Shown here piece by piece: positions 1 to 64,000 of a stretch of DNA of 64,000 nt. Source of the stretch: a virus; the IMG/VR virus record IMGVR_UViG_3300029319_000006, positions 1 through 64,000 of that record, one strand, 5' to 3'. The translations under genes and the position numbers were made by a program. How positions within the stretch are numbered: the stretch's first letter is position 1; each line of letters starts with the position of its first letter. The notes under the pieces were generated by a model. It was not told the origin of the DNA. It saw only the letters and a program-made list of their open reading frames with translations, and did not search any database.

Positions 1-229
1 TTACTCCTAATCCACATCCTTTTAAATAATAATCAGATAAAACTTTCATTAACTGCTTCTTACTCATAAAAGGAATTTTTCTAAGTATTGCTTGATTAGG
101 AGCACGTGAGTTTTCAATTATATCTTTGACAGATTCACGTATTTGATCTAAACTATATGCACCTGAATAAGCTGCATTATACATCTCTATCATATTAACA
201 TCAGTTATTTTTCTTGAAGATTTTTTCAT
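1..229 (-). CDS. hypothetical protein, 3' end outside window
   Basis: An open frame begins with ATG at 229 and runs off the left edge, giving about 76 residues that begin MKKSSRKITDV. It is lysine-rich and contains no motif I recognise. Its start overlaps the stop of the upstream gene, an arrangement repeated throughout this genome, which supports it being real. Function unknown. Confidence 0.6.
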   Translation of the reverse strand, partial: MKKSSRKITDVNMIEMYNAAYSGAYSLDQIRESVKDIIENSRAPNQAILRKIPFMSKKQLMKVLSDYYLKGCGLGV

Positions 230-603
230 ACCATTACTCCTTTAAATTCTTCTTCATAAGAATAAGGTATATTAAGTTTATGACAAGCATAGCTATAATC
301 TCTAGGATCAAGTTTATCAGCTTGAAAGATCCAACGGATAGCTGTTTCACGATTTCCTGCACCAATACTAATGACATCTTTTATACGATCTTCGAAAGCT
401 GCAACTTGTTCAGCTTGACGAGCCTTATCTTCAGCCATTTGATCTTGAAGCTCATTACAAAGATCATCCCAGATCTTCTGCTTGTTCTCAGGTGTCTCAT
501 CCCAATAATGAGAAAGATGTCCATATACTCTAGCAGGGCTACGAGTACCGTAAACTTCTTTTACAAGATCAGAAAAAGTATTATCATCAAAATCGAACTT
601 CAT
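226..603 (-). CDS. hypothetical early protein, 125 aa
   Basis: I start this gene at 603 (MKFDFDDNTF) because AAGGAG lies just upstream and a strong sigma70-like promoter ends about 25 bases before it; the longer frame to 690 would begin upstream of that promoter. The protein is acidic, with a glutamine/alanine-rich helical middle (residues about 40-75). No known family is recognised. Its promoter makes it an early gene; early phage genes of this size often act on the host, but that is only context. Confidence 0.7.
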   Translation of the reverse strand: MKFDFDDNTFSDLVKEVYGTRSPARVYGHLSHYWDETPENKQKIWDDLCNELQDQMAEDKARQAEQVAAFEDRIKDVISIGAGNRETAIRWIFQADKLDPRDYSYACHKLNIPYSYEEEFKGVMV

Positions 604-627
604 GTTTATCTCCTTATTCATAATACC

Positions 628-656
628 TTTATACCATAAAGTTAAACAAAAGTCAA
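628..656 (-). promoter_or_regulatory. sigma70-like early promoter
   Basis: Reading the minus strand, -35 TTGACT (656-651) and -10 TATAAA (633-628) are 17 bases apart. The element shares 42 identical bases (AACTGTTGAC... to ...GGTATTAT) with the plus-strand promoter at 49366-49394. It drives the 125-aa gene below it. Confidence 0.85.
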
Positions 657-673
657 CAGTTAATTTTATTTTT

Positions 674-748
674 TTATGATGTTGCAGCAAAAAACATTAA
701 TGCAACTATAAAAGCTACAACAAAAACAGTTATATATGTTTTATTCAT
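674..748 (-). CDS. tiny single-pass membrane peptide, 24 aa
   Basis: ATG at 748 follows AGGAG by six bases and opens a 24-residue frame, MNKTYITVFVVAFIVALM and six more residues, almost all of it one hydrophobic helix. It follows another tiny membrane gene directly. Phages commonly encode such peptides; a role in membrane remodelling or lysis is possible but not shown. Confidence 0.55.
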   Translation of the reverse strand: MNKTYITVFVVAFIVALMFFAATS

Positions 749-757
749 TATAATCTC

Positions 758-862
758 CTAATTAGTAAAAATATGTGTAATGCTACTATAAATTAATGCA
801 TATGAAACTACTAATACAACACCTAGTACAATTGCTTCGCCTTCTGTAGGTGGTCTATCCAT
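758..862 (-). CDS. tiny membrane protein, 34 aa
   Basis: The frame starts at 862 inside the last codons of the dihydroorotate-dehydrogenase-like gene and ends at 758. It begins MDRPPTEGEAIVLGVVLVV: a short polar N terminus then one hydrophobic segment. The overlap and the following RBS of the next small gene suggest a translationally coupled chain. No function assigned. Confidence 0.5.
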   Translation of the reverse strand: MDRPPTEGEAIVLGVVLVVSYALIYSSITHIFTN

Positions 863-1556
863 TTTTAATTATTTTTTGTATTTTCCATGGAGTAAAACAT
901 ACTGTTCCTAAACTAATATGATCAGCTCCAGCATCAAGATATATAGATGCACTAAAACTATCAGTTACTCCACCTCCTGCAATAATTTCTACATGAGGAT
1001 AATTCTTTTTCAGAAAGGAAATAATTTCCAAGGTATGAGGCGCAATAATTTTTCCACTAAGTCCTCCTTTTTCAGTTGGTAATGTATTACTTGCATGTAT
1101 TTGTTTATATCCTAAATTAATTATCTTATCAAGTTGTTTATGAGTTATTGTTGGTGGTACTTTTACAATACACCACTTACGTTTATCTTTTGAAAATCCT
1201 TTTATTAAACTTGGATGTTTATCGACATTAGGACAACTAATATTAAGTTCAACACTCAAATTTTTAGGTACTATTTGATAAAGAATTTTCCAATCATCTT
1301 TTTGTAAACTTGCTATACTTAAAACATTATGCCATTTATGTTTTTCTAATCCTTTAAATATTCCGGGATTACGTAATCCTAAAGCATTACGCCATCCCCA
1401 ACCAGCTTCTGATTTTACATATCTTAATGTTTTGATTATTTGTTTTAATCTACCAGGACGAGGTTTTAAAGTAAAAGTACCAGTAACACATATTGCATTT
1501 GTAGCAAAGGTAGAATATTGTAAAAAATTACCAAAAGGAGCACTAATAAAATACAT
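855..1556 (-). CDS. dihydroorotate dehydrogenase-like protein (short)
   Basis: FMN-barrel enzyme of the PyrD family, which oxidises dihydroorotate to orotate in pyrimidine synthesis. Visible family motifs: ELNISCPN (about residue 101), VKVPP, a substrate/flavin loop HASNTLP followed by GGLSGKIIAPHTLEII, the phosphate-binding IIAGGGV, and AGADHISLGT. The protein is about 233 residues, whereas complete PyrD is over 300, so the N-terminal strands of the barrel are reduced. ATG 1556 is preferred; a TTG at 1562 is also in frame. With ThyX and dUTPase-like genes it points to support of pyrimidine supply, although a divergent FMN enzyme with another substrate is possible. Confidence 0.75.
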   Translation of the reverse strand: MYFISAPFGNFLQYSTFATNAICVTGTFTLKPRPGRLKQIIKTLRYVKSEAGWGWRNALGLRNPGIFKGLEKHKWHNVLSIASLQKDDWKILYQIVPKNLSVELNISCPNVDKHPSLIKGFSKDKRKWCIVKVPPTITHKQLDKIINLGYKQIHASNTLPTEKGGLSGKIIAPHTLEIISFLKKNYPHVEIIAGGGVTDSFSASIYLDAGADHISLGTVCFTPWKIQKIIKNG

Positions 1557-1563
1557 TACCAAA

Positions 1564-2091
1564 TTAAAAAAATTGAGGCATTTGACTTGGACATAAGGTT
1601 GATATTACTGCAAACAATGGATCTGGTTTTTGCTTAGGATCTATACCCATGCGATCAATGTACAAAGATTGAACTTTGTATGCATCAATTTCAAGTTGTT
1701 GTTTGCATTCTACTTCTTCATAAGTACCATTAAACTTTTGTAAAAAATGTACTAGTTCGTGTACAAGAACAACTTCTTGAAATCTATCATTACTCATATA
1801 TCTTGAAGGATTGTCTCTTATATAAATTATATTTGTTTTATCATTATAGTATCCAACAATATCACATTCATCTATATTTTCAAGTGATCTTTCATATGCT
1901 CCTTCACAAACATCTTTTGCGTTTAATATAATTATTTTTGGAAGAGGATATCCATTATTTTCATATTCAGTTACTTCAGTTATGAAGTCCAACATATTTG
2001 GCATGATAGCCGTAAGATAATTTGCTCTTTCGTTTGCTGAAACTGCAAATACAAAAAATAATTGTATGATAATAAATTTAATGATATACAT
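1564..2091 (-). CDS. exported HExxH metallopeptidase-like protein
   Basis: 175 residues with an N-terminal signal-peptide-like segment (residues 1-18, ending in Ala-x-Ala-like VSANE). HELVHFLQ at about residue 112 is an HExxH zinc motif; a downstream glutamate-rich helix (LEIDAYKVQ) could supply the third ligand as in gluzincins. Several cysteines suggest a periplasmic, disulphide-bonded protein. No substrate can be read from the sequence. It sits in a chain of overlapping small genes. Confidence 0.65.
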   Translation of the reverse strand: MYIIKFIIIQLFFVFAVSANERANYLTAIMPNMLDFITEVTEYENNGYPLPKIIILNAKDVCEGAYERSLENIDECDIVGYYNDKTNIIYIRDNPSRYMSNDRFQEVVLVHELVHFLQKFNGTYEEVECKQQLEIDAYKVQSLYIDRMGIDPKQKPDPLFAVISTLCPSQMPQFF

Positions 2092-2348
2092 TAGTGATAA
2101 GTTCGTCCAAACTTAATATTATCTATTGTGGATTCAGCCACTGTATTCATTAAATCTTGAAATTCTTGTTTAGTTAAAATATCTTGATATATCTTAGATG
2201 CTGCAGCCATAAGAACTCCAGCTACAATAAGTGGTTCAACTTTCTTATCTATAAGAAGTTCAGATGTTAACTGAGCTATTTCTGTATGTGAGTACATAGT
2301 TAAAAGTTCTTCTTCAGTAATATCCTTTTTTAAATCGTCGTCTATCAT
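2091..2348 (-). CDS. hypothetical protein, 85 aa
   Basis: Small acidic helical protein beginning MIDDDLKKDITEEELL. Start and stop both overlap neighbouring genes by a few bases (ATGA-type junctions), which argues that it is translated. No motif recognised. Confidence 0.65.
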   Translation of the reverse strand: MIDDDLKKDITEEELLTMYSHTEIAQLTSELLIDKKVEPLIVAGVLMAAASKIYQDILTKQEFQDLMNTVAESTIDNIKFGRTYH

Positions 2349-3007
2349 TTTACCATAAATCCTAATCTTGCGTCTTCCAAATGTCCATCAGCATCATCAA
2401 AATCTTCTATAAATTTATATCCAATATGTTCCCAATGAGTTTGAACTCCAAAAGGCCATGATTTCCACACAGGAACTAAATTATTATATTGATATATGTT
2501 ACCGTGTCTTAAATGTATTTCTAAAATATTATTATCAATCCATTCTATATTTATTTTTTTTACCCCACCATATCCTAACTCTTTCCATAAGTCAATATGT
2601 TTATCTGGTAATTTAGGCAAATGTTCACTTTTTTTCCATTCAGAAAATTTCGAAAGATTATCTGAAAAATTAGTACCTTGATAACTAGATATTGGAGTCC
2701 AATATCCTCCAATTTGTGAATCGGCAGTCCATTCATAATCAACAGAGTAATGATCTCCTTCAAATCTTTCACACCAAAAGTATCCTGGAGGAACTGCAGA
2801 ATCATCTTTTATTTTTTTTATCTTAGCTCCTACTCCCATACCAGAAAGATTATAAATTGGTCTTACTACATACTTTCCTTTCTTAGGAGTTACACCACAA
2901 GGTCCACAATAGTATCCCAGTTTCTCTGCTAACCATAATTTATTAAAATAATTATGCAATTTTGGAAATTCTTCCCAAGCATTATCATCCCATTTTATTT
3001 CAGTCAT
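2345..3007 (-). CDS. conserved-looking hypothetical protein, 220 aa
   Basis: Soluble protein rich in Trp, Tyr and Gly. The stretch YVVRPIYNLSGMGVGAKI (about residues 47-64) resembles the nucleotide-binding loop of ATP-grasp enzymes, but I cannot identify the other ATP-grasp motifs, so this is only a hint. It is followed by WTADSQIGGYWTP and a C-terminal region with several Trp/His residues. Stop and start overlap both neighbours. Confidence 0.6.
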   Translation of the reverse strand: MTEIKWDDNAWEEFPKLHNYFNKLWLAEKLGYYCGPCGVTPKKGKYVVRPIYNLSGMGVGAKIKKIKDDSAVPPGYFWCERFEGDHYSVDYEWTADSQIGGYWTPISSYQGTNFSDNLSKFSEWKKSEHLPKLPDKHIDLWKELGYGGVKKINIEWIDNNILEIHLRHGNIYQYNNLVPVWKSWPFGVQTHWEHIGYKFIEDFDDADGHLEDARLGFMVK

Positions 3008-3366
3008 TTTTTTCCTATTTTTTTCATTGCACTGTTTATAGCTTGATCTAATTCTTCATCTGTAGTAAGAGCTATTTCTTCAATAGTAGGTTCATTCCTT
3101 GTTTTTCGTTTTCTATTTTGTCTAGTCTTGCTTTTTCTCTTTGATTCATCTCTGATGATGTCATCAGATGATAATCCCCCTTGTGTCGATATTTCTTCGG
3201 GACTCTCACTCTTCTTGGAGGAATTGTGTGACCTAGAAATTTTATGAATTCTATCTGAGGAAGTTGCAAACACGCCATGATCGGCGATTCTTTGCTGTAA
3301 TAATTTAATTCTCCATTTGAGGTTTTCGCATCTTTCTTCAAGTTCATTCATCCGTTGCCTAATCAT
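3004..3366 (-). CDS. coiled-coil, basic hypothetical protein, 120 aa
   Basis: Residues 1-30 form a predicted coiled coil (MIRQRMNELEERCENLKWRI...), followed by a Ser-rich linker and a strongly basic stretch (about residues 75-90, KRKSKTRQNRKRKTR). AAGGAG lies 2-3 bases before ATG 3366, and CATAAATA, a near-consensus late box, lies at 3380-3387. A nucleic-acid-binding or virion role would fit but is not shown. A second frame of 91 aa runs inside it. Confidence 0.6.
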   Translation of the reverse strand: MIRQRMNELEERCENLKWRIKLLQQRIADHGVFATSSDRIHKISRSHNSSKKSESPEEISTQGGLSSDDIIRDESKRKSKTRQNRKRKTRNEPTIEEIALTTDEELDQAINSAMKKIGKK

Positions 3367-3378
3367 ACTCCTTTTTTA

Positions 3379-3879
3379 TTATTTATGCAACAGCGTTGTT
3401 TCTAAGATATAGAGTTTATGATCATGGATGAAATTAATAAATTTAGCTAAAACATTTACATCAATTTTATCTTGGCCAAAATAACCAGGTCTTAAATTAA
3501 TAATCCTACATTTTTTTTGTAACATTTGTAATTGATGAACTTGAGAATCTAATGCAGCTTTGTGTACACTATATTGAGATACTTGTTTTGTTGTTAATGA
3601 TTTTAGATTAGAAGATGCTAATGAAGAAATGTTTATAATAGTTTTTGATTGATCTTGCCAAATTAAAAATACTTCTCTTAATAAATCTATTTGAGAATAC
3701 TTATCATAAGCATTGTTAATAAAAATATCATAACCATGAATACGATCTACTATTTTATTAAAGTTTCTAATGTCGTATCCATTAGATCTACTGAAACCTG
3801 TCACTTGATTTCCAATACTAAATAAATCAAAAAGAGCTTTACCTAACCCTGATGTGTGACCGGTAATAGCTACCTTCAT
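3379..3879 (-). CDS. short-chain dehydrogenase/reductase (SDR) family
   Basis: Rossmann-fold oxidoreductase. Beginning at ATG 3879 it reads MKVAITGHTSGLGKALF, the classic TGxxxGxG dinucleotide loop at the N terminus. It continues with INNAY (NNAG-like), the catalytic serine region IINISSLAS and YSVHK (YxxxK). At 166 residues it is shorter than a typical 240-250 aa SDR and lacks much of the C-terminal substrate region. The start overlaps the stop of the exported gene upstream (ATGA). Substrate unknown. Confidence 0.75.
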   Translation of the reverse strand: MKVAITGHTSGLGKALFDLFSIGNQVTGFSRSNGYDIRNFNKIVDRIHGYDIFINNAYDKYSQIDLLREVFLIWQDQSKTIINISSLASSNLKSLTTKQVSQYSVHKAALDSQVHQLQMLQKKCRIINLRPGYFGQDKIDVNVLAKFINFIHDHKLYILETTLLHK

Positions 3880-4247
3880 TTTATTTCTACTTTTTCCTTC
3901 AATAAATCCCAAGGATTTTCACCAGTGTAGGGTTCAAAATTAGATCCTGGAAATAGTAAACAAGTTAAAAGATCATTAAACATTATTAATACAGTAAAGG
4001 TTTTAGTTTCTTGATTGGCAAATAAACCAAATCTGGTTGGATAATTAAAATTATTAATTGCAGATTTTACTAAACCAGTACCATCTATCAATAAGTCTTC
4101 TTTATTATTCTCTAATATTTTAAATATTTTTTTTCTATCATCACATTGTAAAGTAACTGGAACTTGTTTTACTTGCTGAGAATTAACTTCAGATATAAAA
4201 AAAGTAAAAGATAACAAAGTAACAATAATAAATACTGAAAATTTCAT
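3876..4247 (-). CDS. exported hypothetical protein, 123 aa
   Basis: Begins MKFSVFIIVTLLSFTFFIS, a clear signal peptide ending near SEVNSQQ. The mature part has two cysteines (residues about 35 and 96) that could form a disulphide. No family is recognised; a periplasmic location in the infected cell is the only inference. Confidence 0.65.
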   Translation of the reverse strand: MKFSVFIIVTLLSFTFFISEVNSQQVKQVPVTLQCDDRKKIFKILENNKEDLLIDGTGLVKSAINNFNYPTRFGLFANQETKTFTVLIMFNDLLTCLLFPGSNFEPYTGENPWDLLKEKVEIK

Positions 4248-4256
4248 GCTCTCCTC

Positions 4257-4754
4257 CTATGAATAAACACAACCTACAATATGAACTCTTGCTTGATAAG
4301 ATGCATTTACTGCTGTATGTTTTTTTGTTGTATTAGTTAAATATATTTTGCCTGTTTGTAAATAATAAACTTTATCCTCAATCATCATAAAACACTGATC
4401 ATTAGTAATTAAAGGAATATGAATCCTTTTTGTTAAATCAGCATGCATAGATAAACAAGTTTTTGGATCACTTTGCATGATTCTTGTTCTAACCATTCCA
4501 TATTTTTCAAAGATACGATTAAGAGTTGGAGTATTCCATAATGAATATTTAAAATAATTTTCAGGATATCTAAGAGTTGTAGATTTACCAATAGATGCTT
4601 TATATTCTTCTAAAGGATATAATTTAGGTTTATGTCCTTGTAAACCAACATGACCAATATTAGTCCAACCTTTTTTTAAAGATACTTTTATTGTGTTAGC
4701 TTCAGCTATTATTTTTTTAAAATCAATATTATCTTCTAAGACTTCAATATGCAT
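4257..4754 (-). CDS. aspartyl/asparaginyl beta-hydroxylase-like oxygenase
   Basis: 165 residues with a cupin-type layout. LSMHADLTKRIHIPL (about residues 99-113) supplies H-x-D and a following His, and KKHTAVN (about residues 143-149) supplies the distal His. A strand with IYLTNT lies between them. This matches the Fe(II)-dependent Asp/Asn hydroxylase fold that acts on peptidyl residues with 2-oxoglutarate. AGGAG precedes ATG 4754, just after the terminator of the OMP-like gene. The substrate is unknown; it is one of four oxygenase-like genes here. Confidence 0.65.
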   Translation of the reverse strand: MHIEVLEDNIDFKKIIAEANTIKVSLKKGWTNIGHVGLQGHKPKLYPLEEYKASIGKSTTLRYPENYFKYSLWNTPTLNRIFEKYGMVRTRIMQSDPKTCLSMHADLTKRIHIPLITNDQCFMMIEDKVYYLQTGKIYLTNTTKKHTAVNASYQARVHIVGCVYS

Positions 4755-4771
4755 AACAACTCCTATAAAAG

Positions 4772-4796
4772 AGGGGAGCTAACCTTGGCTCCCCAC
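4772..4796 (-). terminator. rho-independent terminator
   Basis: On the minus strand GGGGAGC, an 8-base loop and GCTCCCC are followed by TCTTTTAT. It lies just after the OMP-like gene and would end the late transcript that also carries the tmRNA. Confidence 0.75.
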
Positions 4797-4823
4797 GTGC
4801 TTATTTAGTAGCAACCCTAACTC

Positions 4824-5174
4824 TTAGAACGACCAGGAAAGACCAATAGTTGTATCTCCAAAATCGTGATCAGCGTCTGATTTAATTTTAGCATACGCTT
4901 CTACCGGTGTAGTTGGAATCATCCATTCGGCTTCCCAACTAATACCAGTGAACTCAGGATCATCAATCATAATTGATGTCTCTGCACTTAAATCTACACC
5001 CCATGGAGTAGCATAACCTACTTCAGGCGTAATTTTATATACCCACGCTTCAGATCCAGTTGTATAGTTAATATCTAATTCAGCCCCAGCTGAAAGTCCG
5101 TTTCCAAGATCAGCTGCATTCGCAGCTGCTGTCATACCAATAAAAAAAGCTGCTGATGCAATTATTTTTTTCAT
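4824..5174 (-). CDS. small outer-membrane-like protein with signal peptide
   Basis: 116 residues starting MKKIIASAAFFIGMTAAANA followed by AD, a textbook signal peptide with AxA cleavage site. The mature part alternates polar and hydrophobic residues, contains several W/Y-rich strands and ends in aromatic GLSWSF, as outer-membrane beta-barrels do. Only about 95 mature residues remain, so it would give a very small barrel or half of one. It is transcribed directly after the phage tmRNA, probably from the same late promoter. Its composition is more GC-rich than its neighbours, consistent with acquisition from a host. Confidence 0.7.
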   Translation of the reverse strand: MKKIIASAAFFIGMTAAANAADLGNGLSAGAELDINYTTGSEAWVYKITPEVGYATPWGVDLSAETSIMIDDPEFTGISWEAEWMIPTTPVEAYAKIKSDADHDFGDTTIGLSWSF

Positions 5175-5194
5175 TCGTTTTCCTTTTTATTAAT

Positions 5195-5500
5195 CGATTA
5201 AAATTTGCGCCACTTTTCTGTTCCAAAGCAAGTGGCCAGCTCGTCATAATTAAGCCGCTAGGGCGTAATCTGAAGGTGCAAAATTATCGTTTGCATTTAT
5301 TTTTTTGTAGACTCAAACACCAGTCGATCCTATTTCGCCCCCACATAAACACACTAGCCGATTCTACCTTACAATCAGATGATGTTAACCGTTGTGTACC
5401 TAAGGTATGGTTACATATTAAATATGCCAACATCTAGTGTGTTTATGGTGGAGGCGACGGGTACCGCCCCCGTGTCCTGAATGTCCTCCAACATCTACAG
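5195..5500 (-). ncRNA. ssrA: circularly permuted two-piece tmRNA (alphaproteobacterial type)
   Basis: Rescues stalled ribosomes and tags nascent proteins. On the minus strand the acceptor piece comes first (about 5500-5446). It has a T-arm ACGGG-GGCGGTA-CCCGT and ends CGCCTCC-A-CCA. A spacer (5445-5343) bounded by a perfect 14-bp inverted repeat (5434-5447 with 5344-5357) follows, then the coding piece from 5342, starting GGGGGCGAAATAGG. GGGGGCG and CGCCTCC form a 7-bp acceptor stem with G3-U70 and A73, the alanine identity elements. The tag frame (5294-5250) reads ANDNFAPSDYALAA then TAA, and a hairpin GCCACTT/AAGTGGC follows (5209-5236). Outer ends are approximate. A late promoter lies immediately upstream. 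Confidence 0.93.
5250..5294 (-). other. tmRNA tag-peptide reading frame
   Basis: Resume codon GCA at 5294 opens ANDNFAPSDYALAA followed by TAA. The ANDNFA start and the ALAA end are typical of alphaproteobacterial tmRNA tags; the hydrophobic Ala-Ala end is the recognition signal for ClpXP-type proteases. Confidence 0.92.
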
Positions 5501-5504
5501 ATCT

Positions 5505-5512
5505 TATTTATA
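5505..5512 (-). promoter_or_regulatory. T4-type late promoter for the tmRNA
   Basis: TATAAATA on the minus strand. Initiation about 6 bases downstream would start the transcript close to the predicted 5' end of the tmRNA acceptor piece, so the tmRNA appears to be a late, gp55-dependent product. Confidence 0.7.
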
Positions 5513-5521
5513 TCAAATGAA

Positions 5522-5854
5522 TTATGAACCAGTTATCATATCGTAAGAATTAGTATCAGCATTGTAATCAAAAGCCTCTATAAAGAAATGCCAATCACCT
5601 TTTTCCTTAGCTGCAGCTTCATATAATTTGTTAGCAGCAAAGTAAACATCTTTAATAGTATTACCAGCAGCTTGTGCTGTAAATCCCATATACTTAATAA
5701 CTGGAAATGCAGCTAAAGGATTATCATTCCAATCATTTACTACATCAGTTAATTCTAATTTAGAATCAAAATCACCACAGCTCCAAACAGCACTATATTC
5801 TTTGTTAGCTTTTTCAGCATCAAAAATTTTACTATTGTTTAAAAACATATCCAT
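5522..5854 (-). CDS. hypothetical protein, 110 aa
   Basis: Acidic soluble protein starting MDMFLNNSKIF, with an Ala-rich helical middle (about residues 58-85). AAGGAG precedes the start and a sigma70-like promoter lies at 5885-5913, so it is expected to be expressed early. No family recognised. Confidence 0.7.
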   Translation of the reverse strand: MDMFLNNSKIFDAEKANKEYSAVWSCGDFDSKLELTDVVNDWNDNPLAAFPVIKYMGFTAQAAGNTIKDVYFAANKLYEAAAKEKGDWHFFIEAFDYNADTNSYDMITGS

Positions 5855-5884
5855 AATTTAATTTCTCCTTCATTTGATATATTC

Positions 5885-5913
5885 TTTATCCCATATTTTG
5901 GAATAAAAGTCAA
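5885..5913 (-). promoter_or_regulatory. sigma70-like early promoter
   Basis: Minus strand -35 TTGACT (5913-5908), 17-base spacer, -10 GATAAA (5890-5885), preceded by TTAACTG as in the promoter at 628-656. Confidence 0.75.
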
Positions 5914-5938
5914 CAGTTAATTTTAAAAAAACATAGAA

Positions 5939-5966
5939 AAAGGGCAAAAAATATTGCCCTTTTTTT
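5939..5966 (-). terminator. rho-independent terminator after the BMP gene
   Basis: AAAAAGGGCAA, a short loop and TTGCCCTTTTT form a hairpin flanked by A and T runs, so it could act in both directions. It ends the uptake cassette read from the right. Confidence 0.85.
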
Positions 5967-5971
5967 TATTT

Positions 5972-6988
5972 TTAAGGTTGTGTAGCATCAATCCCAGGTA
6001 GATATTTTTTCATACCTAACAATTCACCAACAGTAAATTGACCACCAAATGGATCTAACTTACCAGATTTGATATCTTCAGCTATTTTTATAGCTATCAT
6101 TCTAACATTTTCTGGCATATTAGTATAAGGTGCCATTTTTACCATACCGGTATCCATTCCACCCCATGTATCAGCTGATTCCCAAGTACCTTCTAATACA
6201 GCTCTTACTCTTTCCACATAATAAGGACCCCAATCATCTATGATAGCAGTAAGTTGAGTATTTGGAGCAAAGTTAATCATATCTGATGCTTGACCAAAAG
6301 CCTTTACACCTAATTCTTCTGCAACAGATAATGCAGCAGTTGAATCTGTATGTTGTGTAATAATATCAGCACCTTGATTTATCATAACTCTTGCAGCATC
6401 ACCTTCTTTTGCTGGATCATACCAAGTGTTAACCCATACAACATCAATATCAAAATCTGGATTAACAGAAGTAGCACCAAGGTAGAAAGCATTTATACCT
6501 CTAATAACTTCTGGAATTGGAAATGAAGCAATGTATCCAGCTTTACCAGCTTTACTCATATGTCCTGCAATTACACCTTGGATATATCTTCCTTGATAAA
6601 ATTTAGAAGAATATACAGCCATATTATCTGAAGTACTATATCCTGTAGCATGTTCAAACTTTATATCTGGAAACATTTTAGCAACATTTTTCATTTGTTC
6701 CATATATCCAAATGAAGTAGCAAATATCATATCATATCCTTGCATAGCCATTTGAGTCATAACTCTTTCAGCATCAGGTCCATACTTTACACTTTCAACA
6801 TATGTTGTTGTTACTTGATCTCCAAATTCTTTTTCAATTGCTTTACGTCCTTCATCATGCATGTAAGTCCATCCATGATCTCCTGTTGGTCCAACATATA
6901 TAAAACCAACTTTGATATCTGCAAATGCAGTTGATAATAGAAAAAGCGGCATTATTAGGATAGCCAATCCTTTTATGAAATATTTCAT
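5972..6988 (-). CDS. BMP-family (Med/PnrA-like) ABC transporter substrate-binding protein
   Basis: 338 residues with a signal peptide (residues 1-23, LSTAFADIKVG). The N-terminal VGFIYVGPTGDHGWTYMHD matches the opening of basic-membrane-protein family periplasmic binding proteins. It continues with FATSFGYMEQM and a two-lobe layout including INQGADIITQHTD and VKAFGQASDM. Characterised members bind nucleosides or related purine compounds for ABC import. Length is normal and nothing looks broken. It follows PstS and a PiT-like permease, so the cassette may boost uptake of P- or N-containing nutrients by the infected host; the ligand is not readable. Confidence 0.88.
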   Translation of the reverse strand: MKYFIKGLAILIMPLFLLSTAFADIKVGFIYVGPTGDHGWTYMHDEGRKAIEKEFGDQVTTTYVESVKYGPDAERVMTQMAMQGYDMIFATSFGYMEQMKNVAKMFPDIKFEHATGYSTSDNMAVYSSKFYQGRYIQGVIAGHMSKAGKAGYIASFPIPEVIRGINAFYLGATSVNPDFDIDVVWVNTWYDPAKEGDAARVMINQGADIITQHTDSTAALSVAEELGVKAFGQASDMINFAPNTQLTAIIDDWGPYYVERVRAVLEGTWESADTWGGMDTGMVKMAPYTNMPENVRMIAIKIAEDIKSGKLDPFGGQFTVGELLGMKKYLPGIDATQP

Positions 6989-7027
6989 AAGGTTCCTTTC
7001 TTTAGGGAATTTAAAGTTAAAATTTAC

Positions 7028-7053
7028 GGGGAGCAGGATTTCTCCTACACCCC
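7028..7053 (-). other. intercistronic hairpin with GAAA loop
   Basis: GGGGTGTAGGA-GAAA-TCCTGCTCCCC forms an 11-position stem (mostly paired) capped by a GNRA tetraloop between the permease and BMP genes. The following bases are AT-rich but lack a clean U run, so it may be an mRNA-stabilising or attenuating structure rather than a full terminator. Confidence 0.6.
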
Positions 7054-7067
7054 TATATATAAGATTT

Positions 7068-8027
7068 TTATAGTCCGTTTGGAACTATAATATAATGAAT
7101 TGATAATACAACACCAACTGATGCTGCAAGACCAACCATCATCTTTAAGAAGTCTTTTCCAATCAATGGAAAGACAACTTTAAACTTTTCTTTACCGGTA
7201 ACAGTAGCCATGGCTAATTCTCTACCACAAAGAAGTCCAACAAATACCCATGTTGTTGACATAGGAATATCATTTAGTTCTTTAAAGAAAAATAAAATTA
7301 ACCAATATACTCCATCAATGATAGTAGCACTTCTTACATAACGAGTGTTATGTTTTTCAAGTACAATGTTTTGAATCCTACCACCACCTTCACTAAACAT
7401 ATACCAAAGACCAGCAATAAAAACAACACTAATTATTAACATTAAATCAACTGGTATTTCTCTAGGAAGAAACACGGCTATGTTAGCCATATCATGTGAT
7501 AACCAAGTCCACCAAAGAAATCCTGTTGTAAACCATTGACCTATTCGCCAATACTTTTTATGTTCTTCTTTAACTGGTTTAGCTTCATCTAATATTTTAC
7601 TAACTCCAATCCATATAGCATATGCTGCTACAGCTGCAACTGCATATCCCATCATAGATTTCATTAGCATTTTTTCTAATATAAATGTACTAGCAAAAGC
7701 ACTTAAAACTAAAAATGAAGTTGATACAGGAACACCCACTCTAGTAAGTAATACTAGTAATGCTGGTGCCATAGCATGATACCATTGTATTTCTTGAAAA
7801 GGTATCTTATTTAGTCTGCCGTATGATATATCGCCACCATACATATACCAACCGTACCATAAAGCCCAAAGTAAAACAGCAGATGCACACCCCCACATTA
7901 CTTTCCAATTGACTCTTTCGTTATTTGATGCAATCCAAGTACCTAAAGTCTGTACTGAATCATTTGCTATTACTGAATAAGCAGCTAATAAAAAACCAAT
8001 TGCCATCCAAAATGTTATGAGTTCCAT
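7068..8027 (-). CDS. PiT-like inorganic phosphate permease
   Basis: About 319 residues from ATG 8027, chosen because AAGGAA lies just upstream. It is strongly hydrophobic with roughly eight membrane segments. SVIANDSVQTLGTWIAS near the N terminus matches the PiT signature GANDxANAxGT, and VGVPVSTSFLVLSAFAS matches the inverted-repeat motif GxPVSTTH. The PiT family imports phosphate with H+ or Na+. It is shorter than bacterial PitA (about 500 aa) and has diverged motifs, so transport specificity is inferred. It sits downstream of pstS and a terminator-like hairpin. Confidence 0.72.
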   Translation of the reverse strand: MELITFWMAIGFLLAAYSVIANDSVQTLGTWIASNNERVNWKVMWGCASAVLLWALWYGWYMYGGDISYGRLNKIPFQEIQWYHAMAPALLVLLTRVGVPVSTSFLVLSAFASTFILEKMLMKSMMGYAVAAVAAYAIWIGVSKILDEAKPVKEEHKKYWRIGQWFTTGFLWWTWLSHDMANIAVFLPREIPVDLMLIISVVFIAGLWYMFSEGGGRIQNIVLEKHNTRYVRSATIIDGVYWLILFFFKELNDIPMSTTWVFVGLLCGRELAMATVTGKEKFKVVFPLIGKDFLKMMVGLAASVGVVLSIHYIIVPNGL

Positions 8028-8051
8028 TATATTATTTCCTTTTTGTAAAAA

Positions 8052-8073
8052 GGTGAGGAGTTTCCCCCTCACC
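8052..8073 (-). terminator. terminator/attenuator between pstS and the permease
   Basis: On the minus strand GGTGAGG, an 8-base loop and CCTCACC are followed directly by TTTTT. Its position between two functionally linked genes suggests attenuation, so that pstS is made in excess over the permease. Confidence 0.75.
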
Positions 8074-8081
8074 CAATTAAA

Positions 8082-9032
8082 TTAATTAAGTGGTATTAAA
8101 CCACGGTCTGTAGCAGCACCATCTTCACCAATAATTATATCTGAATTAAAGTAATCTACAAATTCTTGTAAGCCAGGTATAATTCCTACATGTTCTTTTT
8201 TATAGTAAAAGTATAAAGGTCTTGATACTTTATAAGAACTGTCTGCTATTGTGTCAAAGGTTGGTTCAACACCATCAATAGTTGCACCTTTAACTTTATC
8301 ATTATTTTGATCTAAGAATGAAAAGCCAAAAACTCCCCATCTGTTATCATCATCATCTAATTTAGCAATAATAAGATTATCATTTTCACCCATCTGTACT
8401 ACGTGTTTGTCTGAACGAACAGCTGAGCAAAGAGCTTTATATCCATCATTACCTTTTTTAGGCATTCCATATACCTTCTTACATACAGAGTGCATAACTA
8501 ATTCAACAAATGCATCTCTTGTACCTGATGAAGGAGGAGGTATCATAATATCAATTTCGTTATTAGGAAAGGAGGGATTAATGTCAGACCATTTTTTATA
8601 TGGATTAGGTACCCATTGACCATCTATTAAAACATTTAGTGCTACTGCGTTAAAGATATCTTCTTTAGTAAAATTTCCTTTAGGTCCAGAATTTGCATTT
8701 GCAAATACAATTCCATCATACCCTATTAAATTTTCTATAGGAGTAACTCCATTGGAAGCACACATTTCTTTTTCAGAATTTTTAATTGCTCTTGAAGCAC
8801 CGGTTAAGTCTGGTGTATTTGTTCCAATACCTTTGCAAAATATTTTCATTCCACCACCAGTTCCAGTTGATTCAATAACAGGAGTTTTGAATTCTGTATT
8901 TTTGCCGAAATATTCTGCGGCAACTGTTGTAAAAGGATAAACTGTAGAAGATCCTACAGATGATATGTAGTCTCGTGCGAGTGCTGGCATAGCCAGAAAC
9001 ATCACACAAATTGTGATTAGTATATTTTTCAT
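8082..9032 (-). CDS. pstS: phosphate-binding protein PstS
   Basis: 316 residues with a signal peptide ending ALA-RDY. The mature start YISSVGSSTVYPFTTVAAE and the loop ESTGTGGGMKIFC are the phosphate-binding P1/P2 segments of PstS. LTGASRAIK and PPPSSGTRDAF complete the ligand site. PstS delivers phosphate to the PstCAB importer in the periplasm. Marine T4-like phages often carry pstS to keep phosphate flowing in starved hosts. I see no convincing Pho box upstream; the tRNA gene ends about 100 bases upstream. Confidence 0.93.
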   Translation of the reverse strand: MKNILITICVMFLAMPALARDYISSVGSSTVYPFTTVAAEYFGKNTEFKTPVIESTGTGGGMKIFCKGIGTNTPDLTGASRAIKNSEKEMCASNGVTPIENLIGYDGIVFANANSGPKGNFTKEDIFNAVALNVLIDGQWVPNPYKKWSDINPSFPNNEIDIMIPPPSSGTRDAFVELVMHSVCKKVYGMPKKGNDGYKALCSAVRSDKHVVQMGENDNLIIAKLDDDDNRWGVFGFSFLDQNNDKVKGATIDGVEPTFDTIADSSYKVSRPLYFYYKKEHVGIIPGLQEFVDYFNSDIIIGEDGAATDRGLIPLN

Positions 9033-9134
9033 TTATAACTTCTCCAAGTTTGTTAGAGTTTCGGTTACGTTTTTTTATCAGGATTCCTTGTTTGAAGGCT
9101 TTGCCCGATATTCTTATATATAAATATTTGTTCT

Positions 9135-9223
9135 TGGCTTTGGGGGGTGGATTCGAACCACCACGTCTTGCTCCAGACAATGTATAAACAGTACACCGCG
9201 TCTACCAATTCCGCCACCCCAAA
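9135..9223 (-). tRNA. class II tRNA, anticodon GUU (Asn codons), Leu-like body
   Basis: The minus strand folds as a complete tRNA with CCA encoded: acceptor TTTGGGG/CCCCAAA, G73, D-arm GCGGAATTGGTAGACGC (as in bacterial tRNA-Leu), anticodon stem GTGTA/TACAT, loop CTGTTTA, long variable arm GTCT-GGAGCA-AGAC, T-arm GGTGG-TTCGAAT-CCACC. The loop places GTT at 34-36, which reads asparagine AAC/AAU. Long variable arms normally mark Leu, Ser or Tyr tRNAs, leucine tRNAs carry A73, and position 37 here is U instead of a purine. It begins 4 bases after the stop codon of the AsnRS-like gene, so the two form one transcription unit. Confidence 0.85.
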
Positions 9224-9227
9224 CTAT

Positions 9228-10043
9228 TTAACTCATAGCTGCAATCAGCCTGGTCAATCCTATTCCTCCACCCACTCGTGGAAAGAATTCTAACTTGAAA
9301 AAATCTTCTAATTCTTTTTCTACTCTATCTTTTCCAAATAATTGAAATAATAATTTTGAGTATTCACCTTTTGCAATTGTATGAAATGTATCTCTCATTT
9401 GTTCTTTATCACAGGATCTTTCTGCGGAACCAATAGTTTCCATTCCTCCTAGTATTACATCTATTTTTTTACTATGCATACCAGTATCCCATCTGGACAT
9501 ATTCCAAAAAGGACTTGTGAATTCTGGAAAATCAGTAATCATAGCAGTACCAAATTCTTCACCCATTTGGTTTTCATGTTTAGCTTCAATTTCTTCATAA
9601 GTAGCTAAGTTATAATGTCTCTGCCATGCTTCATATGATTTTTCTTCAGGAGCTGCAAATCCTAGATAATTTACTAACTCTCTTTCCATAGATTTAAGAG
9701 TTGATATATCTCCTGGAAATTCAAATTCAAACATAGGAAAAATAATATCATGTCTTCCTGGTATTGCATTTGGTTCTTGTCTATATGATGTTGAGACACA
9801 AAAAAAGCCAGGAACATCTGGCTTTGTAAGTAATTCGTGTTCTAACCACATTTGTCCCGTTTGTGGTAACGGCCATATTTGACCTGCATAATTGTAAGTA
9901 GCTACATTAAATGGGTCTTCACAGGCAGCAAGAATACTCAATCTATTTTGTGTATGGACTTCTAAAAATCCCTTGTCTAAAAAAAAAGACCGTAAACGGT
10001 CTGTAGTGTCAGTAAATTTTTGCGGGTCAATCAGCTGCGTCAT
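9228..10043 (-). CDS. class IIb aminoacyl-tRNA synthetase-like catalytic domain (AsnRS/AsnA-type)
   Basis: 271 residues that are nearly all class II catalytic core. Motif 2 is TSYRQEP (R88, E90) followed by GRHDIIFPMFEFEF. The Asn/Asp-specific segments are ITDFPEFTSPFW and GGMETIGSAERS, and motif 3 is GGGIGLTRL (R265). The N-terminal OB-fold anticodon-binding domain of AsnRS/AspRS is absent, as in asparagine synthetase A and the archaeal AsnRS-derived asparagine synthetase. It may make free asparagine or charge a tRNA. The adjacent GUU-anticodon tRNA favours a tRNA link. The proline of motif 1 is replaced (EVHTQN). A late box (10077-10084) and AGAGGAAA precede it. Confidence 0.8.
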   Translation of the reverse strand: MTQLIDPQKFTDTTDRLRSFFLDKGFLEVHTQNRLSILAACEDPFNVATYNYAGQIWPLPQTGQMWLEHELLTKPDVPGFFCVSTSYRQEPNAIPGRHDIIFPMFEFEFPGDISTLKSMERELVNYLGFAAPEEKSYEAWQRHYNLATYEEIEAKHENQMGEEFGTAMITDFPEFTSPFWNMSRWDTGMHSKKIDVILGGMETIGSAERSCDKEQMRDTFHTIAKGEYSKLLFQLFGKDRVEKELEDFFKLEFFPRVGGGIGLTRLIAAMS

Positions 10044-10076
10044 ATTTTTTCCTCTAATAAAAAGTTTAAACTGATT

Positions 10077-10084
10077 TATTTATA
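10077..10084 (-). promoter_or_regulatory. late promoter for the AsnRS-like/tRNA unit
   Basis: TATAAATA on the minus strand, 34 bases before ATG 10043, in the gap after the lysin gene. It would place both the synthetase-like gene and the tRNA under late control. Confidence 0.7.
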
Positions 10085-10092
10085 ACAGTTTA

Positions 10093-10566
10093 TTACCAAG
10101 TTCCGTCCCAAGTGTAAAAAATATGTTTACCTATTTTAAGACTACTTGACATACTATGTCTCCATTTAGGTTTTACATATACAGCATGATAAAAAGTAGC
10201 TCCATTAGTAGGATCAATCTTTCCTTCTTCTTTTGCATAATAAACATCTTCAGCTATTTTCATAGCTTGTTTGAATGCTTCTTTTTCATATGCTTTATCA
10301 CTTTTACCATCTTCTGTCCAACTAAATTGTCCAGGTTGATATACTACTTTACAAATCGTATCTCTAAATTTTTCATGTTCTACTCTATTAAGAGTAACCC
10401 ATGCTACAGCATATCGACCAACTGGTGGTTCAGATCTTGCCTCATGGTATATGTTTAATGCTAAACATTTCAATTGTTTTTGATCTATTTGTTTTGCCTG
10501 TACACTTAATGCAACTATTATCAAAATAATAAATGCATTAATAATATTAACTATTATTGTCTTCAT
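10093..10566 (-). CDS. SleB-like cell-wall hydrolase, exported
   Basis: 157 residues from ATG 10566, preferred over the upstream GTG because GAGGAAG sits ideally before it. A signal peptide (residues 1-24) is followed by CLALNIYHEARSEP, the catalytic-glutamate motif of the cell-wall hydrolase SleB/CwlJ family, then VGRYAVAWVTLNRV, GQFSWTEDG and YHAVYVKPKW. The family cleaves peptidoglycan. It is the best endolysin candidate in the window, with Sec export built in. A promoter lies at 10595-10623. Confidence 0.82.
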   Translation of the reverse strand: MKTIIVNIINAFIILIIVALSVQAKQIDQKQLKCLALNIYHEARSEPPVGRYAVAWVTLNRVEHEKFRDTICKVVYQPGQFSWTEDGKSDKAYEKEAFKQAMKIAEDVYYAKEEGKIDPTNGATFYHAVYVKPKWRHSMSSSLKIGKHIFYTWDGTW

Positions 10567-10594
10567 TTTTTCTTCCTCGTTCCTCACATTATTT

Positions 10595-10623
10595 ATCGTA
10601 TATTATTTTCTAATTAAAGTCAA
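10595..10623 (-). promoter_or_regulatory. sigma70-like promoter upstream of the lysin
   Basis: Minus strand -35 TTGACT (10623-10618) preceded by AACTG, 17-base spacer, -10 TACGAT (10600-10595). CGATAAATA overlaps the -10 end and resembles a late box, so dual control is possible. Confidence 0.6.
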
Positions 10624-10634
10624 CAGTTTTTTTG

Positions 10635-10642
10635 TATAAATA
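10635..10642 (+). promoter_or_regulatory. late promoter, plus strand
   Basis: TATAAATA 30 bases before the ATG of the first plus-strand gene of this cluster. It diverges from the lysin promoter. Confidence 0.75.
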
Positions 10643-10671
10643 CAGAAAAAAGTTTTGGAGTAAAGTGAAAT

Positions 10672-11070
10672 ATGGCAGATGCAAAGTTAAGTGATAATAC
10701 AGTAGTAGCAACCCCTTTAAGAAATATAATAAGTTTAATAGCAGCTGCAGCAGTAGGAACTTGGGCTTATTTTGGTGTTATTGAAAGACTGAATCAGATT
10801 GAAACTAATATTACATTAATGAGTACTGATTTAGAAGAAAATACAGAATTTAGAATTAAGTGGCCACGAGGAGAAATGGGTAGCTTACCTGCAGATAGTG
10901 AACAATTTATGTTAATTGAACATTTAGCTAGTCAGCTAGAAAAATTATCTGAAGATATAGAAAATGGTGATGCTCCTTATGACCAACAACAAAAACTAAC
11001 TCTAGATTTTTTTGAAAAAAGAATAAGTAAATTAGAAGAAAGAATAGATGAGTTAAAAAATGGGAATTAG
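10672..11070 (+). CDS. membrane-anchored coiled-coil protein, 132 aa
   Basis: One membrane helix near the N terminus (about residues 17-38, LRNIISLIAAAAVGTWAYFG), then a coiled-coil-rich C-terminal half (IEHLASQLEKLSEDIEN, ISKLEERIDELK). GGAG and a late promoter precede it, so it is a late product. Function unknown; a structural or envelope-associated role fits the layout. Confidence 0.75.
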   Translation: MADAKLSDNTVVATPLRNIISLIAAAAVGTWAYFGVIERLNQIETNITLMSTDLEENTEFRIKWPRGEMGSLPADSEQFMLIEHLASQLEKLSEDIENGDAPYDQQQKLTLDFFEKRISKLEERIDELKNGN

Positions 11071-11073
11071 CTA

Positions 11074-11292
11074 ATGTTAGAAATATTTAAGGGATTCATC
11101 TTGTTTCTATTTGTAGATGGGACACCTTTAGAATTCACACCGAAGGAATCATTATCAGATTGTTTAAAAACAAAAAGAGAAATTGCAAGAAATGTAGGAA
11201 ACAGCAATAGATATTCATGTGGACAAGGTCAAATACGAATGGAAGAACACAATGGGAAAATGCAACCTATTGAATTGTTAGAAAGAGGATAA
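11074..11292 (+). CDS. hypothetical protein, 72 aa
   Basis: Hydrophobic N terminus (MLEIFKGFILFLFVDG) then a polar part with two cysteines. It is three bases downstream of the previous gene in the late plus-strand operon. No family recognised. Confidence 0.6.
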   Translation: MLEIFKGFILFLFVDGTPLEFTPKESLSDCLKTKREIARNVGNSNRYSCGQGQIRMEEHNGKMQPIELLERG

Positions 11293-11299
11293 AAAGTTT

Positions 11300-11734
11300 A
11301 TGTACGAATATAAATGTAAAATACTAAGAATAGTAGATGGTGATACTGTAGATATTGACATAGATCTAGGTTTTGGTATTTGGATGCACAGAGAAAGAGT
11401 TCGAATGTATGGTATTGATACACCAGAAAGTAGAACTAGAGATTTAGAAGAAAAGAAATTTGGAATGATGGCAAAAGACTTTGTAAAAAGTATGATGCCA
11501 ATAGGATCAATACAAACTTTAAGAACATCTAAATATGATGCTAAAGGTAAATTTGGTAGAATATTAGGTGAATTTATAGTTTATGATTCTAAAGAAGATT
11601 GTCAAAAGTCTTTAAAGGATATAATGATAAGAGAGTGTTTAGGAGTTGAATACTTAGGACAATCCAAAGAAGATATAGAAGAAGCTCACTTAGTAAACAG
11701 AAAACAATTGGAGTTGTTAAATGGCACCAGCTAA
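11300..11734 (+). CDS. staphylococcal-nuclease-like (SNase) endonuclease
   Basis: 144 residues covering the SNase OB-fold. ILRIVDGDTVDIDIDLGF carries the calcium-binding Asp. RERVRMYGIDTPESR carries the catalytic Arg, Asp-Thr and Glu, and GKFGRILGEF the second active-site Arg. The family hydrolyses DNA and RNA with calcium. There is no signal peptide, so it acts in the cytoplasm or in the virion. Its 3' end overlaps the EF-hand gene, and the pairing of a calcium nuclease with a calcium-binding protein is notable. Confidence 0.88.
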   Translation: MYEYKCKILRIVDGDTVDIDIDLGFGIWMHRERVRMYGIDTPESRTRDLEEKKFGMMAKDFVKSMMPIGSIQTLRTSKYDAKGKFGRILGEFIVYDSKEDCQKSLKDIMIRECLGVEYLGQSKEDIEEAHLVNRKQLELLNGTS

Positions 11735-12089
11735 AAAATTAGAACCAGGATCTAGATGGGCACATTTAGATCGTGATGGAGATGGAACTGTAAGTGATGA
11801 TGAAATTGCAATGGAAGAAAGAATGATACAGCTTGAAGATATGCGAAGTGATATGGAAAATGAAGATAAGAAACAAGATGCACAAAGAGGGATGGCTTGG
11901 TTTGCTTTAGCTGGAATGCTATTGTATCCGCTAGCAGTTGTATTAGCTGTATGGTTAGGATTAGATCAAGCAGCCTCTATCTTAGGAGATATGGCTGCTG
12001 TATATTTTGTTTCTGTAGCAGCAATTGTTGCAGCTTTCTATGGTAAGGAAGCCTATGCTGCTGGAAAGAAATCTGTCTCAGGAAAATAA
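11721..12089 (+). CDS. EF-hand plus membrane protein, 122 aa
   Basis: Residues 17-28 (DRDGDGTVSDDE) form a canonical EF-hand calcium loop. A charged helical linker follows, then two membrane helices (about residues 57-78 and 87-108), the second Ala-rich. The start overlaps the last codons of the SNase gene. EF-hands are uncommon in phage proteins. It could localise or sense calcium at the envelope or be part of the virion; the late promoter upstream agrees with a late role. Confidence 0.75.
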   Translation: MAPAKKLEPGSRWAHLDRDGDGTVSDDEIAMEERMIQLEDMRSDMENEDKKQDAQRGMAWFALAGMLLYPLAVVLAVWLGLDQAASILGDMAAVYFVSVAAIVAAFYGKEAYAAGKKSVSGK

Positions 12090-12314
12090 TTAACAGCCTA
12101 GTATACGACTAATAGACTGCCTATCATCCGTATAGATAGAGCCTCCGTTACTGATATGCTCTTCTACTTGTTCAAAGTAAAAAGCAGCATCTTCATTTCC
12201 TGTATCTTCTAGTAATTGTTTACTTGTACGAAAAAAATTTCTTATCTGCATATCTCTCAAGCCATTATCGTTAGCTCCAGCTCTATGTGTTTTACCTGCG
12301 CGCTGATTCGACAT
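12090..12314 (-). CDS. hypothetical protein, 74 aa
   Basis: Polar protein beginning MSNQRAGKTHRAGANDN, preceded by AGAGGAG. It converges tail-to-tail with the EF-hand gene, with no terminator visible between them. No family recognised. Confidence 0.6.
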   Translation of the reverse strand: MSNQRAGKTHRAGANDNGLRDMQIRNFFRTSKQLLEDTGNEDAAFYFEQVEEHISNGGSIYTDDRQSISRILGC

Positions 12315-12498
12315 TTTTATTCTCCTCTTTTAGATAAACTCCATATGCTTCTATAACTTTATTAGGCATAGCATATGGATTATGTTTAATCATAACACAC
12401 AATTGCTCAAATGTCAACCCTAAAAATTCCATTTCTTTTTTAAGGACAGTCATAGCTCCTTTAATTCTCATACTGCGTCTCCCCATTGCTCTTGCCAT
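12292..12498 (-). CDS. hypothetical basic protein, 68 aa
   Basis: Begins MARAMGRRSMRIKGAM, a basic N terminus, then one amphipathic helix (FLGLTFEQLCVMIKHN). It overlaps the start of the next gene and lies in an early operon. Start choice is uncertain because several Met codons follow. Confidence 0.55.
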   Translation of the reverse strand: MARAMGRRSMRIKGAMTVLKKEMEFLGLTFEQLCVMIKHNPYAMPNKVIEAYGVYLKEENKNVESARR

Positions 12499-12504
12499 TA
12501 GACA

Positions 12505-12717
12505 TTACGCAATCTCCCTATAGTGATCTACCATATCATCCCACATTTCAGCAAGTTGGTCAACAACATTCTGTACAGAAAGATGTGAAACAAGATTGTA
12601 ATGTTCTAACATCTTTTGAATAAACTCTTTCTGTGAATCTACTTCAATTATGAGATCATTAGCTAGACCAAAAAACTCATCTTCAAGATCCACTACATAA
12701 TTACTTCCTATTGTCAT
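12505..12717 (-). CDS. hypothetical acidic protein, 70 aa
   Basis: First gene of a three-gene early operon under the promoter at 12745-12773; GGAG precedes ATG 12717. Acidic and helical, ending MWDDMVDHYREIA. Small acidic early proteins of phages are often inhibitors of host enzymes, but nothing specific is visible. Confidence 0.65.
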   Translation of the reverse strand: MTIGSNYVVDLEDEFFGLANDLIIEVDSQKEFIQKMLEHYNLVSHLSVQNVVDQLAEMWDDMVDHYREIA

Positions 12718-12744
12718 GTTTTTCTCCTCTTCATTTCTACATTC

Positions 12745-12773
12745 CTTATACTATATTTAAAAACAAATGTCAA
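12745..12773 (-). promoter_or_regulatory. sigma70-like early promoter
   Basis: Consensus -35 TTGACA (12773-12768), 17-base spacer, -10 TATAAG (12750-12745). It is back-to-back with the plus-strand late promoter at 12792-12799. Confidence 0.85.
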
Positions 12774-12791
12774 CACTTTTTTCCATTTTTT

Positions 12792-12799
12792 TATAAATA
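12792..12799 (+). promoter_or_regulatory. late promoter, plus strand
   Basis: TATAAATA 19 bases before ATG 12818, with GGAGAGAAGA as ribosome-binding site between them. Confidence 0.75.
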
Positions 12800-12817
12800 T
12801 AAGAAACGGAGAGAAGA

Positions 12818-13300
12818 ATGGTAGATCCAGTAACAGCAATTGCAACAGCAACTGCTGCATTTAATGCAATTAAAAAAGGTTTTCAGTTTGGACGAGATGT
12901 GGAATCTATGTCTGGTGACCTTGGAAGATGGATGGGAGCTGTTAGTGATATCAATAAAGCTGATGAATATGCTAGAAGACCACCATTATTTAAAAAATTA
13001 TTTAATGCAGGATCAGTAGAAGAGGAGGCATTAAACGCATTTATGGCTAAGAAAAAAGCTCAGGATATGAGGGATGAGTTAAAAAACATAATTGTTTTTA
13101 CAAGAGGTCCAAATGCATGGAATGAATTACTTAAAACAGAAGCAGATATAAGAAAGAAAAGACAAGAAGCAATATATGCTCAACAAGAATTAAGAAGAAA
13201 AGTTATTGAAATAATAGCTGTAGTAATTGTAGTAGGAATGACTGTAACTGCTATAGCACTAGTAATATATGCTGCTGGAGTAAGAAGAGGTTTGTGGTAA
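12818..13300 (+). CDS. late membrane protein, 160 aa
   Basis: Ala-rich N-terminal helix (VTAIATATAAFNAIKKGF), a charged helical middle (KKKAQDMRDELKN, KRQEAIYAQQELRRK), and a C-terminal membrane helix (about residues 131-154). This tail-anchored topology with a long soluble helical domain suggests a structural or envelope protein. It is late by promoter. No family can be named. Confidence 0.7.
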   Translation: MVDPVTAIATATAAFNAIKKGFQFGRDVESMSGDLGRWMGAVSDINKADEYARRPPLFKKLFNAGSVEEEALNAFMAKKKAQDMRDELKNIIVFTRGPNAWNELLKTEADIRKKRQEAIYAQQELRRKVIEIIAVVIVVGMTVTAIALVIYAAGVRRGLW

Positions 13301-13492
13301 TTGACTAACTCTTACTACACTGGTACTGATTATAGTACTATGCACCCTTTTCATTTTGATTTTTGGTGGCATTTATTTATCCCATGGTCTTGGCATAATT
13401 GGATTTGGATAGCATGTATGTTAATAATATTAGCAGTTAGATTTAATGATATGTTAGTTTTACATAAACAACAATCTGAAGAATGGTTGTAG
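13301..13492 (+). CDS. small aromatic membrane protein, about 63 aa
   Basis: Trp/His/Phe-rich segment MHPFHFDFWWHLFIPW then a membrane helix. The first codon of the frame is TTG directly after the previous stop; ATG 13340 could be used instead. Continues the late plus-strand operon. Confidence 0.5.
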   Translation: MTNSYYTGTDYSTMHPFHFDFWWHLFIPWSWHNWIWIACMLIILAVRFNDMLVLHKQQSEEWL

Positions 13493-13563
13493 TCTTTTAC
13501 CTTTTTGTTTTTATTGCTTTAGTGTGGTGTTTAGCTACACTCACATGGTTATTTTTAGAATAA
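13483..13563 (+). CDS. tiny membrane peptide, 26 aa
   Basis: ATG at 13483 inside the end of the preceding frame opens MVVVFYLFVFIALVWCLATL and six more residues, one hydrophobic helix ending in Glu. Overlap with the upstream gene suggests translational coupling; lysis-peptide-like in size. Confidence 0.45.
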   Translation: MVVVFYLFVFIALVWCLATLTWLFLE

Positions 13564-13704
13564 CTATTTTTTCTTTTTAAGTCTTCTTATTTTAGCAAAA
13601 AAATTAAATAGTTTATTTTCTTTGATAGACTTAGCTACTTTTCTTCTTCCACGAGCTCCAATAGATTTAGAAAGTCTTTCACCTCTTTTTAAATTTTTTT
13701 CCAT
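13564..13704 (-). CDS. small very basic protein, 46 aa
   Basis: Begins MEKNLKRGERLSKSIGARGRR and ends KIRRLKKKK; about 40 percent Lys/Arg. Start overlaps the stop of the DoxX-like gene (TAATG). A nucleic-acid-binding or internal head role fits its charge. Confidence 0.5.
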   Translation of the reverse strand: MEKNLKRGERLSKSIGARGRRKVAKSIKENKLFNFFAKIRRLKKKK

Positions 13705-14123
13705 TAGGTTCTATTTCCTCTTAGTGCAAAGAATAATCCTCCTACCCATAAAAATACGTGAAGATTATCATATAAAATAACATCCCATAAACTTTCTGGT
13801 TCACCTATCCATATTACTCCTGTCATAATACAACACATAGTTATACCACTGAATCTGGTAATCATGTCACCAACCCAATCAAACTTTTCACTATATAACC
13901 AATTTGCAGTTAATATACCACCAAATAATAAACCTAGACCAGATAAGAATTCACCATATGTTACAAACCACCAAACTAATACAGATAAATCATATGAAGC
14001 AGCTTCATCTACATCAATAGGCATTTTCATATAACCTTGTTGGATAAAAACTATAGCTATTGGTATTCTAAGTAACCAATGACTTAAACAAAATTCTGGT
14101 AAATTCTCAATTAATTTCTTCAT
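13704..14123 (-). CDS. DoxX-like membrane protein
   Basis: 139 residues with about four membrane helices. LLRIPIAIVFIQQGYMK at the N terminus and YGEFLSGLGLLFGGIL in the second helix resemble DoxX-family proteins (LLRxxxGxxFxxHGxxK, ExxGGLxLxxG). Members are linked to quinone or sulphur metabolism and redox stress, but function in a phage is unknown. Family assignment is tentative. Confidence 0.5.
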   Translation of the reverse strand: MKKLIENLPEFCLSHWLLRIPIAIVFIQQGYMKMPIDVDEAASYDLSVLVWWFVTYGEFLSGLGLLFGGILTANWLYSEKFDWVGDMITRFSGITMCCIMTGVIWIGEPESLWDVILYDNLHVFLWVGGLFFALRGNRT

Positions 14124-14325
14124 TTGTTAAAAACTCTTTTATATCTGTTATTTTTTCGTGTTGTATAATATTAATTATAAGATTAGTTAAATCTTGTTCT
14201 TTTTTAAGAAAGAATAATTTATCAGTTATCTCTTTTAATTTTTTTTCGTAATATTCTATTTCCTTTTCCTTACGAAGTTTTTGTTCAATCAAGTCCGTAA
14301 GGAAAACAATTTTTTTATCACTCAT
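14107..14325 (-). CDS. coiled-coil hypothetical protein, 72 aa
   Basis: Charged coiled coil (LRKEKEIEYYEKKLKEITDK) over residues 17-45. Start overlaps the upstream stop (ATGA) and its end overlaps the DoxX-like start. No family recognised. Confidence 0.6.
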   Translation of the reverse strand: MSDKKIVFLTDLIEQKLRKEKEIEYYEKKLKEITDKLFFLKKEQDLTNLIINIIQHEKITDIKEFLTNEEIN

Positions 14326-14552
14326 AGTTTAGTACAAAAGTTTCTCATAAACTTACAGTCAACTTCACCTTTACATACTTTTTCATGTTTAGCATTTTCC
14401 CAACAATCACCATCTGGAATATGCATTTGTACAAATGTATCCCAAGTATCTAAAGATGAAAATAATAACATAGCTGGAAATACTAACATAAAGAATACTA
14501 TAGCTAAAAATGCCCAACCAAAACCTTCATTATCATATGATTCATTATTCAT
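14322..14552 (-). CDS. small membrane protein with Cys-rich tail, 76 aa
   Basis: One membrane helix (about residues 12-34) followed by a segment with four cysteines (DCWENAKHEKVCKGEVDC, NFC) that would lie on the oxidising side if exported. Part of a run of overlapping small membrane genes. Confidence 0.6.
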   Translation of the reverse strand: MNNESYDNEGFGWAFLAIVFFMLVFPAMLLFSSLDTWDTFVQMHIPDGDCWENAKHEKVCKGEVDCKFMRNFCTKL

Positions 14553-14769
14553 TTATTCCCATCCTTTCCAAATATTCTGGATACAAGTCTGGATTACCAG
14601 TTCCTCCTGTTCCATCATCTCCAAAATTGCATTTTGCTACAATTAACAAAAATGCTAAAGAAAAATAAAATGTCCATTTACTAAACTTTATAAACCCTGT
14701 AAATGCTTGTTCAGCTTGTAGTTGAGCAGCTTGTTTAACACTACTCGTGTTCTCCTCCTGGATCTCCAT
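14545..14769 (-). CDS. small membrane protein, 74 aa
   Basis: Polar N terminus rich in Gln/Glu/Ala, one membrane helix (FSKWTFYFSLAFLLIVAK), then a Gly/Asp-rich tail. Overlaps both neighbours. No family recognised. Confidence 0.55.
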   Translation of the reverse strand: MEIQEENTSSVKQAAQLQAEQAFTGFIKFSKWTFYFSLAFLLIVAKCNFGDDGTGGTGNPDLYPEYLERMGINE

Positions 14770-15145
14770 TTTCTAATCTCACTTTCTTTCCATCAATATA
14801 CATATTTTGTCTAGCTCTAGGATAACTGTGATATCCTTTTTTCAATTTAAAATTATTAAACGTATGTGGTCTCTTTTCAGCTTCATTGAATATAGTATAT
14901 GTAATCATTATTCCACTAATAATCAACACATGAACAAACGCACTAAATCCAAACCATTGAATACTTCCAACAGATGCTGCAAATATTCCACTCCACATGA
15001 ATCCTAATATTAAGAATAACATATGGGCTACTTGTGGATGTAATTTTTTTAGGGGTGAATGTTGTACGGTTAAAACAGACTTCCAACCAAATTTAAATAA
15101 TTCCAATGCTGCCATTGGAGGGAATGCTTTATAACTATCTTTCAT
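14741..15145 (-). CDS. membrane protein, 134 aa
   Basis: Two membrane helices (about residues 40-62 and 68-86) flanked by soluble ends, the C-terminal one Lys/Arg/Tyr-rich. AAGGAG precedes the ATG. A TATAAATA sequence at 15247-15254, inside the upstream gene, could serve as late promoter for this run of membrane genes, but may be coincidental in AT-rich DNA. Confidence 0.65.
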   Translation of the reverse strand: MKDSYKAFPPMAALELFKFGWKSVLTVQHSPLKKLHPQVAHMLFLILGFMWSGIFAASVGSIQWFGFSAFVHVLIISGIMITYTIFNEAEKRPHTFNNFKLKKGYHSYPRARQNMYIDGKKVRLENGDPGGEHE

Positions 15146-15154
15146 TTTTTCTCC

Positions 15155-15337
15155 TTAAAATGGTGGCTCTTGTCCAGGATATGATGGAAGCCAACCATGG
15201 CTAGAATCCATATAATCATCTGGTAATCCTTTTGAGTCAGTAGACTTATTTATAATAATTACATTTTCATCTCTGATTCCAATATGATTAAGAAAAAAAT
15301 CAAGTGATGGTGGTAGACTCTCCGTACTTTCTGTCAT
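15155..15337 (-). CDS. hypothetical acidic protein, 60 aa
   Basis: Starts MTESTESLPPSLDFFLN at 15337, chosen because AAGGAGGAGAAC lies directly upstream; longer in-frame starts have no RBS. Pro/Ser-rich end (WLPSYPGQEPPF). Overlaps the dUTPase-like gene. Unknown function. Confidence 0.55.
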   Translation of the reverse strand: MTESTESLPPSLDFFLNHIGIRDENVIIINKSTDSKGLPDDYMDSSHGWLPSYPGQEPPF

Positions 15338-15815
15338 GTTCTCCTCCTTTACCGTAATCGCCATCATAGTTACCAATATTTTCTGCTTGAAAGTTTAAGT
15401 ATTGTCCTATTCTAGTACCTTTCTTAACTCTAAAAGCATTTATGTTTACATGCATAACACCAGCCATAACTCCGTTATACCCTGTATCATATAAACCACT
15501 TGTTAAGTATACACCATTTCTATTTAAAGTACTACGAGTAATTACCCATCCAGCTTCTCCTGGACCAACTTCTATTTCGTTTTCCATAATAACTTCATAA
15601 GAACCAGGATCTAAAGTCCAATACCCAGCTAAGTCACATTTCATCTCTACGGATCCTCTGTGTCTTTTTTCTTCTTCATCAAGTTGAAATAGTTTATCAT
15701 TTATTTTAAATACTTTACCTATACGTAAATCTACAGCATTAGGTTGAATATCTTTAGGTTGTACTTTCGTTAACGTAGATGTTGACGTAGTAGCTGATAT
15801 ATGTTTCATACTCAT
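15300..15815 (-). CDS. dUTPase/dCTP deaminase-like nucleotide hydrolase
   Basis: About 171 residues of the trimeric dUTPase/dCTP-deaminase fold, which lowers dUTP and supplies dUMP for ThyX. Visible motifs: IQPNAVDLRIGKVF (DCD-type motif 1), WVITRSTLNRNGVYL (nucleotide-binding), SGLYDTGYNGVMAG (uracil-recognition hairpin with catalytic Asp) and KKGTRIGQYLNF. The sequence alone does not settle whether it deaminates dCTP or only hydrolyses dUTP. Start at 15815 overlaps the upstream stop (ATGA). Confidence 0.85.
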   Translation of the reverse strand: MSMKHISATTSTSTLTKVQPKDIQPNAVDLRIGKVFKINDKLFQLDEEEKRHRGSVEMKCDLAGYWTLDPGSYEVIMENEIEVGPGEAGWVITRSTLNRNGVYLTSGLYDTGYNGVMAGVMHVNINAFRVKKGTRIGQYLNFQAENIGNYDGDYGKGGEHDRKYGESTTIT

Positions 15816-16093
15816 TCTGTATTCGTCTCCTGTTCCTGATCCCACATCATAAGGATAATATAGTGAATTGCTTTGATAAGATCTTTACGATTCTTACCAC
15901 CTTTCTTACCATATCTAGCAAGATACTTAATAGCATTATCTCTAGCAGTCGTATCGAGACTACCTAATGAATGCCAAAAGTCAACAGTCTGGATCTCTTT
16001 GTTTCCAGCATAATGTTGACCATATGTACTTTCCAAATATTTAGATACTTCTAATAGTATTTGTGGTTCATTGTATTTCCAATTAATCTTCAT
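15812..16093 (-). CDS. DUF3310-family protein
   Basis: 93 residues. YGQHYAGNKEIQTVDFWHSL, then RDNAIKYLARYGKKGG and DLIKAIHYI, match the phage DUF3310 pattern (HYxxxxIQxxDF, NAxKYLxRxGxK, DLxKAxxY). The family is common in phages and sometimes annotated as nucleotide kinase-associated; no activity is established. It sits between nucleotide genes. Confidence 0.8.
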   Translation of the reverse strand: MKINWKYNEPQILLEVSKYLESTYGQHYAGNKEIQTVDFWHSLGSLDTTARDNAIKYLARYGKKGGKNRKDLIKAIHYIILMMWDQEQETNTE

Positions 16094-16943
16094 ACTTTTC
16101 CTCTAACAATCGATCAATATAACGACAATTGCTCATTGCCATTCCTAATTGTTCTATTGTAGCAGAATTATGATCAAAGTCAACTGGAGTTTCAATTTTA
16201 CCATTAATTAATCCTGATGGGGAATTATCAAATCTTGTATTCATTAATCCAGCCCATACAGCTGCACTACTGTCCCAAGTATCAATAGCCCACAAATAAT
16301 TTCTTACTAATTCAATCTCATTAGGACCATCTACCATTCCAAGAAAATGTAGTTTTTTATCATTCTCTTTTATTTTATTCAAAATACCACATTCCGATAA
16401 TGTATCCATAAACTTCCAACGAGATAAGAATCTTTGAAGTTTATTATGTTTTTCTACTCCATATGCATTAGGAACAGCAAGTATTGATACACCAATATAA
16501 TCTATATTAGATTCTTCTGCAGCCCATTCAAAAGATTCAATTAATCCATCAACATCTCCAATCTTAGATTGTGGTACAAAGAATGTTCCTAATTCAGCTT
16601 GTATCAGATCAGGTGCCATTTCTATTGCAGCATCTATAGTTTTCTTATAATCCTGATCAGGATAATCTGACATAACAACATAGTTAGCTCCACACGCATG
16701 AGCCATAGGTATTAGCTTTTCAGTAGAATACATAGGTCTACCTTCTTTGTACATTTCAAATGCACTGTTGTCCATAATGTTTATGGATCCTTGACCCATG
16801 TGACTCCATTGTCCTAAATGTTTATAGAAGTCAGCATAGTCTTTATCTATCTCTACAAGGTGAGCTAATGTTAAGTGAAAAGACCTACCGGTAGCAAACA
16901 TATCAAGATACCGTGTAGGTGTAATGTGACAAAAATCAGTCAT
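16083..16943 (-). CDS. DpdA-like TGT-family 7-deazaguanine DNA transglycosylase
   Basis: 286 residues resembling the tRNA-guanine transglycosylase (TIM-barrel) family as adapted in phages to swap guanine for a 7-deazaguanine in DNA. IMDNSAFEMYKEG corresponds to the DSGGFQ active-site region, NYVVMSDYPDQD supplies further acidic residues, and YIGVSILAVPNAYG and LHFLGMVDGPNEI match the late barrel strands. I do not see the TGT zinc motif (CxCxxC). FolE, QueE and QueD downstream supply the precursor, which is why I prefer DNA modification over a tRNA role. A promoter lies at 16966-16994. Confidence 0.78.
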   Translation of the reverse strand: MTDFCHITPTRYLDMFATGRSFHLTLAHLVEIDKDYADFYKHLGQWSHMGQGSINIMDNSAFEMYKEGRPMYSTEKLIPMAHACGANYVVMSDYPDQDYKKTIDAAIEMAPDLIQAELGTFFVPQSKIGDVDGLIESFEWAAEESNIDYIGVSILAVPNAYGVEKHNKLQRFLSRWKFMDTLSECGILNKIKENDKKLHFLGMVDGPNEIELVRNYLWAIDTWDSSAAVWAGLMNTRFDNSPSGLINGKIETPVDFDHNSATIEQLGMAMSNCRYIDRLLEEKYED

Positions 16944-16965
16944 AGTTTCTCCATTATAAAATTAT

Positions 16966-16994
16966 ATTATACTTCAAAAAGTTAGGAAAGTCTA
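16966..16994 (-). promoter_or_regulatory. sigma70-like promoter upstream of the DpdA-like gene
   Basis: Minus strand -35 TAGACT (16994-16989), 17-base spacer, perfect -10 TATAAT (16971-16966); GGAG precedes the ATG. Confidence 0.7.
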
Positions 16995-17354
16995 CAATCT
17001 TTTTTGAGCAGCTTTCATATGTTGATCTGAATTACCTGGTTTATTCATATCACCCATTCCAAGATGCATTGCTAATTTGTTATGGTGTTCGTCTCCCGTA
17101 CCTTTTTTATAACCATCATATACACTTGTATATAACGAATGAGAAACAGCATTTTTAGCATGTTGCTTTGCAGCTTTATTATCTCCATTTTTATGAGCAT
17201 CTTTAGCACGTTCAAATTCACCAAGAGCTTCGTGATGGTGATTGTGTGCATTAGTACTAGCTTGTCCACCTCTAGTATGGAGTTGCTGTTGCTTATGAGC
17301 CTTATCAATTAAAGAACCTAATTTATTTTCTCTAATTTCAGAAAAAGTTTTCAC
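16992..17354 (-). CDS. His-rich protein, candidate internal head protein
   Basis: 120 residues starting MKTFSEIRENKLG, close to the capsid-targeting leader of T4 internal proteins (MKTYQEFIAEA). Residues 20-110 are rich in His, Lys, Ala and Gln (NAHNHHHEALGEFERAKDAH). It is third in a unit with two similar genes and their late promoter. I infer packaging into the prohead and leader removal by gp21. No enzyme motif is visible. Confidence 0.6.
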   Translation of the reverse strand: MKTFSEIRENKLGSLIDKAHKQQQLHTRGGQASTNAHNHHHEALGEFERAKDAHKNGDNKAAKQHAKNAVSHSLYTSVYDGYKKGTGDEHHNKLAMHLGMGDMNKPGNSDQHMKAAQKRL

Positions 17355-17755
17355 TAATCGTAATCCTCTCCTGAATTGTGATAATCAGCATCATCTTTTG
17401 CATGATGTTTGACATAGGCATCAAGACTCTTATGAATTGTCATATCGCCGTGACCAGCAAATCTAGCTGCTCCTTTGGTAGCTGGTTTACTATCTGTGTG
17501 AGGGTTTGAAGCCATCTCGTGATGTGCACCTTCATCCCAACCATCTTTTATATCGTGATGAGTTACTCCACCTCCTGCATGTTTAGCAGCAGCCTTTGCA
17601 GTAGCATTTCTTACTTTATCTGCATTAGCTTGTGTGTGAGCCATACCATGAATAACATGATGTTCTTCTCCGTCATGGGTTATCATAGTAAGATGTGTAG
17701 CTTCCTTAACTTCTAAAGTTTGAAGCTCTTCTCTAAGTTTAAAAAAATCTTTCAT
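17354..17755 (-). CDS. His-rich protein, candidate internal head protein
   Basis: 133 residues starting MKDFFKLREELQTLEVKEAT; LxE-type sites for a T4-like prohead protease occur at LRE and in the following VKEA. The rest is extremely His-rich (EEHHVIHGMAHTQ, HHDIKDG, YVKHHAKDDADYHN), about 15 percent His. It could bind metal or change charge at low pH. Second of three linked genes. Confidence 0.6.
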   Translation of the reverse strand: MKDFFKLREELQTLEVKEATHLTMITHDGEEHHVIHGMAHTQANADKVRNATAKAAAKHAGGGVTHHDIKDGWDEGAHHEMASNPHTDSKPATKGAARFAGHGDMTIHKSLDAYVKHHAKDDADYHNSGEDYD

Positions 17756-17756
17756 C

Positions 17757-18005
17757 TTATTTGCCTCTAGTTTGGTGAATATGATGAACAGGAATCATAT
17801 TTGGATGATTAACGCCTTTAGGATGTTCAACATGAGCATAAGATCTTCCACCCATATTTTTCATACCCATATAGGTTCCTGTAATCTTTTTTCCTGTTCC
17901 TTGGTGGTCAAAACTAACTTTACTGCCTTTTGGCATTTTTCTTAGTTTCTTTTTAGCTGCGTCCACCATATCAGCTTCTTTAAGAAAATTTTTGAAAGCA
18001 CCCAT
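17757..18005 (-). CDS. His-rich small protein, candidate internal head protein
   Basis: 82 residues from ATG 18005 (GGGGAT 5 bases upstream), beginning MGAFKNFLKEADMVDAAKKK. FLKEA resembles the L-x-E cleavage site at the end of T4 capsid-targeting leaders. The remainder is basic and His-rich (HVEHPKGVNHPN, PVHHIHQ), with a short beta-rich middle. First gene after the late promoter at 18037-18044. Confidence 0.6.
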   Translation of the reverse strand: MGAFKNFLKEADMVDAAKKKLRKMPKGSKVSFDHQGTGKKITGTYMGMKNMGGRSYAHVEHPKGVNHPNMIPVHHIHQTRGK

Positions 18006-18036
18006 GTCTATCCCCATTTGATATATTATTATAACT

Positions 18037-18044
18037 TATTTATA
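18037..18044 (-). promoter_or_regulatory. late promoter for the His-rich gene trio
   Basis: TATAAATA on the minus strand, 32 bases before ATG 18005, located in the gap after the QueE/FolE group. Confidence 0.75.
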
Positions 18045-18047
18045 AGA

Positions 18048-18452
18048 TTAATAAGCTGGGGCATTAGGAATATATTCAGATATAGAACCATTTTCTCCAT
18101 CTTCTGATACCTCTATACTTACTTTTCTACCTGGATATTTCTCACATATCTTTTCTGCTAATTCATCTGATATCATTTCGCAAGATTTGTAATCGAGTTC
18201 AAGTACATCCATATTATATAAACGCTGCAACCAGCGACTAAACTGTATAAACTCAATATCACGATCTTCGTGGAGAACGTCAATACCCACCCTAAAATGG
18301 AAAATATGACGGTGAGGATTACCCAAAAAAGATACGTCATCCCAATCGCCAGTAGCAAGTTTAGGATCATCTTTTGCAGCTGGATAACAATGTATCCCCT
18401 CCTTTTGAAAAGTAACCCATATTTGACTCCTCTTTTTTATCATTAACGTCAT
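18048..18452 (-). CDS. hypothetical protein beside the deazaguanine genes, 134 aa
   Basis: The central part HRHIFHFRVGIDVLHEDRDI alternates like the T-fold (QueD/QueF-like) beta sheet, followed by a helix with FSRWLQRLY and a C-terminal strand VSIEVSEDG. Position next to folE/queE/queD makes a role in the same pathway conceivable, but I see no zinc-ligand or catalytic set, so function is unassigned. Confidence 0.6.
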   Translation of the reverse strand: MTLMIKKRSQIWVTFQKEGIHCYPAAKDDPKLATGDWDDVSFLGNPHRHIFHFRVGIDVLHEDRDIEFIQFSRWLQRLYNMDVLELDYKSCEMISDELAEKICEKYPGRKVSIEVSEDGENGSISEYIPNAPAY

Positions 18453-18910
18453 ACAGCAACCTTTAATTCTTCTCTAATAATTCTTTTTTGTTCAACATCA
18501 TCTTTACTTAACATTTTGTAAGCATTCATTACAACATAGTTTGCTTGCTTTCTAGTAAACAATCTAAGTTCTGTAATTCCTGAACAATTATCATAATAAT
18601 TATTATCCTCTAAATTAAAATAATTTTCAACCCATACTTTATTAGGACCAGGATTAGGATACAAAACTTTATTATAATAATCTTCTAATTTTTTAGCTTC
18701 ATTATAAGAATATAAAACTTTACTATATTTTGGAAATATTTTCCAATCTTGATAATTTTTTATATATCCATCATCTACTTTAGGATCAAATCTTTTTAAT
18801 ACATCCATATGATGAGTAATTCCAAACTTTAGAAAACAGTCATCATATTTTCTCGTTTTATGTTTTGTATTAACAAACTCACATATATAAAATTTATACC
18901 ACTTGCTCAT
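18449..18910 (-). CDS. hypothetical protein with weak GIY-YIG-like segment, 153 aa
   Basis: KFGITHHMDVLKRFDPKVDD (about residues 28-47) recalls the K(I/F)GxTxxxxxRF strand-helix of GIY-YIG endonuclease-related domains, and VLYSYNEAKKLEDYYNK the following glutamate-bearing helix. The N-terminal YI element is present as FYICEFVN. Evidence is weak; it may be a degenerate domain or chance. Overlaps folE at its start. Confidence 0.5.
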   Translation of the reverse strand: MSKWYKFYICEFVNTKHKTRKYDDCFLKFGITHHMDVLKRFDPKVDDGYIKNYQDWKIFPKYSKVLYSYNEAKKLEDYYNKVLYPNPGPNKVWVENYFNLEDNNYYDNCSGITELRLFTRKQANYVVMNAYKMLSKDDVEQKRIIREELKVAV

Positions 18911-19596
18911 GTTCTAGTCCCCGCGAATACTTGTTGCATTTTAATATAATCTAAAAATTCATTCTTAACTGATGGATTGAAAAATTGACCACGAAGCTCA
19001 GTAGTTTGTGTAAGTGAGCTATGAGCCAATACTCCTCTGTGTTCCATACATCCATGTGTAGCTTGTACATATACAGCTAAATCTTTTGTACCCGTATGCT
19101 TCATTAATTCATTAGCAATACTCATAGTTAATTCTTCTTGCAATGTACCACGAGCTGCACACCATTGAGCAATACGAGCATATTTAGATAATCCAATAAC
19201 TTTTACTCCAGCTAACAATCCAATATATGCTACACCTTTAACAGGCTGATGGTGATGAGAACACATAGATATAAGTTCAGCACGAGTTACAATAATACCC
19301 CCATATCGAGTCTCTGGATCTACATTAGGGAAAGCAGTTACTTTAGGAGCTTTGTCATATCGTCCACCCATAATCTCATTAATATACATTTTAGCTAAAC
19401 GACGAGGAGTATCCATAGAGTTAGGATCATTATCTCTATCAATCAATAATGTATCTAAAACACCTTCAAACTTTTCTTTTAGTTCTTCAATTAATGCTTC
19501 CTTATCTCCATCTTCTATAACTTGTGATATATTATCACCAGCCCAATATCTAATTCCTTTATCTTTCAATCTTTTCTTTATAGTTTTACTAATCAT
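18907..19596 (-). CDS. folE: GTP cyclohydrolase I
   Basis: 229 residues; opens the purine ring of GTP to give 7,8-dihydroneopterin triphosphate, the entry to both folate and 7-deazaguanine synthesis. DTPRRLAKMYINEI, ELISMCSHHHQPVKG (zinc Cys/His), KVIGLSKYARIAQW, LQEELT and ATHGCMEHRGV (second zinc Cys) are all present, so the enzyme looks intact. With QueD and QueE it should feed the DpdA-like transglycosylase. Its start sits at the stop of queE. Confidence 0.95.
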   Translation of the reverse strand: MISKTIKKRLKDKGIRYWAGDNISQVIEDGDKEALIEELKEKFEGVLDTLLIDRDNDPNSMDTPRRLAKMYINEIMGGRYDKAPKVTAFPNVDPETRYGGIIVTRAELISMCSHHHQPVKGVAYIGLLAGVKVIGLSKYARIAQWCAARGTLQEELTMSIANELMKHTGTKDLAVYVQATHGCMEHRGVLAHSSLTQTTELRGQFFNPSVKNEFLDYIKMQQVFAGTRT

Positions 19597-20565
19597 TTAT
19601 GTTCCAATCGCATTTCCAAATAGATAACAATGTAGTCTACCAGATACATTATATCCTCTCTTAAAAGCTATTTCAGCTACTTCACCCGCAGATGTTTCTT
19701 GTTCTTCTACGGTAGCTCCTACAGGCATTATATAAACAGGCCAATCTATACCTTTGTCTCTAAACATAGCAAGAACTTCTTCCATTTCTTCCCACTGTTC
19801 TTTTTTAGGACCCATTACAAATTTCAATTGACCTGATGGTCTACCAGGAGATAAGTCATTGTTAACAATAGTACTAATTTTATGATACTCTTGTACTATT
19901 TCAGGCTTGATAGCTTTCTCTCTTTTTTCTCCTGCTACAGTCCACAATTTAGGAGATACAGAAAAGAATACAGGAACAGTCCATACACCTCTATTCAATA
20001 ATGCTTCTCTGAATTCAGGTAAGAATGCTTGAGTACCATTAGTTTCCCATGTTACACACTTAGGTCTATGGTAATCCCAATGCCAAGCCTCCTCAAATTC
20101 TAAAGCAGCCATCTGAGCATGTTTCATCAATGGTTCACCACCGGTTATACAAAGATGTGCTGTTTGCTTAGATATAGGATGATGAAAACTACCAAGTGGA
20201 TTCAAATCATCTTTAGCTGTATTTTTTATCTTTTGTAATATCTCAGCAGCAGTAGCTCTACCCATTAGATGTTTGAACTTCTTAGACCAAGTATAAGAAC
20301 TATCACATCCTTTATCCCACACAGGAAGATCTTCTACTCTATTAACACTTTTTGGATCAAAGTCTTTATAAGGAAGATCGTATGTATCAGGTCTAGTAGG
20401 ATCTATTTGACCAAAGCCATCACATTGTAAGTTACATAAAAAGAATCTAACCCACAATGTCCACGTGCCTGTATAGTATCCTTCTCCTTGAATCGAATTG
20501 AATACTTCTGAGTAAGTATATTGTCTAGCTGGTTTATCTTGAGTAGATTGCACTATTTGCTCCAT
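19597..20565 (-). CDS. queE: QueE-like radical SAM 7-carboxy-7-deazaguanine synthase
   Basis: Converts 6-carboxytetrahydropterin to 7-carboxy-7-deazaguanine. From ATG 20565 it has about 322 residues, longer than usual QueE (about 220). EVFNSIQGEG, WVRFFLCNLQC and CITGGEPL are clear QueE motifs; ETNG and the substrate-side SVSPKLW follow. The cluster motif is unusual: CNLQC is not followed by the third Cys at +3, and the next cysteine lies about 40 residues on in DKGCDSS after an insert. The start overlaps queD. Confidence 0.85.
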   Translation of the reverse strand: MEQIVQSTQDKPARQYTYSEVFNSIQGEGYYTGTWTLWVRFFLCNLQCDGFGQIDPTRPDTYDLPYKDFDPKSVNRVEDLPVWDKGCDSSYTWSKKFKHLMGRATAAEILQKIKNTAKDDLNPLGSFHHPISKQTAHLCITGGEPLMKHAQMAALEFEEAWHWDYHRPKCVTWETNGTQAFLPEFREALLNRGVWTVPVFFSVSPKLWTVAGEKREKAIKPEIVQEYHKISTIVNNDLSPGRPSGQLKFVMGPKKEQWEEMEEVLAMFRDKGIDWPVYIMPVGATVEEQETSAGEVAEIAFKRGYNVSGRLHCYLFGNAIGT

Positions 20566-20977
20566 GTTCTGCACACTCAGCAGATACACACCAACATCTA
20601 CCTTCAGTCATTTCTTTTACTAACTTATCAGCAAATTTAAATGCATGCTCTGCAAATTTCTCTACACCTACTCCATTAAATATAGTAAGTTCACATAATC
20701 CTGCTGCAGCAATATTTTCAAAGTATTGCATCTTAGGATCTTCTAATTCTAATACTACTTTATGATCAAAATGGTCTTCTAACCATTTTTTAAGAGGCTT
20801 TAGACCACCAAAGTCTACAACCCAATTTTTATCATCTAATTGATCACATCCAAATGTAAATTTGAATTGTAAAGCATATCCATGTAGATATTTACAATGG
20901 CTATGTGCATTTGGTTGTCTAAAGCAAGCGCTTAGACCAATATTATGACCATAAGTTTTAGTCGAGTAATATTTCAT
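20534..20977 (-). CDS. queD: 6-carboxy-5,6,7,8-tetrahydropterin synthase
   Basis: 147 residues of the T-fold. CFRQPNAHSHCKYLHGYALQ includes the catalytic Cys and zinc histidines, and VVDFGGLKPLKKWLEDHFDHKV matches the family core DFxxLK and LDHxxL. The C-terminal CVSAECAEHGANSA ends with a glutamate as in QueD. It makes the second intermediate of the 7-deazaguanine route from the FolE product. It overlaps queE by about 32 bases. Confidence 0.93.
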   Translation of the reverse strand: MKYYSTKTYGHNIGLSACFRQPNAHSHCKYLHGYALQFKFTFGCDQLDDKNWVVDFGGLKPLKKWLEDHFDHKVVLELEDPKMQYFENIAAAGLCELTIFNGVGVEKFAEHAFKFADKLVKEMTEGRCWCVSAECAEHGANSAIYSR

Positions 20978-21245
20978 TATACATTGGCTCCTCTATTGTT
21001 TTAATTCCTAATGCCCAATTCTCTGCAGCTGATTCTACATATGATATAGACTTTCCAGGAAAGCATTCTTCGTGAAACCAGTTAACAGAATTTTGTTTAT
21101 AATATAAGATATAATACAACCTATCTAAACTTTTGTCAACACATACTTTGCAATATTCAGAAAAATCATCTTTATAGTATGTAGAAATATGATCATTATC
21201 TCCTGGTAATCTCCCAGGCTTATTTGATCCTCTACCATAAATCAT
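20958..21245 (-). CDS. hypothetical protein with Cys/His pairs, 95 aa
   Basis: EYCKVCVDKS and WFHEECFP give two Cys pairs with a His, arranged like a small zinc-binding site. It lies between thyX and queD in overlapping order. No family recognised. Confidence 0.6.
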   Translation of the reverse strand: MIYGRGSNKPGRLPGDNDHISTYYKDDFSEYCKVCVDKSLDRLYYILYYKQNSVNWFHEECFPGKSISYVESAAENWALGIKTIEEPMYNEILLD

Positions 21246-21898
21246 ATGAATTCCTCCATTAATGGAAATATTTTAGTTATAACTTGACCAATAGCTTTAG
21301 CTAATTCCATATGTTCTTTTTGAGTACCATTTGCTGATCTTAACTCAACATAATGAATCCATGATCTTATCGTACCATTGACATATAGTCTTGATTTAGT
21401 ATTTCCTTCAGGTAATATAGATCTAGCTTGTTCTTTAGCTATTCCTTTATCTATAGCTTCTTTATAAATTCTTTGAACATTTTCAATAATAAATTTTTGT
21501 TGAGCATCCCACCAAGCTGTAAGAACATGATCATCTACATCAATACTGTTTTGTCTATTTTTACTATCTTGTAATCTAGCTTCTCTAATTTCAAAAGCTA
21601 AATCGTCCGTAGGATCAGCATATCTTTGACTGAATTCTTGAAATGAAAAAGATCTATGTCTTAATAATTGTCTAGCAATATCTCTAGTTGTTTCAATTTC
21701 TAAACAAGCACTAGCCATTTCAAACGGAGACCAATGTTTATGTTTTATCAAGTACTTTAATAGTTTTTCAGATGATTCACTATTATGTTGATTATTAGGA
21801 TTAGATACTCTTGCACAATATCCTACCACTCTTTGAATATCTCTCAATTCATATTTAATAGGACTTGATTGTGAATAAGATACTAATTTGACTTTCAT
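21242..21898 (-). CDS. thyX: flavin-dependent thymidylate synthase
   Basis: About 218 residues from ATG 21898, which overlaps the upstream TAA. RHRSFSFQEFSQRY is the diagnostic ThyX motif RHRxxSxxxxSxR; HWSPFEMAS near the N terminus and LPEGNTKSRLYVNGTIRSW near the C terminus form the FAD/dUMP site. It makes dTMP from dUMP with methylene-tetrahydrofolate and NADPH. Fits the AT-rich genome, which demands dTTP, and pairs with the dUTPase-like gene. Confidence 0.95.
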   Translation of the reverse strand: MKVKLVSYSQSSPIKYELRDIQRVVGYCARVSNPNNQHNSESSEKLLKYLIKHKHWSPFEMASACLEIETTRDIARQLLRHRSFSFQEFSQRYADPTDDLAFEIREARLQDSKNRQNSIDVDDHVLTAWWDAQQKFIIENVQRIYKEAIDKGIAKEQARSILPEGNTKSRLYVNGTIRSWIHYVELRSANGTQKEHMELAKAIGQVITKIFPLMEEFI

Positions 21899-22005
21899 TA
21901 AGATACCTGAACAGCAATGTATATGCACAAAGCTAAAATTGTTAATTTACCATAATCTAAATCCCATTTAGTTCCTTCACCAAAGTTTTTCTCAAATTTT
22001 TTCAT
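21898..22005 (-). CDS. tiny membrane protein, 35 aa
   Basis: GGAG precedes ATG 22005; the frame reads MKKFEKNFGEGTKWDLDYGK followed by a short membrane helix, ending in a TAATG junction with thyX. The coupled junctions on its downstream side support translation. Confidence 0.55.
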   Translation of the reverse strand: MKKFEKNFGEGTKWDLDYGKLTILALCIYIAVQVS

Positions 22006-22008
22006 ATC

Positions 22009-23373
22009 TTACTCCATTTTAAAATCTTTGAATCTTTCATTTATTTTACCTTTATCAAAAGCTGGTGTATCATCTACAATGTTTTCTTGATTACTTGCAT
22101 CAAATAATCTCATTTTATCTCTATCAATACCAATAACAAATCTTTTATATTTCACTGGATCGTTATATCTATTTTTTAGTTGTTTAACCATAATCTGACC
22201 AAGTTGTTCTAACTCTTCACTACTAATCAAAGCAAACATTAAGTCGGCAGTCGCGGGTAATCCAAAAGACTCGGATGTATCTTCAAGCCCAGGATCTGAG
22301 CTAGTAAAACCCGAACGCGTCGTCTGTGTTGCAGACACAATCGGTACGTCGAACTCGACAGCGAGCCCACGCAGCTCTTCAGCAATTGCTTTAATATAAG
22401 TATACGAATTAATTGCACCACCCATTCCTTTCATTCTACTAGATGAACATATATTAAGATAATCCACAAAAATAATCTCAGGCATAAAGTTACGTTTTAA
22501 TTTTAATTCATTGAGTAACGCTCTGAAGTGTCCTGTATGAGCAGAACCAGTAGGATATTCTTTTATAATAAGTTTACCATTAGTTTTAGCAGCTATATGA
22601 TCAACTTTATCCATTAACATTTGTTTTGATAAGTTTTCTAGCTGATCTAGTGGTACATCAAGGAGATTAGCATCTATACGTTCAGCTATTCTCTCCTCTG
22701 CCATCTCCATTGTGATATATAGTACATTTCTTCCTTGAGTTAAGCAAGAAGAAGCCACATGGCACATAAAAAGAGACTTTCCAACACCAGTACCAGCAAG
22801 AGCAATGTTGAGAGTTTTGTTGGGTACACCACCTTTAGTAATCTTGTTAAAATATTCAAGGTCAAACGGAATCCTTTCTTCTTGTTCATGGTAAAAATCA
22901 TAACGACCTTCCACATCTTCAATATAGTCATGTCCAACAGTAGGATCAAATGTAACTGATAATGCTTTTGTTAATAAATCAGGTAATGCATTCTTAGTTA
23001 AGGATTTATGTTTACCATCTATAATAGAAATAGATTCATATATTGCATTATAAATTGCTCTATCTTGACACCACTTTTCAGTAGAATCAATTAACCATTT
23101 TTCATCACTTTCATCTTTTACAAATAAATTTTGAAGTATTTCTTGTGCAGCTGAATATTGATCAGGATTAAATTTATCACTAGCATCTATTTCTACTTTA
23201 AGAGAATCATGGGTTGGTAAAGAATTATATTTAGCAACATACTTTGCTACTTCTTTAAACATAAGATTATATACACCCTGAAAGTATTCAGGTTTAATAA
23301 AAGGCAAAACCTTACGCATGTAAGGTTCATTAGTAATAATATTTTTTAATACTGTTTGTTCAATCGTACTCAT
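22009..23373 (-). CDS. 41: replicative DNA helicase (T4 gp41 family)
   Basis: 454 residues of the DnaB/RecA-like type. IALAGTGVGKSLF is Walker A, IIFVDYLNI Walker B, and PIVSATQTTRSGF the sensor region; the N-terminal 150 residues form the primase-interaction/hexamer domain. It unwinds the lagging-strand template with the primase. The stretch 22243-22380, coding the conserved C-terminal motifs, is clearly more GC-rich than the rest of the gene. Confidence 0.93.
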   Translation of the reverse strand: MSTIEQTVLKNIITNEPYMRKVLPFIKPEYFQGVYNLMFKEVAKYVAKYNSLPTHDSLKVEIDASDKFNPDQYSAAQEILQNLFVKDESDEKWLIDSTEKWCQDRAIYNAIYESISIIDGKHKSLTKNALPDLLTKALSVTFDPTVGHDYIEDVEGRYDFYHEQEERIPFDLEYFNKITKGGVPNKTLNIALAGTGVGKSLFMCHVASSCLTQGRNVLYITMEMAEERIAERIDANLLDVPLDQLENLSKQMLMDKVDHIAAKTNGKLIIKEYPTGSAHTGHFRALLNELKLKRNFMPEIIFVDYLNICSSSRMKGMGGAINSYTYIKAIAEELRGLAVEFDVPIVSATQTTRSGFTSSDPGLEDTSESFGLPATADLMFALISSEELEQLGQIMVKQLKNRYNDPVKYKRFVIGIDRDKMRLFDASNQENIVDDTPAFDKGKINERFKDFKME

Positions 23374-23633
23374 TTATCTGTATCGACTCTATCCATTAAG
23401 GATATGAGAATATTTCCTGTTAGTTTATGCCATTCTACATCATTATGATAATCCCAGTCAACATCCATTTGATGTTGAGTAACTATAGTACCAAATTTTA
23501 GATGTTCTTGACTTTCTCTTAGTTGAAGTTCTTTGTAATAAAATACAGTTTCAATGAATTTACCTGAAAGTATTCTAATATGCCAATGATCATTTTCTCC
23601 AGGAATTAATTCATAATCTTTATTCTCAACCAT
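23370..23633 (-). CDS. hypothetical protein, 87 aa
   Basis: Beta-rich, His/Trp-containing (NDHWHIRILSGKF, WDYHNDVEWHKL). Overlaps gene 41 and the oxygenase-like gene. No family recognised beyond its place among replication genes. Confidence 0.6.
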   Translation of the reverse strand: MVENKDYELIPGENDHWHIRILSGKFIETVFYYKELQLRESQEHLKFGTIVTQHQMDVDWDYHNDVEWHKLTGNILISLMDRVDTDK

Positions 23634-24261
23634 ATTTAAACCTCAAACTTAATCCTAATTTTACACCATTTATGGAAGAAGTACAATGAATATTTTGATT
23701 ATTAAATAAAATAATATCTCTAGGTTCAAAATAAGTTACTGTTCCTGACATTCCAAATAAATCTTCTTTCTTTAAATGAGACAAATGATTGTTATATAAA
23801 TTATCATCTATCTCTTTATTGGTAAGATATTCAACATCATATTCATGTGGACAACCTTTAACTCCAGTATTCACTCCACAATATCTGCCAAACACTTTTA
23901 CATCATAATGCATACACCATGTAACACTTTCGTATTTCCACATTTGATCAAAAATAATAAATCTTGGTTGATTTTTAGTATACGATAAAGGTATAACTGC
24001 ATTTACACAATTTCCAAGATGACTTTTATAATCTGTATGAGGCATGTAAGGAATATCATGTTTATAATAATTACCACTTACTGCTGTAACTTTAGTTTTT
24101 AATACTTCTGATATTAAATCATCATAAGCATGCATATACTTTCCTGGATCAGCTGTATTCATAGTACCAGGATGTCTTTTATCTGAATTGTTGAATTCGT
24201 TAATGTGTCTTAGAATTCTTTGTTCTGGAATAATCTTTTTTAAGATTTTAGGCTTGTTCAA
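23626..24261 (-). CDS. Fe(II)/2OG oxygenase-like protein, 211 aa
   Basis: YMPHTDYKSHLGNCVNAVIPL supplies an HxD pair (about residues 73-75) at the start of a double-stranded beta helix, and NNQNIHCTSSINGVKLGLSLRF the distal His and terminal Arg. This is the prolyl-hydroxylase-like 2-oxoglutarate oxygenase layout. A long insert lies between them. Substrate unknown. Its start overlaps the end of uvsX. Confidence 0.65.
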   Translation of the reverse strand: MNKPKILKKIIPEQRILRHINEFNNSDKRHPGTMNTADPGKYMHAYDDLISEVLKTKVTAVSGNYYKHDIPYMPHTDYKSHLGNCVNAVIPLSYTKNQPRFIIFDQMWKYESVTWCMHYDVKVFGRYCGVNTGVKGCPHEYDVEYLTNKEIDDNLYNNHLSHLKKEDLFGMSGTVTYFEPRDIILFNNQNIHCTSSINGVKLGLSLRFKYG

Positions 24262-25279
24262 CTATCTCATCCATTGATACTTGTGATTGAAAACCAATAG
24301 AATATTGTTTTTTTACAAACTCTGTAAAATCAGTATCTTTGAATATAGGATCCCAAAACTCTTTATTGAGAGTATCATCATATCTAACTTTCTTTTCTGA
24401 TCCATTAGCAACATACCATCCATTAGCTGGTTTAGTAACAAAGTTGCCTGCAAGAGCAACATCTAATAAACCAGAATAGTTTTGTATACCACCTTCCCAA
24501 GATACTGTAATTGGTATTTTAGATTTTTCTTTTACATATCTACTTTTTTCTACATTAATTACAAAATGATATCCTTGTATCTCAGTTCCTTTTTTATCTT
24601 GCTGACGACCAATAATCCAAATATTATCAGCACTATAATATATACCAGTTCCACCACCAACTACATCTTTAGGAAATAATCCTATTTCTTTGTATGTGTG
24701 ATTTACTGCTAATATAGGAACATTCTTCATAGTAAGATAAGGAGTGATCATTCTAAACAAACCTTTGAGAGCTTTTGCTCTTGACATATCAGCTACTGCT
24801 TTTTCATTGATGGCATCTTCTAATTCTTTTTTAGATGCTAAGTTACCAATACTATCAATTACCACAATAACTTTATCTTCTCTTTCTAATGATTCTAATT
24901 GACCTACTAAATCAAACTTGAGTTCTTCTACATTAGTTACTGGTGTATGAAGAACTCTACTTGTATCTACTTCAAACGAATCAAAATAAGATTGAGGAGA
25001 ACCAAACTCACTATCATAAAACAACATAACTGCATCTGGATGAGCTTTCAGGTATGATGAAGCCATCATTAATGCAAATGATGTTTTGAAATGTTTTGAA
25101 GGTCCTGCTAATACAGTAAGACCTGAAGATAACCCGCCATCAATATTGCCAGATAAAGCAACATTAACCATTGGGACACTTGTAGGAGTTTGTTCTTTTT
25201 CATTGAAAAACTTAGACTCAGCTAGAACTTCCGTTGTCTTTATCTTTGAGTTCTTTTTTAGTTTGTCCATAATTGACAT
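24248..25279 (-). CDS. uvsX: RecA-like recombinase UvsX
   Basis: 343 residues from ATG 25279 (AGAGGAAG upstream). LTVLAGPSKHFKTSFALMM is the T4-type Walker A (GPSKxFKT). VIVVIDSIGNLA is Walker B, and MKNVPILAVNHTYKE with VVGGGTGIYYSADNIW gives the DNA-binding loops. Catalyses strand exchange for recombination-dependent replication with UvsY and UvsW, both encoded at 46.8-48.7 kb. The start lies about 60 bases inside the upstream dehydrogenase gene. Confidence 0.95.
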   Translation of the reverse strand: MSIMDKLKKNSKIKTTEVLAESKFFNEKEQTPTSVPMVNVALSGNIDGGLSSGLTVLAGPSKHFKTSFALMMASSYLKAHPDAVMLFYDSEFGSPQSYFDSFEVDTSRVLHTPVTNVEELKFDLVGQLESLEREDKVIVVIDSIGNLASKKELEDAINEKAVADMSRAKALKGLFRMITPYLTMKNVPILAVNHTYKEIGLFPKDVVGGGTGIYYSADNIWIIGRQQDKKGTEIQGYHFVINVEKSRYVKEKSKIPITVSWEGGIQNYSGLLDVALAGNFVTKPANGWYVANGSEKKVRYDDTLNKEFWDPIFKDTDFTEFVKKQYSIGFQSQVSMDEIVEQA

Positions 25280-26150
25280 TTTGTTCTTCCTCTCTTTCAC
25301 TCAGTTCATATTGTGATCTTAGTTCATTATTTACATCTCTAGCATGTTTCATCAAAGAAGGATCTACATCACCTAATCTTTCACAAAAATTTATCCATGC
25401 GTTCATATCTTTTGGAAAACATGCTCCACCAAAACCTTCTCTATTGTCCATACCAGGTTGCATAAGATGTGTTGGTCCTATTCTCATATCAGAAGGTAGT
25501 ACTTTCATAATATGATACCAATCTCCTCCATATTTGTCAACAACTTTTTTGAATTGGTTAACAAATATCAGTTTAGTAGCTAAAAACGAATTGACAAAAT
25601 ATTTAAAATGAGCAGCTTCAATAGGAGCCATTGGTGTATGTTGTGTACCAACTACTAAAGAGTAATGATTATAAACACCTTCTAAATATTTAATAGTTCC
25701 AGGTTCAGTACATCCAATTATTCTTATACGAGGATGAATAAAATCATTAATAGCATTCGCTTCTGTAAGAAATTCAGGCTCATAAACTATACGTGTATCT
25801 AATCTTGTAATTCTTTCAATTACATCAGGTGTAACTGTAGATTTAATCACAATAAATGCTTGTGATCCTAATATTAATGATTTGACTGCTTCTTCAACTA
25901 GTGATGCATCTATAGATCCATCATCATTGCTAGGAGTTGGTAAACATATAAAAACTATATTAGGATCAAAGTCACAGAGATCTTTTATAGTATTTTCATT
26001 AAATTTTGGATCAACAATCATTTTCTTAGTACGAGAATTAAGAAATGCAGCTTCTACTGCTTTTCCAACAAATCCTCTACCAACAATACCAAGTCTTAAT
26101 TTTTGGATTTGTTCTGGTCGTCTTATTTCAATATCTGTATTATTGTCCAT
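25218..26150 (-). CDS. UDP-glucose/GDP-mannose 6-dehydrogenase family
   Basis: 310 residues. RLGIVGRGFVGKAVE is the NAD-binding Rossmann loop, FICLPTPSNDDGSID and IVIKSTVTPDV are family motifs, YEPEFLTEANAINDF contains the catalytic Glu, and FGGACFPKDMNAW carries the nucleophilic Cys. It lacks about 100 residues of the C-terminal UDP-binding domain seen in full-length Ugd (about 390-430 aa). It would oxidise a sugar nucleotide to a uronate, perhaps for surface or virion sugars. A cytidylyltransferase-like gene precedes it. Confidence 0.85.
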   Translation of the reverse strand: MDNNTDIEIRRPEQIQKLRLGIVGRGFVGKAVEAAFLNSRTKKMIVDPKFNENTIKDLCDFDPNIVFICLPTPSNDDGSIDASLVEEAVKSLILGSQAFIVIKSTVTPDVIERITRLDTRIVYEPEFLTEANAINDFIHPRIRIIGCTEPGTIKYLEGVYNHYSLVVGTQHTPMAPIEAAHFKYFVNSFLATKLIFVNQFKKVVDKYGGDWYHIMKVLPSDMRIGPTHLMQPGMDNREGFGGACFPKDMNAWINFCERLGDVDPSLMKHARDVNNELRSQYELSEREEEQNVNYGQTKKELKDKDNGSSS

Positions 26151-26592
26151 TTCGTTTTACCTCTTCATTATGAACTCTTGTTCTAAGATCTGTAGTTGAA
26201 AATCTATGATCTCTTTTGTTGTAATATATTTCTATACCTCTCTCTGCACACGTACTACTTCCAGTAAATGCTTTGTTTTTATATTCAGCTCCTATAATTC
26301 TTTTATCAATACTAAACATTTTTAGTATGTCTTCTAAATCAGGTTCAAATTGATATGGTACAATTTCATCTACATACTTTACAGCTTGTAGTTGAGTCCA
26401 TCTTTCAACTAAAGATTGTACAGGAGGATTTTTTTCGTCTCTATCAACACTTGGATCTACTTGTAATGCACATATTAAATAATCACATTGTTCTTTAGCT
26501 TCTCTTAACATAGAAATATGTCCAGCATGTAACAAATCAAATGTAGATGCAGTTATACCTATTATTTTTTTATTTTTTTCCATAGTAACCAT
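26140..26592 (-). CDS. cytidylyltransferase-like nucleotidyltransferase
   Basis: 150 residues. GITASTFDLLHAGHISMLREA contains the HxGH active-site motif (HAGH), and the C-terminal RFSTTDLRTRV corresponds to the ISTTxLRxR signature. This is the glycerol-3-phosphate cytidylyltransferase/RfaE type. It would activate a polyol or sugar phosphate with CTP. Placement beside the sugar-nucleotide dehydrogenase suggests a small surface-sugar module. Start could also be ATG 26583. Confidence 0.85.
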   Translation of the reverse strand: MVTMEKNKKIIGITASTFDLLHAGHISMLREAKEQCDYLICALQVDPSVDRDEKNPPVQSLVERWTQLQAVKYVDEIVPYQFEPDLEDILKMFSIDKRIIGAEYKNKAFTGSSTCAERGIEIYYNKRDHRFSTTDLRTRVHNEEVKRNGQ

Positions 26593-26770
26593 AATATATC
26601 AATTTTCCATCTTTATCAACTATAAAATTAATTCCTATATCATCATCAAATAAATTAGAGTAGTCATTAGGAAGATAAGCTGAATCCATATTAAAACAAA
26701 AGGGAGGTTTATTATCTCTGTTAATTAAATCATATAAATGATTCAATACTTTTTTATTATGTGTCGACAC
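26570..26770 (-). CDS. hypothetical protein, 66 aa
   Basis: Tyr/Asp-rich small protein (AYLPNDYSNLFDDDIG). Overlaps the cytidylyltransferase start and the exported gene end. No family recognised. Confidence 0.5.
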   Translation of the reverse strand: MSTHNKKVLNHLYDLINRDNKPPFCFNMDSAYLPNDYSNLFDDDIGINFIVDKDGKLIYYGYYGKK

Positions 26771-27014
26771 TTTCTTTTATTCCACGCAATTTATTATAAA
26801 CTTCTTTTGGTACACAAGAAACTTTTTCTATCTCTCCTGGTAATGAACCACGATATTCTAAATACAATGTTTCCATATACTTAGGAATTTCTTGAGGATC
26901 AGTTACAGATCCTGCACATTCTTCCCAAGAATTAAAATTAGGATTGTTATAAACATATATATTTTGTGAACCATCTAAATTAAAAGATAAAAACGACACT
27001 ACTATAAACCACAT
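26757..27014 (-). CDS. exported hypothetical protein, 85 aa
   Basis: Short hydrophobic leader (MWFIVVSFLSFNLDG) and two cysteines in the mature part (EECAGSV, VSCVPKE), suggesting a small disulphide-bonded periplasmic protein. Start overlaps the primase-like gene stop. Confidence 0.55.
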   Translation of the reverse strand: MWFIVVSFLSFNLDGSQNIYVYNNPNFNSWEECAGSVTDPQEIPKYMETLYLEYRGSLPGEIEKVSCVPKEVYNKLRGIKESVDT

Positions 27015-27955
27015 TATTGTATTACTCCATGTTTGTATGCATATTCTAATGCATTATTAGCTTCTATATCCATTGGTCTATTTTCATACCATTTTCCAGT
27101 ATCTATATCAAATTGTCTACACATAGTCACTATTTGATCTGCTGTAATTGGATAACCTCTTTCTATAGCTTTTCCAGCAATAGCTATCATTATACAATAC
27201 ATTTGTCTATACCACCCTGTTCCTGATATAGTTGTGTATTGAGCAGCTAAAGTCTGAGGCCAGAAAGGACAGTCTTTATATGAACTCCATACAATTGAAT
27301 TATTTTCTAGTTTACCTTTACGGTATTCAATTATTTGTTCTTTCCACGCATCAGGTAGACGATCTAAGAAGTTTTTGCTATCGACCTTGTCATTATACTT
27401 ATGCTTGCTCATTAACTCATCTGGATCAATGTCTGAACCATTCGTGTTAGAGAATATAAAATTGTAAGCATTAGCATAAGATGCAGGAATGAAATACATA
27501 CGAGATAAATCTTTAGTTTGTTTATCTCCGATTGACGCCATCTCTGTGTTGAGAGCGAACCAAAAGTGTTTGATTCGAGTCGCCTCAACTCTACATACAA
27601 GCGGGAATACCAATCTGAACTTAGGAGCCATACCACTACTGCTTGCAGTACTATAACAGATAAAATTCCAATGGTTAAACCTGGACCTAATATCATCTTC
27701 TACCTCGGTTCCATTAAGAGTATAATCATCCACATCAACAGCACACCAAGACTCCCAAGCAAGTACGTTTTTGTTGGATCTAGTGGTGTCAGCCACATAA
27801 GAAGCTGGTGAAATAAGTTGCGCATCTTTCTTTCCTCCCAAAGGAATATCTGATAGTTTATATAGGAATTTAGAAAACTGATCCCATGTATTGAAATCTA
27901 ATTTCTTATCAGTTTTATTATCATATTGATTTTTAAATATAGTAAGTGAATACAT
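27014..27955 (-). CDS. primase-polymerase-like protein (candidate gp61 replacement)
   Basis: 313 residues located between gene 43 and the uvsX region, where T4-like phages keep replication genes. WCAVDVDDY and the later CYSTASSSGMAPKFRLVFPL resemble the acidic DxD strand and the RxxLP strand of archaeo-eukaryotic-type primases found on plasmids and phages. The C-terminal half is helical (a primase C-terminal-like region). No Zn-finger/TOPRIM layout of T4 gp61 is visible. I infer a priming role from these motifs and context; a replication accessory protein is the alternative. Confidence 0.6.
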   Translation of the reverse strand: MYSLTIFKNQYDNKTDKKLDFNTWDQFSKFLYKLSDIPLGGKKDAQLISPASYVADTTRSNKNVLAWESWCAVDVDDYTLNGTEVEDDIRSRFNHWNFICYSTASSSGMAPKFRLVFPLVCRVEATRIKHFWFALNTEMASIGDKQTKDLSRMYFIPASYANAYNFIFSNTNGSDIDPDELMSKHKYNDKVDSKNFLDRLPDAWKEQIIEYRKGKLENNSIVWSSYKDCPFWPQTLAAQYTTISGTGWYRQMYCIMIAIAGKAIERGYPITADQIVTMCRQFDIDTGKWYENRPMDIEANNALEYAYKHGVIQ

Positions 27956-30450
27956 TAACCAAAGAACTCCTCCAAAGTAGCTTTAGGTTCATCATCCCAT
28001 CCCACAACATCAAGAATACTACGTACGGGTTCGACAAACGACTTTTCATACATTTTATTATAATCTATAAATCTGTGTAAGTCAAGCTCTTTTGGAAGAT
28101 TAAGTGAATAAGATATAATATTTTCTCTCATAGGATTAGGAGTCATCAAGTATACAAACTTAATCTTTTCTCCATTCTTTATAGACTCATATAATTTTTC
28201 TAGTTTATTTTTCTTTATATAATGATTGTATAGTAAAGCTCCTCTGACATGAATAGGGGTAGCTTTTTTGTATATAATTTTACTATCATACCATTTGTCT
28301 ATATCAGAAACACCACGAGGAAACGAAACTTCTTCTGGTGGTAGAGATTTGAATTCCTTTTTAAATTCTCTAAGAAAGTCTTGAGTAGCTTGTTCTCCTT
28401 TAGTAAGTATAACATTAAATATCTGTTTGAACTTATCTCTACACACTTGAGGAGTAGATGACTTGACAGCTTCTACACCCATAACTTTTAGTTTAGGTTC
28501 AGCATAACGAACACCTTCATTATCATGCACTTGCATAAAGTATCTTTTCTTAGCAATCCACACAGCCTTATCAGCAATAACTTCTCTTGACATTTCCATA
28601 CGATTGTCATATGCATTGACTTTCTTAGCAAGAGCTGCATATGCTTTAGTAAGAATCTTTTCAAAATGTTCCTTACTAATCTTATCTAAGAACTTAACAG
28701 GATCCTTAGGAGTAAACTTATCTACAACACCTTTCATATTAACATATAATGAATCTGTATCAATAGCTATAACATAATCTTCATTAAGAGTATCTAACAA
28801 AGTGTTCATTTCTTTATTAATAGCTCTCTCAGCCCAACGAATAGATAACTGACCAGATGTTGTAATAGCTTCTGCAACTCTATGATCAAAGTATCTAAAA
28901 TAATTATTACCTAGAGCTCCGTACAAACTATTCATAAGAATCTTGATAGCCATCTGATTATTTTCTAATGTAACTATTTCATTTTCTAATCTTTTAGTTG
29001 GTGTTTTCTCATATTCTTGTTGAGCTTCTAACATACGATTTTTTATCGCACGACGCTCATCATAATATTGTTTAATAACTTTAGGTATAATACCTTCATC
29101 ATCTTTTCTGAATCTCTGACCAGATGCAGCCATTGTACTATCTAAATCATTCTCACCTGATCTATTAGCAAGTACTTTATCTACATCTACACCTGGAACT
29201 TTACCTTCAATTAATGTTTCTGGTGACATATTATATTGAACGATAATATTAGGATACAATGAGTTCAAGTCAAAAGACACAACCCAATCATGCATACCAG
29301 TTTGAGGTTCTTTTACATAAGCACCAGGATAAGCAGTCTTAACTTGAGCTATCTTAGGAGGAACTACAATCTGCTTCTTGTTTAAGATATTGTATATAAT
29401 GGAATCCCATATAGAAGTAGTACCAAAAGTTTCACTATAGTTAACTCTACCTCTATATGCCATAGTCATAGCAAGAGTAATAAGACCCATCTTCTCTTCT
29501 AATCTATCAACAAGCTGAACATCTTTTATATTATAGTCAATAAACTTTTGAAAGTCAGACTTGTATAGGTTAAGAAGATTACCATGCTCTTCATAAGAAA
29601 GTTTTTTCTCTCCAAGAACTACATTAGCAATACTATCTAACTTATAGGATTCTTGTTGACCATATGCATATCCAAACTTACGAAACAAATCATAATAGTC
29701 TAGTTGTTGAATACCAGACATCTCATATGCTTGGTTAGGACGACCAGCTATAATTATTTCTCGTGAATCCACAACACCCCATGGAGAAAACTTACGATAG
29801 GTATCTCCACCTATAATATTTTTTACACGATTAATAAGATAAGGAAAATCAAAAAGACGAGTGTTCCATCCAGTAACAACATCTGGACAAGTCTTATGAT
29901 CATGCCAAACTTGTAACCAAGAAAGTAACAAATCGATTTCAGTGTTACATTTGATATATTGTACTTTAACATTATCAACAACACACTTGTCAGGATCATA
30001 ATCGTATAGTCCCCATACTCTATAGATATTATCTATATTATTTTTCATAGTAATAGAAACTACAGGATGGGCTGCTTGATCAGCAAATGGAAAACCATCA
30101 TCAGATGCAACCTCAATATCAATAGTAGTTACATTTATTTTTGATCTATCAAACTTTATATCTTTTTCATACTTATCACATATAAATTGTGTTACATAGT
30201 TAGTAGTACCATAGACAGGAAAATTGTCTACTTGTTCATATCGTTTGAAAAAATCACTAGCTTCTCTCATTGTGTCAAACGTCTTAGGTATTACTGGTTC
30301 GTTTTGTAGATTATTCCAACCAGTTTCCTTATCTGTTTTTACAAATAGTGTGGGAGTATATGGTACCTTTTTAGATACACGTTGACCATTCTCAAATCCT
30401 CGAAAGAGAATATTATTGCCATAACGATTTACAGATGTATAAAATTTCAT
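27955..30450 (-). CDS. 43: family B DNA polymerase (T4 gp43 family)
   Basis: 831 residues from ATG 30450. TTIDIEVAS is ExoI of the 3'-5' exonuclease, followed by VTGWNTRLFDFPYL (ExoII). VSFDLNSLYPNI (motif A), ILMNSLYGALGNNYF (motif B) and VIAIDTDSLYVNM (motif C, DTD) complete the polymerase site, and the C terminus (ATLEEFFG) resembles a clamp-binding tail. The gene is intact and slightly shorter than T4 gp43 (898 aa). It is the replicative polymerase working with the gp44/62-gp45 clamp system encoded here. Confidence 0.97.
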   Translation of the reverse strand: MKFYTSVNRYGNNILFRGFENGQRVSKKVPYTPTLFVKTDKETGWNNLQNEPVIPKTFDTMREASDFFKRYEQVDNFPVYGTTNYVTQFICDKYEKDIKFDRSKINVTTIDIEVASDDGFPFADQAAHPVVSITMKNNIDNIYRVWGLYDYDPDKCVVDNVKVQYIKCNTEIDLLLSWLQVWHDHKTCPDVVTGWNTRLFDFPYLINRVKNIIGGDTYRKFSPWGVVDSREIIIAGRPNQAYEMSGIQQLDYYDLFRKFGYAYGQQESYKLDSIANVVLGEKKLSYEEHGNLLNLYKSDFQKFIDYNIKDVQLVDRLEEKMGLITLAMTMAYRGRVNYSETFGTTSIWDSIIYNILNKKQIVVPPKIAQVKTAYPGAYVKEPQTGMHDWVVSFDLNSLYPNIIVQYNMSPETLIEGKVPGVDVDKVLANRSGENDLDSTMAASGQRFRKDDEGIIPKVIKQYYDERRAIKNRMLEAQQEYEKTPTKRLENEIVTLENNQMAIKILMNSLYGALGNNYFRYFDHRVAEAITTSGQLSIRWAERAINKEMNTLLDTLNEDYVIAIDTDSLYVNMKGVVDKFTPKDPVKFLDKISKEHFEKILTKAYAALAKKVNAYDNRMEMSREVIADKAVWIAKKRYFMQVHDNEGVRYAEPKLKVMGVEAVKSSTPQVCRDKFKQIFNVILTKGEQATQDFLREFKKEFKSLPPEEVSFPRGVSDIDKWYDSKIIYKKATPIHVRGALLYNHYIKKNKLEKLYESIKNGEKIKFVYLMTPNPMRENIISYSLNLPKELDLHRFIDYNKMYEKSFVEPVRSILDVVGWDDEPKATLEEFFG

Positions 30451-30488
30451 ACAACTATTATATGAACTTTTTAAACAAAGTGCAACTG

Positions 30489-30692
30489 TTATTTTTCTTC
30501 TGATGGAATTAATTCCCATTCACCCTTAAAATCTTTCCTTGCTTTTACGTAGCCTTCATTAATTAAATACATAACTGTTTGGTCAATAATATCATTAGTT
30601 TGTTGACGACCCCAGTTAAGCCCTATCATAAAAGCGCAGAAAGATATAGCACCTATAAAAATCCAAGTTATAAGTTCAGGGGATAAAAACAT
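30489..30692 (-). CDS. small membrane-anchored protein, 67 aa
   Basis: One N-terminal membrane helix (ITWIFIGAISFCAFMIGL) and a charged cytoplasmic tail. Lies just upstream of gene 43. No family recognised. Confidence 0.6.
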   Translation of the reverse strand: MFLSPELITWIFIGAISFCAFMIGLNWGRQQTNDIIDQTVMYLINEGYVKARKDFKGEWELIPSEEK

Positions 30693-30694
30693 AA

Positions 30695-30949
30695 TTACAC
30701 AAACGCCGTTACGTTAGCTACTCTAAAAGATCTAAATTGTTCTTTATTAACATCAAAGACTGGAAGTACTTCTTCGTTAACTTGACGAACTTTCTTTTGA
30801 GTAATAGGATCTGATTTAGTAGCTGGAGGTAATAGATCAGGTTTAAGTGTACACTGCATTACTCTCTCTTCTCCATTTACTTTATTAAAAGTAACAGTAT
30901 GGACATTTTCAGATAATTTCGAAATCATCTCTTCTCGGGACATAATCAT
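30695..30949 (-). CDS. WYL_2/DUF2693-like small beta-barrel protein
   Basis: 84 residues. VTFNKVNGEERVMQCTLKPDLLP and VFDVNKEQFRSFRVANV match the phage pattern VxFxKxDGxxRxMxCTL...VxDxxxxxxRSFR of Sm/SH3-like DUF2693 proteins that are common in T4-like phages. ATG 30943 is a likely alternative start. Function not established. Confidence 0.7.
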   Translation of the reverse strand: MIMSREEMISKLSENVHTVTFNKVNGEERVMQCTLKPDLLPPATKSDPITQKKVRQVNEEVLPVFDVNKEQFRSFRVANVTAFV

Positions 30950-31739
30950 TTATAAAGCTCCTTAGTTCATTTAAGTTTTTCAAAATTAGCGATTTAGGAC
31001 CTCCAGTATTCCTTGATACTTGTCTCCAGGTTGACAAAGTTACTAGCGGCTTATCATAATGATATGCTATTTGTTGTCCTAAACCTTCATAACCAATACA
31101 GAGCTGCGCATGAGCAATAGTTTCAAATATTTTTTCTATGCTATCTCTATATGTAATTATTCTATAATTATAGTCTATTTCATTCAAATACTCCAGAAAA
31201 TCTTTCTTTTCGATAGGCATTTTTTCTTTTGGTACAGGTTCTAAATTATCAAAAGGATGCCATATAGCAAAATAATCTTGAGTAGATGGAGTTAAAACTC
31301 TATTACGAGTTAACAGTTGAGGGTGGCCTAACTCTTTAGATACTATATGCTGAATATCTTTTCTAAGTAAATTCGTATATTGATCTTTATATTTATTGAT
31401 AGGACATACTTCAACTTCAAATTCATTAAAGTGATAGTATTCAAGAATTTTATGAATATGATCTGATGGTTTTTCCATTACATATTTTATAGTAATAGGT
31501 CTACCAGTACGTTTTCTAATCGCAACCGCATAGGAGGCTAGGCGAATTATATCGCCATAGCCTTCACTATTTTGCGTAATCATTAGAAGACCATCATCTT
31601 CTACTTCTTGAATTTTAGCCTGTTTAATCCCAATCATTATCGAACCTTTTATAAATGCTATCCAAGCAACAGTATAGTCATCTATTCCTAGTTTATTTTT
31701 CCACCATTCTACTTGTTTTTTATACCATTCTTTTAACAT
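30909..31739 (-). CDS. possible GT9-like glycosyltransferase, 276 aa
   Basis: Two Rossmann-like halves. The first contains NSEGYGDIIRLASYAVAIRKR (GDxxxxxP-like opening of heptosyltransferases), and the second contains AQLCIGYEGLGQQIAYHYDKP, like the D(S/E)GxxHxAxAxxxP nucleotide-sugar loop of family 9 enzymes. Assignment is tentative. A perfect late box ends only five bases before ATG 31739, so a message from it would be leaderless or use a later start. Confidence 0.5.
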   Translation of the reverse strand: MLKEWYKKQVEWWKNKLGIDDYTVAWIAFIKGSIMIGIKQAKIQEVEDDGLLMITQNSEGYGDIIRLASYAVAIRKRTGRPITIKYVMEKPSDHIHKILEYYHFNEFEVEVCPINKYKDQYTNLLRKDIQHIVSKELGHPQLLTRNRVLTPSTQDYFAIWHPFDNLEPVPKEKMPIEKKDFLEYLNEIDYNYRIITYRDSIEKIFETIAHAQLCIGYEGLGQQIAYHYDKPLVTLSTWRQVSRNTGGPKSLILKNLNELRSFINDYVPRRDDFEII

Positions 31740-31744
31740 GAAGT

Positions 31745-31752
31745 TATTTATA
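31745..31752 (-). promoter_or_regulatory. late promoter abutting a start codon
   Basis: TATAAATA on the minus strand followed by ACTTC and ATG. It comes directly after the terminator at 31755-31779. Confidence 0.65.
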
Positions 31753-31754
31753 TA

Positions 31755-31779
31755 AAAAAAGGGGCTAGAGCCCCTTTAG
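31755..31779 (-). terminator. rho-independent terminator
   Basis: AAAGGGGCT-CT-AGCCCCTTT followed by TTTT on the minus strand; ends the hsp20 and small-gene transcript. Confidence 0.85.
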
Positions 31780-31956
31780 TTATACCCAACCTCTTAAATT
31801 AGGATTTACAGACACTAGTGTTTTGTGTCCATTCCACAGAAGTTTTTGTCTTCTTTCTAATTCTACAAGGTCTTGTGACTCTGCAAGCCAATCGTGTTCT
31901 AATTCTTTTATACTACGTGGTTTAAAAAAATTAAAAATTGCTTTTATTATCTTCAT
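31780..31956 (-). CDS. DUF3563-like small protein, 58 aa
   Basis: Starts MKIIKAIFNFFKPRSIKELE and contains DWLAESQDLVELERRQKLL, matching the short pattern of DUF3563-type proteins (YLAxSxDLxELERR). The start overlaps the upstream gene by one codon (ATGA). Function unknown. Confidence 0.6.
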   Translation of the reverse strand: MKIIKAIFNFFKPRSIKELEHDWLAESQDLVELERRQKLLWNGHKTLVSVNPNLRGWV

Positions 31957-32177
31957 TTTAAACCCATCCTTTCATCTAGCTCACGAGCTAGCATTTCAAC
32001 AGTATGATAAGGATAATCACTTTTACAGTGTTGTAACATTTGAGCTGCTACAACTCTATTAGCTGATTTTTGACGGGCGTTTTGCCAGCCAATAAAAATA
32101 CAAGTTAATGTATTTTTTAAAGTTTTGAAGATGCTTTCAAGCAGATTCGTTGAGTAGTTGAGCACTAGAGTTGTCAT
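31953..32177 (-). CDS. hypothetical protein, 74 aa
   Basis: Start at 32177 (MTTLVLNYSTNLLESIF) follows GGGAGGAAAACC; the longer frame is inside hsp20. Basic, helical, with AQMLQHCKSDYPYHTVEMLARELD near the C terminus split by a predicted turn. No family recognised. Confidence 0.6.
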   Translation of the reverse strand: MTTLVLNYSTNLLESIFKTLKNTLTCIFIGWQNARQKSANRVVAAQMLQHCKSDYPYHTVEMLARELDERMGLK

Positions 32178-32604
32178 TGGTTTTCCTCCCAGTTTTTCCA
32201 ATTGAAATTTTCTGGGGTCGCATCTTTTCAGGAAGGACTACTTCGATAGAGACAGTAAGTATCCCATCCATCATTTCTGCACCACTGACTTCTGCGTATT
32301 CCGATAACCTAAACGATTTGTAGAATTTACGACCACTTATTCCTTTATGAACATATTGTTCTTGATCTCTTCTTTGTTCACGCTCACCCTTGATGGATAA
32401 CACGTGATCCTTGAGTTCAATTTCAATATCATCTTGAGAAAATCCAGCAATAGCCAATTCAATATCATACTTCATGTCGCCATTTTTGACTACATTGTGA
32501 GGTGGATATGAATCTTTTGCGTGATTTGTTACTCGTTCGAGTTCGTCGAATAAATGATCGAAACCTAAAAATGCGTTTCGTGGAAAATGGAAATTACCAG
32601 TCAT
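32137..32604 (-). CDS. hsp20: Hsp20 small heat-shock protein
   Basis: 155 residues. An alpha-crystallin domain spans about residues 43-135: YDIELAIAGFSQDDIEIEL, LSIKGEREQRRD, FYKSFRLSEYAEV, and the closing MDGILTVSIEVVLPE strand. It is an ATP-independent holdase found as a near-core gene in marine T4-like phages, thought to protect virion or host proteins. An 87-base leader upstream contains the inverted repeat TATTGG-CTGC-CCAATA (about 32655-32670). Confidence 0.93.
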   Translation of the reverse strand: MTGNFHFPRNAFLGFDHLFDELERVTNHAKDSYPPHNVVKNGDMKYDIELAIAGFSQDDIEIELKDHVLSIKGEREQRRDQEQYVHKGISGRKFYKSFRLSEYAEVSGAEMMDGILTVSIEVVLPEKMRPQKISIGKTGRKTNDNSSAQLLNESA

Positions 32605-32691
32605 TGTTGCCTCCTTTATTAAGCAAGGTTAAAATATACAGCCCCCTCTATTGGGCAGCCAATAGTATATATAATATTTAAAATTTAGAAT

Positions 32692-33924
32692 TCAACATCC
32701 ATTGTAAGAATCTTCAAATAAAATTCTTTCCAGGATCTCTAATACATGCTCACTATTATCTTTTGATGGAAAATTATCTTGAATAGCTTGTTTAATACAA
32801 TTTCTAGTAAATGGTAATGGAAATCTTTTTCCTTCTGAATTTCTTCCAGTATTAATTAAATAAACATTACAATTGTGTCTAGTTATTTTTTGCATTAATA
32901 AATCACTGTACCATGATATTGGTCTAGGCATAAATGGAGATCCATAACATGGTGAACAAACTCTTGTTATTTGATCTGATCCTGCTTCTGTTCCAGGCAT
33001 TTGACTTGTGTATCCAGTTTCAAAAAACTTACGAACAGTTTCACCACTTATTTTACTTATTGGAGGAAATGCTCCTTCTGCATCCATAGTTAAGAAAAAT
33101 ATATTATTTGCATGACCAAAATCTTGAGGTTCCGAATAAGCATTATCTACCATAGATATAGGATAACTTAATCTAGCGTTAGCAACACCAGGATTTTCAA
33201 CTACTAAACATGACATATTCTTTGCATTTTCAACTGCATTAAAAATAGTTTCATGTGTCTCAGGTGTTAGACCTTCGCTTTTTGCATAACAACCTACTTC
33301 TATCATTCTTATTCCATCATCAGTCCAAGCTATTTCATCATCACCTATAAGTTCAAAATCAGGATCACTACTAAGAGTTGTTTTGCCTGTCCCGCTTAAT
33401 CCAAACATAAGATTAGTAGTATTGTTGTAAGTGAATGCACTACAATGCATTGGAAGAATACCACGTCTAGGTAATTCAAAACTCATAATACCAAATATAC
33501 CTTTTTTTATTTCACCAAGAAATGTTGTACCAGCTATCAATACAAGTCTTGAATCTAAATGAATATAAATTTTAGGTTGATCTAATTTTAATTCTGTGTT
33601 ATGTAATATCTGCCAATCTTGCATTACTAAATTTGTAACACCATTATCAAACTCATATATTTCTTCAAACATATTTCGAATAAATTGAGCATGTCTATCA
33701 TCATTAGTTCTAATTCTAAACTTTTTATCAAATACATTTACACAAATATTGTGATCGTATTTTAGATTACACATTTGAGACCAGAATTTATCAAAGTCTT
33801 CTTGTTTACCTATTTTATTGTATTTGGGTCTTGATGTATCTAAACATTTAGTCTTATGACCAAAGTAAAATTTATTTTCAGGGCTTCGACCAGTTGGACT
33901 AGTCTTAATAGTATAATTTGGCAT
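32692..33924 (-). CDS. phosphoenolpyruvate carboxykinase (ATP-type) homologue
   Basis: 410 residues. Visible PEPCK features in order: GRSPENKF (substrate Arg), GEIKKGIFGIMSF (metal Lys and kinase-1a region), LPMHCSAF, FGLSGTGKTTLSSD (P-loop), LIGDDEIAW (metal-binding kinase-2), EAGSDQITR region and NTGRNSEGKRFPL with TRN. All catalytic segments seem present, but the protein is about 120 residues shorter than bacterial PckA (about 530), mostly in the N-terminal domain. It would interconvert oxaloacetate and PEP with ATP. A metabolic enzyme of this kind is unexpected in a phage. Confidence 0.9.
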   Translation of the reverse strand: MPNYTIKTSPTGRSPENKFYFGHKTKCLDTSRPKYNKIGKQEDFDKFWSQMCNLKYDHNICVNVFDKKFRIRTNDDRHAQFIRNMFEEIYEFDNGVTNLVMQDWQILHNTELKLDQPKIYIHLDSRLVLIAGTTFLGEIKKGIFGIMSFELPRRGILPMHCSAFTYNNTTNLMFGLSGTGKTTLSSDPDFELIGDDEIAWTDDGIRMIEVGCYAKSEGLTPETHETIFNAVENAKNMSCLVVENPGVANARLSYPISMVDNAYSEPQDFGHANNIFFLTMDAEGAFPPISKISGETVRKFFETGYTSQMPGTEAGSDQITRVCSPCYGSPFMPRPISWYSDLLMQKITRHNCNVYLINTGRNSEGKRFPLPFTRNCIKQAIQDNFPSKDNSEHVLEILERILFEDSYNGC

Positions 33925-33927
33925 AAT

Positions 33928-34356
33928 TTATCCTGGCATTGTAAAAAGAGCTTTTATTCCATCATTTACTTTAATTGGTTTACGAGCAAATATAACCCAC
34001 TTAATGGCGTAAATAGTATCTTGTGTAGTACAAAATTCTCTAAAACTTGTTCCTGTAGTATAGACATCATCACATACTAATAAAGGATCATCTGGATTGT
34101 TAGAAGCATATTTGTTAAGAGCATTTTGTAAAGGAACACCTCCTCTAGGAATTCCAATAGCTTTTCTAAATGGTTCTTTTTGATAATCCATTATCATTGT
34201 AGCAAGTGCTCTCCACTCTGTATGATCTATAGCATCACATTCAATTTTCCATTTAAGTGGTAATCCTGCATGTGATTTGAAATCACCTATTTGAAATAAT
34301 CTTATAAATTCAAAATTAGGAACAGTTGTGGTATCAAATTGTTCATCAAACATCAT
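33928..34356 (-). CDS. phosphoribosyltransferase-like protein, 142 aa
   Basis: DPLLVCDDVYTTGTSFREF is the type I PRTase PRPP-binding motif (two acidic residues then TxGTS), and AIGIPRGGVPLQNAL the preceding loop. The hood domain that sets specificity is small. It lies between the PEPCK gene and a second PRTase; orotate or purine salvage are options. Confidence 0.78.
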   Translation of the reverse strand: MMFDEQFDTTTVPNFEFIRLFQIGDFKSHAGLPLKWKIECDAIDHTEWRALATMIMDYQKEPFRKAIGIPRGGVPLQNALNKYASNNPDDPLLVCDDVYTTGTSFREFCTTQDTIYAIKWVIFARKPIKVNDGIKALFTMPG

Positions 34357-34546
34357 CTATCACCTTTACTATAGGTTCTTCAGAAGTTGCATCTATATAA
34401 TCTTCTTTATTACTGTAAAAAGATCTTGTTACAACATGTTTAACTAACATATCGTTTTTTATTTTATATGTAATCAATTCTTGTTTTACAATATTATGAT
34501 CATCTTGATCAGCCGCAATTTTCAATGGACCTGGTTTCATAATCAT
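34346..34546 (-). CDS. hypothetical protein, 66 aa
   Basis: Beta-rich small protein between two PRTase-like genes, overlapping both. Begins MIMKPGPLKIAADQDD. No family recognised. Confidence 0.55.
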   Translation of the reverse strand: MIMKPGPLKIAADQDDHNIVKQELITYKIKNDMLVKHVVTRSFYSNKEDYIDATSEEPIVKVIDDV

Positions 34547-35043
34547 ACTATATCCTCTATTTTCATAGCTTCATACTTTTCCATTGGTTGATGTATCCAA
34601 GGATTATCAGGCAATAGATCAACATAATAATCAGGTGTATATTCTGAACAACCTTTCATCCATAGTACTGCTGTTCTAACATCATCTATAAAAAAACCAT
34701 GATAATGTTTTAAATATTGTAAACTCTTTTCTAATGTTTTACCAGAGTCTGCTAAATCATCTACTAATATAACTTTATTACCCAGATTAGGAGTTGTCTT
34801 GGCTAACGAATTAGAAAAAATTAATTGTCCTTGTTTATCTTTCACTTTATCTCCATGATAAGATTCAGCAGCCATAATAGCTAATGGAACATCAAACAAT
34901 CTAGCAAATACATCTCCAACTCTCAACCCCCCTTTTGCTATACACACAACTTGATTAAATTCAAAACCATCACCGTGTATTTTTTTTGCTAACTTTTCAA
35001 TATCTCTTTCATATCGATCCCATGATATATTTAAACCAGTCAT
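34543..35043 (-). CDS. xanthine/hypoxanthine-type phosphoribosyltransferase
   Basis: 166 residues from ATG 35043, preceded by AAAGGAGA. VVCIAKGGLRVGDVFARLF matches the IxRGGxxxAxxLA loop, NKVILVDDLADSGKTLEKSL is the PRPP motif, and VRTAVLWMKGCSEYTPDYY the hood-proximal strand of Gpt-like enzymes. It would salvage a purine base with PRPP. With the BMP-family nucleoside-type binding protein it suggests attention to purine supply. Confidence 0.83.
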   Translation of the reverse strand: MTGLNISWDRYERDIEKLAKKIHGDGFEFNQVVCIAKGGLRVGDVFARLFDVPLAIMAAESYHGDKVKDKQGQLIFSNSLAKTTPNLGNKVILVDDLADSGKTLEKSLQYLKHYHGFFIDDVRTAVLWMKGCSEYTPDYYVDLLPDNPWIHQPMEKYEAMKIEDIV

Positions 35044-35564
35044 TTTTTCTCCTTTATTCCAAATGATAATAATAGTCTTGATGAGTCTGGATATGCTGCA
35101 TGATGTATTCCTTTTGGAATATAAAGCCATTCACCTCTTTTTAATCTTTTAGATATAGTTGATCTAGTAGTCATAGTTTTCTTTATATCATCATAATCAC
35201 AACCATCTTCAAATACTCTCCAATTGCATTCACCCATTACTTGAACTACAAATACTGTCATTCCATCAGTGTGAGGAGGAGATGCTCTTGAATTTATCCC
35301 TAGTCCTGCATACACATGGACAGAATCCATTTTTAGATTAAAATTTTCTATTTGTTTTTTAACATAAGACATCAAAGGGAAAAATAAATTTTTTCGTTCA
35401 AAATTTAATCCAACAAATATTTTTCTTGTGTCTTGACTACGTTTATTAGTATTTGGATGACGAGCTATACTATCAAACCATGGTATTATTTGATCCCATG
35501 TTGGATAATAATCGTCGTTGATTTTAAACTTACCTTGTTGTACTTTATCAGGGGAAAAGTTCAT
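35040..35564 (-). CDS. cupin (JmjC/ribosomal-oxygenase-like) protein
   Basis: From ATG 35564 (ATGA overlap with the upstream stop) about 174 residues. SRASPPHTDGMTVFVVQVMG provides HxD on the cupin barrel with the following strand, then CNWRVFED; GEWLYIPKGIHHAAYPDSS provides the distal His; LLLSFGI closes the barrel. This is the Cupin_4 arrangement of Fe(II)/2OG hydroxylases that modify ribosomal proteins. Target unknown. Confidence 0.72.
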   Translation of the reverse strand: MNFSPDKVQQGKFKINDDYYPTWDQIIPWFDSIARHPNTNKRSQDTRKIFVGLNFERKNLFFPLMSYVKKQIENFNLKMDSVHVYAGLGINSRASPPHTDGMTVFVVQVMGECNWRVFEDGCDYDDIKKTMTTRSTISKRLKRGEWLYIPKGIHHAAYPDSSRLLLSFGIKEKK

Positions 35565-35797
35565 AATTTTATTGCTAATATAATTAAAATACCAATTAAC
35601 AGTATGTTGGTTAATATCATTTGAACACATAATATTAAATGATACCATACCCATCTGTGTTTATATAAAGTATGAATATTTACTTTAGTGTCAACATCTG
35701 CAGAATCCAATAATTCTCTTTCAATATTATCTTCAGGTTTTTTTATAGTAGGTGAAAGAGATTTTATACTATTTGTAAATTGTTTCAACCAATCCAT
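35561..35797 (-). CDS. small C-terminally membrane-anchored protein, 78 aa
   Basis: Soluble N-terminal part (MDWLKQFTNSIKSLSPTIKK) and a long C-terminal hydrophobic segment (LILCVQMILTNILLIGILII). Stop overlaps the cupin start. A holin-like topology cannot be excluded but is unsupported. Confidence 0.55.
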   Translation of the reverse strand: MDWLKQFTNSIKSLSPTIKKPEDNIERELLDSADVDTKVNIHTLYKHRWVWYHLILCVQMILTNILLIGILIILAIKL

Positions 35798-35799
35798 AA

Positions 35800-36204
35800 T
35801 TACTTGTTTCCAATATTATATTTTGGACATAACTCCCACTGATCTTTTTCTTTAAATGGTAAAATTTTTATTAATCTTAATGGAGCACAATCAAGGTTTG
35901 TTTTAGTTATTTCAACCAAACCCCAATCACTCATAAGTGTAGCAATTGTATTTCGTCTTTGAATATCTGATAATTCTAAGTTAGCTTTTTTTCCATCTAA
36001 CATAAACAATTCTTTAAAATGTACAATGAAGTATCTACCTTGTTTATGCAAAATGTGACACGATTGAAATAGCTTTTTATCTTTCCTAGATGCTACTCCA
36101 ATTCGTGTAAGTGTTTCTCTGACTTTAAGAAAATCATCTGGTTCGTTTAAAGTTACTTCCAACATATCTGCTGGAGACCACTCTACAATATTATTTTCTT
36201 CCAC
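35800..36204 (-). CDS. regA: RegA translational repressor
   Basis: 134 residues clearly homologous to T4 RegA: LEVTLNEPDDFLKVRETLTR, GVASRKDKKLFQSCHILHKQ, YFIVHFKELFMLDG, IATLMSDWGLVEI and a C-terminal PKYNIGNK. RegA binds ribosome-binding sites of early mRNAs and blocks initiation. As in T4 it lies between gene 43 and gene 62. It overlaps gene 62 by a few bases. Confidence 0.95.
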   Translation of the reverse strand: MEENNIVEWSPADMLEVTLNEPDDFLKVRETLTRIGVASRKDKKLFQSCHILHKQGRYFIVHFKELFMLDGKKANLELSDIQRRNTIATLMSDWGLVEITKTNLDCAPLRLIKILPFKEKDQWELCPKYNIGNK

Positions 36205-36568
36205 CTTTACTCACCTTCTCTGTTATAATTTTTATTTGTTCAGGTGATAGGAGATGCCAGACTTGGCGTGCTTTATCATTGCTGTAGCCATAGTATTTTT
36301 TGATCACCTCAATATCACATTCCGTTTCAGGTTTAATCCATTTGGAAAATCTGTTACGCTTTCGAACGATATTTATAAGAAAGTGATATTGGAGTTTATT
36401 ACTAATATGGTGGAAACGATTCATTATATTTGCCATACCAACAGTATCATAAAAATATGATAATGATCTATTAATCATAAAAGGAGCATAGACTTTTTCA
36501 GCTATGTCATCTTCCATAATATCTTTTTTAGATGTATTAATACTATTCAAATATTGAAAAGGGTTCAT
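36191..36568 (-). CDS. 62: clamp-loader small subunit (T4 gp62 family)
   Basis: 125 residues, alpha-helical. MNPFQYLNSINTSKKDIM and FMINRSLSYFYDTVGMANIM match the conserved NRSLSxFxDTV region of gp62. It binds gp44 to load the gp45 clamp. The downstream regA gene overlaps it, the T4 order. Confidence 0.88.
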   Translation of the reverse strand: MNPFQYLNSINTSKKDIMEDDIAEKVYAPFMINRSLSYFYDTVGMANIMNRFHHISNKLQYHFLINIVRKRNRFSKWIKPETECDIEVIKKYYGYSNDKARQVWHLLSPEQIKIITEKVSKGGRK

Positions 36569-36867
36569 TATATTGTTTGTTCTATTCCACTATCTTGCCA
36601 GGGCCATTCAAGTTTTTCTTCAGCTTTTTCTATTTCCTCTTTAAGATCTTGTACAGTTATCTCTTCTGTATTAGGATTCTTATTAATATGATAATCATTC
36701 AAATATACTTGAGGTACAGTAGTATGTCCTCTTTCTTTAAGGAATTTTCTAGCATTATATGAATGAGAAATATCTATAGTATAGTATTTTTTTCCTATTT
36801 CGTCAAGCATTGATTTCATTATTGTACAAAAACCACAATGAGGTTGGGTGTAAAGAAATATACTCAT
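36568..36867 (-). CDS. grx: glutaredoxin
   Basis: 99 residues from ATG 36867 (AAAGGAG upstream). MSIFLYTQPHCGFC places the CxxC redox pair at residues 11-14; TTVPQVYLND has the cis-Pro (TVPQ) and the following strand. It reduces disulphides using glutathione, typically for ribonucleotide reductase. C-terminal Trp-rich extension (EWPWQDSG). Confidence 0.9.
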   Translation of the reverse strand: MSIFLYTQPHCGFCTIMKSMLDEIGKKYYTIDISHSYNARKFLKERGHTTVPQVYLNDYHINKNPNTEEITVQDLKEEIEKAEEKLEWPWQDSGIEQTI

Positions 36868-36880
36868 TTTTTTTCTCCTT

Positions 36881-37462
36881 TCATATTTCACCTATTGATT
36901 TTAAACCAGTTATATCAGGTTCTTTATCCGACCCAAACATACTGCAATAATGTATATTTTGTTTTATTCCTTTAAATAAAATATTGTCAGCTGTATATAC
37001 ATCATAATTAAATTGATTACAATACTTTTCCCATTTAAATTCTCTTTCTACTTGAGAAGAATGTCTAGTCCAAAAAATTGTATCTATTTTAGTATCAAGT
37101 AATAAATCCCATGGCATTTGATCTAATATTTTTTTTTCTTCTTTGTAAAACTTTCTAGTTAGATTTCCTGGATAATAACTAGTTTTATATGCTCTTACAA
37201 AAACTCTTAATACATTTGAAGGTAATTCAGGGTATTGTTTAAAAAAATATCCGTAGCAAGGAATATTTTGTTTATGCCAAACTATAGATAATGTTTTATC
37301 TAATTTTGTTAATTGATCAAATGTATATGGATTATCTTGTAATTTTGATTTAAAATTTTCTTCACAAGATGCTGTGTAAATAAATTGTTTTACTAAAGGA
37401 TAGTTTGGATCTTTACTAATACAAACATCTAAACCAATTGTACTTGAATGATGAATGGCCAT
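36881..37462 (-). CDS. unknown protein downstream of the adenylation enzyme, 193 aa
   Basis: No recognised motif. Aromatic and Cys-containing, with VLRVFVRAYKTSYYPGNLTRKF and FWTRHSSQVEREFKWEKY; this resembles the general look of small N-acyltransferase-like folds but without a clear acetyl-CoA loop. It overlaps the ANL gene stop by one base, so it is likely part of the same pathway as the ANL and halogenase-like genes. Confidence 0.6.
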   Translation of the reverse strand: MAIHHSSTIGLDVCISKDPNYPLVKQFIYTASCEENFKSKLQDNPYTFDQLTKLDKTLSIVWHKQNIPCYGYFFKQYPELPSNVLRVFVRAYKTSYYPGNLTRKFYKEEKKILDQMPWDLLLDTKIDTIFWTRHSSQVEREFKWEKYCNQFNYDVYTADNILFKGIKQNIHYCSMFGSDKEPDITGLKSIGEI

Positions 37463-38436
37463 TATATTGTTATTTCTTGATTTCTTTTTACTTTACGTAA
37501 ATTATCATCTACTTGTATATTTTGTACTTTATGAGTTTCTATTTCAAAAGGAAATGTAATATTTTCTAAAAATAATTTTCTTCTCATTTCTCCTGTAAAA
37601 TAAACTTTACATGATTTTTTTTCTTTTCTGCATAATGCTAATGAAGCTCCTGCTTCTATTGCTAGCTTTTCAATTTGTTCTGGATATACTTTATCACCAC
37701 AATTATCCATTTTAAACATATTATATTTTCTACCAACAATCTTAAATCCATTTGTGTATTGTTCTACTAGATCACCAGAATACCACCAATCTTTTTGTGT
37801 TTTATATTTACACACAATTTCATTATCTTGTATTTTAAAATCAATGTTTGGATTTATATCATCATAACAATAATCATCTTGTAACTCAGTAGACATAATT
37901 ATAGGAGGAACTTCAGATGATCCATATGCTGTATCAACTCTTTTGGCTCCTTTAGATCTCAAATCTTCCATAAGATGATTAGGAGTAATATCACTACCAA
38001 CTTGCATGTGTTGAATAAAAGACAAATCTACGTTTTTCCATGATTTATGTTTGTGCCATGTTTTCCAAACATTAGGAAGTATAAGAGTATGTGTTGGTTT
38101 TATTTCTAGTAATCTAGATACATAATGATCTACTGTTGTTTCTATAAATAAATCACAATTAGATTCTTGAGCTAAAAATAAAGCCATGGAAGTAAATCCA
38201 ATTCCTCTTGGACTGTACAGTCCTAATAATACAGATTTTGAATTTAAATTCATATACTGAACATTATATTTTGCTATATCTGTCATAAGTTCAGATGAAT
38301 GTGAAAATATTTTAGGAGTACCAGTAGTACCAGACGAAGACACTGTAACTTGTCTATTACTTAAACCTTTTATTATACTTTCATAAACTTTTTTATTTTT
38401 ACTAATTCCGTATGGAACTCTATCAATATAAATCAT
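37462..38436 (-). CDS. compact ANL-superfamily adenylating enzyme
   Basis: 324 residues. VTVSSSGTTGTPKIFSHS is the AMP-binding P-loop (A3). DTAYGSSEVPP is A5, WWYSGDLVEQYTNGFKIVGRKYN spans A7-A8, and KVYPEQIEKLA A9-like; a Lys-rich end (RKVKRNQE) could supply the A10 lysine. Typical ANL enzymes exceed 500 residues, so this is a minimal version with reduced N-terminal subdomains. It activates a carboxylic acid as acyl-AMP. Coupled to the halogenase-like gene by an overlap. Confidence 0.82.
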   Translation of the reverse strand: MIYIDRVPYGISKNKKVYESIIKGLSNRQVTVSSSGTTGTPKIFSHSSELMTDIAKYNVQYMNLNSKSVLLGLYSPRGIGFTSMALFLAQESNCDLFIETTVDHYVSRLLEIKPTHTLILPNVWKTWHKHKSWKNVDLSFIQHMQVGSDITPNHLMEDLRSKGAKRVDTAYGSSEVPPIIMSTELQDDYCYDDINPNIDFKIQDNEIVCKYKTQKDWWYSGDLVEQYTNGFKIVGRKYNMFKMDNCGDKVYPEQIEKLAIEAGASLALCRKEKKSCKVYFTGEMRRKLFLENITFPFEIETHKVQNIQVDDNLRKVKRNQEITI

Positions 38437-40109
38437 CTTTCACTCATAGCCTCTTCTAATACTTCATTATGTGTTCTTCCACCATACAGATATTTTTTAC
38501 TCCAATCATATACATGAGGAGCTATCTTAGCTATTTGCTGACCTTTTTGTTTTATATAATTATAATCTATTTCAGCTAATTTTAACAAATCTTTATCAAT
38601 TTGTAAATCACACAGTTTATCATCCCATCTATCTAAGTACATTTGTTGATCAGCCCATTGAAAATCTAGAAAGAAATTAGCTCCAAGATATCCTCTTGGA
38701 CTTCTATATTCCTTCCAATTCTTTTTTATATGATCATTATCAATTCCATATTGTCCCCATTTTCTCCAAAATTCAGTATCACGTCTTTTACTTAGAGTGT
38801 AATGATAACATATAAAATCACTTATCTGACTATGAAGTTTGTGTATTTCTCTTGTGACAGCTTTTTTTGTAGATTCTTTTATAATCGATCCTTTATATTT
38901 TTTTAAAGCATGATTAAGCATTTGCATTCCTGCTTGGCCAACATATACTACATTAGCTTCCATAGGATCTACAAATCCTTGAGACATTCCTATTCCTATA
39001 ACATTTTTATCCCAACATTTATCATAATATCCTTGTTCCCATTGAATTAATCTAGGTTCAGCTAAAAATTCATAACCATCCCAATAACTAATAAAGTCTT
39101 CTCTTGCTTTATCTTTATCATAAGTATTAGCATCAAATATGTAACCTGAACCCATTCTACTAAAAAGAGTAATAATAAATTGCCAGCCAGCTTCTCTAGC
39201 ATAACTTTGGGTGTAGGGCTTCATTTCATTATATGGATCCTTATACTTTAAAGGAGCTACCCAAGCACTTTGTGTAGGTTGTTGATCAATATGTTTAAAC
39301 TTTACATCCATTCCTTTAAGAAGTACTTTATGAAATCCTGAACAATCAACATATAAATCAGCTCCACACTTTAATCCATTTGCTAATGATAATTTATTCA
39401 CATATCCATCAGTGTCATAATGAACTCCATTAATATGAGATTTTATCCATTTTACTCCAAGTTTAAGAGCAGATAAGTCTCTAATTATTTTAGGAAATCT
39501 TGCAGCATCTGCATGCCATGTATAACTTCCATATCCACCAGTAACTTTATAGTTATCATTATAACGAGCAGATCTATTAGCCATAGATGGATAATATTGC
39601 TCCATAGTATACTCACCTTGCTCATGCCATTTATATTTTCCTGATCTTACTAAATGATACCAATAATCTCTACTTTTTTCATCTATACCAAATTTGTTAT
39701 TATTATCATTAAAATAATCTTCATCAGTTCTTTGATGATATAAATTATTTTTAAAGACATTTGTTCTATGAGTAAAACTAAAAGTATAATAATGTTGATA
39801 TTCTTTTTTAGCATTCCAATGATCAGTTACGTGTCTCATAGGTGTTTCTGTATTCCATCCAACAAAATGATTTCCCATTTTATGAATACCATGAACATTA
39901 CTTAACCACTGACGTTCATCAATACCCAACCAACTCAAAAGTTGACCAAGTTGAGGAACCATACTTTCACCAACTCCTAATATAGGTACTTTATCAGATT
40001 CTATTACTGTGACATCAATGTCACGATTAAACTTTTTTAAATATGCGGCTGTAAACCATCCAGCAACTCCACCTCCTACAACAATGATAGATTTTACATC
40101 AGTCTTCAT
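38433..40109 (-). CDS. flavin-dependent tryptophan-halogenase-like protein
   Basis: 558 residues. IIVVGGGVAGWFTAAYLKK is the FAD GxGxxG box, and ILGVGESMVPQLGQLLSWLG the halogenase signature following it. HKMGNHFVGW contains the lysine expected to carry hypohalous acid. The WxWxIP motif of classical halogenases is altered to GWQFIITLFSRMGSGYIF, so halogenating activity is uncertain. Such genes recur in marine T4-like phages without a known substrate. Here it is joined to an adenylating enzyme, which suggests a carrier- or AMP-activated substrate. Confidence 0.88.
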   Translation of the reverse strand: MKTDVKSIIVVGGGVAGWFTAAYLKKFNRDIDVTVIESDKVPILGVGESMVPQLGQLLSWLGIDERQWLSNVHGIHKMGNHFVGWNTETPMRHVTDHWNAKKEYQHYYTFSFTHRTNVFKNNLYHQRTDEDYFNDNNNKFGIDEKSRDYWYHLVRSGKYKWHEQGEYTMEQYYPSMANRSARYNDNYKVTGGYGSYTWHADAARFPKIIRDLSALKLGVKWIKSHINGVHYDTDGYVNKLSLANGLKCGADLYVDCSGFHKVLLKGMDVKFKHIDQQPTQSAWVAPLKYKDPYNEMKPYTQSYAREAGWQFIITLFSRMGSGYIFDANTYDKDKAREDFISYWDGYEFLAEPRLIQWEQGYYDKCWDKNVIGIGMSQGFVDPMEANVVYVGQAGMQMLNHALKKYKGSIIKESTKKAVTREIHKLHSQISDFICYHYTLSKRRDTEFWRKWGQYGIDNDHIKKNWKEYRSPRGYLGANFFLDFQWADQQMYLDRWDDKLCDLQIDKDLLKLAEIDYNYIKQKGQQIAKIAPHVYDWSKKYLYGGRTHNEVLEEAMSER

Positions 40110-40290
40110 ATTTTGCCTCCTCCCATGATTGCCTTATACAAACTAATGCTTGTTCTTCTTCTAAATACATTGATCTTGCATCAACTGCTAAAACACATTG
40201 ATCAGCAATATTAAACGCATCAATTTGTTCTGCAGTATATCCTCCTGTTGATAATGAAGAAACTAAAACTAAATAATATATATAGCTCAT
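40099..40290 (-). CDS. small exported or membrane protein, 63 aa
   Basis: Hydrophobic N terminus (MSYIYYLVLVSSLSTGG) and two cysteines (DQCVLAVDA, ALVCIRQ) in the mature part. Overlaps the halogenase start and the gene 44 end. Unknown. Confidence 0.55.
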   Translation of the reverse strand: MSYIYYLVLVSSLSTGGYTAEQIDAFNIADQCVLAVDARSMYLEEEQALVCIRQSWEEAKYED

Positions 40291-41237
40291 TTGAACTCCA
40301 CATTGGCCATTATTTCAGTTAAACATGCTACTGTATTAAGTTCGTGATCTGCTACAAAAGCATCTTTATATTGATAATCCGCTAAAATTAATACTAATTG
40401 AGGAATGCTTTTAGGTACAATAATTTCATTCATATTATCATATAATCCTCTAAAAATAGCAACTGTATCTATATCCATATGATTAACAACCCAAGTTCTC
40501 ATCTTCTTAAAGTCTTTAGCTTTTAAATATTTAGCTAAATCTGTAAAAGTATTAACATTACCAATACTATCTATCGAAGAAATACTACATCCCTTCTGAC
40601 AAAGACTTTGAGCTTGATTAAGTACTCTTCTCCAATCAGGAGCATACTTCATAATGAGATCAGCTGCAGCTTTAGGTTCAGTTTTTACATTCTCTTTGTC
40701 TAATATAGACATAAAGTGTTTATGAAATTGAGCTGCTAGTTGAGCTAAATCTTTTTTAGTTGTATTGAATTCATATGTAGAACATCTTGAATGTAGAGGT
40801 TCTATAATTCTATTTTTAAAATTACATGTAAAAATAAATCTACAATTACTTGCAAACTCTTCGATAAAACCTCTAAGAGCTGGTTGAGTAGATTGTGGGT
40901 TAAGATAGTCAGCCTCATCAAGAATAACTACCTTAACACCACCAGACAAAGATACACTAGAAGCAAACTGTTTTATTTTACCTCTTAGTGTATCAATGTT
41001 ACCTTCCTCTGAGCCATTGATCATTATATAATCCAAGCCGAGTTGCCTACACAATGCTTTTGCAACAGTAGTCTTTCCAGTTCCTGCAGACCCTGTGAAT
41101 AACATATTGGGCAACTCGCCATTATCTACAATTGCTTGAAACACGTTTTTTAACGGAGGAGGAAGAATCGTGTCTTCAATTGTCTGTGGACGATATTTTT
41201 CAACCCAGAGGAAGTGTTCACTTATACTTTTGTTCAT
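40287..41237 (-). CDS. 44: clamp-loader ATPase large subunit (T4 gp44 family)
   Basis: About 316 residues of AAA+ type. FLWVEKYRPQTIEDTILP is the clamp-loader opening; LFTGSAGTGKTTVAKAL Walker A, KVVILDEADYLN Walker B, RGFIEEFASNCRFIFTCNF sensor 1, HSRCSTYEF the SRC motif. With gp62 it loads gp45 onto primed DNA. ATG 41249 is an alternative start. Confidence 0.95.
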   Translation of the reverse strand: MNKSISEHFLWVEKYRPQTIEDTILPPPLKNVFQAIVDNGELPNMLFTGSAGTGKTTVAKALCRQLGLDYIMINGSEEGNIDTLRGKIKQFASSVSLSGGVKVVILDEADYLNPQSTQPALRGFIEEFASNCRFIFTCNFKNRIIEPLHSRCSTYEFNTTKKDLAQLAAQFHKHFMSILDKENVKTEPKAAADLIMKYAPDWRRVLNQAQSLCQKGCSISSIDSIGNVNTFTDLAKYLKAKDFKKMRTWVVNHMDIDTVAIFRGLYDNMNEIIVPKSIPQLVLILADYQYKDAFVADHELNTVACLTEIMANVEFK

Positions 41238-41859
41238 AATATCTTTCATAATCTAAAGGAAGATTTACATCTTCATAATCAATATAGTAATCATTATACA
41301 TTATTTTTGATCCAAGTAGCAACGAATAATATTTTGGATTATTTAAATTACTATCCCATGGTGCACCAAAAGCAAATGTAAATTTGGTATTAGTATGAGT
41401 GTTTAACATATAATGTGGCCATCTACCACTCATTATAAATGGTTTATCTATTTCTTCTTTTAAAGATATATCTCCTTGATCTGACATAAAGACTAAATCA
41501 TCTACATTACCTTGTAAAACATATCTAAACTTATGCTGTAATGTTGAAAACATTTCTGGACTACAATCTATGTGTGGAGGATTAGCTTGACCAGGTTTAG
41601 TAGTAATGATCATTATTCTACTTTTGCCTGTGTAAGGAAATACTACATCTTCAGACCATTCTTTTAAAGATGGAAAATCATTAGCATATGGAGTCCATTG
41701 ATAATCAGTCTTGTCAGCTGAATGCATTAAAGGCACATGCCAACAATTACGAAAATCATCTCTTATTATATTTTGATAATCTATATCATTTAGTTTATCT
41801 AAACAATCAAGAGGAGGGTTTTCTATATCTAAAGGTAAATATAGAAGTTTCTCAAACAT
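41218..41859 (-). CDS. Fe(II)/2OG oxygenase-like protein, 213 aa
   Basis: NPPHIDCSPEMFSTLQHKFR provides HxD and the basic residues typical of phage 2OG hydroxylases. MSGRWPHYMLNTHTNTKFTF provides distal His residues, and the closing strand is FAFGAPW. It is the fourth oxygenase-like gene in the window and lies between genes 44 and 45. Substrate unknown. Confidence 0.62.
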   Translation of the reverse strand: MFEKLLYLPLDIENPPLDCLDKLNDIDYQNIIRDDFRNCWHVPLMHSADKTDYQWTPYANDFPSLKEWSEDVVFPYTGKSRIMIITTKPGQANPPHIDCSPEMFSTLQHKFRYVLQGNVDDLVFMSDQGDISLKEEIDKPFIMSGRWPHYMLNTHTNTKFTFAFGAPWDSNLNNPKYYSLLLGSKIMYNDYYIDYEDVNLPLDYERYYEQKYK

Positions 41860-42125
41860 TATTTTTGAGGAGCAGGAGGAACCGGTTGAGGTTGTTGAAC
41901 ATTACCACCAGCTTGATCTTGTTGATACTGCTCAGAAATTTGTATGAATTGTACTGCTTGATCTCTTAACTGACCAAGTGTAGACAACTCCTCACCTTTT
42001 ATAGCTCCTCTTTGAACCATTGTATCAATAACAGCTACTGTTGATCTACAGATTCTATTTCCAAGATCATAAGTAGGAGCATGTGATTCATGTGCTAGTT
42101 TTACTTCATCTTCTTTTGCCATCAT
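41859..42125 (-). CDS. hypothetical protein with Gln/Pro-rich tail, 88 aa
   Basis: Helical (STLGQLRDQAVQFIQISEQYQ) ending in a Gln/Pro-rich tail (QQPQPVPPAPQK). Located between clamp and clamp loader, overlapping gene 45. No family recognised. Confidence 0.6.
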   Translation of the reverse strand: MMAKEDEVKLAHESHAPTYDLGNRICRSTVAVIDTMVQRGAIKGEELSTLGQLRDQAVQFIQISEQYQQDQAGGNVQQPQPVPPAPQK

Positions 42126-42799
42126 TTATCTCCATGTTTTGATGATTTTTCTAATGCAATCCAATATGTAAGATTGCCTGCTTCGTTAGTAAATTGAGAA
42201 ATAAGTTTCTTTGATATCTTAACTTTATAGTCATCAGATACCATTCTTAGATTAGCTATATTTAGTATGTATTTAAATGACTGATCTTTATAATCTCCAT
42301 CCACTTCTACGCTGTATGTATTAGCTGATGCGTTTTCTGGATCTACAACAGATAACTTAACACACCCTTCAGATGGTTCAATCATAAGTTCGCCATGAGA
42401 AAATATACCAGCTGCTCTTTTGATAGAATTGAGAGTATTAACATCTAAATTAAACCATACATCTTCTTCTGGCATAACTATTGGTTTATTAGGAGTAGTT
42501 AACATTTCAGTATCAGCATAATAATATTTTACTACTTCTCTACCACTTTGACTACTGACATGCATATATGATTGATCTAATTGTATGCGAGGAGTATCTA
42601 CTAGATTCAATACATTGAGAAACTCTTGCAAATCATATATTCCTATCAATGTAGAAAATTTTTCAGGTATAGCTGCCTCCGCTAATATATTTTTAGCTTC
42701 AGATATTGTCATTAGTTTCTGACCAGGTTTGATAACTATATTTGAATTTATACTAGCAAAGTTCTTTAATATATTAACTGTATTAGCACTTATTTCCAT
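42122..42799 (-). CDS. 45: sliding clamp (T4 gp45 family)
   Basis: 225 residues. MEISANTVNILKNFASINSNI and the two-domain PCNA-like pattern agree with gp45; YVVSDD-type C-terminal segment is represented by LRMVSDDYKVKISKKL. It tethers gp43 and also activates late transcription with gp55. Position between 44 and 46 is canonical. Confidence 0.9.
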   Translation of the reverse strand: MEISANTVNILKNFASINSNIVIKPGQKLMTISEAKNILAEAAIPEKFSTLIGIYDLQEFLNVLNLVDTPRIQLDQSYMHVSSQSGREVVKYYYADTEMLTTPNKPIVMPEEDVWFNLDVNTLNSIKRAAGIFSHGELMIEPSEGCVKLSVVDPENASANTYSVEVDGDYKDQSFKYILNIANLRMVSDDYKVKISKKLISQFTNEAGNLTYWIALEKSSKHGDK

Positions 42800-44511
42800 T
42801 ATTTTATCCTACTAAAATTTTTGTGTTTCATCATTTCTATTTTATGAGCAAACTTACCATCAAGTAAATCACCTTTGTGAGATATAATAAAAACATTTGT
42901 ATCATCTTTAAGAGTATAAATGATTTTCATAAGATTGTCAACACCTTCGTGATCTAGTGATGAATCAAATGTTTCATCCAGAATTAATAAGTTAGTTGCT
43001 ACACTATGTTTCATCTTAGCTATCTGACGCCAGGTGAAAAGTAATGCTAAGTCTATACGTTGTTTTTCCCCTTCTGAGAACGAATCATATGTGAAGTTAT
43101 CTCTAAACCGTGATTTGATAGTTTCTTGAAAAGTTTCATCTAAATTAAACGATACAAAGAAATCTAATATTTGTAAATATTGATTACACAGTTTATTAAT
43201 AACAGGCAAGTATTGTTTTATTATTTTTGTTTTTATGCCTGTATCTCTAAGCATTTGAGATATTACTTGATCATAATTGTATTGTTCATTAAGAACTAAT
43301 TTTTGTTCTATTAAGTCTTTATCGGCTGTTTGTAATTCTTCTAGTTCAGATTTAGCTGATTCCATATCAGCTGATTGTCCAATATTTTCTATTTCAGATA
43401 ATGTTCTGTTAATATAAGATTGATATTGGTCTATAGATTGATTGTTAGCATGTAAATCTGATTGATATTGTCTAATAATTTTTAATTCTTGTTCTAACGA
43501 ATCTAAATTATCTTGTTTATTATTCAGGTTATTATCAGCTTTAGTCATAGCTTCTTGTAAGTCTTTAGCTTTATTTTTTCCTGTTTCAATACGCTGATTC
43601 TTTACCTCTATTGTTATAGACTGATCACAAGTGGGACATATGTCATTATCTTCAAAAAACTTTACTTCTTTTACTATCTTATTAACTTGTGTAGAAAACT
43701 TTGTTTTGTAAGTATTAAGTTGAGATATAGCTGATTGTGTTTGAGTTATTTGTGTTTCTGTAGTTTCTAAATTGTCATCTATTTTTTTAGATAGTTCATT
43801 GTTGGTTGACTGTATCTTTTCTATCTCTTGTCTATATTCTTCAATCTGATTTTGCTTTTCTACTTTAGCTTCTTTGTTAAGAGCTTCTATATCTTTAATA
43901 TATTTTTTTTGTGATATTATTTTAGTTTTAGCTACTTCAATATTATGAGATATATTTCTTATTTGTTCTTTTAATGCAGATACTTTCTCTTTCAGTAAAG
44001 AATTCATTTTACTGAATACATTAATGTCCAGAAGATCCTCAATCACATCTCTCCTATGTTGTGCTGAGAGTTGCATGAAGGGAATGAAGGAGGAGGACCC
44101 TAGCACAACAATCTGATGGAAACTTTTATGGTTAAGTTTCAGGATATTGCTTTCAAGAATCTTCTGGTACTCTTTGGCATGTGAATTCTGATTCAGCATC
44201 ACATCACCTTTCCAAATTTCAAAAAGATTAGGTTTTATACCTCTCACTATTTTGAAATCTGAACCCATTACGTTAAATTCTACTATTACTTTTGTACCTT
44301 TGTTATTAATACTATTAACCAGTTGAGCTTTGGATATATTTCTATGAGCTCTACCAAATAATGCAAAGGCTAAAGCATCTAACATAGTAGATTTACCGGA
44401 ACCATTATGACCTATTACTAACGTAGTAGGATGACTAACGAAGTCAATCTCAGACCAATTATTTCCTGTAGAAAGGAAATTTTTCCACTTCAACGATTTG
44501 AATGTAATCAT
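42799..44511 (-). CDS. 46: recombination endonuclease subunit gp46 (SbcC/Rad50-like)
   Basis: 570 residues. LVIGHNGSGKSTMLDALAFA is Walker A, followed by long coiled coils flanking a zinc hook (DNDICPTCDQS), then SEGEKQRIDLALLF (signature) and NLLILDETFDSSLD (Walker B). With gp47 it resects DNA ends for recombination-dependent replication. About 44030-44110 has noticeably higher GC than the coiled-coil region. Confidence 0.95.
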   Translation of the reverse strand: MITFKSLKWKNFLSTGNNWSEIDFVSHPTTLVIGHNGSGKSTMLDALAFALFGRAHRNISKAQLVNSINNKGTKVIVEFNVMGSDFKIVRGIKPNLFEIWKGDVMLNQNSHAKEYQKILESNILKLNHKSFHQIVVLGSSSFIPFMQLSAQHRRDVIEDLLDINVFSKMNSLLKEKVSALKEQIRNISHNIEVAKTKIISQKKYIKDIEALNKEAKVEKQNQIEEYRQEIEKIQSTNNELSKKIDDNLETTETQITQTQSAISQLNTYKTKFSTQVNKIVKEVKFFEDNDICPTCDQSITIEVKNQRIETGKNKAKDLQEAMTKADNNLNNKQDNLDSLEQELKIIRQYQSDLHANNQSIDQYQSYINRTLSEIENIGQSADMESAKSELEELQTADKDLIEQKLVLNEQYNYDQVISQMLRDTGIKTKIIKQYLPVINKLCNQYLQILDFFVSFNLDETFQETIKSRFRDNFTYDSFSEGEKQRIDLALLFTWRQIAKMKHSVATNLLILDETFDSSLDHEGVDNLMKIIYTLKDDTNVFIISHKGDLLDGKFAHKIEMMKHKNFSRIK

Positions 44512-45569
44512 GCTATTTCTAAAGTCTGAGCTTCTGTCATTAAATCAGATACTTGTTTTTTAATACGATCTTTATCCAGATCAGTATCAACAGCATCTAT
44601 ATAACTATACAACAAACTTGAAGTATCCTCAACAGATATTTCACCATCATCTACATTTTCTCCTAAAAATTCATTAAAATTTTCAGCTATTTTTAATTCT
44701 AATATGTCTCTATTTTGTACACGATCAATAAACTTATCAAATACAAAGGAATCTTTTTTATTGATTACTACTACTTTTACAAACTTACCGTCAATATTAT
44801 CAAGATTATAATGAAGATAATCTTGTTGGGAATCATCATATATTATTCTATGAAATAACGTATGAGGATTTTTGATCGCTGTAAGTTCTCTTGTAGCAGT
44901 ATCTAAAATATGAAAATGTTTATCATCATGTGCATCATTCCAAAAAAACTCCATTTGAGAACCTAAGTAGAATATATTACCATCTTGAGATTTTACATGA
45001 AAATGACCAGATAATACTCTTTCGAATCTTTTAAATAAATCTTTTTCTAAACCATGTTCATTTTTCATACCTCTTAACATTTCAAAACCTTTTATTTCAA
45101 AATGTCCAGCTAACCAATCACACTTAGCATTGTTTATGAAATCCATACATTGTTTTTCATTTTCTGAATCAATCCAAGGTACTAATCCTAAATTAAAACC
45201 ATCATAGTCCATAACTTTTGGTTCTTGGACAATAGTTATTTCATTCATGTAATGACCAAGCAATTCTTTTAGAGAATTTATATCACCAGTATTTTTATAA
45301 TAGGTGTCGTGATTGCCACGAATAATATCCATGTGGATACCGTGCTGTCGTAACGGTTTAAGAAATGAATACCTGTTACGATTAAGAGCCCTGAAATTAA
45401 TGAATTTTCGATTGTCATAATAATCACCAAGGTGCAAGATATGGCTAATATTGTTTTCCAAAAGATAAGGAAAAAATACATCAGAATAAAATTTCTCTGC
45501 GTTATCGATAAATATGTCGCTGCTATTGCGAATGCCACAGTGGGTATCATTGATTATTGCTACTTTCAT
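44508..45569 (-). CDS. 47: recombination endonuclease subunit gp47 (SbcD/Mre11-like)
   Basis: 353 residues with all phosphodiesterase motifs: IINDTHCGIRNSSD, HLGDYYDNR, IRGNHDTYY, LAGHFEIKG and LSGHFHVKS. It is the nuclease partner of gp46 and overlaps it by a few bases. Confidence 0.95.
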   Translation of the reverse strand: MKVAIINDTHCGIRNSSDIFIDNAEKFYSDVFFPYLLENNISHILHLGDYYDNRKFINFRALNRNRYSFLKPLRQHGIHMDIIRGNHDTYYKNTGDINSLKELLGHYMNEITIVQEPKVMDYDGFNLGLVPWIDSENEKQCMDFINNAKCDWLAGHFEIKGFEMLRGMKNEHGLEKDLFKRFERVLSGHFHVKSQDGNIFYLGSQMEFFWNDAHDDKHFHILDTATRELTAIKNPHTLFHRIIYDDSQQDYLHYNLDNIDGKFVKVVVINKKDSFVFDKFIDRVQNRDILELKIAENFNEFLGENVDDGEISVEDTSSLLYSYIDAVDTDLDKDRIKKQVSDLMTEAQTLEIA

Positions 45570-45656
45570 TTATATGTTTGCCCAAACAACTGTAACTGTA
45601 AGTATTACTAATGTTACTACAGCTACTGATAATAATATTACTGGAAAATGTTTCAT
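45570..45656 (-). CDS. tiny membrane peptide, 28 aa
   Basis: ATG 45656 overlaps the stop of gene 55 (TAATG). MKHFPVILLSVAVVTLVILT is a single membrane helix; the stop is one base before gene 47 starts. The two tight junctions support translation. Confidence 0.5.
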   Translation of the reverse strand: MKHFPVILLSVAVVTLVILTVTVVWANI

Positions 45657-46252
45657 TATAAAAACTCACTCAAATCTGAATCTGCTATACTAGATCTTTT
45701 CATTCTTTTTTGTTTACGTTTTTCTTCTTCCATAAACACTTTAAATTCTGTATCTTTTGCCTTTACATCATCTATCCTATTCTTCAAAGTGTCAACAAAA
45801 TTTCTTACTACTGTATTAGATGTACCATCTCCACTTGGATCATCTATATATTCTTCTATGCCAGAAGATTTTATATATTTCATTTTAATATCTTGTTGTT
45901 TCTTTTCTTTTGCTATACGTCGTAAAAAAGCATACCAAGATATTTGTGTGAAATAAGCAAAGGCATTTGGATTACCAGTTCTTGTAGCTGCTTCAATATT
46001 ATAATTTTTTATAGCCTTCAAACAGTTTTCAATAGCATCCATAACCATTTCTTCTCTATACGTATATCGTATAAAGTTAGATTTATAAGATAATCCTTCA
46101 GCAATCTTTAAAAAACATTTAGCTATGTAATCTGGAACAATAGGAAGCTGTTCATTATTATTTTTAGATTGTTCTACAGTGACACAATAATCAACTACAG
46201 CTTGTGAAAATTCTTTATTATTTACATAATGTTTGTTTTGAGTCTTTGCCAT
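45656..46252 (-). CDS. 55: late-transcription sigma factor (T4 gp55 family)
   Basis: 198 residues. DYIAKCFLKIAEGLSYKSNF, then EEMVMDAIENCLKAIKNYNI and NAFAYFTQISWYAFLRRIAK match sigma region 2 as in gp55. It directs host RNA polymerase to TATAAATA promoters, which occur before many genes here. The charged C-terminal region (EEEKRKQKRMKRSS) precedes a short hydrophobic tail SEFL, likely the clamp-binding end. Its own promoter is at 46273-46301. Confidence 0.93.
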   Translation of the reverse strand: MAKTQNKHYVNNKEFSQAVVDYCVTVEQSKNNNEQLPIVPDYIAKCFLKIAEGLSYKSNFIRYTYREEMVMDAIENCLKAIKNYNIEAATRTGNPNAFAYFTQISWYAFLRRIAKEKKQQDIKMKYIKSSGIEEYIDDPSGDGTSNTVVRNFVDTLKNRIDDVKAKDTEFKVFMEEEKRKQKRMKRSSIADSDLSEFL

Positions 46253-46272
46253 AATATACCTCAGTTTATAAT

Positions 46273-46301
46273 ATTATACTACAATTATTACTTACAGTCC
46301 A
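46273..46301 (-). promoter_or_regulatory. sigma70-like promoter for gene 55
   Basis: Minus strand -35 TGGACT (46301-46296), 17-base spacer, perfect -10 TATAAT (46278-46273), 20 bases before the ATG. Confidence 0.75.
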
Positions 46302-46315
46302 CAATAAAATAGTTG

Positions 46316-46344
46316 TTGACCAATTACATTTTTTGGTGGATAAT
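46316..46344 (+). promoter_or_regulatory. sigma70-like promoter with no plus-strand gene
   Basis: TTGACC (46316-46321), 17-base spacer, GATAAT (46339-46344), preceded by AGTTG. It is back-to-back with the gene 55 promoter and points toward the 3' end of the gene at 46373-46831, where no plus-strand ORF exists. The initial transcript would carry AAGAC-ACCA-GTCTT, a small hairpin. Confidence 0.6.
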
Positions 46345-46372
46345 AAGACACCAGTCTTCGAGGGCAGTATAT

Positions 46373-46831
46373 CTAGTGAAGGGTTGGTTTTTTTGGATAT
46401 AATGTAACTACATTACTATGTTCATCAATAAAATCTTCTTCTAGATCTTCTTCATTAACTGTAATCTCTGGACTATTTTTTTTATTTAGTTTTTGTGTAA
46501 GTTTGTTAATTTTTTCAACAACTTCTTTTTCTGACATTTCTGATTCTTTGACAGCAGAATGATAATGTTTTAATACAGGAACTGATGGATTTGCTTCTCC
46601 TATAATTGACATAGCATTAAGTGCTATTAAATTATCAGGTCCTTCAGCAACTGTCATCCATGGTTTCATAGCATAGTATCTTGTATAATCTGGACCAAGA
46701 ACACAAGTTATTGCATATGCTCTTCTAATCAAAAGATCTTGATATTCTTCACTAGCCCATTCTATAATTTCACAAACTATTTCATCACCACTATTTAATT
46801 TAAATTGTTTGATTTCTTGTTTATTACTCAT
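46373..46831 (-). CDS. conserved-type hypothetical, Sm-like N terminus, 152 aa
   Basis: FKLNSGDEIVCEIIEW followed by LLIRRAYAI looks like the first strands of an Sm/Lsm fold. YYAMKPWMTVAEG and a Lys/Glu-rich coiled region (SEKEVVEKINKLTQKLNKK) follow. Lies between gene 55 and uvsW. The Sm comparison is only by eye. Confidence 0.65.
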   Translation of the reverse strand: MSNKQEIKQFKLNSGDEIVCEIIEWASEEYQDLLIRRAYAITCVLGPDYTRYYAMKPWMTVAEGPDNLIALNAMSIIGEANPSVPVLKHYHSAVKESEMSEKEVVEKINKLTQKLNKKNSPEITVNEEDLEEDFIDEHSNVVTLYPKKPTLH

Positions 46832-48311
46832 TAAGATCCACCACTATTACTTTATACTTGAATTGTTCTCTCTTATATATCTTTAATCTTTCCGCACTAT
46901 GTAACAAAGTATAATTTTGTCGTTTTTTCCAATGTAAGTCATCTGCTATATCAAATAACTTAGTTGGTTTATCATCATCAGATTTTCTTAATCCTCTACC
47001 AATTGATTGTAACACTCTTATTTGAGACTTTGAAGGACTAGCAAAAATAATATTATGCAAATTCCTAATATTGACGCCAGTACTGAAAGTCCCCAAAGAA
47101 GCAACAATAATTGCATTTTTTTGTTTTTCTACTATTCCTCTAATAGCTTCTCTATCAGATGTTGGTACTTCTCCAGAAACAAAGAATGCTTTTCTATTCT
47201 TTTTCTTATTATTATTTATAAGATCAAATAAAATTTTACCGTGTGACTCAACTCTTGAATATAGTACTAATGTATTACCATCACATTGTAAAGCTAAATT
47301 CTGAATAAATTTATTTCTGTTTTTATGTGTAATAATATAATTAATTTCATCTTGATATACTTGCTTACCAAAATTTTGTCTGATATTTTTATCGTAATTC
47401 AATAATAATATTTTTATATCAAGAGGAGCTAATGTATCATTATCTTGTAATTCTTTGGTACTTATAGCTTTAAAAACTGGACCAAATAATCCTTCTAATA
47501 CTAATTTATGTGTTAAAGTTCCATCCAATGTTCCAGTAGTACCAAATCTATATTTGGCTTCAGTAGCTTTATTCATAATGGAAGATAATGATTTGGATTT
47601 AAAACCGTGACATTCATCTCCAAAAACCATTCCAAATTGTTCAAACCATTTTTTTGGTAGTTTATATATTGATTGCCATGTAGATATAATTACTCTTTTT
47701 TCAGTTATTTTATCCTTACCAGAATATATTTTATGAACATCTTTTTCTACATCCATTTCATAATCTTTAAAATCATTATACATCTGTTCTACTAATCCAG
47801 TAGTTGGAACAATAATCAAAACTTTTGATGGTTTTCCATTTTTATCTTCATTTATTATTTCAAGATAGTATTTCATAATAACATAAATTATGTATGATTT
47901 ACCTGATCCTGTAGGAGATAATATAATAGCTCTGTTTCTACTTAAAGCTAACTTAATAGCTTCTTCTTGATAATTTCTTAGAGGGAGAGGAAGATTAAAA
48001 TCAAAATCAAATATAACATCATTACCAAGTGGAGCACCATAATCAGTTTCTTTGGTTTCAATGACATAACTTCTATCTTTTGCAAATTTTTTTAAATTTA
48101 ACCATAAACCAGCATTAAGTTCACCAGTCATGCGATTAAATAATTTTATTTTACCATCCCACACTTTATGTTTGTAAGCTGGCATAAATTTATAACCTGG
48201 AACATAAAATGAAAAGTATTCACTAAGTTCAGCTCCTAGTCCAGGCTCTACATCTATTTTCAACATACTTTGATCTTTAAGACCACATACTATATCAGCC
48301 GCCAGCTTCAA
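46824..48311 (-). CDS. uvsW: recombination helicase UvsW
   Basis: 495 residues, SF2 helicase. RNYQEEAIKLALSRNRAIIL (Q-like), SPTGSGKSYI (motif I), FGDECHGFKS (DECH-like motif II), FGTTGTLDGT (III) and QSIGRGLRKSDD (VI). Drives branch migration and R-loop unwinding with UvsX and UvsY. Confidence 0.95.
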   Translation of the reverse strand: MKLAADIVCGLKDQSMLKIDVEPGLGAELSEYFSFYVPGYKFMPAYKHKVWDGKIKLFNRMTGELNAGLWLNLKKFAKDRSYVIETKETDYGAPLGNDVIFDFDFNLPLPLRNYQEEAIKLALSRNRAIILSPTGSGKSYIIYVIMKYYLEIINEDKNGKPSKVLIIVPTTGLVEQMYNDFKDYEMDVEKDVHKIYSGKDKITEKRVIISTWQSIYKLPKKWFEQFGMVFGDECHGFKSKSLSSIMNKATEAKYRFGTTGTLDGTLTHKLVLEGLFGPVFKAISTKELQDNDTLAPLDIKILLLNYDKNIRQNFGKQVYQDEINYIITHKNRNKFIQNLALQCDGNTLVLYSRVESHGKILFDLINNNKKKNRKAFFVSGEVPTSDREAIRGIVEKQKNAIIVASLGTFSTGVNIRNLHNIIFASPSKSQIRVLQSIGRGLRKSDDDKPTKLFDIADDLHWKKRQNYTLLHSAERLKIYKREQFKYKVIVVDLNE

Positions 48312-48738
48312 ATACTTTCCACCTTATCATATTACCAACAGTTTGATGTCTCCAATTAAGATTATTTACAATCTCATTTAATGTATCTATCATAGTTTTT
48401 AAGTACTGTATTTTCAATTCTGATTCTTGTATCTCTTTATCTGAATCATAATAATAATCCATTTCACCTTTCATTATTTTAAGTCCATCTAAAGGATCAT
48501 AGCTCCATCCAAGTTTATCTATTTGTTCCTGTGACATTTTACCATTGTACCATAACCATTTATCTTTTAACAAAGATTTTTGATTCATTTCTTGTTTTTT
48601 TAATTTAAGTTTAGCATTGGTTAGTAGTGCCAAATATTTTGCATGCAATGCAGGAGTCTGCCTTGATACTTCATCTAAATTACTATTGGGTAGTTTGGAG
48701 TCAGTTTCCCACTGCTCCAGGATCTGTTCTAATGTCAT
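48295..48738 (-). CDS. uvsY: recombination mediator UvsY
   Basis: 147 residues, all helical. It begins MTLEQILEQWETDSKL and ends MIRWKVFEAGG, matching the xRAFEAG end of T4 UvsY. The middle KWLWYNGKMSQEQIDKLGW and DKEIQESELKIQYLKTMI match family segments. Loads UvsX onto gp32-coated ssDNA. Directly upstream of uvsW as in T4. Confidence 0.9.
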   Translation of the reverse strand: MTLEQILEQWETDSKLPNSNLDEVSRQTPALHAKYLALLTNAKLKLKKQEMNQKSLLKDKWLWYNGKMSQEQIDKLGWSYDPLDGLKIMKGEMDYYYDSDKEIQESELKIQYLKTMIDTLNEIVNNLNWRHQTVGNMIRWKVFEAGG

Positions 48739-48749
48739 TATATACTCCG

Positions 48750-49301
48750 TTATTTCAATTCAAAAGTAGAGAATCTAAACGTAGCTGGAAAAGTAATAAA
48801 TTGTACATCTCCACTAGTAGATTCTAAAGTCATATCTCCTAAGCTAGTTGGTATGGCATCATTATATTTTATAGTTCTTATTTTATTATTATGACTACTA
48901 AGAATAGACAAAGTCATATCACAATAAGTGGGTGGTTTAGTAGTATCTCTTTTTGTAGGTACCCTGTCAGGTGTTTGTACTATTCTTTGCATCCAATTGT
49001 ACATTTCTGTATATGAGTTTAAATTTTCATCCACTATTATTATAACTGTTAATTCAGTAAATGTCAACTTATCAGCTGCAAAAGGAACAGTAGCTATTCT
49101 TCTGAAAGGAACTTCAATTGAATTGGAACTAAGAGATGGATGTAATACAGTCTGACAAAAAAATTGTAGATTAGAAAAATGTTTTCTATCTATTGAAAGT
49201 TGAAAAGAAGTAGGTTGTAAAAAATTTAAATTATTTAAACCAGTACTACTATTTAATGTATCATCTACAGAAACTGTAAGATTAGGATTTAATGTAGGCA
49301 T
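48750..49301 (-). CDS. gp19-like tail-tube/baseplate-junction protein
   Basis: 183 residues with the tail-tube fold pattern: FQLSIDRKHFSNLQFFCQTV, then SIEVPFRRIATVPFAADKLT and VIIIVDENLNSYTEMYNWMQ, which match the equivalent strands of gp19-type proteins. A separate canonical gp19 exists at 55.6-56.1 kb, so this may be a tube initiator such as gp54/gp48, or a paralogue. A late promoter (49325-49332) and AGAAGG precede it. Confidence 0.65.
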   Translation of the reverse strand: MPTLNPNLTVSVDDTLNSSTGLNNLNFLQPTSFQLSIDRKHFSNLQFFCQTVLHPSLSSNSIEVPFRRIATVPFAADKLTFTELTVIIIVDENLNSYTEMYNWMQRIVQTPDRVPTKRDTTKPPTYCDMTLSILSSHNNKIRTIKYNDAIPTSLGDMTLESTSGDVQFITFPATFRFSTFELK

Positions 49302-49324
49302 TTTTTTCCTTCTAAATTACCTAC

Positions 49325-49332
49325 TATTTATA
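49325..49332 (-). promoter_or_regulatory. late promoter for the tube-like gene
   Basis: TATAAATA on the minus strand, 24 bases before ATG 49301. Confidence 0.75.
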
Positions 49333-49365
49333 TAAAAAAAATATACTTTTTTTGCAAAATAACTG

Positions 49366-49394
49366 TTGACTTTTGTTTAACTTTATGGTATAAA
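49366..49394 (+). promoter_or_regulatory. sigma70-like early promoter, plus strand
   Basis: TTGACT, 17-base spacer, TATAAA; identical over 42 bases to the promoter at 628-656. Drives the ArdC-N-like operon. Confidence 0.87.
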
Positions 49395-49426
49395 GGTATT
49401 ATAAGTTATGAAGGAGAATATAAATT

Positions 49427-49702
49427 ATGATTAATTATGTAACAGGAAATGAATACACAGGAAGAAATGCAGCTACTTTAGAAGAGGCTGGTTTTGACTA
49501 CGAAGATGCATTCGTTACTTTCAAACAAGCTATCAAATTAGATGGCATTTCTGGAAAAGCTCTTAAAGGTATTAAGAAAGCTGCTTCTTTAGTTAGATTC
49601 TCTAAGACAGAGAAAGTAGAAGAAGATGGTAAAATGGTTGCTAAACCAATTTACTTTTCAGTTTTTGATATTAAAGAAGTTTTAGCAAGGAGGGTTTCAT
49701 AA
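49427..49702 (+). CDS. ArdC N-terminal-domain-like protein (candidate antirestriction)
   Basis: 91 residues from ATG after GAAGGAGAA. VTGNEYTGRNAATLEEAG, then FVTFKQAIKLDGISGKALKG and KPIYFSVFDIKEV follow the ssDNA-binding N-terminal domain of ArdC antirestriction proteins (TGxxYxGxN, TxxQAxxxGxxVxKGxKG, xxVFNxxQ). The metallopeptidase half of ArdC is absent. Early promoter and isolated plus orientation suit a host-takeover gene. A general ssDNA-binding role is the alternative. Confidence 0.72.
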   Translation: MINYVTGNEYTGRNAATLEEAGFDYEDAFVTFKQAIKLDGISGKALKGIKKAASLVRFSKTEKVEEDGKMVAKPIYFSVFDIKEVLARRVS

Positions 49703-49923
49703 TGCCAGAGATTGTATTGAAAGATTTTTATGTTAATGGAGCTGTCAGTTTAGATACTATATCTAAATGTGATCTTGATACATTAGCTGAATTATTAGTA
49801 AAAAATCATTCACCACAAGCACATGAGCTATGGTCTGCTCTAGGTGCTCATTTACAGGATCATTTTGAATATGGTAATTCTACTTGGGGTGAATTTGCAG
49901 AAGAAGGATTAGATACACTATGA
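49702..49923 (+). CDS. hypothetical acidic early protein, 73 aa
   Basis: Overlaps the previous stop (TAATG). Acidic (about 12 Asp/Glu of 73), helical, ending WGEFAEEGLDTL. Acidic, DNA-mimic-like proteins occur among antirestriction genes, but nothing more can be read. Confidence 0.65.
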   Translation: MPEIVLKDFYVNGAVSLDTISKCDLDTLAELLVKNHSPQAHELWSALGAHLQDHFEYGNSTWGEFAEEGLDTL

Positions 49924-49976
49924 ATTAATTAATTACAGGCCCTGTTCGCCACTTACCCATTCTTGGATAGACACCA

Positions 49977-50012
49977 AAAAAAGAGCCGCTTTCGCGGCTC
50001 TCTTCGTTTTTA
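49977..50012 (-). terminator. rho-independent terminator (two-way)
   Basis: GAGCCGC-TTTC-GCGGCTC is bounded by an A run on the left and TCTTCGTTTTT on the right. It serves the gp23 transcript on the minus strand and the ArdC-N operon on the plus strand. Confidence 0.92.
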
Positions 50013-50038
50013 TGTAGGGTTTATTCCCTATCTTTTTA

Positions 50039-51376
50039 TTAAGTTAGAATATTATCTACTCTGAATATTCTGTAGTACTGATTGGTTCTGTTGGATGCAA
50101 GACCATTAGATGGTGCATTACCTACAAATGGATTTGACGCCATGCCATATCTAGTTTTGAAACCGATTCTTGGCTGGAAGTCATTCTCCCCAACAGCACG
50201 TACCATTGTTAGTGGTACATATGGACAATAGAACACACCTGCGTCATATGGGTTTGTACCCTTATATCCAACGTTGATGTAATCTGTGTCTGCATATGGA
50301 TCAATGTAAACTCTGATCCTACCGTTTAAAACACCTGCAAATGTATTGCCTGTATCGTCTACGTTTAAGTTAGTGGACATATTTGGAGCATAATCCAACA
50401 TTCCACCAGCAGCAAGAGCTGTAGCTACGTCAGAAGAACATACGACGAAGTTACCTTTACCACGTCTTGTTTCTTTTGCAATTACGTTAGCTTCTCTATC
50501 TAACTGAACACCTAGACCTTTAAACTTTTCAGCTGACCAACGACCATCTGCATCTGAACTTACGTTAAAGATACCATTGGTAGTTACGTTAGCTTGTCTA
50601 GCACCGATTTTAGCTTGTGCGTTAATTGTACGTACAACCTCACGGTTAATTTCAGCTAAGATTTCAGTTGACAAGATGTTTGACAACTCTGTCTCAGCGT
50701 CAAGACCATGAATTGCTTTCAAGTCTTGTGCTAGTTCTAGAGTGTATTCAGCTTTGAGAGCTCTTGACTTTGCAGTCACTGTTGATTTCTCAATGGTGAA
50801 TCCCATCTCAGCAATTGATTCTCCAGTGTTACCTAGAGCTTCAGCTTCTGCTGTTGAATATGCGTCAGCTTGTACAGGAACATAAGTTGTATCTGAGTCA
50901 ACAATACTTGCGTCAACGTCAGTATCACTTACTCCAGCAAGACCTGATGGTCCTTTTGAATCTGTTGAAGCTGTAGATGAATCTCCAGAATAATTCTGAA
51001 GTGCTTCACTAAACAATGCTTCATCATCTGTTGCTGCACCAGCTTTTGAAGTCTTATATCTTGACTTCATTGCGAAGATAAGACCAGTAGGTCCAGTCAT
51101 TGGCTGAACACCACAAATGTCATATGCCATTAAATTTGGCATAGCTCTTCTTACTAATGAGATTAAAATTGGATTCCAGTTTGCTACAGAAGCAGAATTG
51201 GTACCAGCAATCTCTTGGAGTTGCTCTCCTTGCTCTCTCAAAGCCTTCTCAGTATTCTCAAGAACAACTGCTGTAACTGAACGCTTTACAGCGCTATCAA
51301 TTTTACCAGCTGCTTCTTCATCTAATACTGGAGACCACTTTTCAACGAGCCTATCGTATGAATTAGATTTTTCCAT
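50039..51376 (-). CDS. 23: major capsid protein (T4 gp23 family)
   Basis: 445 residues. The N-terminal region (about residues 1-65) is the scaffold-side part removed by gp21. NWNPILISLVRRAMPNLMAYD and VQPMTGPTGLIFAMKSRY are gp23 hallmarks; MGFTIEKSTVTAKSRALKAEYT and YYRIFRVDNIL follow. Forms the hexamers of the head. Codon use is GC-richer than in neighbouring early genes, as expected of a highly expressed gene. Confidence 0.97.
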   Translation of the reverse strand: MEKSNSYDRLVEKWSPVLDEEAAGKIDSAVKRSVTAVVLENTEKALREQGEQLQEIAGTNSASVANWNPILISLVRRAMPNLMAYDICGVQPMTGPTGLIFAMKSRYKTSKAGAATDDEALFSEALQNYSGDSSTASTDSKGPSGLAGVSDTDVDASIVDSDTTYVPVQADAYSTAEAEALGNTGESIAEMGFTIEKSTVTAKSRALKAEYTLELAQDLKAIHGLDAETELSNILSTEILAEINREVVRTINAQAKIGARQANVTTNGIFNVSSDADGRWSAEKFKGLGVQLDREANVIAKETRRGKGNFVVCSSDVATALAAGGMLDYAPNMSTNLNVDDTGNTFAGVLNGRIRVYIDPYADTDYINVGYKGTNPYDAGVFYCPYVPLTMVRAVGENDFQPRIGFKTRYGMASNPFVGNAPSNGLASNRTNQYYRIFRVDNILT

Positions 51377-51391
51377 TACATGGATCTCCTA

Positions 51392-52360
51392 TTACTTTTT
51401 AGTTTGTCTAATTGCAGAAATGTATGATTCCATTGCTGGACTCACTTCGACTTGAGCTGTTGCTTCTTCGTCATCCACATTTTCTGCGATTGGTGATGTA
51501 GCAGTTTTTTTCTTGAAATATGATTCTTTCAAAGTATCCACTTTTGATTTGAATGCTTCTTCAGACTCAAATTCAACACTTTCTGCTAGTTTTTTTAGCT
51601 TTTCTACTTGAGTTTCAGCTAGATCCTTAGATGCTTCACGAATAACTTCGTTTCGCTGGTAAGTTTCTACTCTTGCGCTCATGTCTATAGCTTTTTGAAC
51701 TGCGTCGTTGTACTTTTCTTCAAGTTCTACGTTCGCAGTTGCTAGTTCGTCTACTAGGTCAACCTTGGTATCAGGAACTTCTACATAAGACTCTTGGAAA
51801 AGATCCTTCATCTTATTCATAAAGTTTTCTGCAATCTCAGTTCTTAGACCTGATTGTATTGCAATTTTATTTTCCTCTACCCATTGTTCAACCACATAGT
51901 TGAGGTAGCTGTCTACTTTTTCGACAAGTTCTTCTTTAGTTTTAGATACTTCCTCATCAAGCTGAGTTTTGTATTCTTCTTCTAAACGATTTATCTCATC
52001 TGCAAGTTTTGACTTTACCGCTGCTTCAAAGATTACTGCTGTTTTAGCTTTAAACTCATCACTGAGTGTAGCTTCAGATTCGACTAAGGCATTTAAGTCT
52101 TCACTAAAATCTCCATCTATTTCTACATCTTCGGCTTTCATGCCTTTGCCACCAGCAGGTGCTTTTGACATTGGTTCGCTTTGGACCTTATCACCTTTTC
52201 TGTGAGGCGCTTTCTTTTTAGGATCAGCGGCCTTATCAGCGTCGGCAATAGACTGGTCTTCAGCATTTTTTGGATCGTGAGCCTCTTCAACTTCATTCTC
52301 GTTGAGCTCAACATCCTGTGCTTCGGCTTCGACTTTTTCAGTCTTTACTTCTTCAGTCAT
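51392..52360 (-). CDS. 22: prohead core scaffolding protein (gp22-like)
   Basis: 322 residues, very rich in Glu/Lys/Ala and coiled coil throughout. Its acidic N terminus (EAQDVELNENEVEEAHDPKN) and position between 21 and 23 identify it. It forms the internal scaffold and is degraded by gp21 (several L-x-E sites). Confidence 0.85.
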   Translation of the reverse strand: MTEEVKTEKVEAEAQDVELNENEVEEAHDPKNAEDQSIADADKAADPKKKAPHRKGDKVQSEPMSKAPAGGKGMKAEDVEIDGDFSEDLNALVESEATLSDEFKAKTAVIFEAAVKSKLADEINRLEEEYKTQLDEEVSKTKEELVEKVDSYLNYVVEQWVEENKIAIQSGLRTEIAENFMNKMKDLFQESYVEVPDTKVDLVDELATANVELEEKYNDAVQKAIDMSARVETYQRNEVIREASKDLAETQVEKLKKLAESVEFESEEAFKSKVDTLKESYFKKKTATSPIAENVDDEEATAQVEVSPAMESYISAIRQTKK

Positions 52361-52369
52361 GTTTGACTC

Positions 52370-53029
52370 CTATAAGTTAGATTTCATTAACGAGAGGAAA
52401 TTTTTAAACTCACGAACTTGCGTTTCATATAGATCCGCACGTGGAGCACGTTTAATTTCAGTCTCTATTTTTTCAATTTCTTGAGGTTCAAGGATGCCAT
52501 TATTCCAAACCCAGTCTACACCTTCCATTACTCCATTTACAAAGGCTTGCGGTGCTGATGGATCTTGTACGATATCAACCGTATTAAGCATAAAGTCATC
52601 TTTGACGTACATAGTACCGTTTCTTTCCTCAAGGCTACCCATACCACGAGTTGAGACACCTAGTTGAACACCACCATCAAGAAGACCAGTTACGATCTTT
52701 CCCATAGGAGTTTCCAATATGCGTGCCTTCCCCATAACATTATTTCCATCCATTTGGAGGTCAGTAATCTTATGGGATACTTTATCCAAGTTAACAGTTG
52801 GTCCATCAGGGTGATTCAATTCACCGACCGCTCTGTCCTTGGAAACTTGTTCACGGACATATTTGTTCACTGCAGATTCCATAACTGCTTTGGGATATAT
52901 TCGTCCGTTTCTATTCTTTGATTCTGCCATAGCAAAGACACCCTCAATCATATGAGATTTAGAGCCATCTTCTGCTTTTTCAACAATGCATTTTACATCA
53001 TTTTCTCTATATTCAGTTATAAGTTTCAT
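52370..53029 (-). CDS. 21: prohead protease (T4 gp21 family)
   Basis: 219 residues. GVFAMAESKNRNGRIYPKAV opens the fold; VGELNHPDGPTVNLDKVSHK holds the catalytic His, and LGVSTRGMGSLEE the catalytic Ser. It cleaves scaffold, gp23 and internal proteins at I/L-x-E sites. The C-terminal QVREFKNFLSLMKSNL may be autocleaved. Confidence 0.93.
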   Translation of the reverse strand: MKLITEYRENDVKCIVEKAEDGSKSHMIEGVFAMAESKNRNGRIYPKAVMESAVNKYVREQVSKDRAVGELNHPDGPTVNLDKVSHKITDLQMDGNNVMGKARILETPMGKIVTGLLDGGVQLGVSTRGMGSLEERNGTMYVKDDFMLNTVDIVQDPSAPQAFVNGVMEGVDWVWNNGILEPQEIEKIETEIKRAPRADLYETQVREFKNFLSLMKSNL

Positions 53030-53307
53030 TAGCCTCTAGTTCCTACTTGACTTAATTTAATAGCAGCATTAGCTGCAAATATACAATCAGTTTTGGCTTT
53101 GCTCAAAATAAGAGATTCTTGTCCAGCCACTGTAGTTGATCCTAAAACATTTCCACTAGGAGCATCCACTAATGTAACTAAATATGCTGTTGTACCGGAA
53201 TTCACTACTCTAACAAATATTGAACTTCCTACTGTAGATGCTGCTCCTGTTGAAGTTGGAGCTGCAATTTCAGCTGCTTGTAATACTATTCCTGCATGCA
53301 TACCCAT
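53029..53307 (-). CDS. head-region hypothetical protein, 92 aa
   Basis: Ala/Val/Ser/Thr-rich beta protein (STVGSSIFVRVVNSGTTAYL, GQESLILSKAKTDCIFA), looking like a small decoration or beta-sandwich protein. It is in the head operon between 21 and the gp68-like gene. No family named. Confidence 0.65.
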   Translation of the reverse strand: MGMHAGIVLQAAEIAAPTSTGAASTVGSSIFVRVVNSGTTAYLVTLVDAPSGNVLGSTTVAGQESLILSKAKTDCIFAANAAIKLSQVGTRG

Positions 53308-53309
53308 TT

Positions 53310-53528
53310 TTACCCCTTATATTGCTTTACAAATTCTTTAGCCATTCTTTCAGCTTCACGTTGATTTTTATAACTATCTAATCTATCACCATCAATGTAT
53401 ACAACAAATTCATTTCTATCCTTTAAGATTTTAACAGGAATTTTTCCCATTTTTTTATTGAAAACCATCTTACCCCTAGGTTTTCTTCCTGTTAATTCTC
53501 TTAATTCTTTAAAACTTATTGTTTTCAT
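53310..53528 (-). CDS. gp68-position prohead core protein candidate, 72 aa
   Basis: Starts MKTISFKELRELTGRKPRGK. The first residues resemble prohead-targeting leaders, and ELRE gives an L-x-E site. The rest is basic (RLDSYKNQREAERMAKEF). T4 has gene 68 here. Assignment is by position; a late box lies 13 bases upstream. Confidence 0.55.
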   Translation of the reverse strand: MKTISFKELRELTGRKPRGKMVFNKKMGKIPVKILKDRNEFVVYIDGDRLDSYKNQREAERMAKEFVKQYKG

Positions 53529-53540
53529 TCTTTTAACTTT

Positions 53541-53548
53541 TATTTATA
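53541..53548 (-). promoter_or_regulatory. late promoter inside the head operon
   Basis: TATAAATA on the minus strand, 12 bases before ATG 53528, in the gap after the acidic gp67-like gene. Confidence 0.7.
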
Positions 53549-53559
53549 CAAATAGATTT

Positions 53560-53904
53560 TTAGGCAGCTTCATCTGGTGTTTCTTGTTCAGATTCTTCAT
53601 CATTTTCTATATGATCTTCTGAATCTTCTTGATTATCTTCATTATCTTCTGAAGCCTCATCAGAATCTTCTTCAGACTCTTCCTCTGCTTCCTCTGGTTC
53701 TTCACTATTAAATATTTGATTAGCTACTGCTATTTTTTCTTGGTCTAAAGCATCATTTACTTTTTGTTTCATTAATTCTGCAAAAGTAGGTTGAGCTTTA
53801 CTAAAATCTTGATTAGCCACATTGTTTATTATATCTTCAATGTTCACATCAATTTCTACACCAGCTGGTACAGTTTCATTTTCTTTTTCTTGTGCTTCTG
53901 CCAT
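53560..53904 (-). CDS. gp67-position acidic prohead core protein
   Basis: 114 residues; the C-terminal half is almost all Asp/Glu/Ser (AEEESEEDSDEASEDNEDNQ). T4 gp67 is likewise a small acidic core protein directly downstream of gene 20. PTFAELMKQKVNDAL could be a helix for core assembly. Assignment is by composition and position. Confidence 0.65.
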   Translation of the reverse strand: MAEAQEKENETVPAGVEIDVNIEDIINNVANQDFSKAQPTFAELMKQKVNDALDQEKIAVANQIFNSEEPEEAEEESEEDSDEASEDNEDNQEDSEDHIENDEESEQETPDEAA

Positions 53905-55502
53905 TATATACTCCTAAGTTTTCTAATTACATTTTCTTGAGGTTCTTCATCATCTAATCTAAATTGTGATTGATCATCAGATTGATTTTGTGATTCTTCA
54001 TCTTCTTTATCTTCAATTTCTCCAGCAGATTTCTCTGCTGCTATTTGTTTTTGCATATCTTGCAATTCATCATCTTTCATCATTAGTATATTTTTCATAA
54101 CCCATTCTTTAGAAAAGAATTCTCCAACATATTGTTGTACATTGTCAAGATTTTGAAATCTATTTTGCATAAGTTCTGATTCTTTTAACTCTGCAAAATG
54201 ATTATCTCTTGCATAATCAACCACTATATCTTGTTCCCAACTATTCCAATCTTCTTCTGTACAAATTTGTTTCATTATACATTGTTTTTTCAGAATTTCT
54301 GTGAATATCATGGAAAAACGTTTTCTTAATCTATCAATAAACTTTTGAAACTTAACTTCATCTCTACTTATTTCTGTAGATCTTCCAAGACTAAACTGAG
54401 CTTCTTGTTCTAATCTGTTGATAGGAACATTTAAAGATCTGTATAATCTTTTTTGAAAATAAATTATATCATCAATTTGTCCTAAATTATCACCACCAGG
54501 TAAAGTAGATATTTCTGTACCTCGACCACCTTCTCTTCTAGGTAACCAAAAATCTTCAAGCATAGACATATGCTTTCTATCATCTCTTATTTTTCCTGTA
54601 TCTGCATCATATACTAATTTATTTCTATATCGAGACATAATGTCTTTCATGTAATTGTCAGCTTTACCTCTAGGTAAATTACCAACATCAATATAGAATA
54701 TTCTTCTTTCTGGAGCTCTTGCTAGTCTGTATATAACTAGAGAATCTTCCATCATACGCAATTGGTTTATTGGTTTTAATGCTTTATGTAAATGTGATAC
54801 AACTCTTTTTCTATCTATATCTAATAATCCAGAAGTAACATAAGAAACTGAATCAGAAGATAACTTTACTCCTTGATTAGTTCCTCCAGGTTTTTCTTGA
54901 TAGATATAAAATTCATTTATATGATCTATTAATGTAGCTCCTGTTTCAGGATCTTTTTTTCTTTTAACTTCTTTTACTTTCCTAATCTTAGAAGCATCAA
55001 TAGGTCTTATTTCTTGGATGCCAGCTTTTAGATTACTCTCATCAACAACTAAATGGTGATATATTCTACCATCAATATACCATCTCTTAATAATGTCATG
55101 TCCTAGTTCATTAAACTTTAACATAGAACATACATTTTGAAATTCTTCATCTATAGATTTTTTTAATGCATCACTTAATCCTTCTACATGATCTAATACT
55201 AAATCTACAGGGGATCTGTTTTCATTTGCTGTAACAGCTTCGTTTACAATATCTTCTATTGCAGCATCTACCTCCGGATGGGTTGCTACAGCTCGATATT
55301 GTCTTATATTTTGTAAATTATCTTTTCCATAATCACTTTCTCCAAGATTAACATACGTTCCATAATGTGCACCCGCAGCAGTAACGTAACCAGCACCGTC
55401 TTGATCAACGGGTGGTACAATTGATTGCATTTTTTCAGCTTTTTTATCTTTGGCTCTTTTAATTTCAAAGCCAAATAATCTTAAGCTACCTTGTTCAGCC
55501 AT
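53904..55502 (-). CDS. 20: portal protein (T4 gp20 family)
   Basis: 532 residues. YRAVATHPEVDAAIEDIVNE, RIYHHLVVDE, RRIFYIDVGNLPRGKADNYM and LNVPINRLEQEAQFSLGRST are strongly conserved gp20 segments. Forms the dodecameric vertex ring that initiates head assembly and passes DNA. AAGG precedes ATG 55502. Confidence 0.97.
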   Translation of the reverse strand: MAEQGSLRLFGFEIKRAKDKKAEKMQSIVPPVDQDGAGYVTAAGAHYGTYVNLGESDYGKDNLQNIRQYRAVATHPEVDAAIEDIVNEAVTANENRSPVDLVLDHVEGLSDALKKSIDEEFQNVCSMLKFNELGHDIIKRWYIDGRIYHHLVVDESNLKAGIQEIRPIDASKIRKVKEVKRKKDPETGATLIDHINEFYIYQEKPGGTNQGVKLSSDSVSYVTSGLLDIDRKRVVSHLHKALKPINQLRMMEDSLVIYRLARAPERRIFYIDVGNLPRGKADNYMKDIMSRYRNKLVYDADTGKIRDDRKHMSMLEDFWLPRREGGRGTEISTLPGGDNLGQIDDIIYFQKRLYRSLNVPINRLEQEAQFSLGRSTEISRDEVKFQKFIDRLRKRFSMIFTEILKKQCIMKQICTEEDWNSWEQDIVVDYARDNHFAELKESELMQNRFQNLDNVQQYVGEFFSKEWVMKNILMMKDDELQDMQKQIAAEKSAGEIEDKEDEESQNQSDDQSQFRLDDEEPQENVIRKLRSI

Positions 55503-55519
55503 ATGTATCCTTTCAAATG

Positions 55520-55542
55520 GGGTAGCAATATTTATGCTACCC
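55520..55542 (-). other. hairpin between genes 19 and 20
   Basis: GGGTAGCA, a 7-base loop TAAATAT and TGCTACCC form a strong 8-bp hairpin just upstream of the gene 20 ribosome-binding site. No U run follows, so it may be an mRNA processing or stability element. The loop side contains CATAAATA, a near-late-box. Confidence 0.55.
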
Positions 55543-55555
55543 CTATCTATTCATA

Positions 55556-56083
55556 TTAAGAAGTAGTTCCAGCTTCCCAGTATTGTACTTGGAATTCAAC
55601 AGTAAATCTCTCAATATCATTTTCTAAACCGTAGCTTAGATCTATTGGAGATATTGCTGTTGGAAAACAACCTCTAAAGTTATATGTCTTTAATGTTGAT
55701 CCATCCTTATCGATCTGATCTACTACTAAATCAGCTTCGTAATCAGTAACATTAGTTAAACCAGTATTTGCACTATGTGCATTCATACCGTTCATCCAAC
55801 GTTCCATTGAATTTCTCACATTAAAGTCTGTGTCGTTAATAATAGTTGGAGTCCAAACATCAAATGTTCTATCTCCAGCCATCTTTAACTGACGACCTCT
55901 AAAGGGAATTATTATAGTTCCCATAGTTGAGCCAGGCAACTGAGCTGCCTCGCACAAGAAAGATGTAAGTTCTACATCTCCGTTTGCATATCCAGGAAAG
56001 TTGATAGTGGCTTTAAACAAATTGGGTCTAGCACCACCACCCCTTATTTTGGATTTAAAATCATCAACGCCTAATACTGCCAT
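55556..56083 (-). CDS. 19: tail tube protein (T4 gp19 family)
   Basis: 175 residues. NLFKATINFPGYANGDVELT, LCEAAQLPGSTMGTIIIPFR, and PIDLSYGLENDIERFTVEFQ with QYWEAG at the C terminus are typical of gp19. Forms the inner tube of the contractile tail. Confidence 0.95.
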   Translation of the reverse strand: MAVLGVDDFKSKIRGGGARPNLFKATINFPGYANGDVELTSFLCEAAQLPGSTMGTIIIPFRGRQLKMAGDRTFDVWTPTIINDTDFNVRNSMERWMNGMNAHSANTGLTNVTDYEADLVVDQIDKDGSTLKTYNFRGCFPTAISPIDLSYGLENDIERFTVEFQVQYWEAGTTS

Positions 56084-56095
56084 TTTCTATCTCCC

Positions 56096-57706
56096 TTATA
56101 CCGATAGTCCGGCAACTTCTTCGAAGTCAACCCCAGATCTTACGGCTACAAAATTAAGAGTGATGTAGTTGATTGAGCGTGCAGGCTTAATGAATACATT
56201 AGCCACAAATTCATTTCTATCAATGACTGCAGCTGTATTATTTGTAGCATCACAAACTACTCTAAAGTCTGTAATACCTCTCCTTCCTTTTACTTCTCTC
56301 AAGAAAGGTTCTACAATATTTACAAACTCTGCTCGAGTAAATTCATCATTCAATTCGAATAATGTATTTCTAGCAGCGAGTGCAATAGCTCTTTCAATTA
56401 CATTGAATAATCTTCTAACATTTATTCTATCAAATGCTGAAGGTCTATTCATATGTGTTTTATCTCCAAATAGCAATACACCTTGTCCAGGTAAATTAGC
56501 TATTGGATTGATACTAGCTTTATAAAGAGTATCTCTTTCAGATTTAGGAGGTGTGTAAGCTAAACTCGTAACTCCTAAATAAGCTCCTCTTCTAGGTCCA
56601 GCTGGTGAAAACCAAGGTGCAGCGTTTGCATCTGAAGCTGCCATAATACCAGCTGTTGAAGATGCTGCTGGAATATGAATAAATTTATCATTGAATTTAT
56701 CATATACCTTTAAGTAATTATTATCACATACAGCGTATGAACTAAATGTTACAGCATCTAAGTCAGTTACAGCTGAAGCAGTTGGAGTTGCATTTCCTAC
56801 AATAGAATTTTTAGCAGGAGAAGCTACAACAACACAATCTTTACGTGATGCTGCAGTTGCAATTAAATCATTAACTACAGTAGCATTTGTTCCTGATGCT
56901 AATGACATTGGAGCTATTAGAAAATCAAGTTCAATTGTATCTTTATCTTCAAATTGATCAAAAGCTCTAAATAAGTCATCTGTTCCTACAGTAGAACCAT
57001 CAAGTCCTCCTACTAAGGATATGTTACCAGCTGAATCTGCTAATGCATGAGAGTTAATTCTCACCCAATTTGAAGCTCTATTAATCACTTCTTTGAAATA
57101 ATTACTTGATCCATCTGCATTAGTAGCTGTAGATAATCCTGAAACGAATGGATATCTTTCAAGAACTTCTCCAGCAGTTCCTGTAATGACACCATCTTGA
57201 TCTAATACAAGAACATGCCTTTCATTTCCTGTTGGAGCTTTATCAAATTCTGCTTTGAATGAAGCTGATTTTCCTGCAAAATTTACTGCTCCAGCCCATT
57301 CAACTTTTAAGGAATTTCCTAAAAGTCCTGGATATTTTGCAAAAATTTTTCCTGTTGAATAAGTACCTTGTTCATAATCAGTATTATTTTTGATTAGAAC
57401 TGCTGCTGCTGAACTATCACATGCATTTCTTGCAGAAGCGTCAGCTGCTCTTGATACTTGTAGTTGATTAGAATATTTTAAAAAGTATGAAGCAGATAAA
57501 AAATCTGCGGCATAACTATCTGATGGAGATCCAAACGTATCAGCAAGAGACTTTTCATTTTGAATAAGTGTTGCTTCTTCTACAGGACCCCATTTGAATG
57601 ATCCGCCAAAAGCGCCTGTTGTCGACTGGACATTGGGTACCACACCCGATAGGTCGACTTCTTTGACGACAATAGCTGGAGATTCTGAAGGTGTACCAAT
57701 TGCCAT
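56096..57706 (-). CDS. 18: tail sheath protein (T4 gp18 family)
   Basis: 536 residues. VVKEVDLSGVVPNVQSTTGA and GAFGGSFKWGPVEEATLI at the N terminus and the C-terminal domain with NRPSAFDRINVRRLFNVIER, LNDEFTRAEFVNIVEPFL and NEFVANVFIKPARSINYITL are conserved sheath elements. Contracts during infection. Late promoter at 57772-57779. Confidence 0.97.
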   Translation of the reverse strand: MAIGTPSESPAIVVKEVDLSGVVPNVQSTTGAFGGSFKWGPVEEATLIQNEKSLADTFGSPSDSYAADFLSASYFLKYSNQLQVSRAADASARNACDSSAAAVLIKNNTDYEQGTYSTGKIFAKYPGLLGNSLKVEWAGAVNFAGKSASFKAEFDKAPTGNERHVLVLDQDGVITGTAGEVLERYPFVSGLSTATNADGSSNYFKEVINRASNWVRINSHALADSAGNISLVGGLDGSTVGTDDLFRAFDQFEDKDTIELDFLIAPMSLASGTNATVVNDLIATAASRKDCVVVASPAKNSIVGNATPTASAVTDLDAVTFSSYAVCDNNYLKVYDKFNDKFIHIPAASSTAGIMAASDANAAPWFSPAGPRRGAYLGVTSLAYTPPKSERDTLYKASINPIANLPGQGVLLFGDKTHMNRPSAFDRINVRRLFNVIERAIALAARNTLFELNDEFTRAEFVNIVEPFLREVKGRRGITDFRVVCDATNNTAAVIDRNEFVANVFIKPARSINYITLNFVAVRSGVDFEEVAGLSV

Positions 57707-57771
57707 GTCTTTTCCTCTTTCCAGTAATCGAATTATAAGTTTTTTTTCATAATACGGAGTTCAATTACCAA

Positions 57772-57779
57772 TATTTATA
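57772..57779 (-). promoter_or_regulatory. late promoter for the sheath/tube genes
   Basis: TATAAATA on the minus strand, 66 bases before ATG 57706. Confidence 0.75.
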
Positions 57780-57790
57780 ATTCTTAATAT

Positions 57791-59416
57791 TTAGTAGGGA
57801 GTTCCCCACTCTTCTACCCATTTTTTAGTAGACCATTGATCTTGACGTTCTTGTTGTTCAGCATGATCTAATCCATCATCAATGTGTCCAAATGGTAAAA
57901 CATCATCTTCAATTACTTTCATTTGTTGTTTAAATAACATATCTTTGATATCAACATCTGTTAATGTAGAGAAATAACTTCCTGTAGCAAAGTATGCAAA
58001 CATTACTAAATTCATCATTAAATCATCATGGTTACCATCAGATGCTTCATATGATACACCTTTAGATACAAAAGTGGATATTTCTAATATTGTATTCTCA
58101 TCTACAATTTTCAATTTGTTTTCTTCTAATAAATCTTTGATTCCTGAACATCCTATTCTTTTTACTTTACGATTCATTTCAATACCAATTCTACTAGATT
58201 TTACTGTAGACTCCATGAATAAATTTTCATATTCTAAATCATTATATAAACCATTTGTAACTAATGTTCCTTGATCATTTGATTCTACAACAACCCAAGC
58301 ATTATTATAGAATTTTGCATACTTATATATAATGTCAGGGAAGAGTAACGGAGAGATAAGGTTATTGCGATATACAGCAACTTGCTCAAAAGGCCGTGTG
58401 CTAATATCGATCAAAGTAAATGTAGAATAATCCTGTCCTCTTCCTTTAGAAACATCAACAGTCATCACATATTGATGATCTGTTTGAGGTTCTTTGTATA
58501 TAAAGGTACTATTTCCCTCTGATATTTTTTTAGGTGGTTGTGCCCTCATTCCCATTAATGTTTCTGCATTAATAAGAGTGTCTCCAGTTCCAAAAAATGT
58601 ATTACCAAATTCTTGATCAAATTGTAATTGAGAAGTATTTGCAATTGTTTCTTGTTTCCATTTTTTATCCCTTCCTGGAACATCCCACCAATCAACACGA
58701 AATGGTTTAAACTCATTTACTCTTTGTATAGCTCCTGTCCATATTTTTTCAAATTGATTACCTATTCCATTAGCAGTAGATGTAATTACAACTTTTGTAT
58801 CTTTACCAGAAGAAATAACTGGATATGTAGATGTATAAAATTCTGAAGCATTTTCAACAAAAGCAAACTCATCAAGGTATAATAAATTTACAGACATACC
58901 TCTAATAGAAGATCCAGATGTTGCTGCAGATATAACTCTACTATTATTACTAAATTCTATACTTCTTTTATTTAAAGCCTTACATCCTGGTTGTAAAAAG
59001 AATGGTAAGTTTTCTAACATAAGAGTTATTCTACTTAACATTTCTTGAGCAGTAGCTCCTTTGTTTGCTAAAATAGCAACAACTTTTTCTGGATTAAATA
59101 TAGCATACCATAATAAAAAGGCAACAGAAGAAATAGATTTTCCTGATTGTCTACAAGCTAATATTATAGAAAATCTGTTATCATTAAAATGTTTGAACAT
59201 TTTTTCTTGATAAGGATATAATTTGAATGGTACTAAACCTAGATCAACATGAATAATTTTACAATAATTTTCAGCAAAATAAGCTGGTGAATCCATACAT
59301 TTTTTATATTCACTTACTTCATCAAGTGTAAAATTAGTAATAACACCATCTTTTTTGACATTGACATTACCTAAATAAGTTTCATTATTCATCTGTCTTA
59401 TAGTCATTAATGTCAA
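57791..59416 (-). CDS. 17: terminase large subunit (T4 gp17 family)
   Basis: 541 residues. ILACRQSGKSISSVAFLL is Walker A, VNLLYLDEFAFV Walker B, and VITSTANGIGNQF motif III of the ATPase. VMTVDVSKGRGQDYSTFTL opens the nuclease, and EASDGNHDDLMMNLVMF carries its later Asp residues. Packages DNA through gp20. Confidence 0.97.
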   Translation of the reverse strand: MTLMTIRQMNNETYLGNVNVKKDGVITNFTLDEVSEYKKCMDSPAYFAENYCKIIHVDLGLVPFKLYPYQEKMFKHFNDNRFSIILACRQSGKSISSVAFLLWYAIFNPEKVVAILANKGATAQEMLSRITLMLENLPFFLQPGCKALNKRSIEFSNNSRVISAATSGSSIRGMSVNLLYLDEFAFVENASEFYTSTYPVISSGKDTKVVITSTANGIGNQFEKIWTGAIQRVNEFKPFRVDWWDVPGRDKKWKQETIANTSQLQFDQEFGNTFFGTGDTLINAETLMGMRAQPPKKISEGNSTFIYKEPQTDHQYVMTVDVSKGRGQDYSTFTLIDISTRPFEQVAVYRNNLISPLLFPDIIYKYAKFYNNAWVVVESNDQGTLVTNGLYNDLEYENLFMESTVKSSRIGIEMNRKVKRIGCSGIKDLLEENKLKIVDENTILEISTFVSKGVSYEASDGNHDDLMMNLVMFAYFATGSYFSTLTDVDIKDMLFKQQMKVIEDDVLPFGHIDDGLDHAEQQERQDQWSTKKWVEEWGTPY

Positions 59417-59744
59417 CTACTTTTTCCTCATTATCTTTTTTTAACAACATACGTTGTAAATCACTAGTAGAACCAATAAAGACGTTATTATTAGTTGTGT
59501 TGGGAATTTCTTTTACTTTATCATCTGGTTTATCATAATCTTTTTTCTTTTTATGTAGATCCATTAAAGAATCACTTATTTCACCAATATTTTTTATCAT
59601 ACCAGACATAACTTCAAATGCTCTAGGATGTTCGGTAGCTTTGGCCACATCAACCATATCATCTAAAGCTGCAGAACCTTTTGCTAAAAGTTCATGTTTG
59701 ATTTGCCTTGCGTATTCAAAATCATTTTTTGCGTTATCAGACAT
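59385..59744 (-). CDS. 16: terminase small subunit (gp16-like)
   Basis: About 119 residues from ATG 59744; the longer frame to 59822 would add an unrelated hydrophobic stretch from inside gene 15. EYARQIKHELLAKGSAALDD and HPRAFEVMSGMIKNIGEISD are conserved helices of phage gp16. Overlaps gene 17. Recognises DNA and regulates gp17. Confidence 0.85.
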   Translation of the reverse strand: MSDNAKNDFEYARQIKHELLAKGSAALDDMVDVAKATEHPRAFEVMSGMIKNIGEISDSLMDLHKKKKDYDKPDDKVKEIPNTTNNNVFIGSTSDLQRMLLKKDNEEKVVDINDYKTDE

Positions 59745-59745
59745 T

Positions 59746-60543
59746 TTAACTACTATCAAAATCGAATAGAGAAGCATAATCAGCAGAATCATTAAATCCA
59801 AAATCACTATCTGCGGATACACTAAATGGTTGTGGTCTTGTTCTAAACTTAGCTACTTGTAAATCAGAATCTCTTAGTCCTCTATTTATTTCAAACATAT
59901 TGGTTTCTGCTGTTCTAATAACTTTAGATTCAGCAATTGGACCATAAAAATTTATTCTCATATCAAATGTTAGAGTATATATTATTGTTCTTCTTTGTTC
60001 TAATGATCCTTCAAAATCATCAGCAAAATCTACTCCTGTTAAAGCTATTGGAATATCTTCTTTTACATTTGGAAAATCAGTACCAAAAGGTTTTATTGTT
60101 ACTGAATATTGAGGATTAAAAAATGGTAAAATTTGTTCAACAATTTGTAAACAATCATCTTGACTTTTTGCATATATACTTAATTGAAATCCAATATTAT
60201 ATGGAACAAAAGTATAAAATTTATTTCTTAGAGCACTTGTTGAACCTGATTGTTGAAAAGTATTAGTTTTTTGTAATTGTCTTCCTGCATCATAATTAAT
60301 TGATATAATCTCAAACGACATACGTGGTAGTTTTATAGCTACTTTTGTATTAGTATCTAAATCTGGATTTTCTCTGATTCTTTCTAAATATTTTCTACTT
60401 GGTGCATAAGATAAAGGAACTTTTACTTGAGAAATAACTTTCCCAGCACTATCTTTTCTTAGAACATAAAGATTGTTGAAAAGAGTACCAAATACTGCTA
60501 CACTTTTTCTTAATCTCTGATGATAAAACCATGTTCCAAACAT
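59746..60543 (-). CDS. 15: tail sheath stabiliser/completion protein (T4 gp15 family)
   Basis: 265 residues. Starts MFGTWFYHQRLRKSVAVFGT, like T4 gp15 (MFGxFYxxxxRR). KVPLSYAPSRKYLERI, LSIYAKSQDDCLQIVEQILP and RRTIIYTLTFDMRINFYGP match along its length. Caps the tail and joins it to the neck. Confidence 0.93.
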   Translation of the reverse strand: MFGTWFYHQRLRKSVAVFGTLFNNLYVLRKDSAGKVISQVKVPLSYAPSRKYLERIRENPDLDTNTKVAIKLPRMSFEIISINYDAGRQLQKTNTFQQSGSTSALRNKFYTFVPYNIGFQLSIYAKSQDDCLQIVEQILPFFNPQYSVTIKPFGTDFPNVKEDIPIALTGVDFADDFEGSLEQRRTIIYTLTFDMRINFYGPIAESKVIRTAETNMFEINRGLRDSDLQVAKFRTRPQPFSVSADSDFGFNDSADYASLFDFDSS

Positions 60544-60545
60544 TG

Positions 60546-60806
60546 TTAACCTTTATAAATTTTTTGTAAATGATCTTCAAATGCTTCTACTTTAGCTAGT
60601 CTATCTGGCCAAAGAATATATTCTTTTTCAGGATTCTTCTTCAAATTGTTTAGTAACGGTACAATTGCATTATAAAGATTATCTAATCTATCTCTTGTAG
60701 CAGTAGCATCAGTAGATACTGATTCAGCTTTTTTAGTGGCTGTTTGAACAGCTTCTAACTCTTCTTCATCAACTGCTGTAAAACCAAAATCAAATATATC
60801 AGACAT
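60546..60806 (-). CDS. small coiled-coil protein in neck operon, 86 aa
   Basis: Acidic N terminus (MSDIFDFGFTAVDEEELEAV), a coiled region, then EKEYILWPDRLAKVEAFEDH. Similar small genes sit here in other T4-like marine phages to my memory, but I cannot name a function. Start overlaps the Cys-rich gene (TAATG). Confidence 0.65.
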   Translation of the reverse strand: MSDIFDFGFTAVDEEELEAVQTATKKAESVSTDATATRDRLDNLYNAIVPLLNNLKKNPEKEYILWPDRLAKVEAFEDHLQKIYKG

Positions 60807-60934
60807 TATTCACACTTTACACATTTACATCCTGTACAAACATCATTTGCACATTCTAAACATTCTTTCTCACAATGAGATGGATGATCACATTTTTTAC
60901 ATTTATTTTCATATGTTATTTCTCTAAGTAACAT
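60806..60934 (-). CDS. tiny Cys-rich zinc-binding-like protein, 42 aa
   Basis: ATG 60934 to TAA 60806: begins MLLREITYENKCKKCDHPSH and contains nine cysteines (CKKC, CEKECLEC, CTGCKC, VKC) and two histidines. The density suits two zinc sites or a metallothionein-like cluster. Both ends overlap neighbours by TAATG junctions, which strongly suggests it is translated despite its size. Confidence 0.7.
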   Translation of the reverse strand: MLLREITYENKCKKCDHPSHCEKECLECANDVCTGCKCVKCE

Positions 60935-61839
60935 TAATTATTCTCCGGATCACCAAATGGATTGTCCTCACTAAAATCTAAGAAATCGGATGTAGCTGTT
61001 TTAAAATCAGTATTCTGTTCATTTTGCGATATCTGATTATCTTGACTCAGTATAGTACTTATAGTAGCTAAAGAAACATTTCCGGCACTATCTTGTGGAA
61101 GAGAACCAACAACTTGCCTTCCTGTTATAAAATTATGAAATTTTCCATCACTTGCTCCAACATGTATTAATCCTAATTCTCTACTTGTAGGATTCCAACT
61201 TGAAACTTCTCCAGACATTATAGTACCTGATGCTAATGTTTGTGTAACATTTTCTCCTATAAAGAATCCTTGACTTGCACTATCTAATCTAAAATTATAT
61301 TCGTATGCATATGAAGTCTCTATATTATCTATTACATCAACACCAGTATCAAGATCTTCATCATTATACTCAAATAACTCACAGCGAAGTTTATAAGTTA
61401 CTAAATTACTTAATTGATAAAAAGGTTGTTCATGTTCAACATGCATAATTTGAAATAATGAATTTGATAATGGTAAGTATACCAAATCTCCTTCTTTAGG
61501 TCTAACTGAATTAATGTCGTTATCAATTCTACTAATGGTATTTTTCCATCTTCGTCTTGCAACAACAAAAGTAGCTTGATCTCTTATCTCAACTCCAAAT
61601 CTTGTAAAGAGATCTCCTTCACCATCAAACGCATCAGTATTTTCTAAATACATTTCTATTTTATAAGAAGCACTAAACTTAGAAGGAACATCATCACCAA
61701 AAACTCTATCTTCATTTACTATAGTTCTTGGAAGATAGTAAACATCTTGACCATACATCTTTAGAGATTCTATAACAATATCTTCGTATAGATTTTGTTC
61801 TGATCTTACTTTTTGACTAAAATGTAAATTGGTAGCCAT
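60934..61839 (-). CDS. 14: neck protein (T4 gp14 family)
   Basis: 301 residues. DIVIESLKMYGQDVYYLPRT, FGDDVPSKFSASYKIEMYLE, GEGDLFTRFGVEIRDQATFV and PKEGDLVYLPLSNSLFQIMH match gp14. Joins head and tail with gp13. Confidence 0.93.
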   Translation of the reverse strand: MATNLHFSQKVRSEQNLYEDIVIESLKMYGQDVYYLPRTIVNEDRVFGDDVPSKFSASYKIEMYLENTDAFDGEGDLFTRFGVEIRDQATFVVARRRWKNTISRIDNDINSVRPKEGDLVYLPLSNSLFQIMHVEHEQPFYQLSNLVTYKLRCELFEYNDEDLDTGVDVIDNIETSYAYEYNFRLDSASQGFFIGENVTQTLASGTIMSGEVSSWNPTSRELGLIHVGASDGKFHNFITGRQVVGSLPQDSAGNVSLATISTILSQDNQISQNEQNTDFKTATSDFLDFSEDNPFGDPENN

Positions 61840-61841
61840 TA

Positions 61842-62594
61842 TTACCCCACAAAGAAATCAACTGGTAATTCAGCATCTGATCTTATTTTTTCTCTAAGTC
61901 GTTCTAATTCTTGGGTAGCATCATCATATATTTGTCTACCATTAAGTTGAACTCCTCCAGGTAAGACCATACCATCAAATTTAACTAAATTTTGACCCCA
62001 TTGTTGTTTTATTAATTGTGTAGTATATTCCTTTAACCACATATCATTCCATACTGATGTATAGGTAGCTTCATCTACATGAAGATGAGTTTCAATTATA
62101 ATGTATTCGCCTGCTTTGATATCTTCTTCTTCAAACTCTCCATGTATATACAATCTGTTTTGTTTTCTTACAAAATCTATTTGTGGTGCACCATTTAATT
62201 TATTGTCTAATAATGACAAATATTGTTGTATTTGTTCATAATATGCTAAATCTCCTACATAAGAATGCATATTAGCAATATCATTTAGATGCATTTGATA
62301 TTTTATACTAAACATATTTCTAGAATATAAAGATGAACTTACTCTAAACATTTTAGTTACAAATATAGTTCCTGTTGGTAATGTAATAAATTTGTTAGTA
62401 ACATCAGAAGCAGTTACTAGATGTTTTGTATAAGCTCTAAAAGTTGCATCACTGTGATATTCTCTATAGTATTGAAGTGCTTCATCAACACGATCATCTA
62501 CTTGATCATCATCTACATTAATTTCTGTTACAGGAGCTCCCAATCTCCTTTTACAATAATCTATTAATGTTGCTCTACTAGTTGGTGTAGCCAT
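61842..62594 (-). CDS. 13: neck protein (T4 gp13 family)
   Basis: 250 residues. LIDYCKRRLGAPVTEINVDD, VDEALQYYREYHSD, MHLNDIANMHSYVGDLAYYE and WGQNLVKFDGMVLPGGVQLN are gp13-type segments. It completes heads after packaging. Confidence 0.92.
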   Translation of the reverse strand: MATPTSRATLIDYCKRRLGAPVTEINVDDDQVDDRVDEALQYYREYHSDATFRAYTKHLVTASDVTNKFITLPTGTIFVTKMFRVSSSLYSRNMFSIKYQMHLNDIANMHSYVGDLAYYEQIQQYLSLLDNKLNGAPQIDFVRKQNRLYIHGEFEEEDIKAGEYIIIETHLHVDEATYTSVWNDMWLKEYTTQLIKQQWGQNLVKFDGMVLPGGVQLNGRQIYDDATQELERLREKIRSDAELPVDFFVG

Positions 62595-62604
62595 TTGTTT
62601 ATCC

Positions 62605-63909
62605 TTAATTTAATAATGAACCAGATGCATCATAAACATTTATTCTATAGTATGATCCGTGTTGACCATCTAATAAATCAGCATCTAATCCATTTCCAGC
62701 TCCGTCTCTTGTTTTTATATCTGTGTATATTGTTGCTCCATATAATGAAGTTAATTCTGCTGAATCTATTTTTATATCACCAGAAGATAAACCTATTCCA
62801 GTTCCTCCTGTAAAATGTGCTCTAACTTCACTTGCAGAAGGTCCTGTATATGTTATAACTCCTGTTCCAGAATTGTAAGCCAGAGATCCATCTCCACCAG
62901 CATCTGTAATTGTTATAGCACCTCTAGCTCTAGAATTTAAAAAGTATAAATTACTTCCTTCTGATAAATCACTTGTACTAAAGGATGTAAGTCCTATTCT
63001 AGCATTTAATGTAGATCCACTTGTAGTTCCTAATGCCATTGTAGCATTTGCAGAATCAAAAGTTAATGATGAAACACCAGCAATAGGAACAACACCAATA
63101 CTATCAATAAATCCACTTGCATCTACTTTTATTTTAGGAACAAATGAATTACTTCCATAAGATCCAGCTACTCCAGATTGAGATGTTCTTGCTAGATATT
63201 TTACAGATAATTTACCATTTGCACTATCTTTAGATGTTATAACTCCAGATGTTGGAAGTGTTACTGATGTAGCTCCTGTTGTAGTAAGAGCTATAGAATT
63301 TCCTACTGTAGTAGAAAAACCATCTCCAAATGTTACATCTCCATAAATTTTAAAAGCTCTATCAGCATTCAAAACATCTATTGTAATAGTTCTATCAGCA
63401 GATAAATTATTACCCACAACAGCATTATCTGATACAAATCTAGTTTCAAAGTTTGTATTAGAAACATCTCTTAATCCAAATGTAGTAATATCTGTTATTG
63501 ATCCAGCTTCGATTGATGGAGTTGTTAATGTTGCTGAAGTTAATGTTTTATTAGTAAGAGTTTCAATACCATTAATAGTAGCAAAATTAGCACCTGATAA
63601 AGCAGCATTGAATTGACCTATAGTACCAGATAATGTATTATTAGTTAAGTTAAAAGTTTTATTAGTTAGTGTTTGAGACGAAGTTAGTGTAGGAATCTCA
63701 CTTGAATCTATTCTAATAATAACATCTTGATTCCTTGCTCCAGTCGGAACAATTTCCATACCTCCACCGTCAGTCAATGCTCTGACATAGTTACCACTAG
63801 TATTAGAATCTAGTTTTATTATTTGACTTTGTACAATGTTTATAGTAGTATTAGAGTCTAGCCCTGCAGCTAGAGATGTACTTAAAAATGTACTAAGATT
63901 TTTTACCAT
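62605..63909 (-). CDS. tail-fibre or fibritin-like protein, 434 aa
   Basis: Low-complexity beta-helix/coiled repeats: LTSSQTLTNKTFNLTNNTLS, TLTNKTLTSATLTTP and similar xLTNKTL units, Ser/Thr/Gly/Asn-rich. The C-terminal NGLDADLLDGQHGSYYRINV is a motif common in phage fibre proteins. Located where T4 has wac and 12. Could be neck whiskers or a host-recognition fibre. Rapidly evolving, so homology by position only. Confidence 0.75.
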   Translation of the reverse strand: MVKNLSTFLSTSLAAGLDSNTTINIVQSQIIKLDSNTSGNYVRALTDGGGMEIVPTGARNQDVIIRIDSSEIPTLTSSQTLTNKTFNLTNNTLSGTIGQFNAALSGANFATINGIETLTNKTLTSATLTTPSIEAGSITDITTFGLRDVSNTNFETRFVSDNAVVGNNLSADRTITIDVLNADRAFKIYGDVTFGDGFSTTVGNSIALTTTGATSVTLPTSGVITSKDSANGKLSVKYLARTSQSGVAGSYGSNSFVPKIKVDASGFIDSIGVVPIAGVSSLTFDSANATMALGTTSGSTLNARIGLTSFSTSDLSEGSNLYFLNSRARGAITITDAGGDGSLAYNSGTGVITYTGPSASEVRAHFTGGTGIGLSSGDIKIDSAELTSLYGATIYTDIKTRDGAGNGLDADLLDGQHGSYYRINVYDASGSLLN

Positions 63910-64000
63910 TTATGCTTGTGCCTCTGACCATTTAAGTTCGATCGTTCCGTCACCTCGACCCGCCAAGAAGAAAATATTAATAGCTAAAATATCAGGTCCA
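63910..64000 (-). CDS. 3' end of a further structural gene (partial)
   Basis: An open frame enters from the right edge and ends at TAA 63912-63910. The last residues read IELKWSEAQA after a Gly-rich, beta-like stretch (FFLAGRGDGT). Its stop overlaps the fibre gene start. Too short to name; a baseplate wedge or fibre protein is expected here. Confidence 0.55.
   Translation of the reverse strand, partial: GPDILAINIFFLAGRGDGTIELKWSEAQA

Follow-up and report, generated by a model that had tools for sequence, protein, structure and literature searches.

The DNA analysed here, called the window, comprises positions 1 to 64,000 of IMG/VR virus record IMGVR_UViG_3300029319_000006 (64,000 nucleotides of a 146,762-bp record). 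Its minus strand encodes an AsnRS-like protein, here named enzyme X, and, 4 nt past the stop codon of X, a complete tRNA with the anticodon GUU, here named the partner tRNA. The features considered below are as follows.

9228..10043, minus strand: enzyme X, an AsnRS-like class II catalytic core without an anticodon-binding domain, 271 aa (open reading frame, Pfam, PHROG and AF2 model)
9135..9223, minus strand: partner tRNA, 89 nt, CCA encoded, anticodon GTT (Rfam tRNA, 46.7 bits, E 1.6e-8)
9187..9189, minus strand: anticodon GUU, the same in 75/75 partner tRNAs and followed here by U at position 37
9163..9179, minus strand: long variable arm, its stem backed by compensatory changes in relatives
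9138, minus strand: discriminator G73 (75/75), an Asn/GatCAB-type determinant together with U1:A72 (75/75; PMC9976931)
10077..10084, minus strand: TATAAATA, a box resembling a T4-type late promoter, with the ATG of X 33 nt downstream
855..1562, minus strand: dihydroorotate dehydrogenase (DHODH)-like protein, 235 aa (Pfam DHO_dh, 59.3 bits, cut-off 27; NCBIfam DHODH, 1.5e-18)
33928..34356, minus strand: PyrE-like phosphoribosyltransferase (PRTase), 142 aa, with the PRPP motif VCDDVYTTGTS (matched at 7.5e-63 by an HMM built from 16 phage PRTases near X)
34543..35130, minus strand: second PRTase-domain protein (Pfam Pribosyltran, 90.4 bits)

The promoter-like box lies where the sequence-only reading had placed a late promoter for the pair, but ten copies of the octamer occur on the minus strand of the window, so that the box alone is weak evidence. 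ARAGORN detected no tRNA besides the partner tRNA in the record of this phage. The DHODH gene is on the same strand as the pair, about 7.7 kb downstream. The PyrE-like PRTase has no Pfam match by itself, and its relatives adjoin X in other phages. Several further minus-strand genes were named by eye. The stretch 5972-9032, downstream of the pair, encodes a BMP-like binding protein, a membrane protein and a PstS-like phosphate-binding protein; about 20 other phage loci have relatives of the BMP-like and the membrane protein near X. Elsewhere in the window are genes resembling a QueE-type radical SAM protein (19597-20589), an ATP-type PEP carboxykinase (32692-33924) and a tryptophan halogenase (38433-40109).

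Enzyme X and the partner tRNA

Enzyme X is matched by Pfam tRNA-synt_2 at 58.5 bits (cut-off 25) and belongs to phrog_29758 (415 bits), the function of which is annotated as unknown in PHROG. The motif 2 residues R88 and E90 and the motif 3 residue R265 are invariant across 57 relatives. Both the reading frame and the AF2 model (pLDDT 92.9) consist of the core only, and the anticodon-binding OB domain is absent, which bears out the earlier description of X as an AsnRS-type core lacking that domain. Foldseek matched the model to AspRS and AsnRS cores. The sequence-profile comparison with E. coli AsnA yielded no usable match (2.8% probability), and the archaeal AS-AR was not among the PDB profile matches of X at E<=0.01. 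X shares with AsnRS (TIGR00457) the class IIb catalytic fold (TM normalised to query length 0.70-0.79), the motif 2 and 3 arginines and the pocket, which reads Q-M-W-L-E in X, Q-L-Y-A-E in AsnRS and Q-F-Y-K-Q in AspRS. The pocket of X is of the AsnRS type (Q-x-x-L-E), and the Asp-binding Lys of AspRS is missing. X differs from AsnRS in the missing OB-fold anticodon domain, in its setting among pyrimidine genes and in R256, an invariant Arg where the alignment places the motif 3 His of AsnRS and AspRS. It scores 18.1 bits with the NCBIfam AsnRS equivalog TIGR00457, for which the cut-off is 342.6.

The partner tRNA is a chimera, in which the D-arm and the long variable arm are Leu-like, and the first acceptor pair, the discriminator and the anticodon are Asn-like. 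The anticodon GUU, G73 and U1:A72 are present in all 75 partner tRNAs, while acceptor pairs 2-5 vary freely. In 25 diverse partner tRNAs, 99.5% of helix cells are paired and there are 136 two-sided changes, as against 35 in shuffles, so that the tRNA is folded and under selection. The Asp, Glu and Ile calls by ARAGORN for partner tRNAs of 98-103 nt were discarded: long variable arms shift the anticodon, and structure-guided parsing gives GUU in all of them.

The anticodon loop sets the partner tRNA apart. Position 37 is a pyrimidine (U or C) in 43 of 48 distinct partner tRNAs, as against none of the 94 other distinct phage tRNAs taken from the same contig set (Fisher 4e-31), and position 33 is not U (C33 or G33 forms) in 3 of the 48; U33 and a purine at 37 are present in all 94 controls. 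A short variable loop, U33 and a purine at 37 would be expected of a decoding tRNA-Asn; the partner tRNA has a long variable arm instead, and U37 in the window. Judged from its bases, the partner tRNA probably lacks a decoding-competent anticodon loop and so is probably not a decoder.

Linkage to the tRNA and to pyrimidine genes

Relatives of X are encoded on 546 IMG/VR stretches, 80 of which were read. A complete partner tRNA follows X in 71 of these loci, one contig ends inside the tRNA, and 8 have none. Conversely, among contigs found by the tRNA pattern alone, X lies 33-169 nt upstream in 109 of 109 testable cases (nine others end too soon), and the adjacency is thus not due to chance. The tRNA is thus never found by itself, but X occurs alone in the 8 phage loci and in nearly all cellular homologues. 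A search of the tRNA-less phages for a hidden partner tRNA recovered just ordinary Leu and other tRNAs. These phages are dispersed through the phage clade of the X tree, which points to repeated loss of the tRNA. The partner tRNA therefore depends on X, and X, which several phages and most cells have alone, does not strictly require the tRNA. The pair is old. It is also carried by the cyanophages P-SSM2, P-SSM5 and P-SSM7, whose T4-GC194 'tRNA ligase' is 60-64% identical to X and is likewise followed by this GUU tRNA after about 8-10 nt; the 'tRNA ligase' was published just as a table entry, in which neither the tRNA pairing nor a pathway is discussed (PMC3037559). In the P-SSM2 record (AY939844.2, our locus L083), the annotated tRNA-Asn at 164094-164179 is about 2 kb off, the actual tRNA being at about 162083-162168, right behind the 'tRNA ligase' gene. 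In another phage contig (L018:3933-4278), ARAGORN calls a tmRNA, marked permuted, immediately behind the partner tRNA.

The neighbours of the pair are repeatedly genes of pyrimidine synthesis. The order X-tRNA-pyrF-pyrD is found in L002, the closest relative of the window, and in L368 and L400; pyrD-X-tRNA in L389 and L393-L396; pyrD-X-tRNA-PRTase in L061 and L405; X-pyrD in L041; and X-PRTase in L022. All phage pyrF loci seen, on three contigs, occur with X and the partner tRNA. Of 43 phage loci with a DHODH, 12 have X no more than 6 kb away, in every case on the same strand and in most cases as the immediate neighbour; this co-occurrence was counted within marine phages and is inflated by their shared ancestry. 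P-SSM2 and P-SSM7, which have both X and the tRNA, carry no relative of the phage DHODH, and queries with the PRTase and the DHODH against 50,697 phage records returned no PRTase and six distant DHODHs.

Phage X forms a single clade nested within a cellular family, and the invariant residues are common to both. Scanning cellular genomes yielded 129 relatives, of which 80 were read; they show about 50% identity and come from CPR, DPANN, Dependentiae, Chlamydiae, Rickettsiales-like symbionts, Aureispira and Pasteurella atlantica, among others. Among 77 cellular loci, 26 adjoin pyrD, pyrE or pyrF (genes for dihydroorotate dehydrogenase, an orotate PRTase-like protein and OMP decarboxylase); Dus proteins at nine CPR loci were left out of the PyrD count. 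PyrD scores over the cut-off in 15 of 26 X genomes, many of which are MAGs of unreported completeness. Of these 15, PyrB is missing over the cut-off in 13 and CarB in 14, whereas both are present in 14 of 14 controls; PyrC_multi is over the cut-off in 2, with five weaker relatives. The other 11 genomes (CPR, DPANN and some Dependentiae) have no PyrD over the cut-off, and X may do something else there. At CPR-type loci (L268, L276, L293, L304, L311, L315, L320, L339 and others), X often lies beside a DnaX-like gene and a dihydrouridine synthase rather than pyr genes, and the DnaX-like cluster, named by eye, is common to 11 of them. Two readings of the cellular genomes were rejected. Pasteurellaceae are not a clean replacement of PyrB by X, since all 140 are without PyrB over the cut-off, with or without X, and X is not the sole AsnRS of its hosts, as AsnRS is over the cut-off in 11 of 26 genomes and GatB in 16 of 26.

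Possible roles of the pair

Gene order and gene content make it very probable that X is a metabolic AsnRS paralogue acting in de novo pyrimidine synthesis. Complete pyr operons leave one unknown gene, X, which is therefore a candidate for the supply of dihydroorotate; because it is encoded with pyrD, pyrE and pyrF, usually in genomes without PyrB and CarB, X probably supplies this compound by another route. Our proposal for the reaction, to which we give slightly less than an even chance, is that X uses asparagine, CO2 and ATP to make dihydroorotate. An ATP-driven ring closure on asparagine is proposed because Asn + CO2 - H2O equals dihydroorotic acid exactly, with the amide N becoming N3 and the alpha N becoming N1. 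X would activate L-asparagine with ATP in its AsnRS-type pocket and close the ring with CO2 or bicarbonate, perhaps via the usual Asn-adenylate and a carbamate. The phage would thereby bypass the feedback-controlled CarAB and PyrB steps of its host.

More tentatively still, the partner tRNA may be a captive, non-decoding carrier or sensor of asparagine. In bacteria, Asn identity resides in the anticodon and G73, while the U1-A72 pair is the signal for amidation of Asp-tRNA(Asn) (PMC9976931). The partner tRNA retains both the identity elements, GUU and G73, and U1:A72, which the amidotransferase requires. Because the anticodon should be out of reach for an enzyme that consists of the core only, GUU would be kept for the host AsnRS or AspRS, recognition by which most simply explains its retention. 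Host enzymes would charge the tRNA, the asparagine would be delivered or reported to X and not to the ribosome, and the Leu-like long arm may mark the tRNA for X. Such delivery would be useful where the host makes asparagine solely on tRNA. The explanation as a whole, a pyrimidine enzyme X with a captive asparagine-type tRNA, is plausible at not quite even chances.

An alternative accepts X as a pyrimidine enzyme and takes the tRNA as independent of it, an Asn tRNA whose altered anticodon loop protects it from anticodon nucleases, or which makes up for the asparagine that X consumes. Phage tRNAs that evade nucleases through anticodon-loop changes are known (PMC10264068), and position 37 is altered here. 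A free-standing defence tRNA, however, would not need to be tied to X, without which the tRNA is never found, and the C33 and G33 forms should decode poorly. We regard this alternative as unlikely.

The sequence-only reading had suggested a dedicated phage aminoacylation system acting late in infection. As an orthogonal pair, X would recognise the acceptor end and the variable arm and attach asparagine to the tRNA, and the tRNA would decode AAC/AAU during infection. The dedicated pairing stands, the tRNA being obligately linked to the enzyme. Charging by X would also suit its intact class II motifs, a G73 that should exclude LeuRS, and a GUU that is invariant though it should be out of reach for a core-only enzyme. 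The role in translation, in contrast, is unsupported, as purine 37 is lost in 43 of 48 loops and U33 in 3 of 48, phages and cells exist that have X but not the tRNA, and X sits in pyrimidine operons; this makes the proposal quite unlikely.

We consider it very unlikely, too, that the uncharged tRNA regulates X, sensing asparagine through host charging and turning X off when asparagine is short; Asn identity without decoding features, the position immediately behind X and the tolerated loss of the tRNA would all suit such a regulator. Finally, core-only AsnRS relatives that make free asparagine exist in archaea, and X had been suggested to be such an AsnA/AS-AR-type synthetase, with the tRNA boosting Asn decoding, but the missing AsnA match, a pocket with Leu-Glu in place of the Lys-Gln of AspRS, and pyrD/E/F operons without PyrB and CarB that it leaves unexplained render this highly improbable.

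Relation to known systems and significance

Like the metabolic aaRS paralogues AsnA, archaeal AS-AR and EpmA/GenX, X reuses a catalytic core without the anticodon domain; unlike X, these have no partner tRNA, and X lacks a match to the E. coli AsnA profile. Transfer RNAs serve metabolism elsewhere, tRNA-Gly in the staphylococcal cell wall and tRNA-Glu in tetrapyrrole synthesis, as is proposed for the partner tRNA. To our knowledge, no known non-translational tRNA is an Asn-type class II hybrid within a pyrimidine operon, and in literature searches on AsnRS-like proteins of phages and on pyrimidine synthesis from asparagine the one table entry was the sole relevant result. The position of the pair among pyrimidine genes suggests an undescribed way to build DNA pyrimidines and not an ordinary aid to translation. 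In its broadest form the proposal is speculative, with a modest chance of being right: an aaRS paralogue shared by CPR, symbionts, predators and marine phages would make dihydroorotate directly from asparagine, CO2 and ATP. In the marine phages it would be fed by a captive tRNA on which the host makes asparagine, and a tRNA would thus be a cofactor in nucleotide synthesis.

If true, this would be an undescribed entry reaction to de novo pyrimidines and would explain organisms that have pyrD/E/F without CarAB and PyrB. Phages would use the asparagine entry reaction to escape the feedback control of their hosts, and a tRNA would have been recruited into nucleotide metabolism, joining translation and DNA supply in the infection of abundant ocean bacteria.
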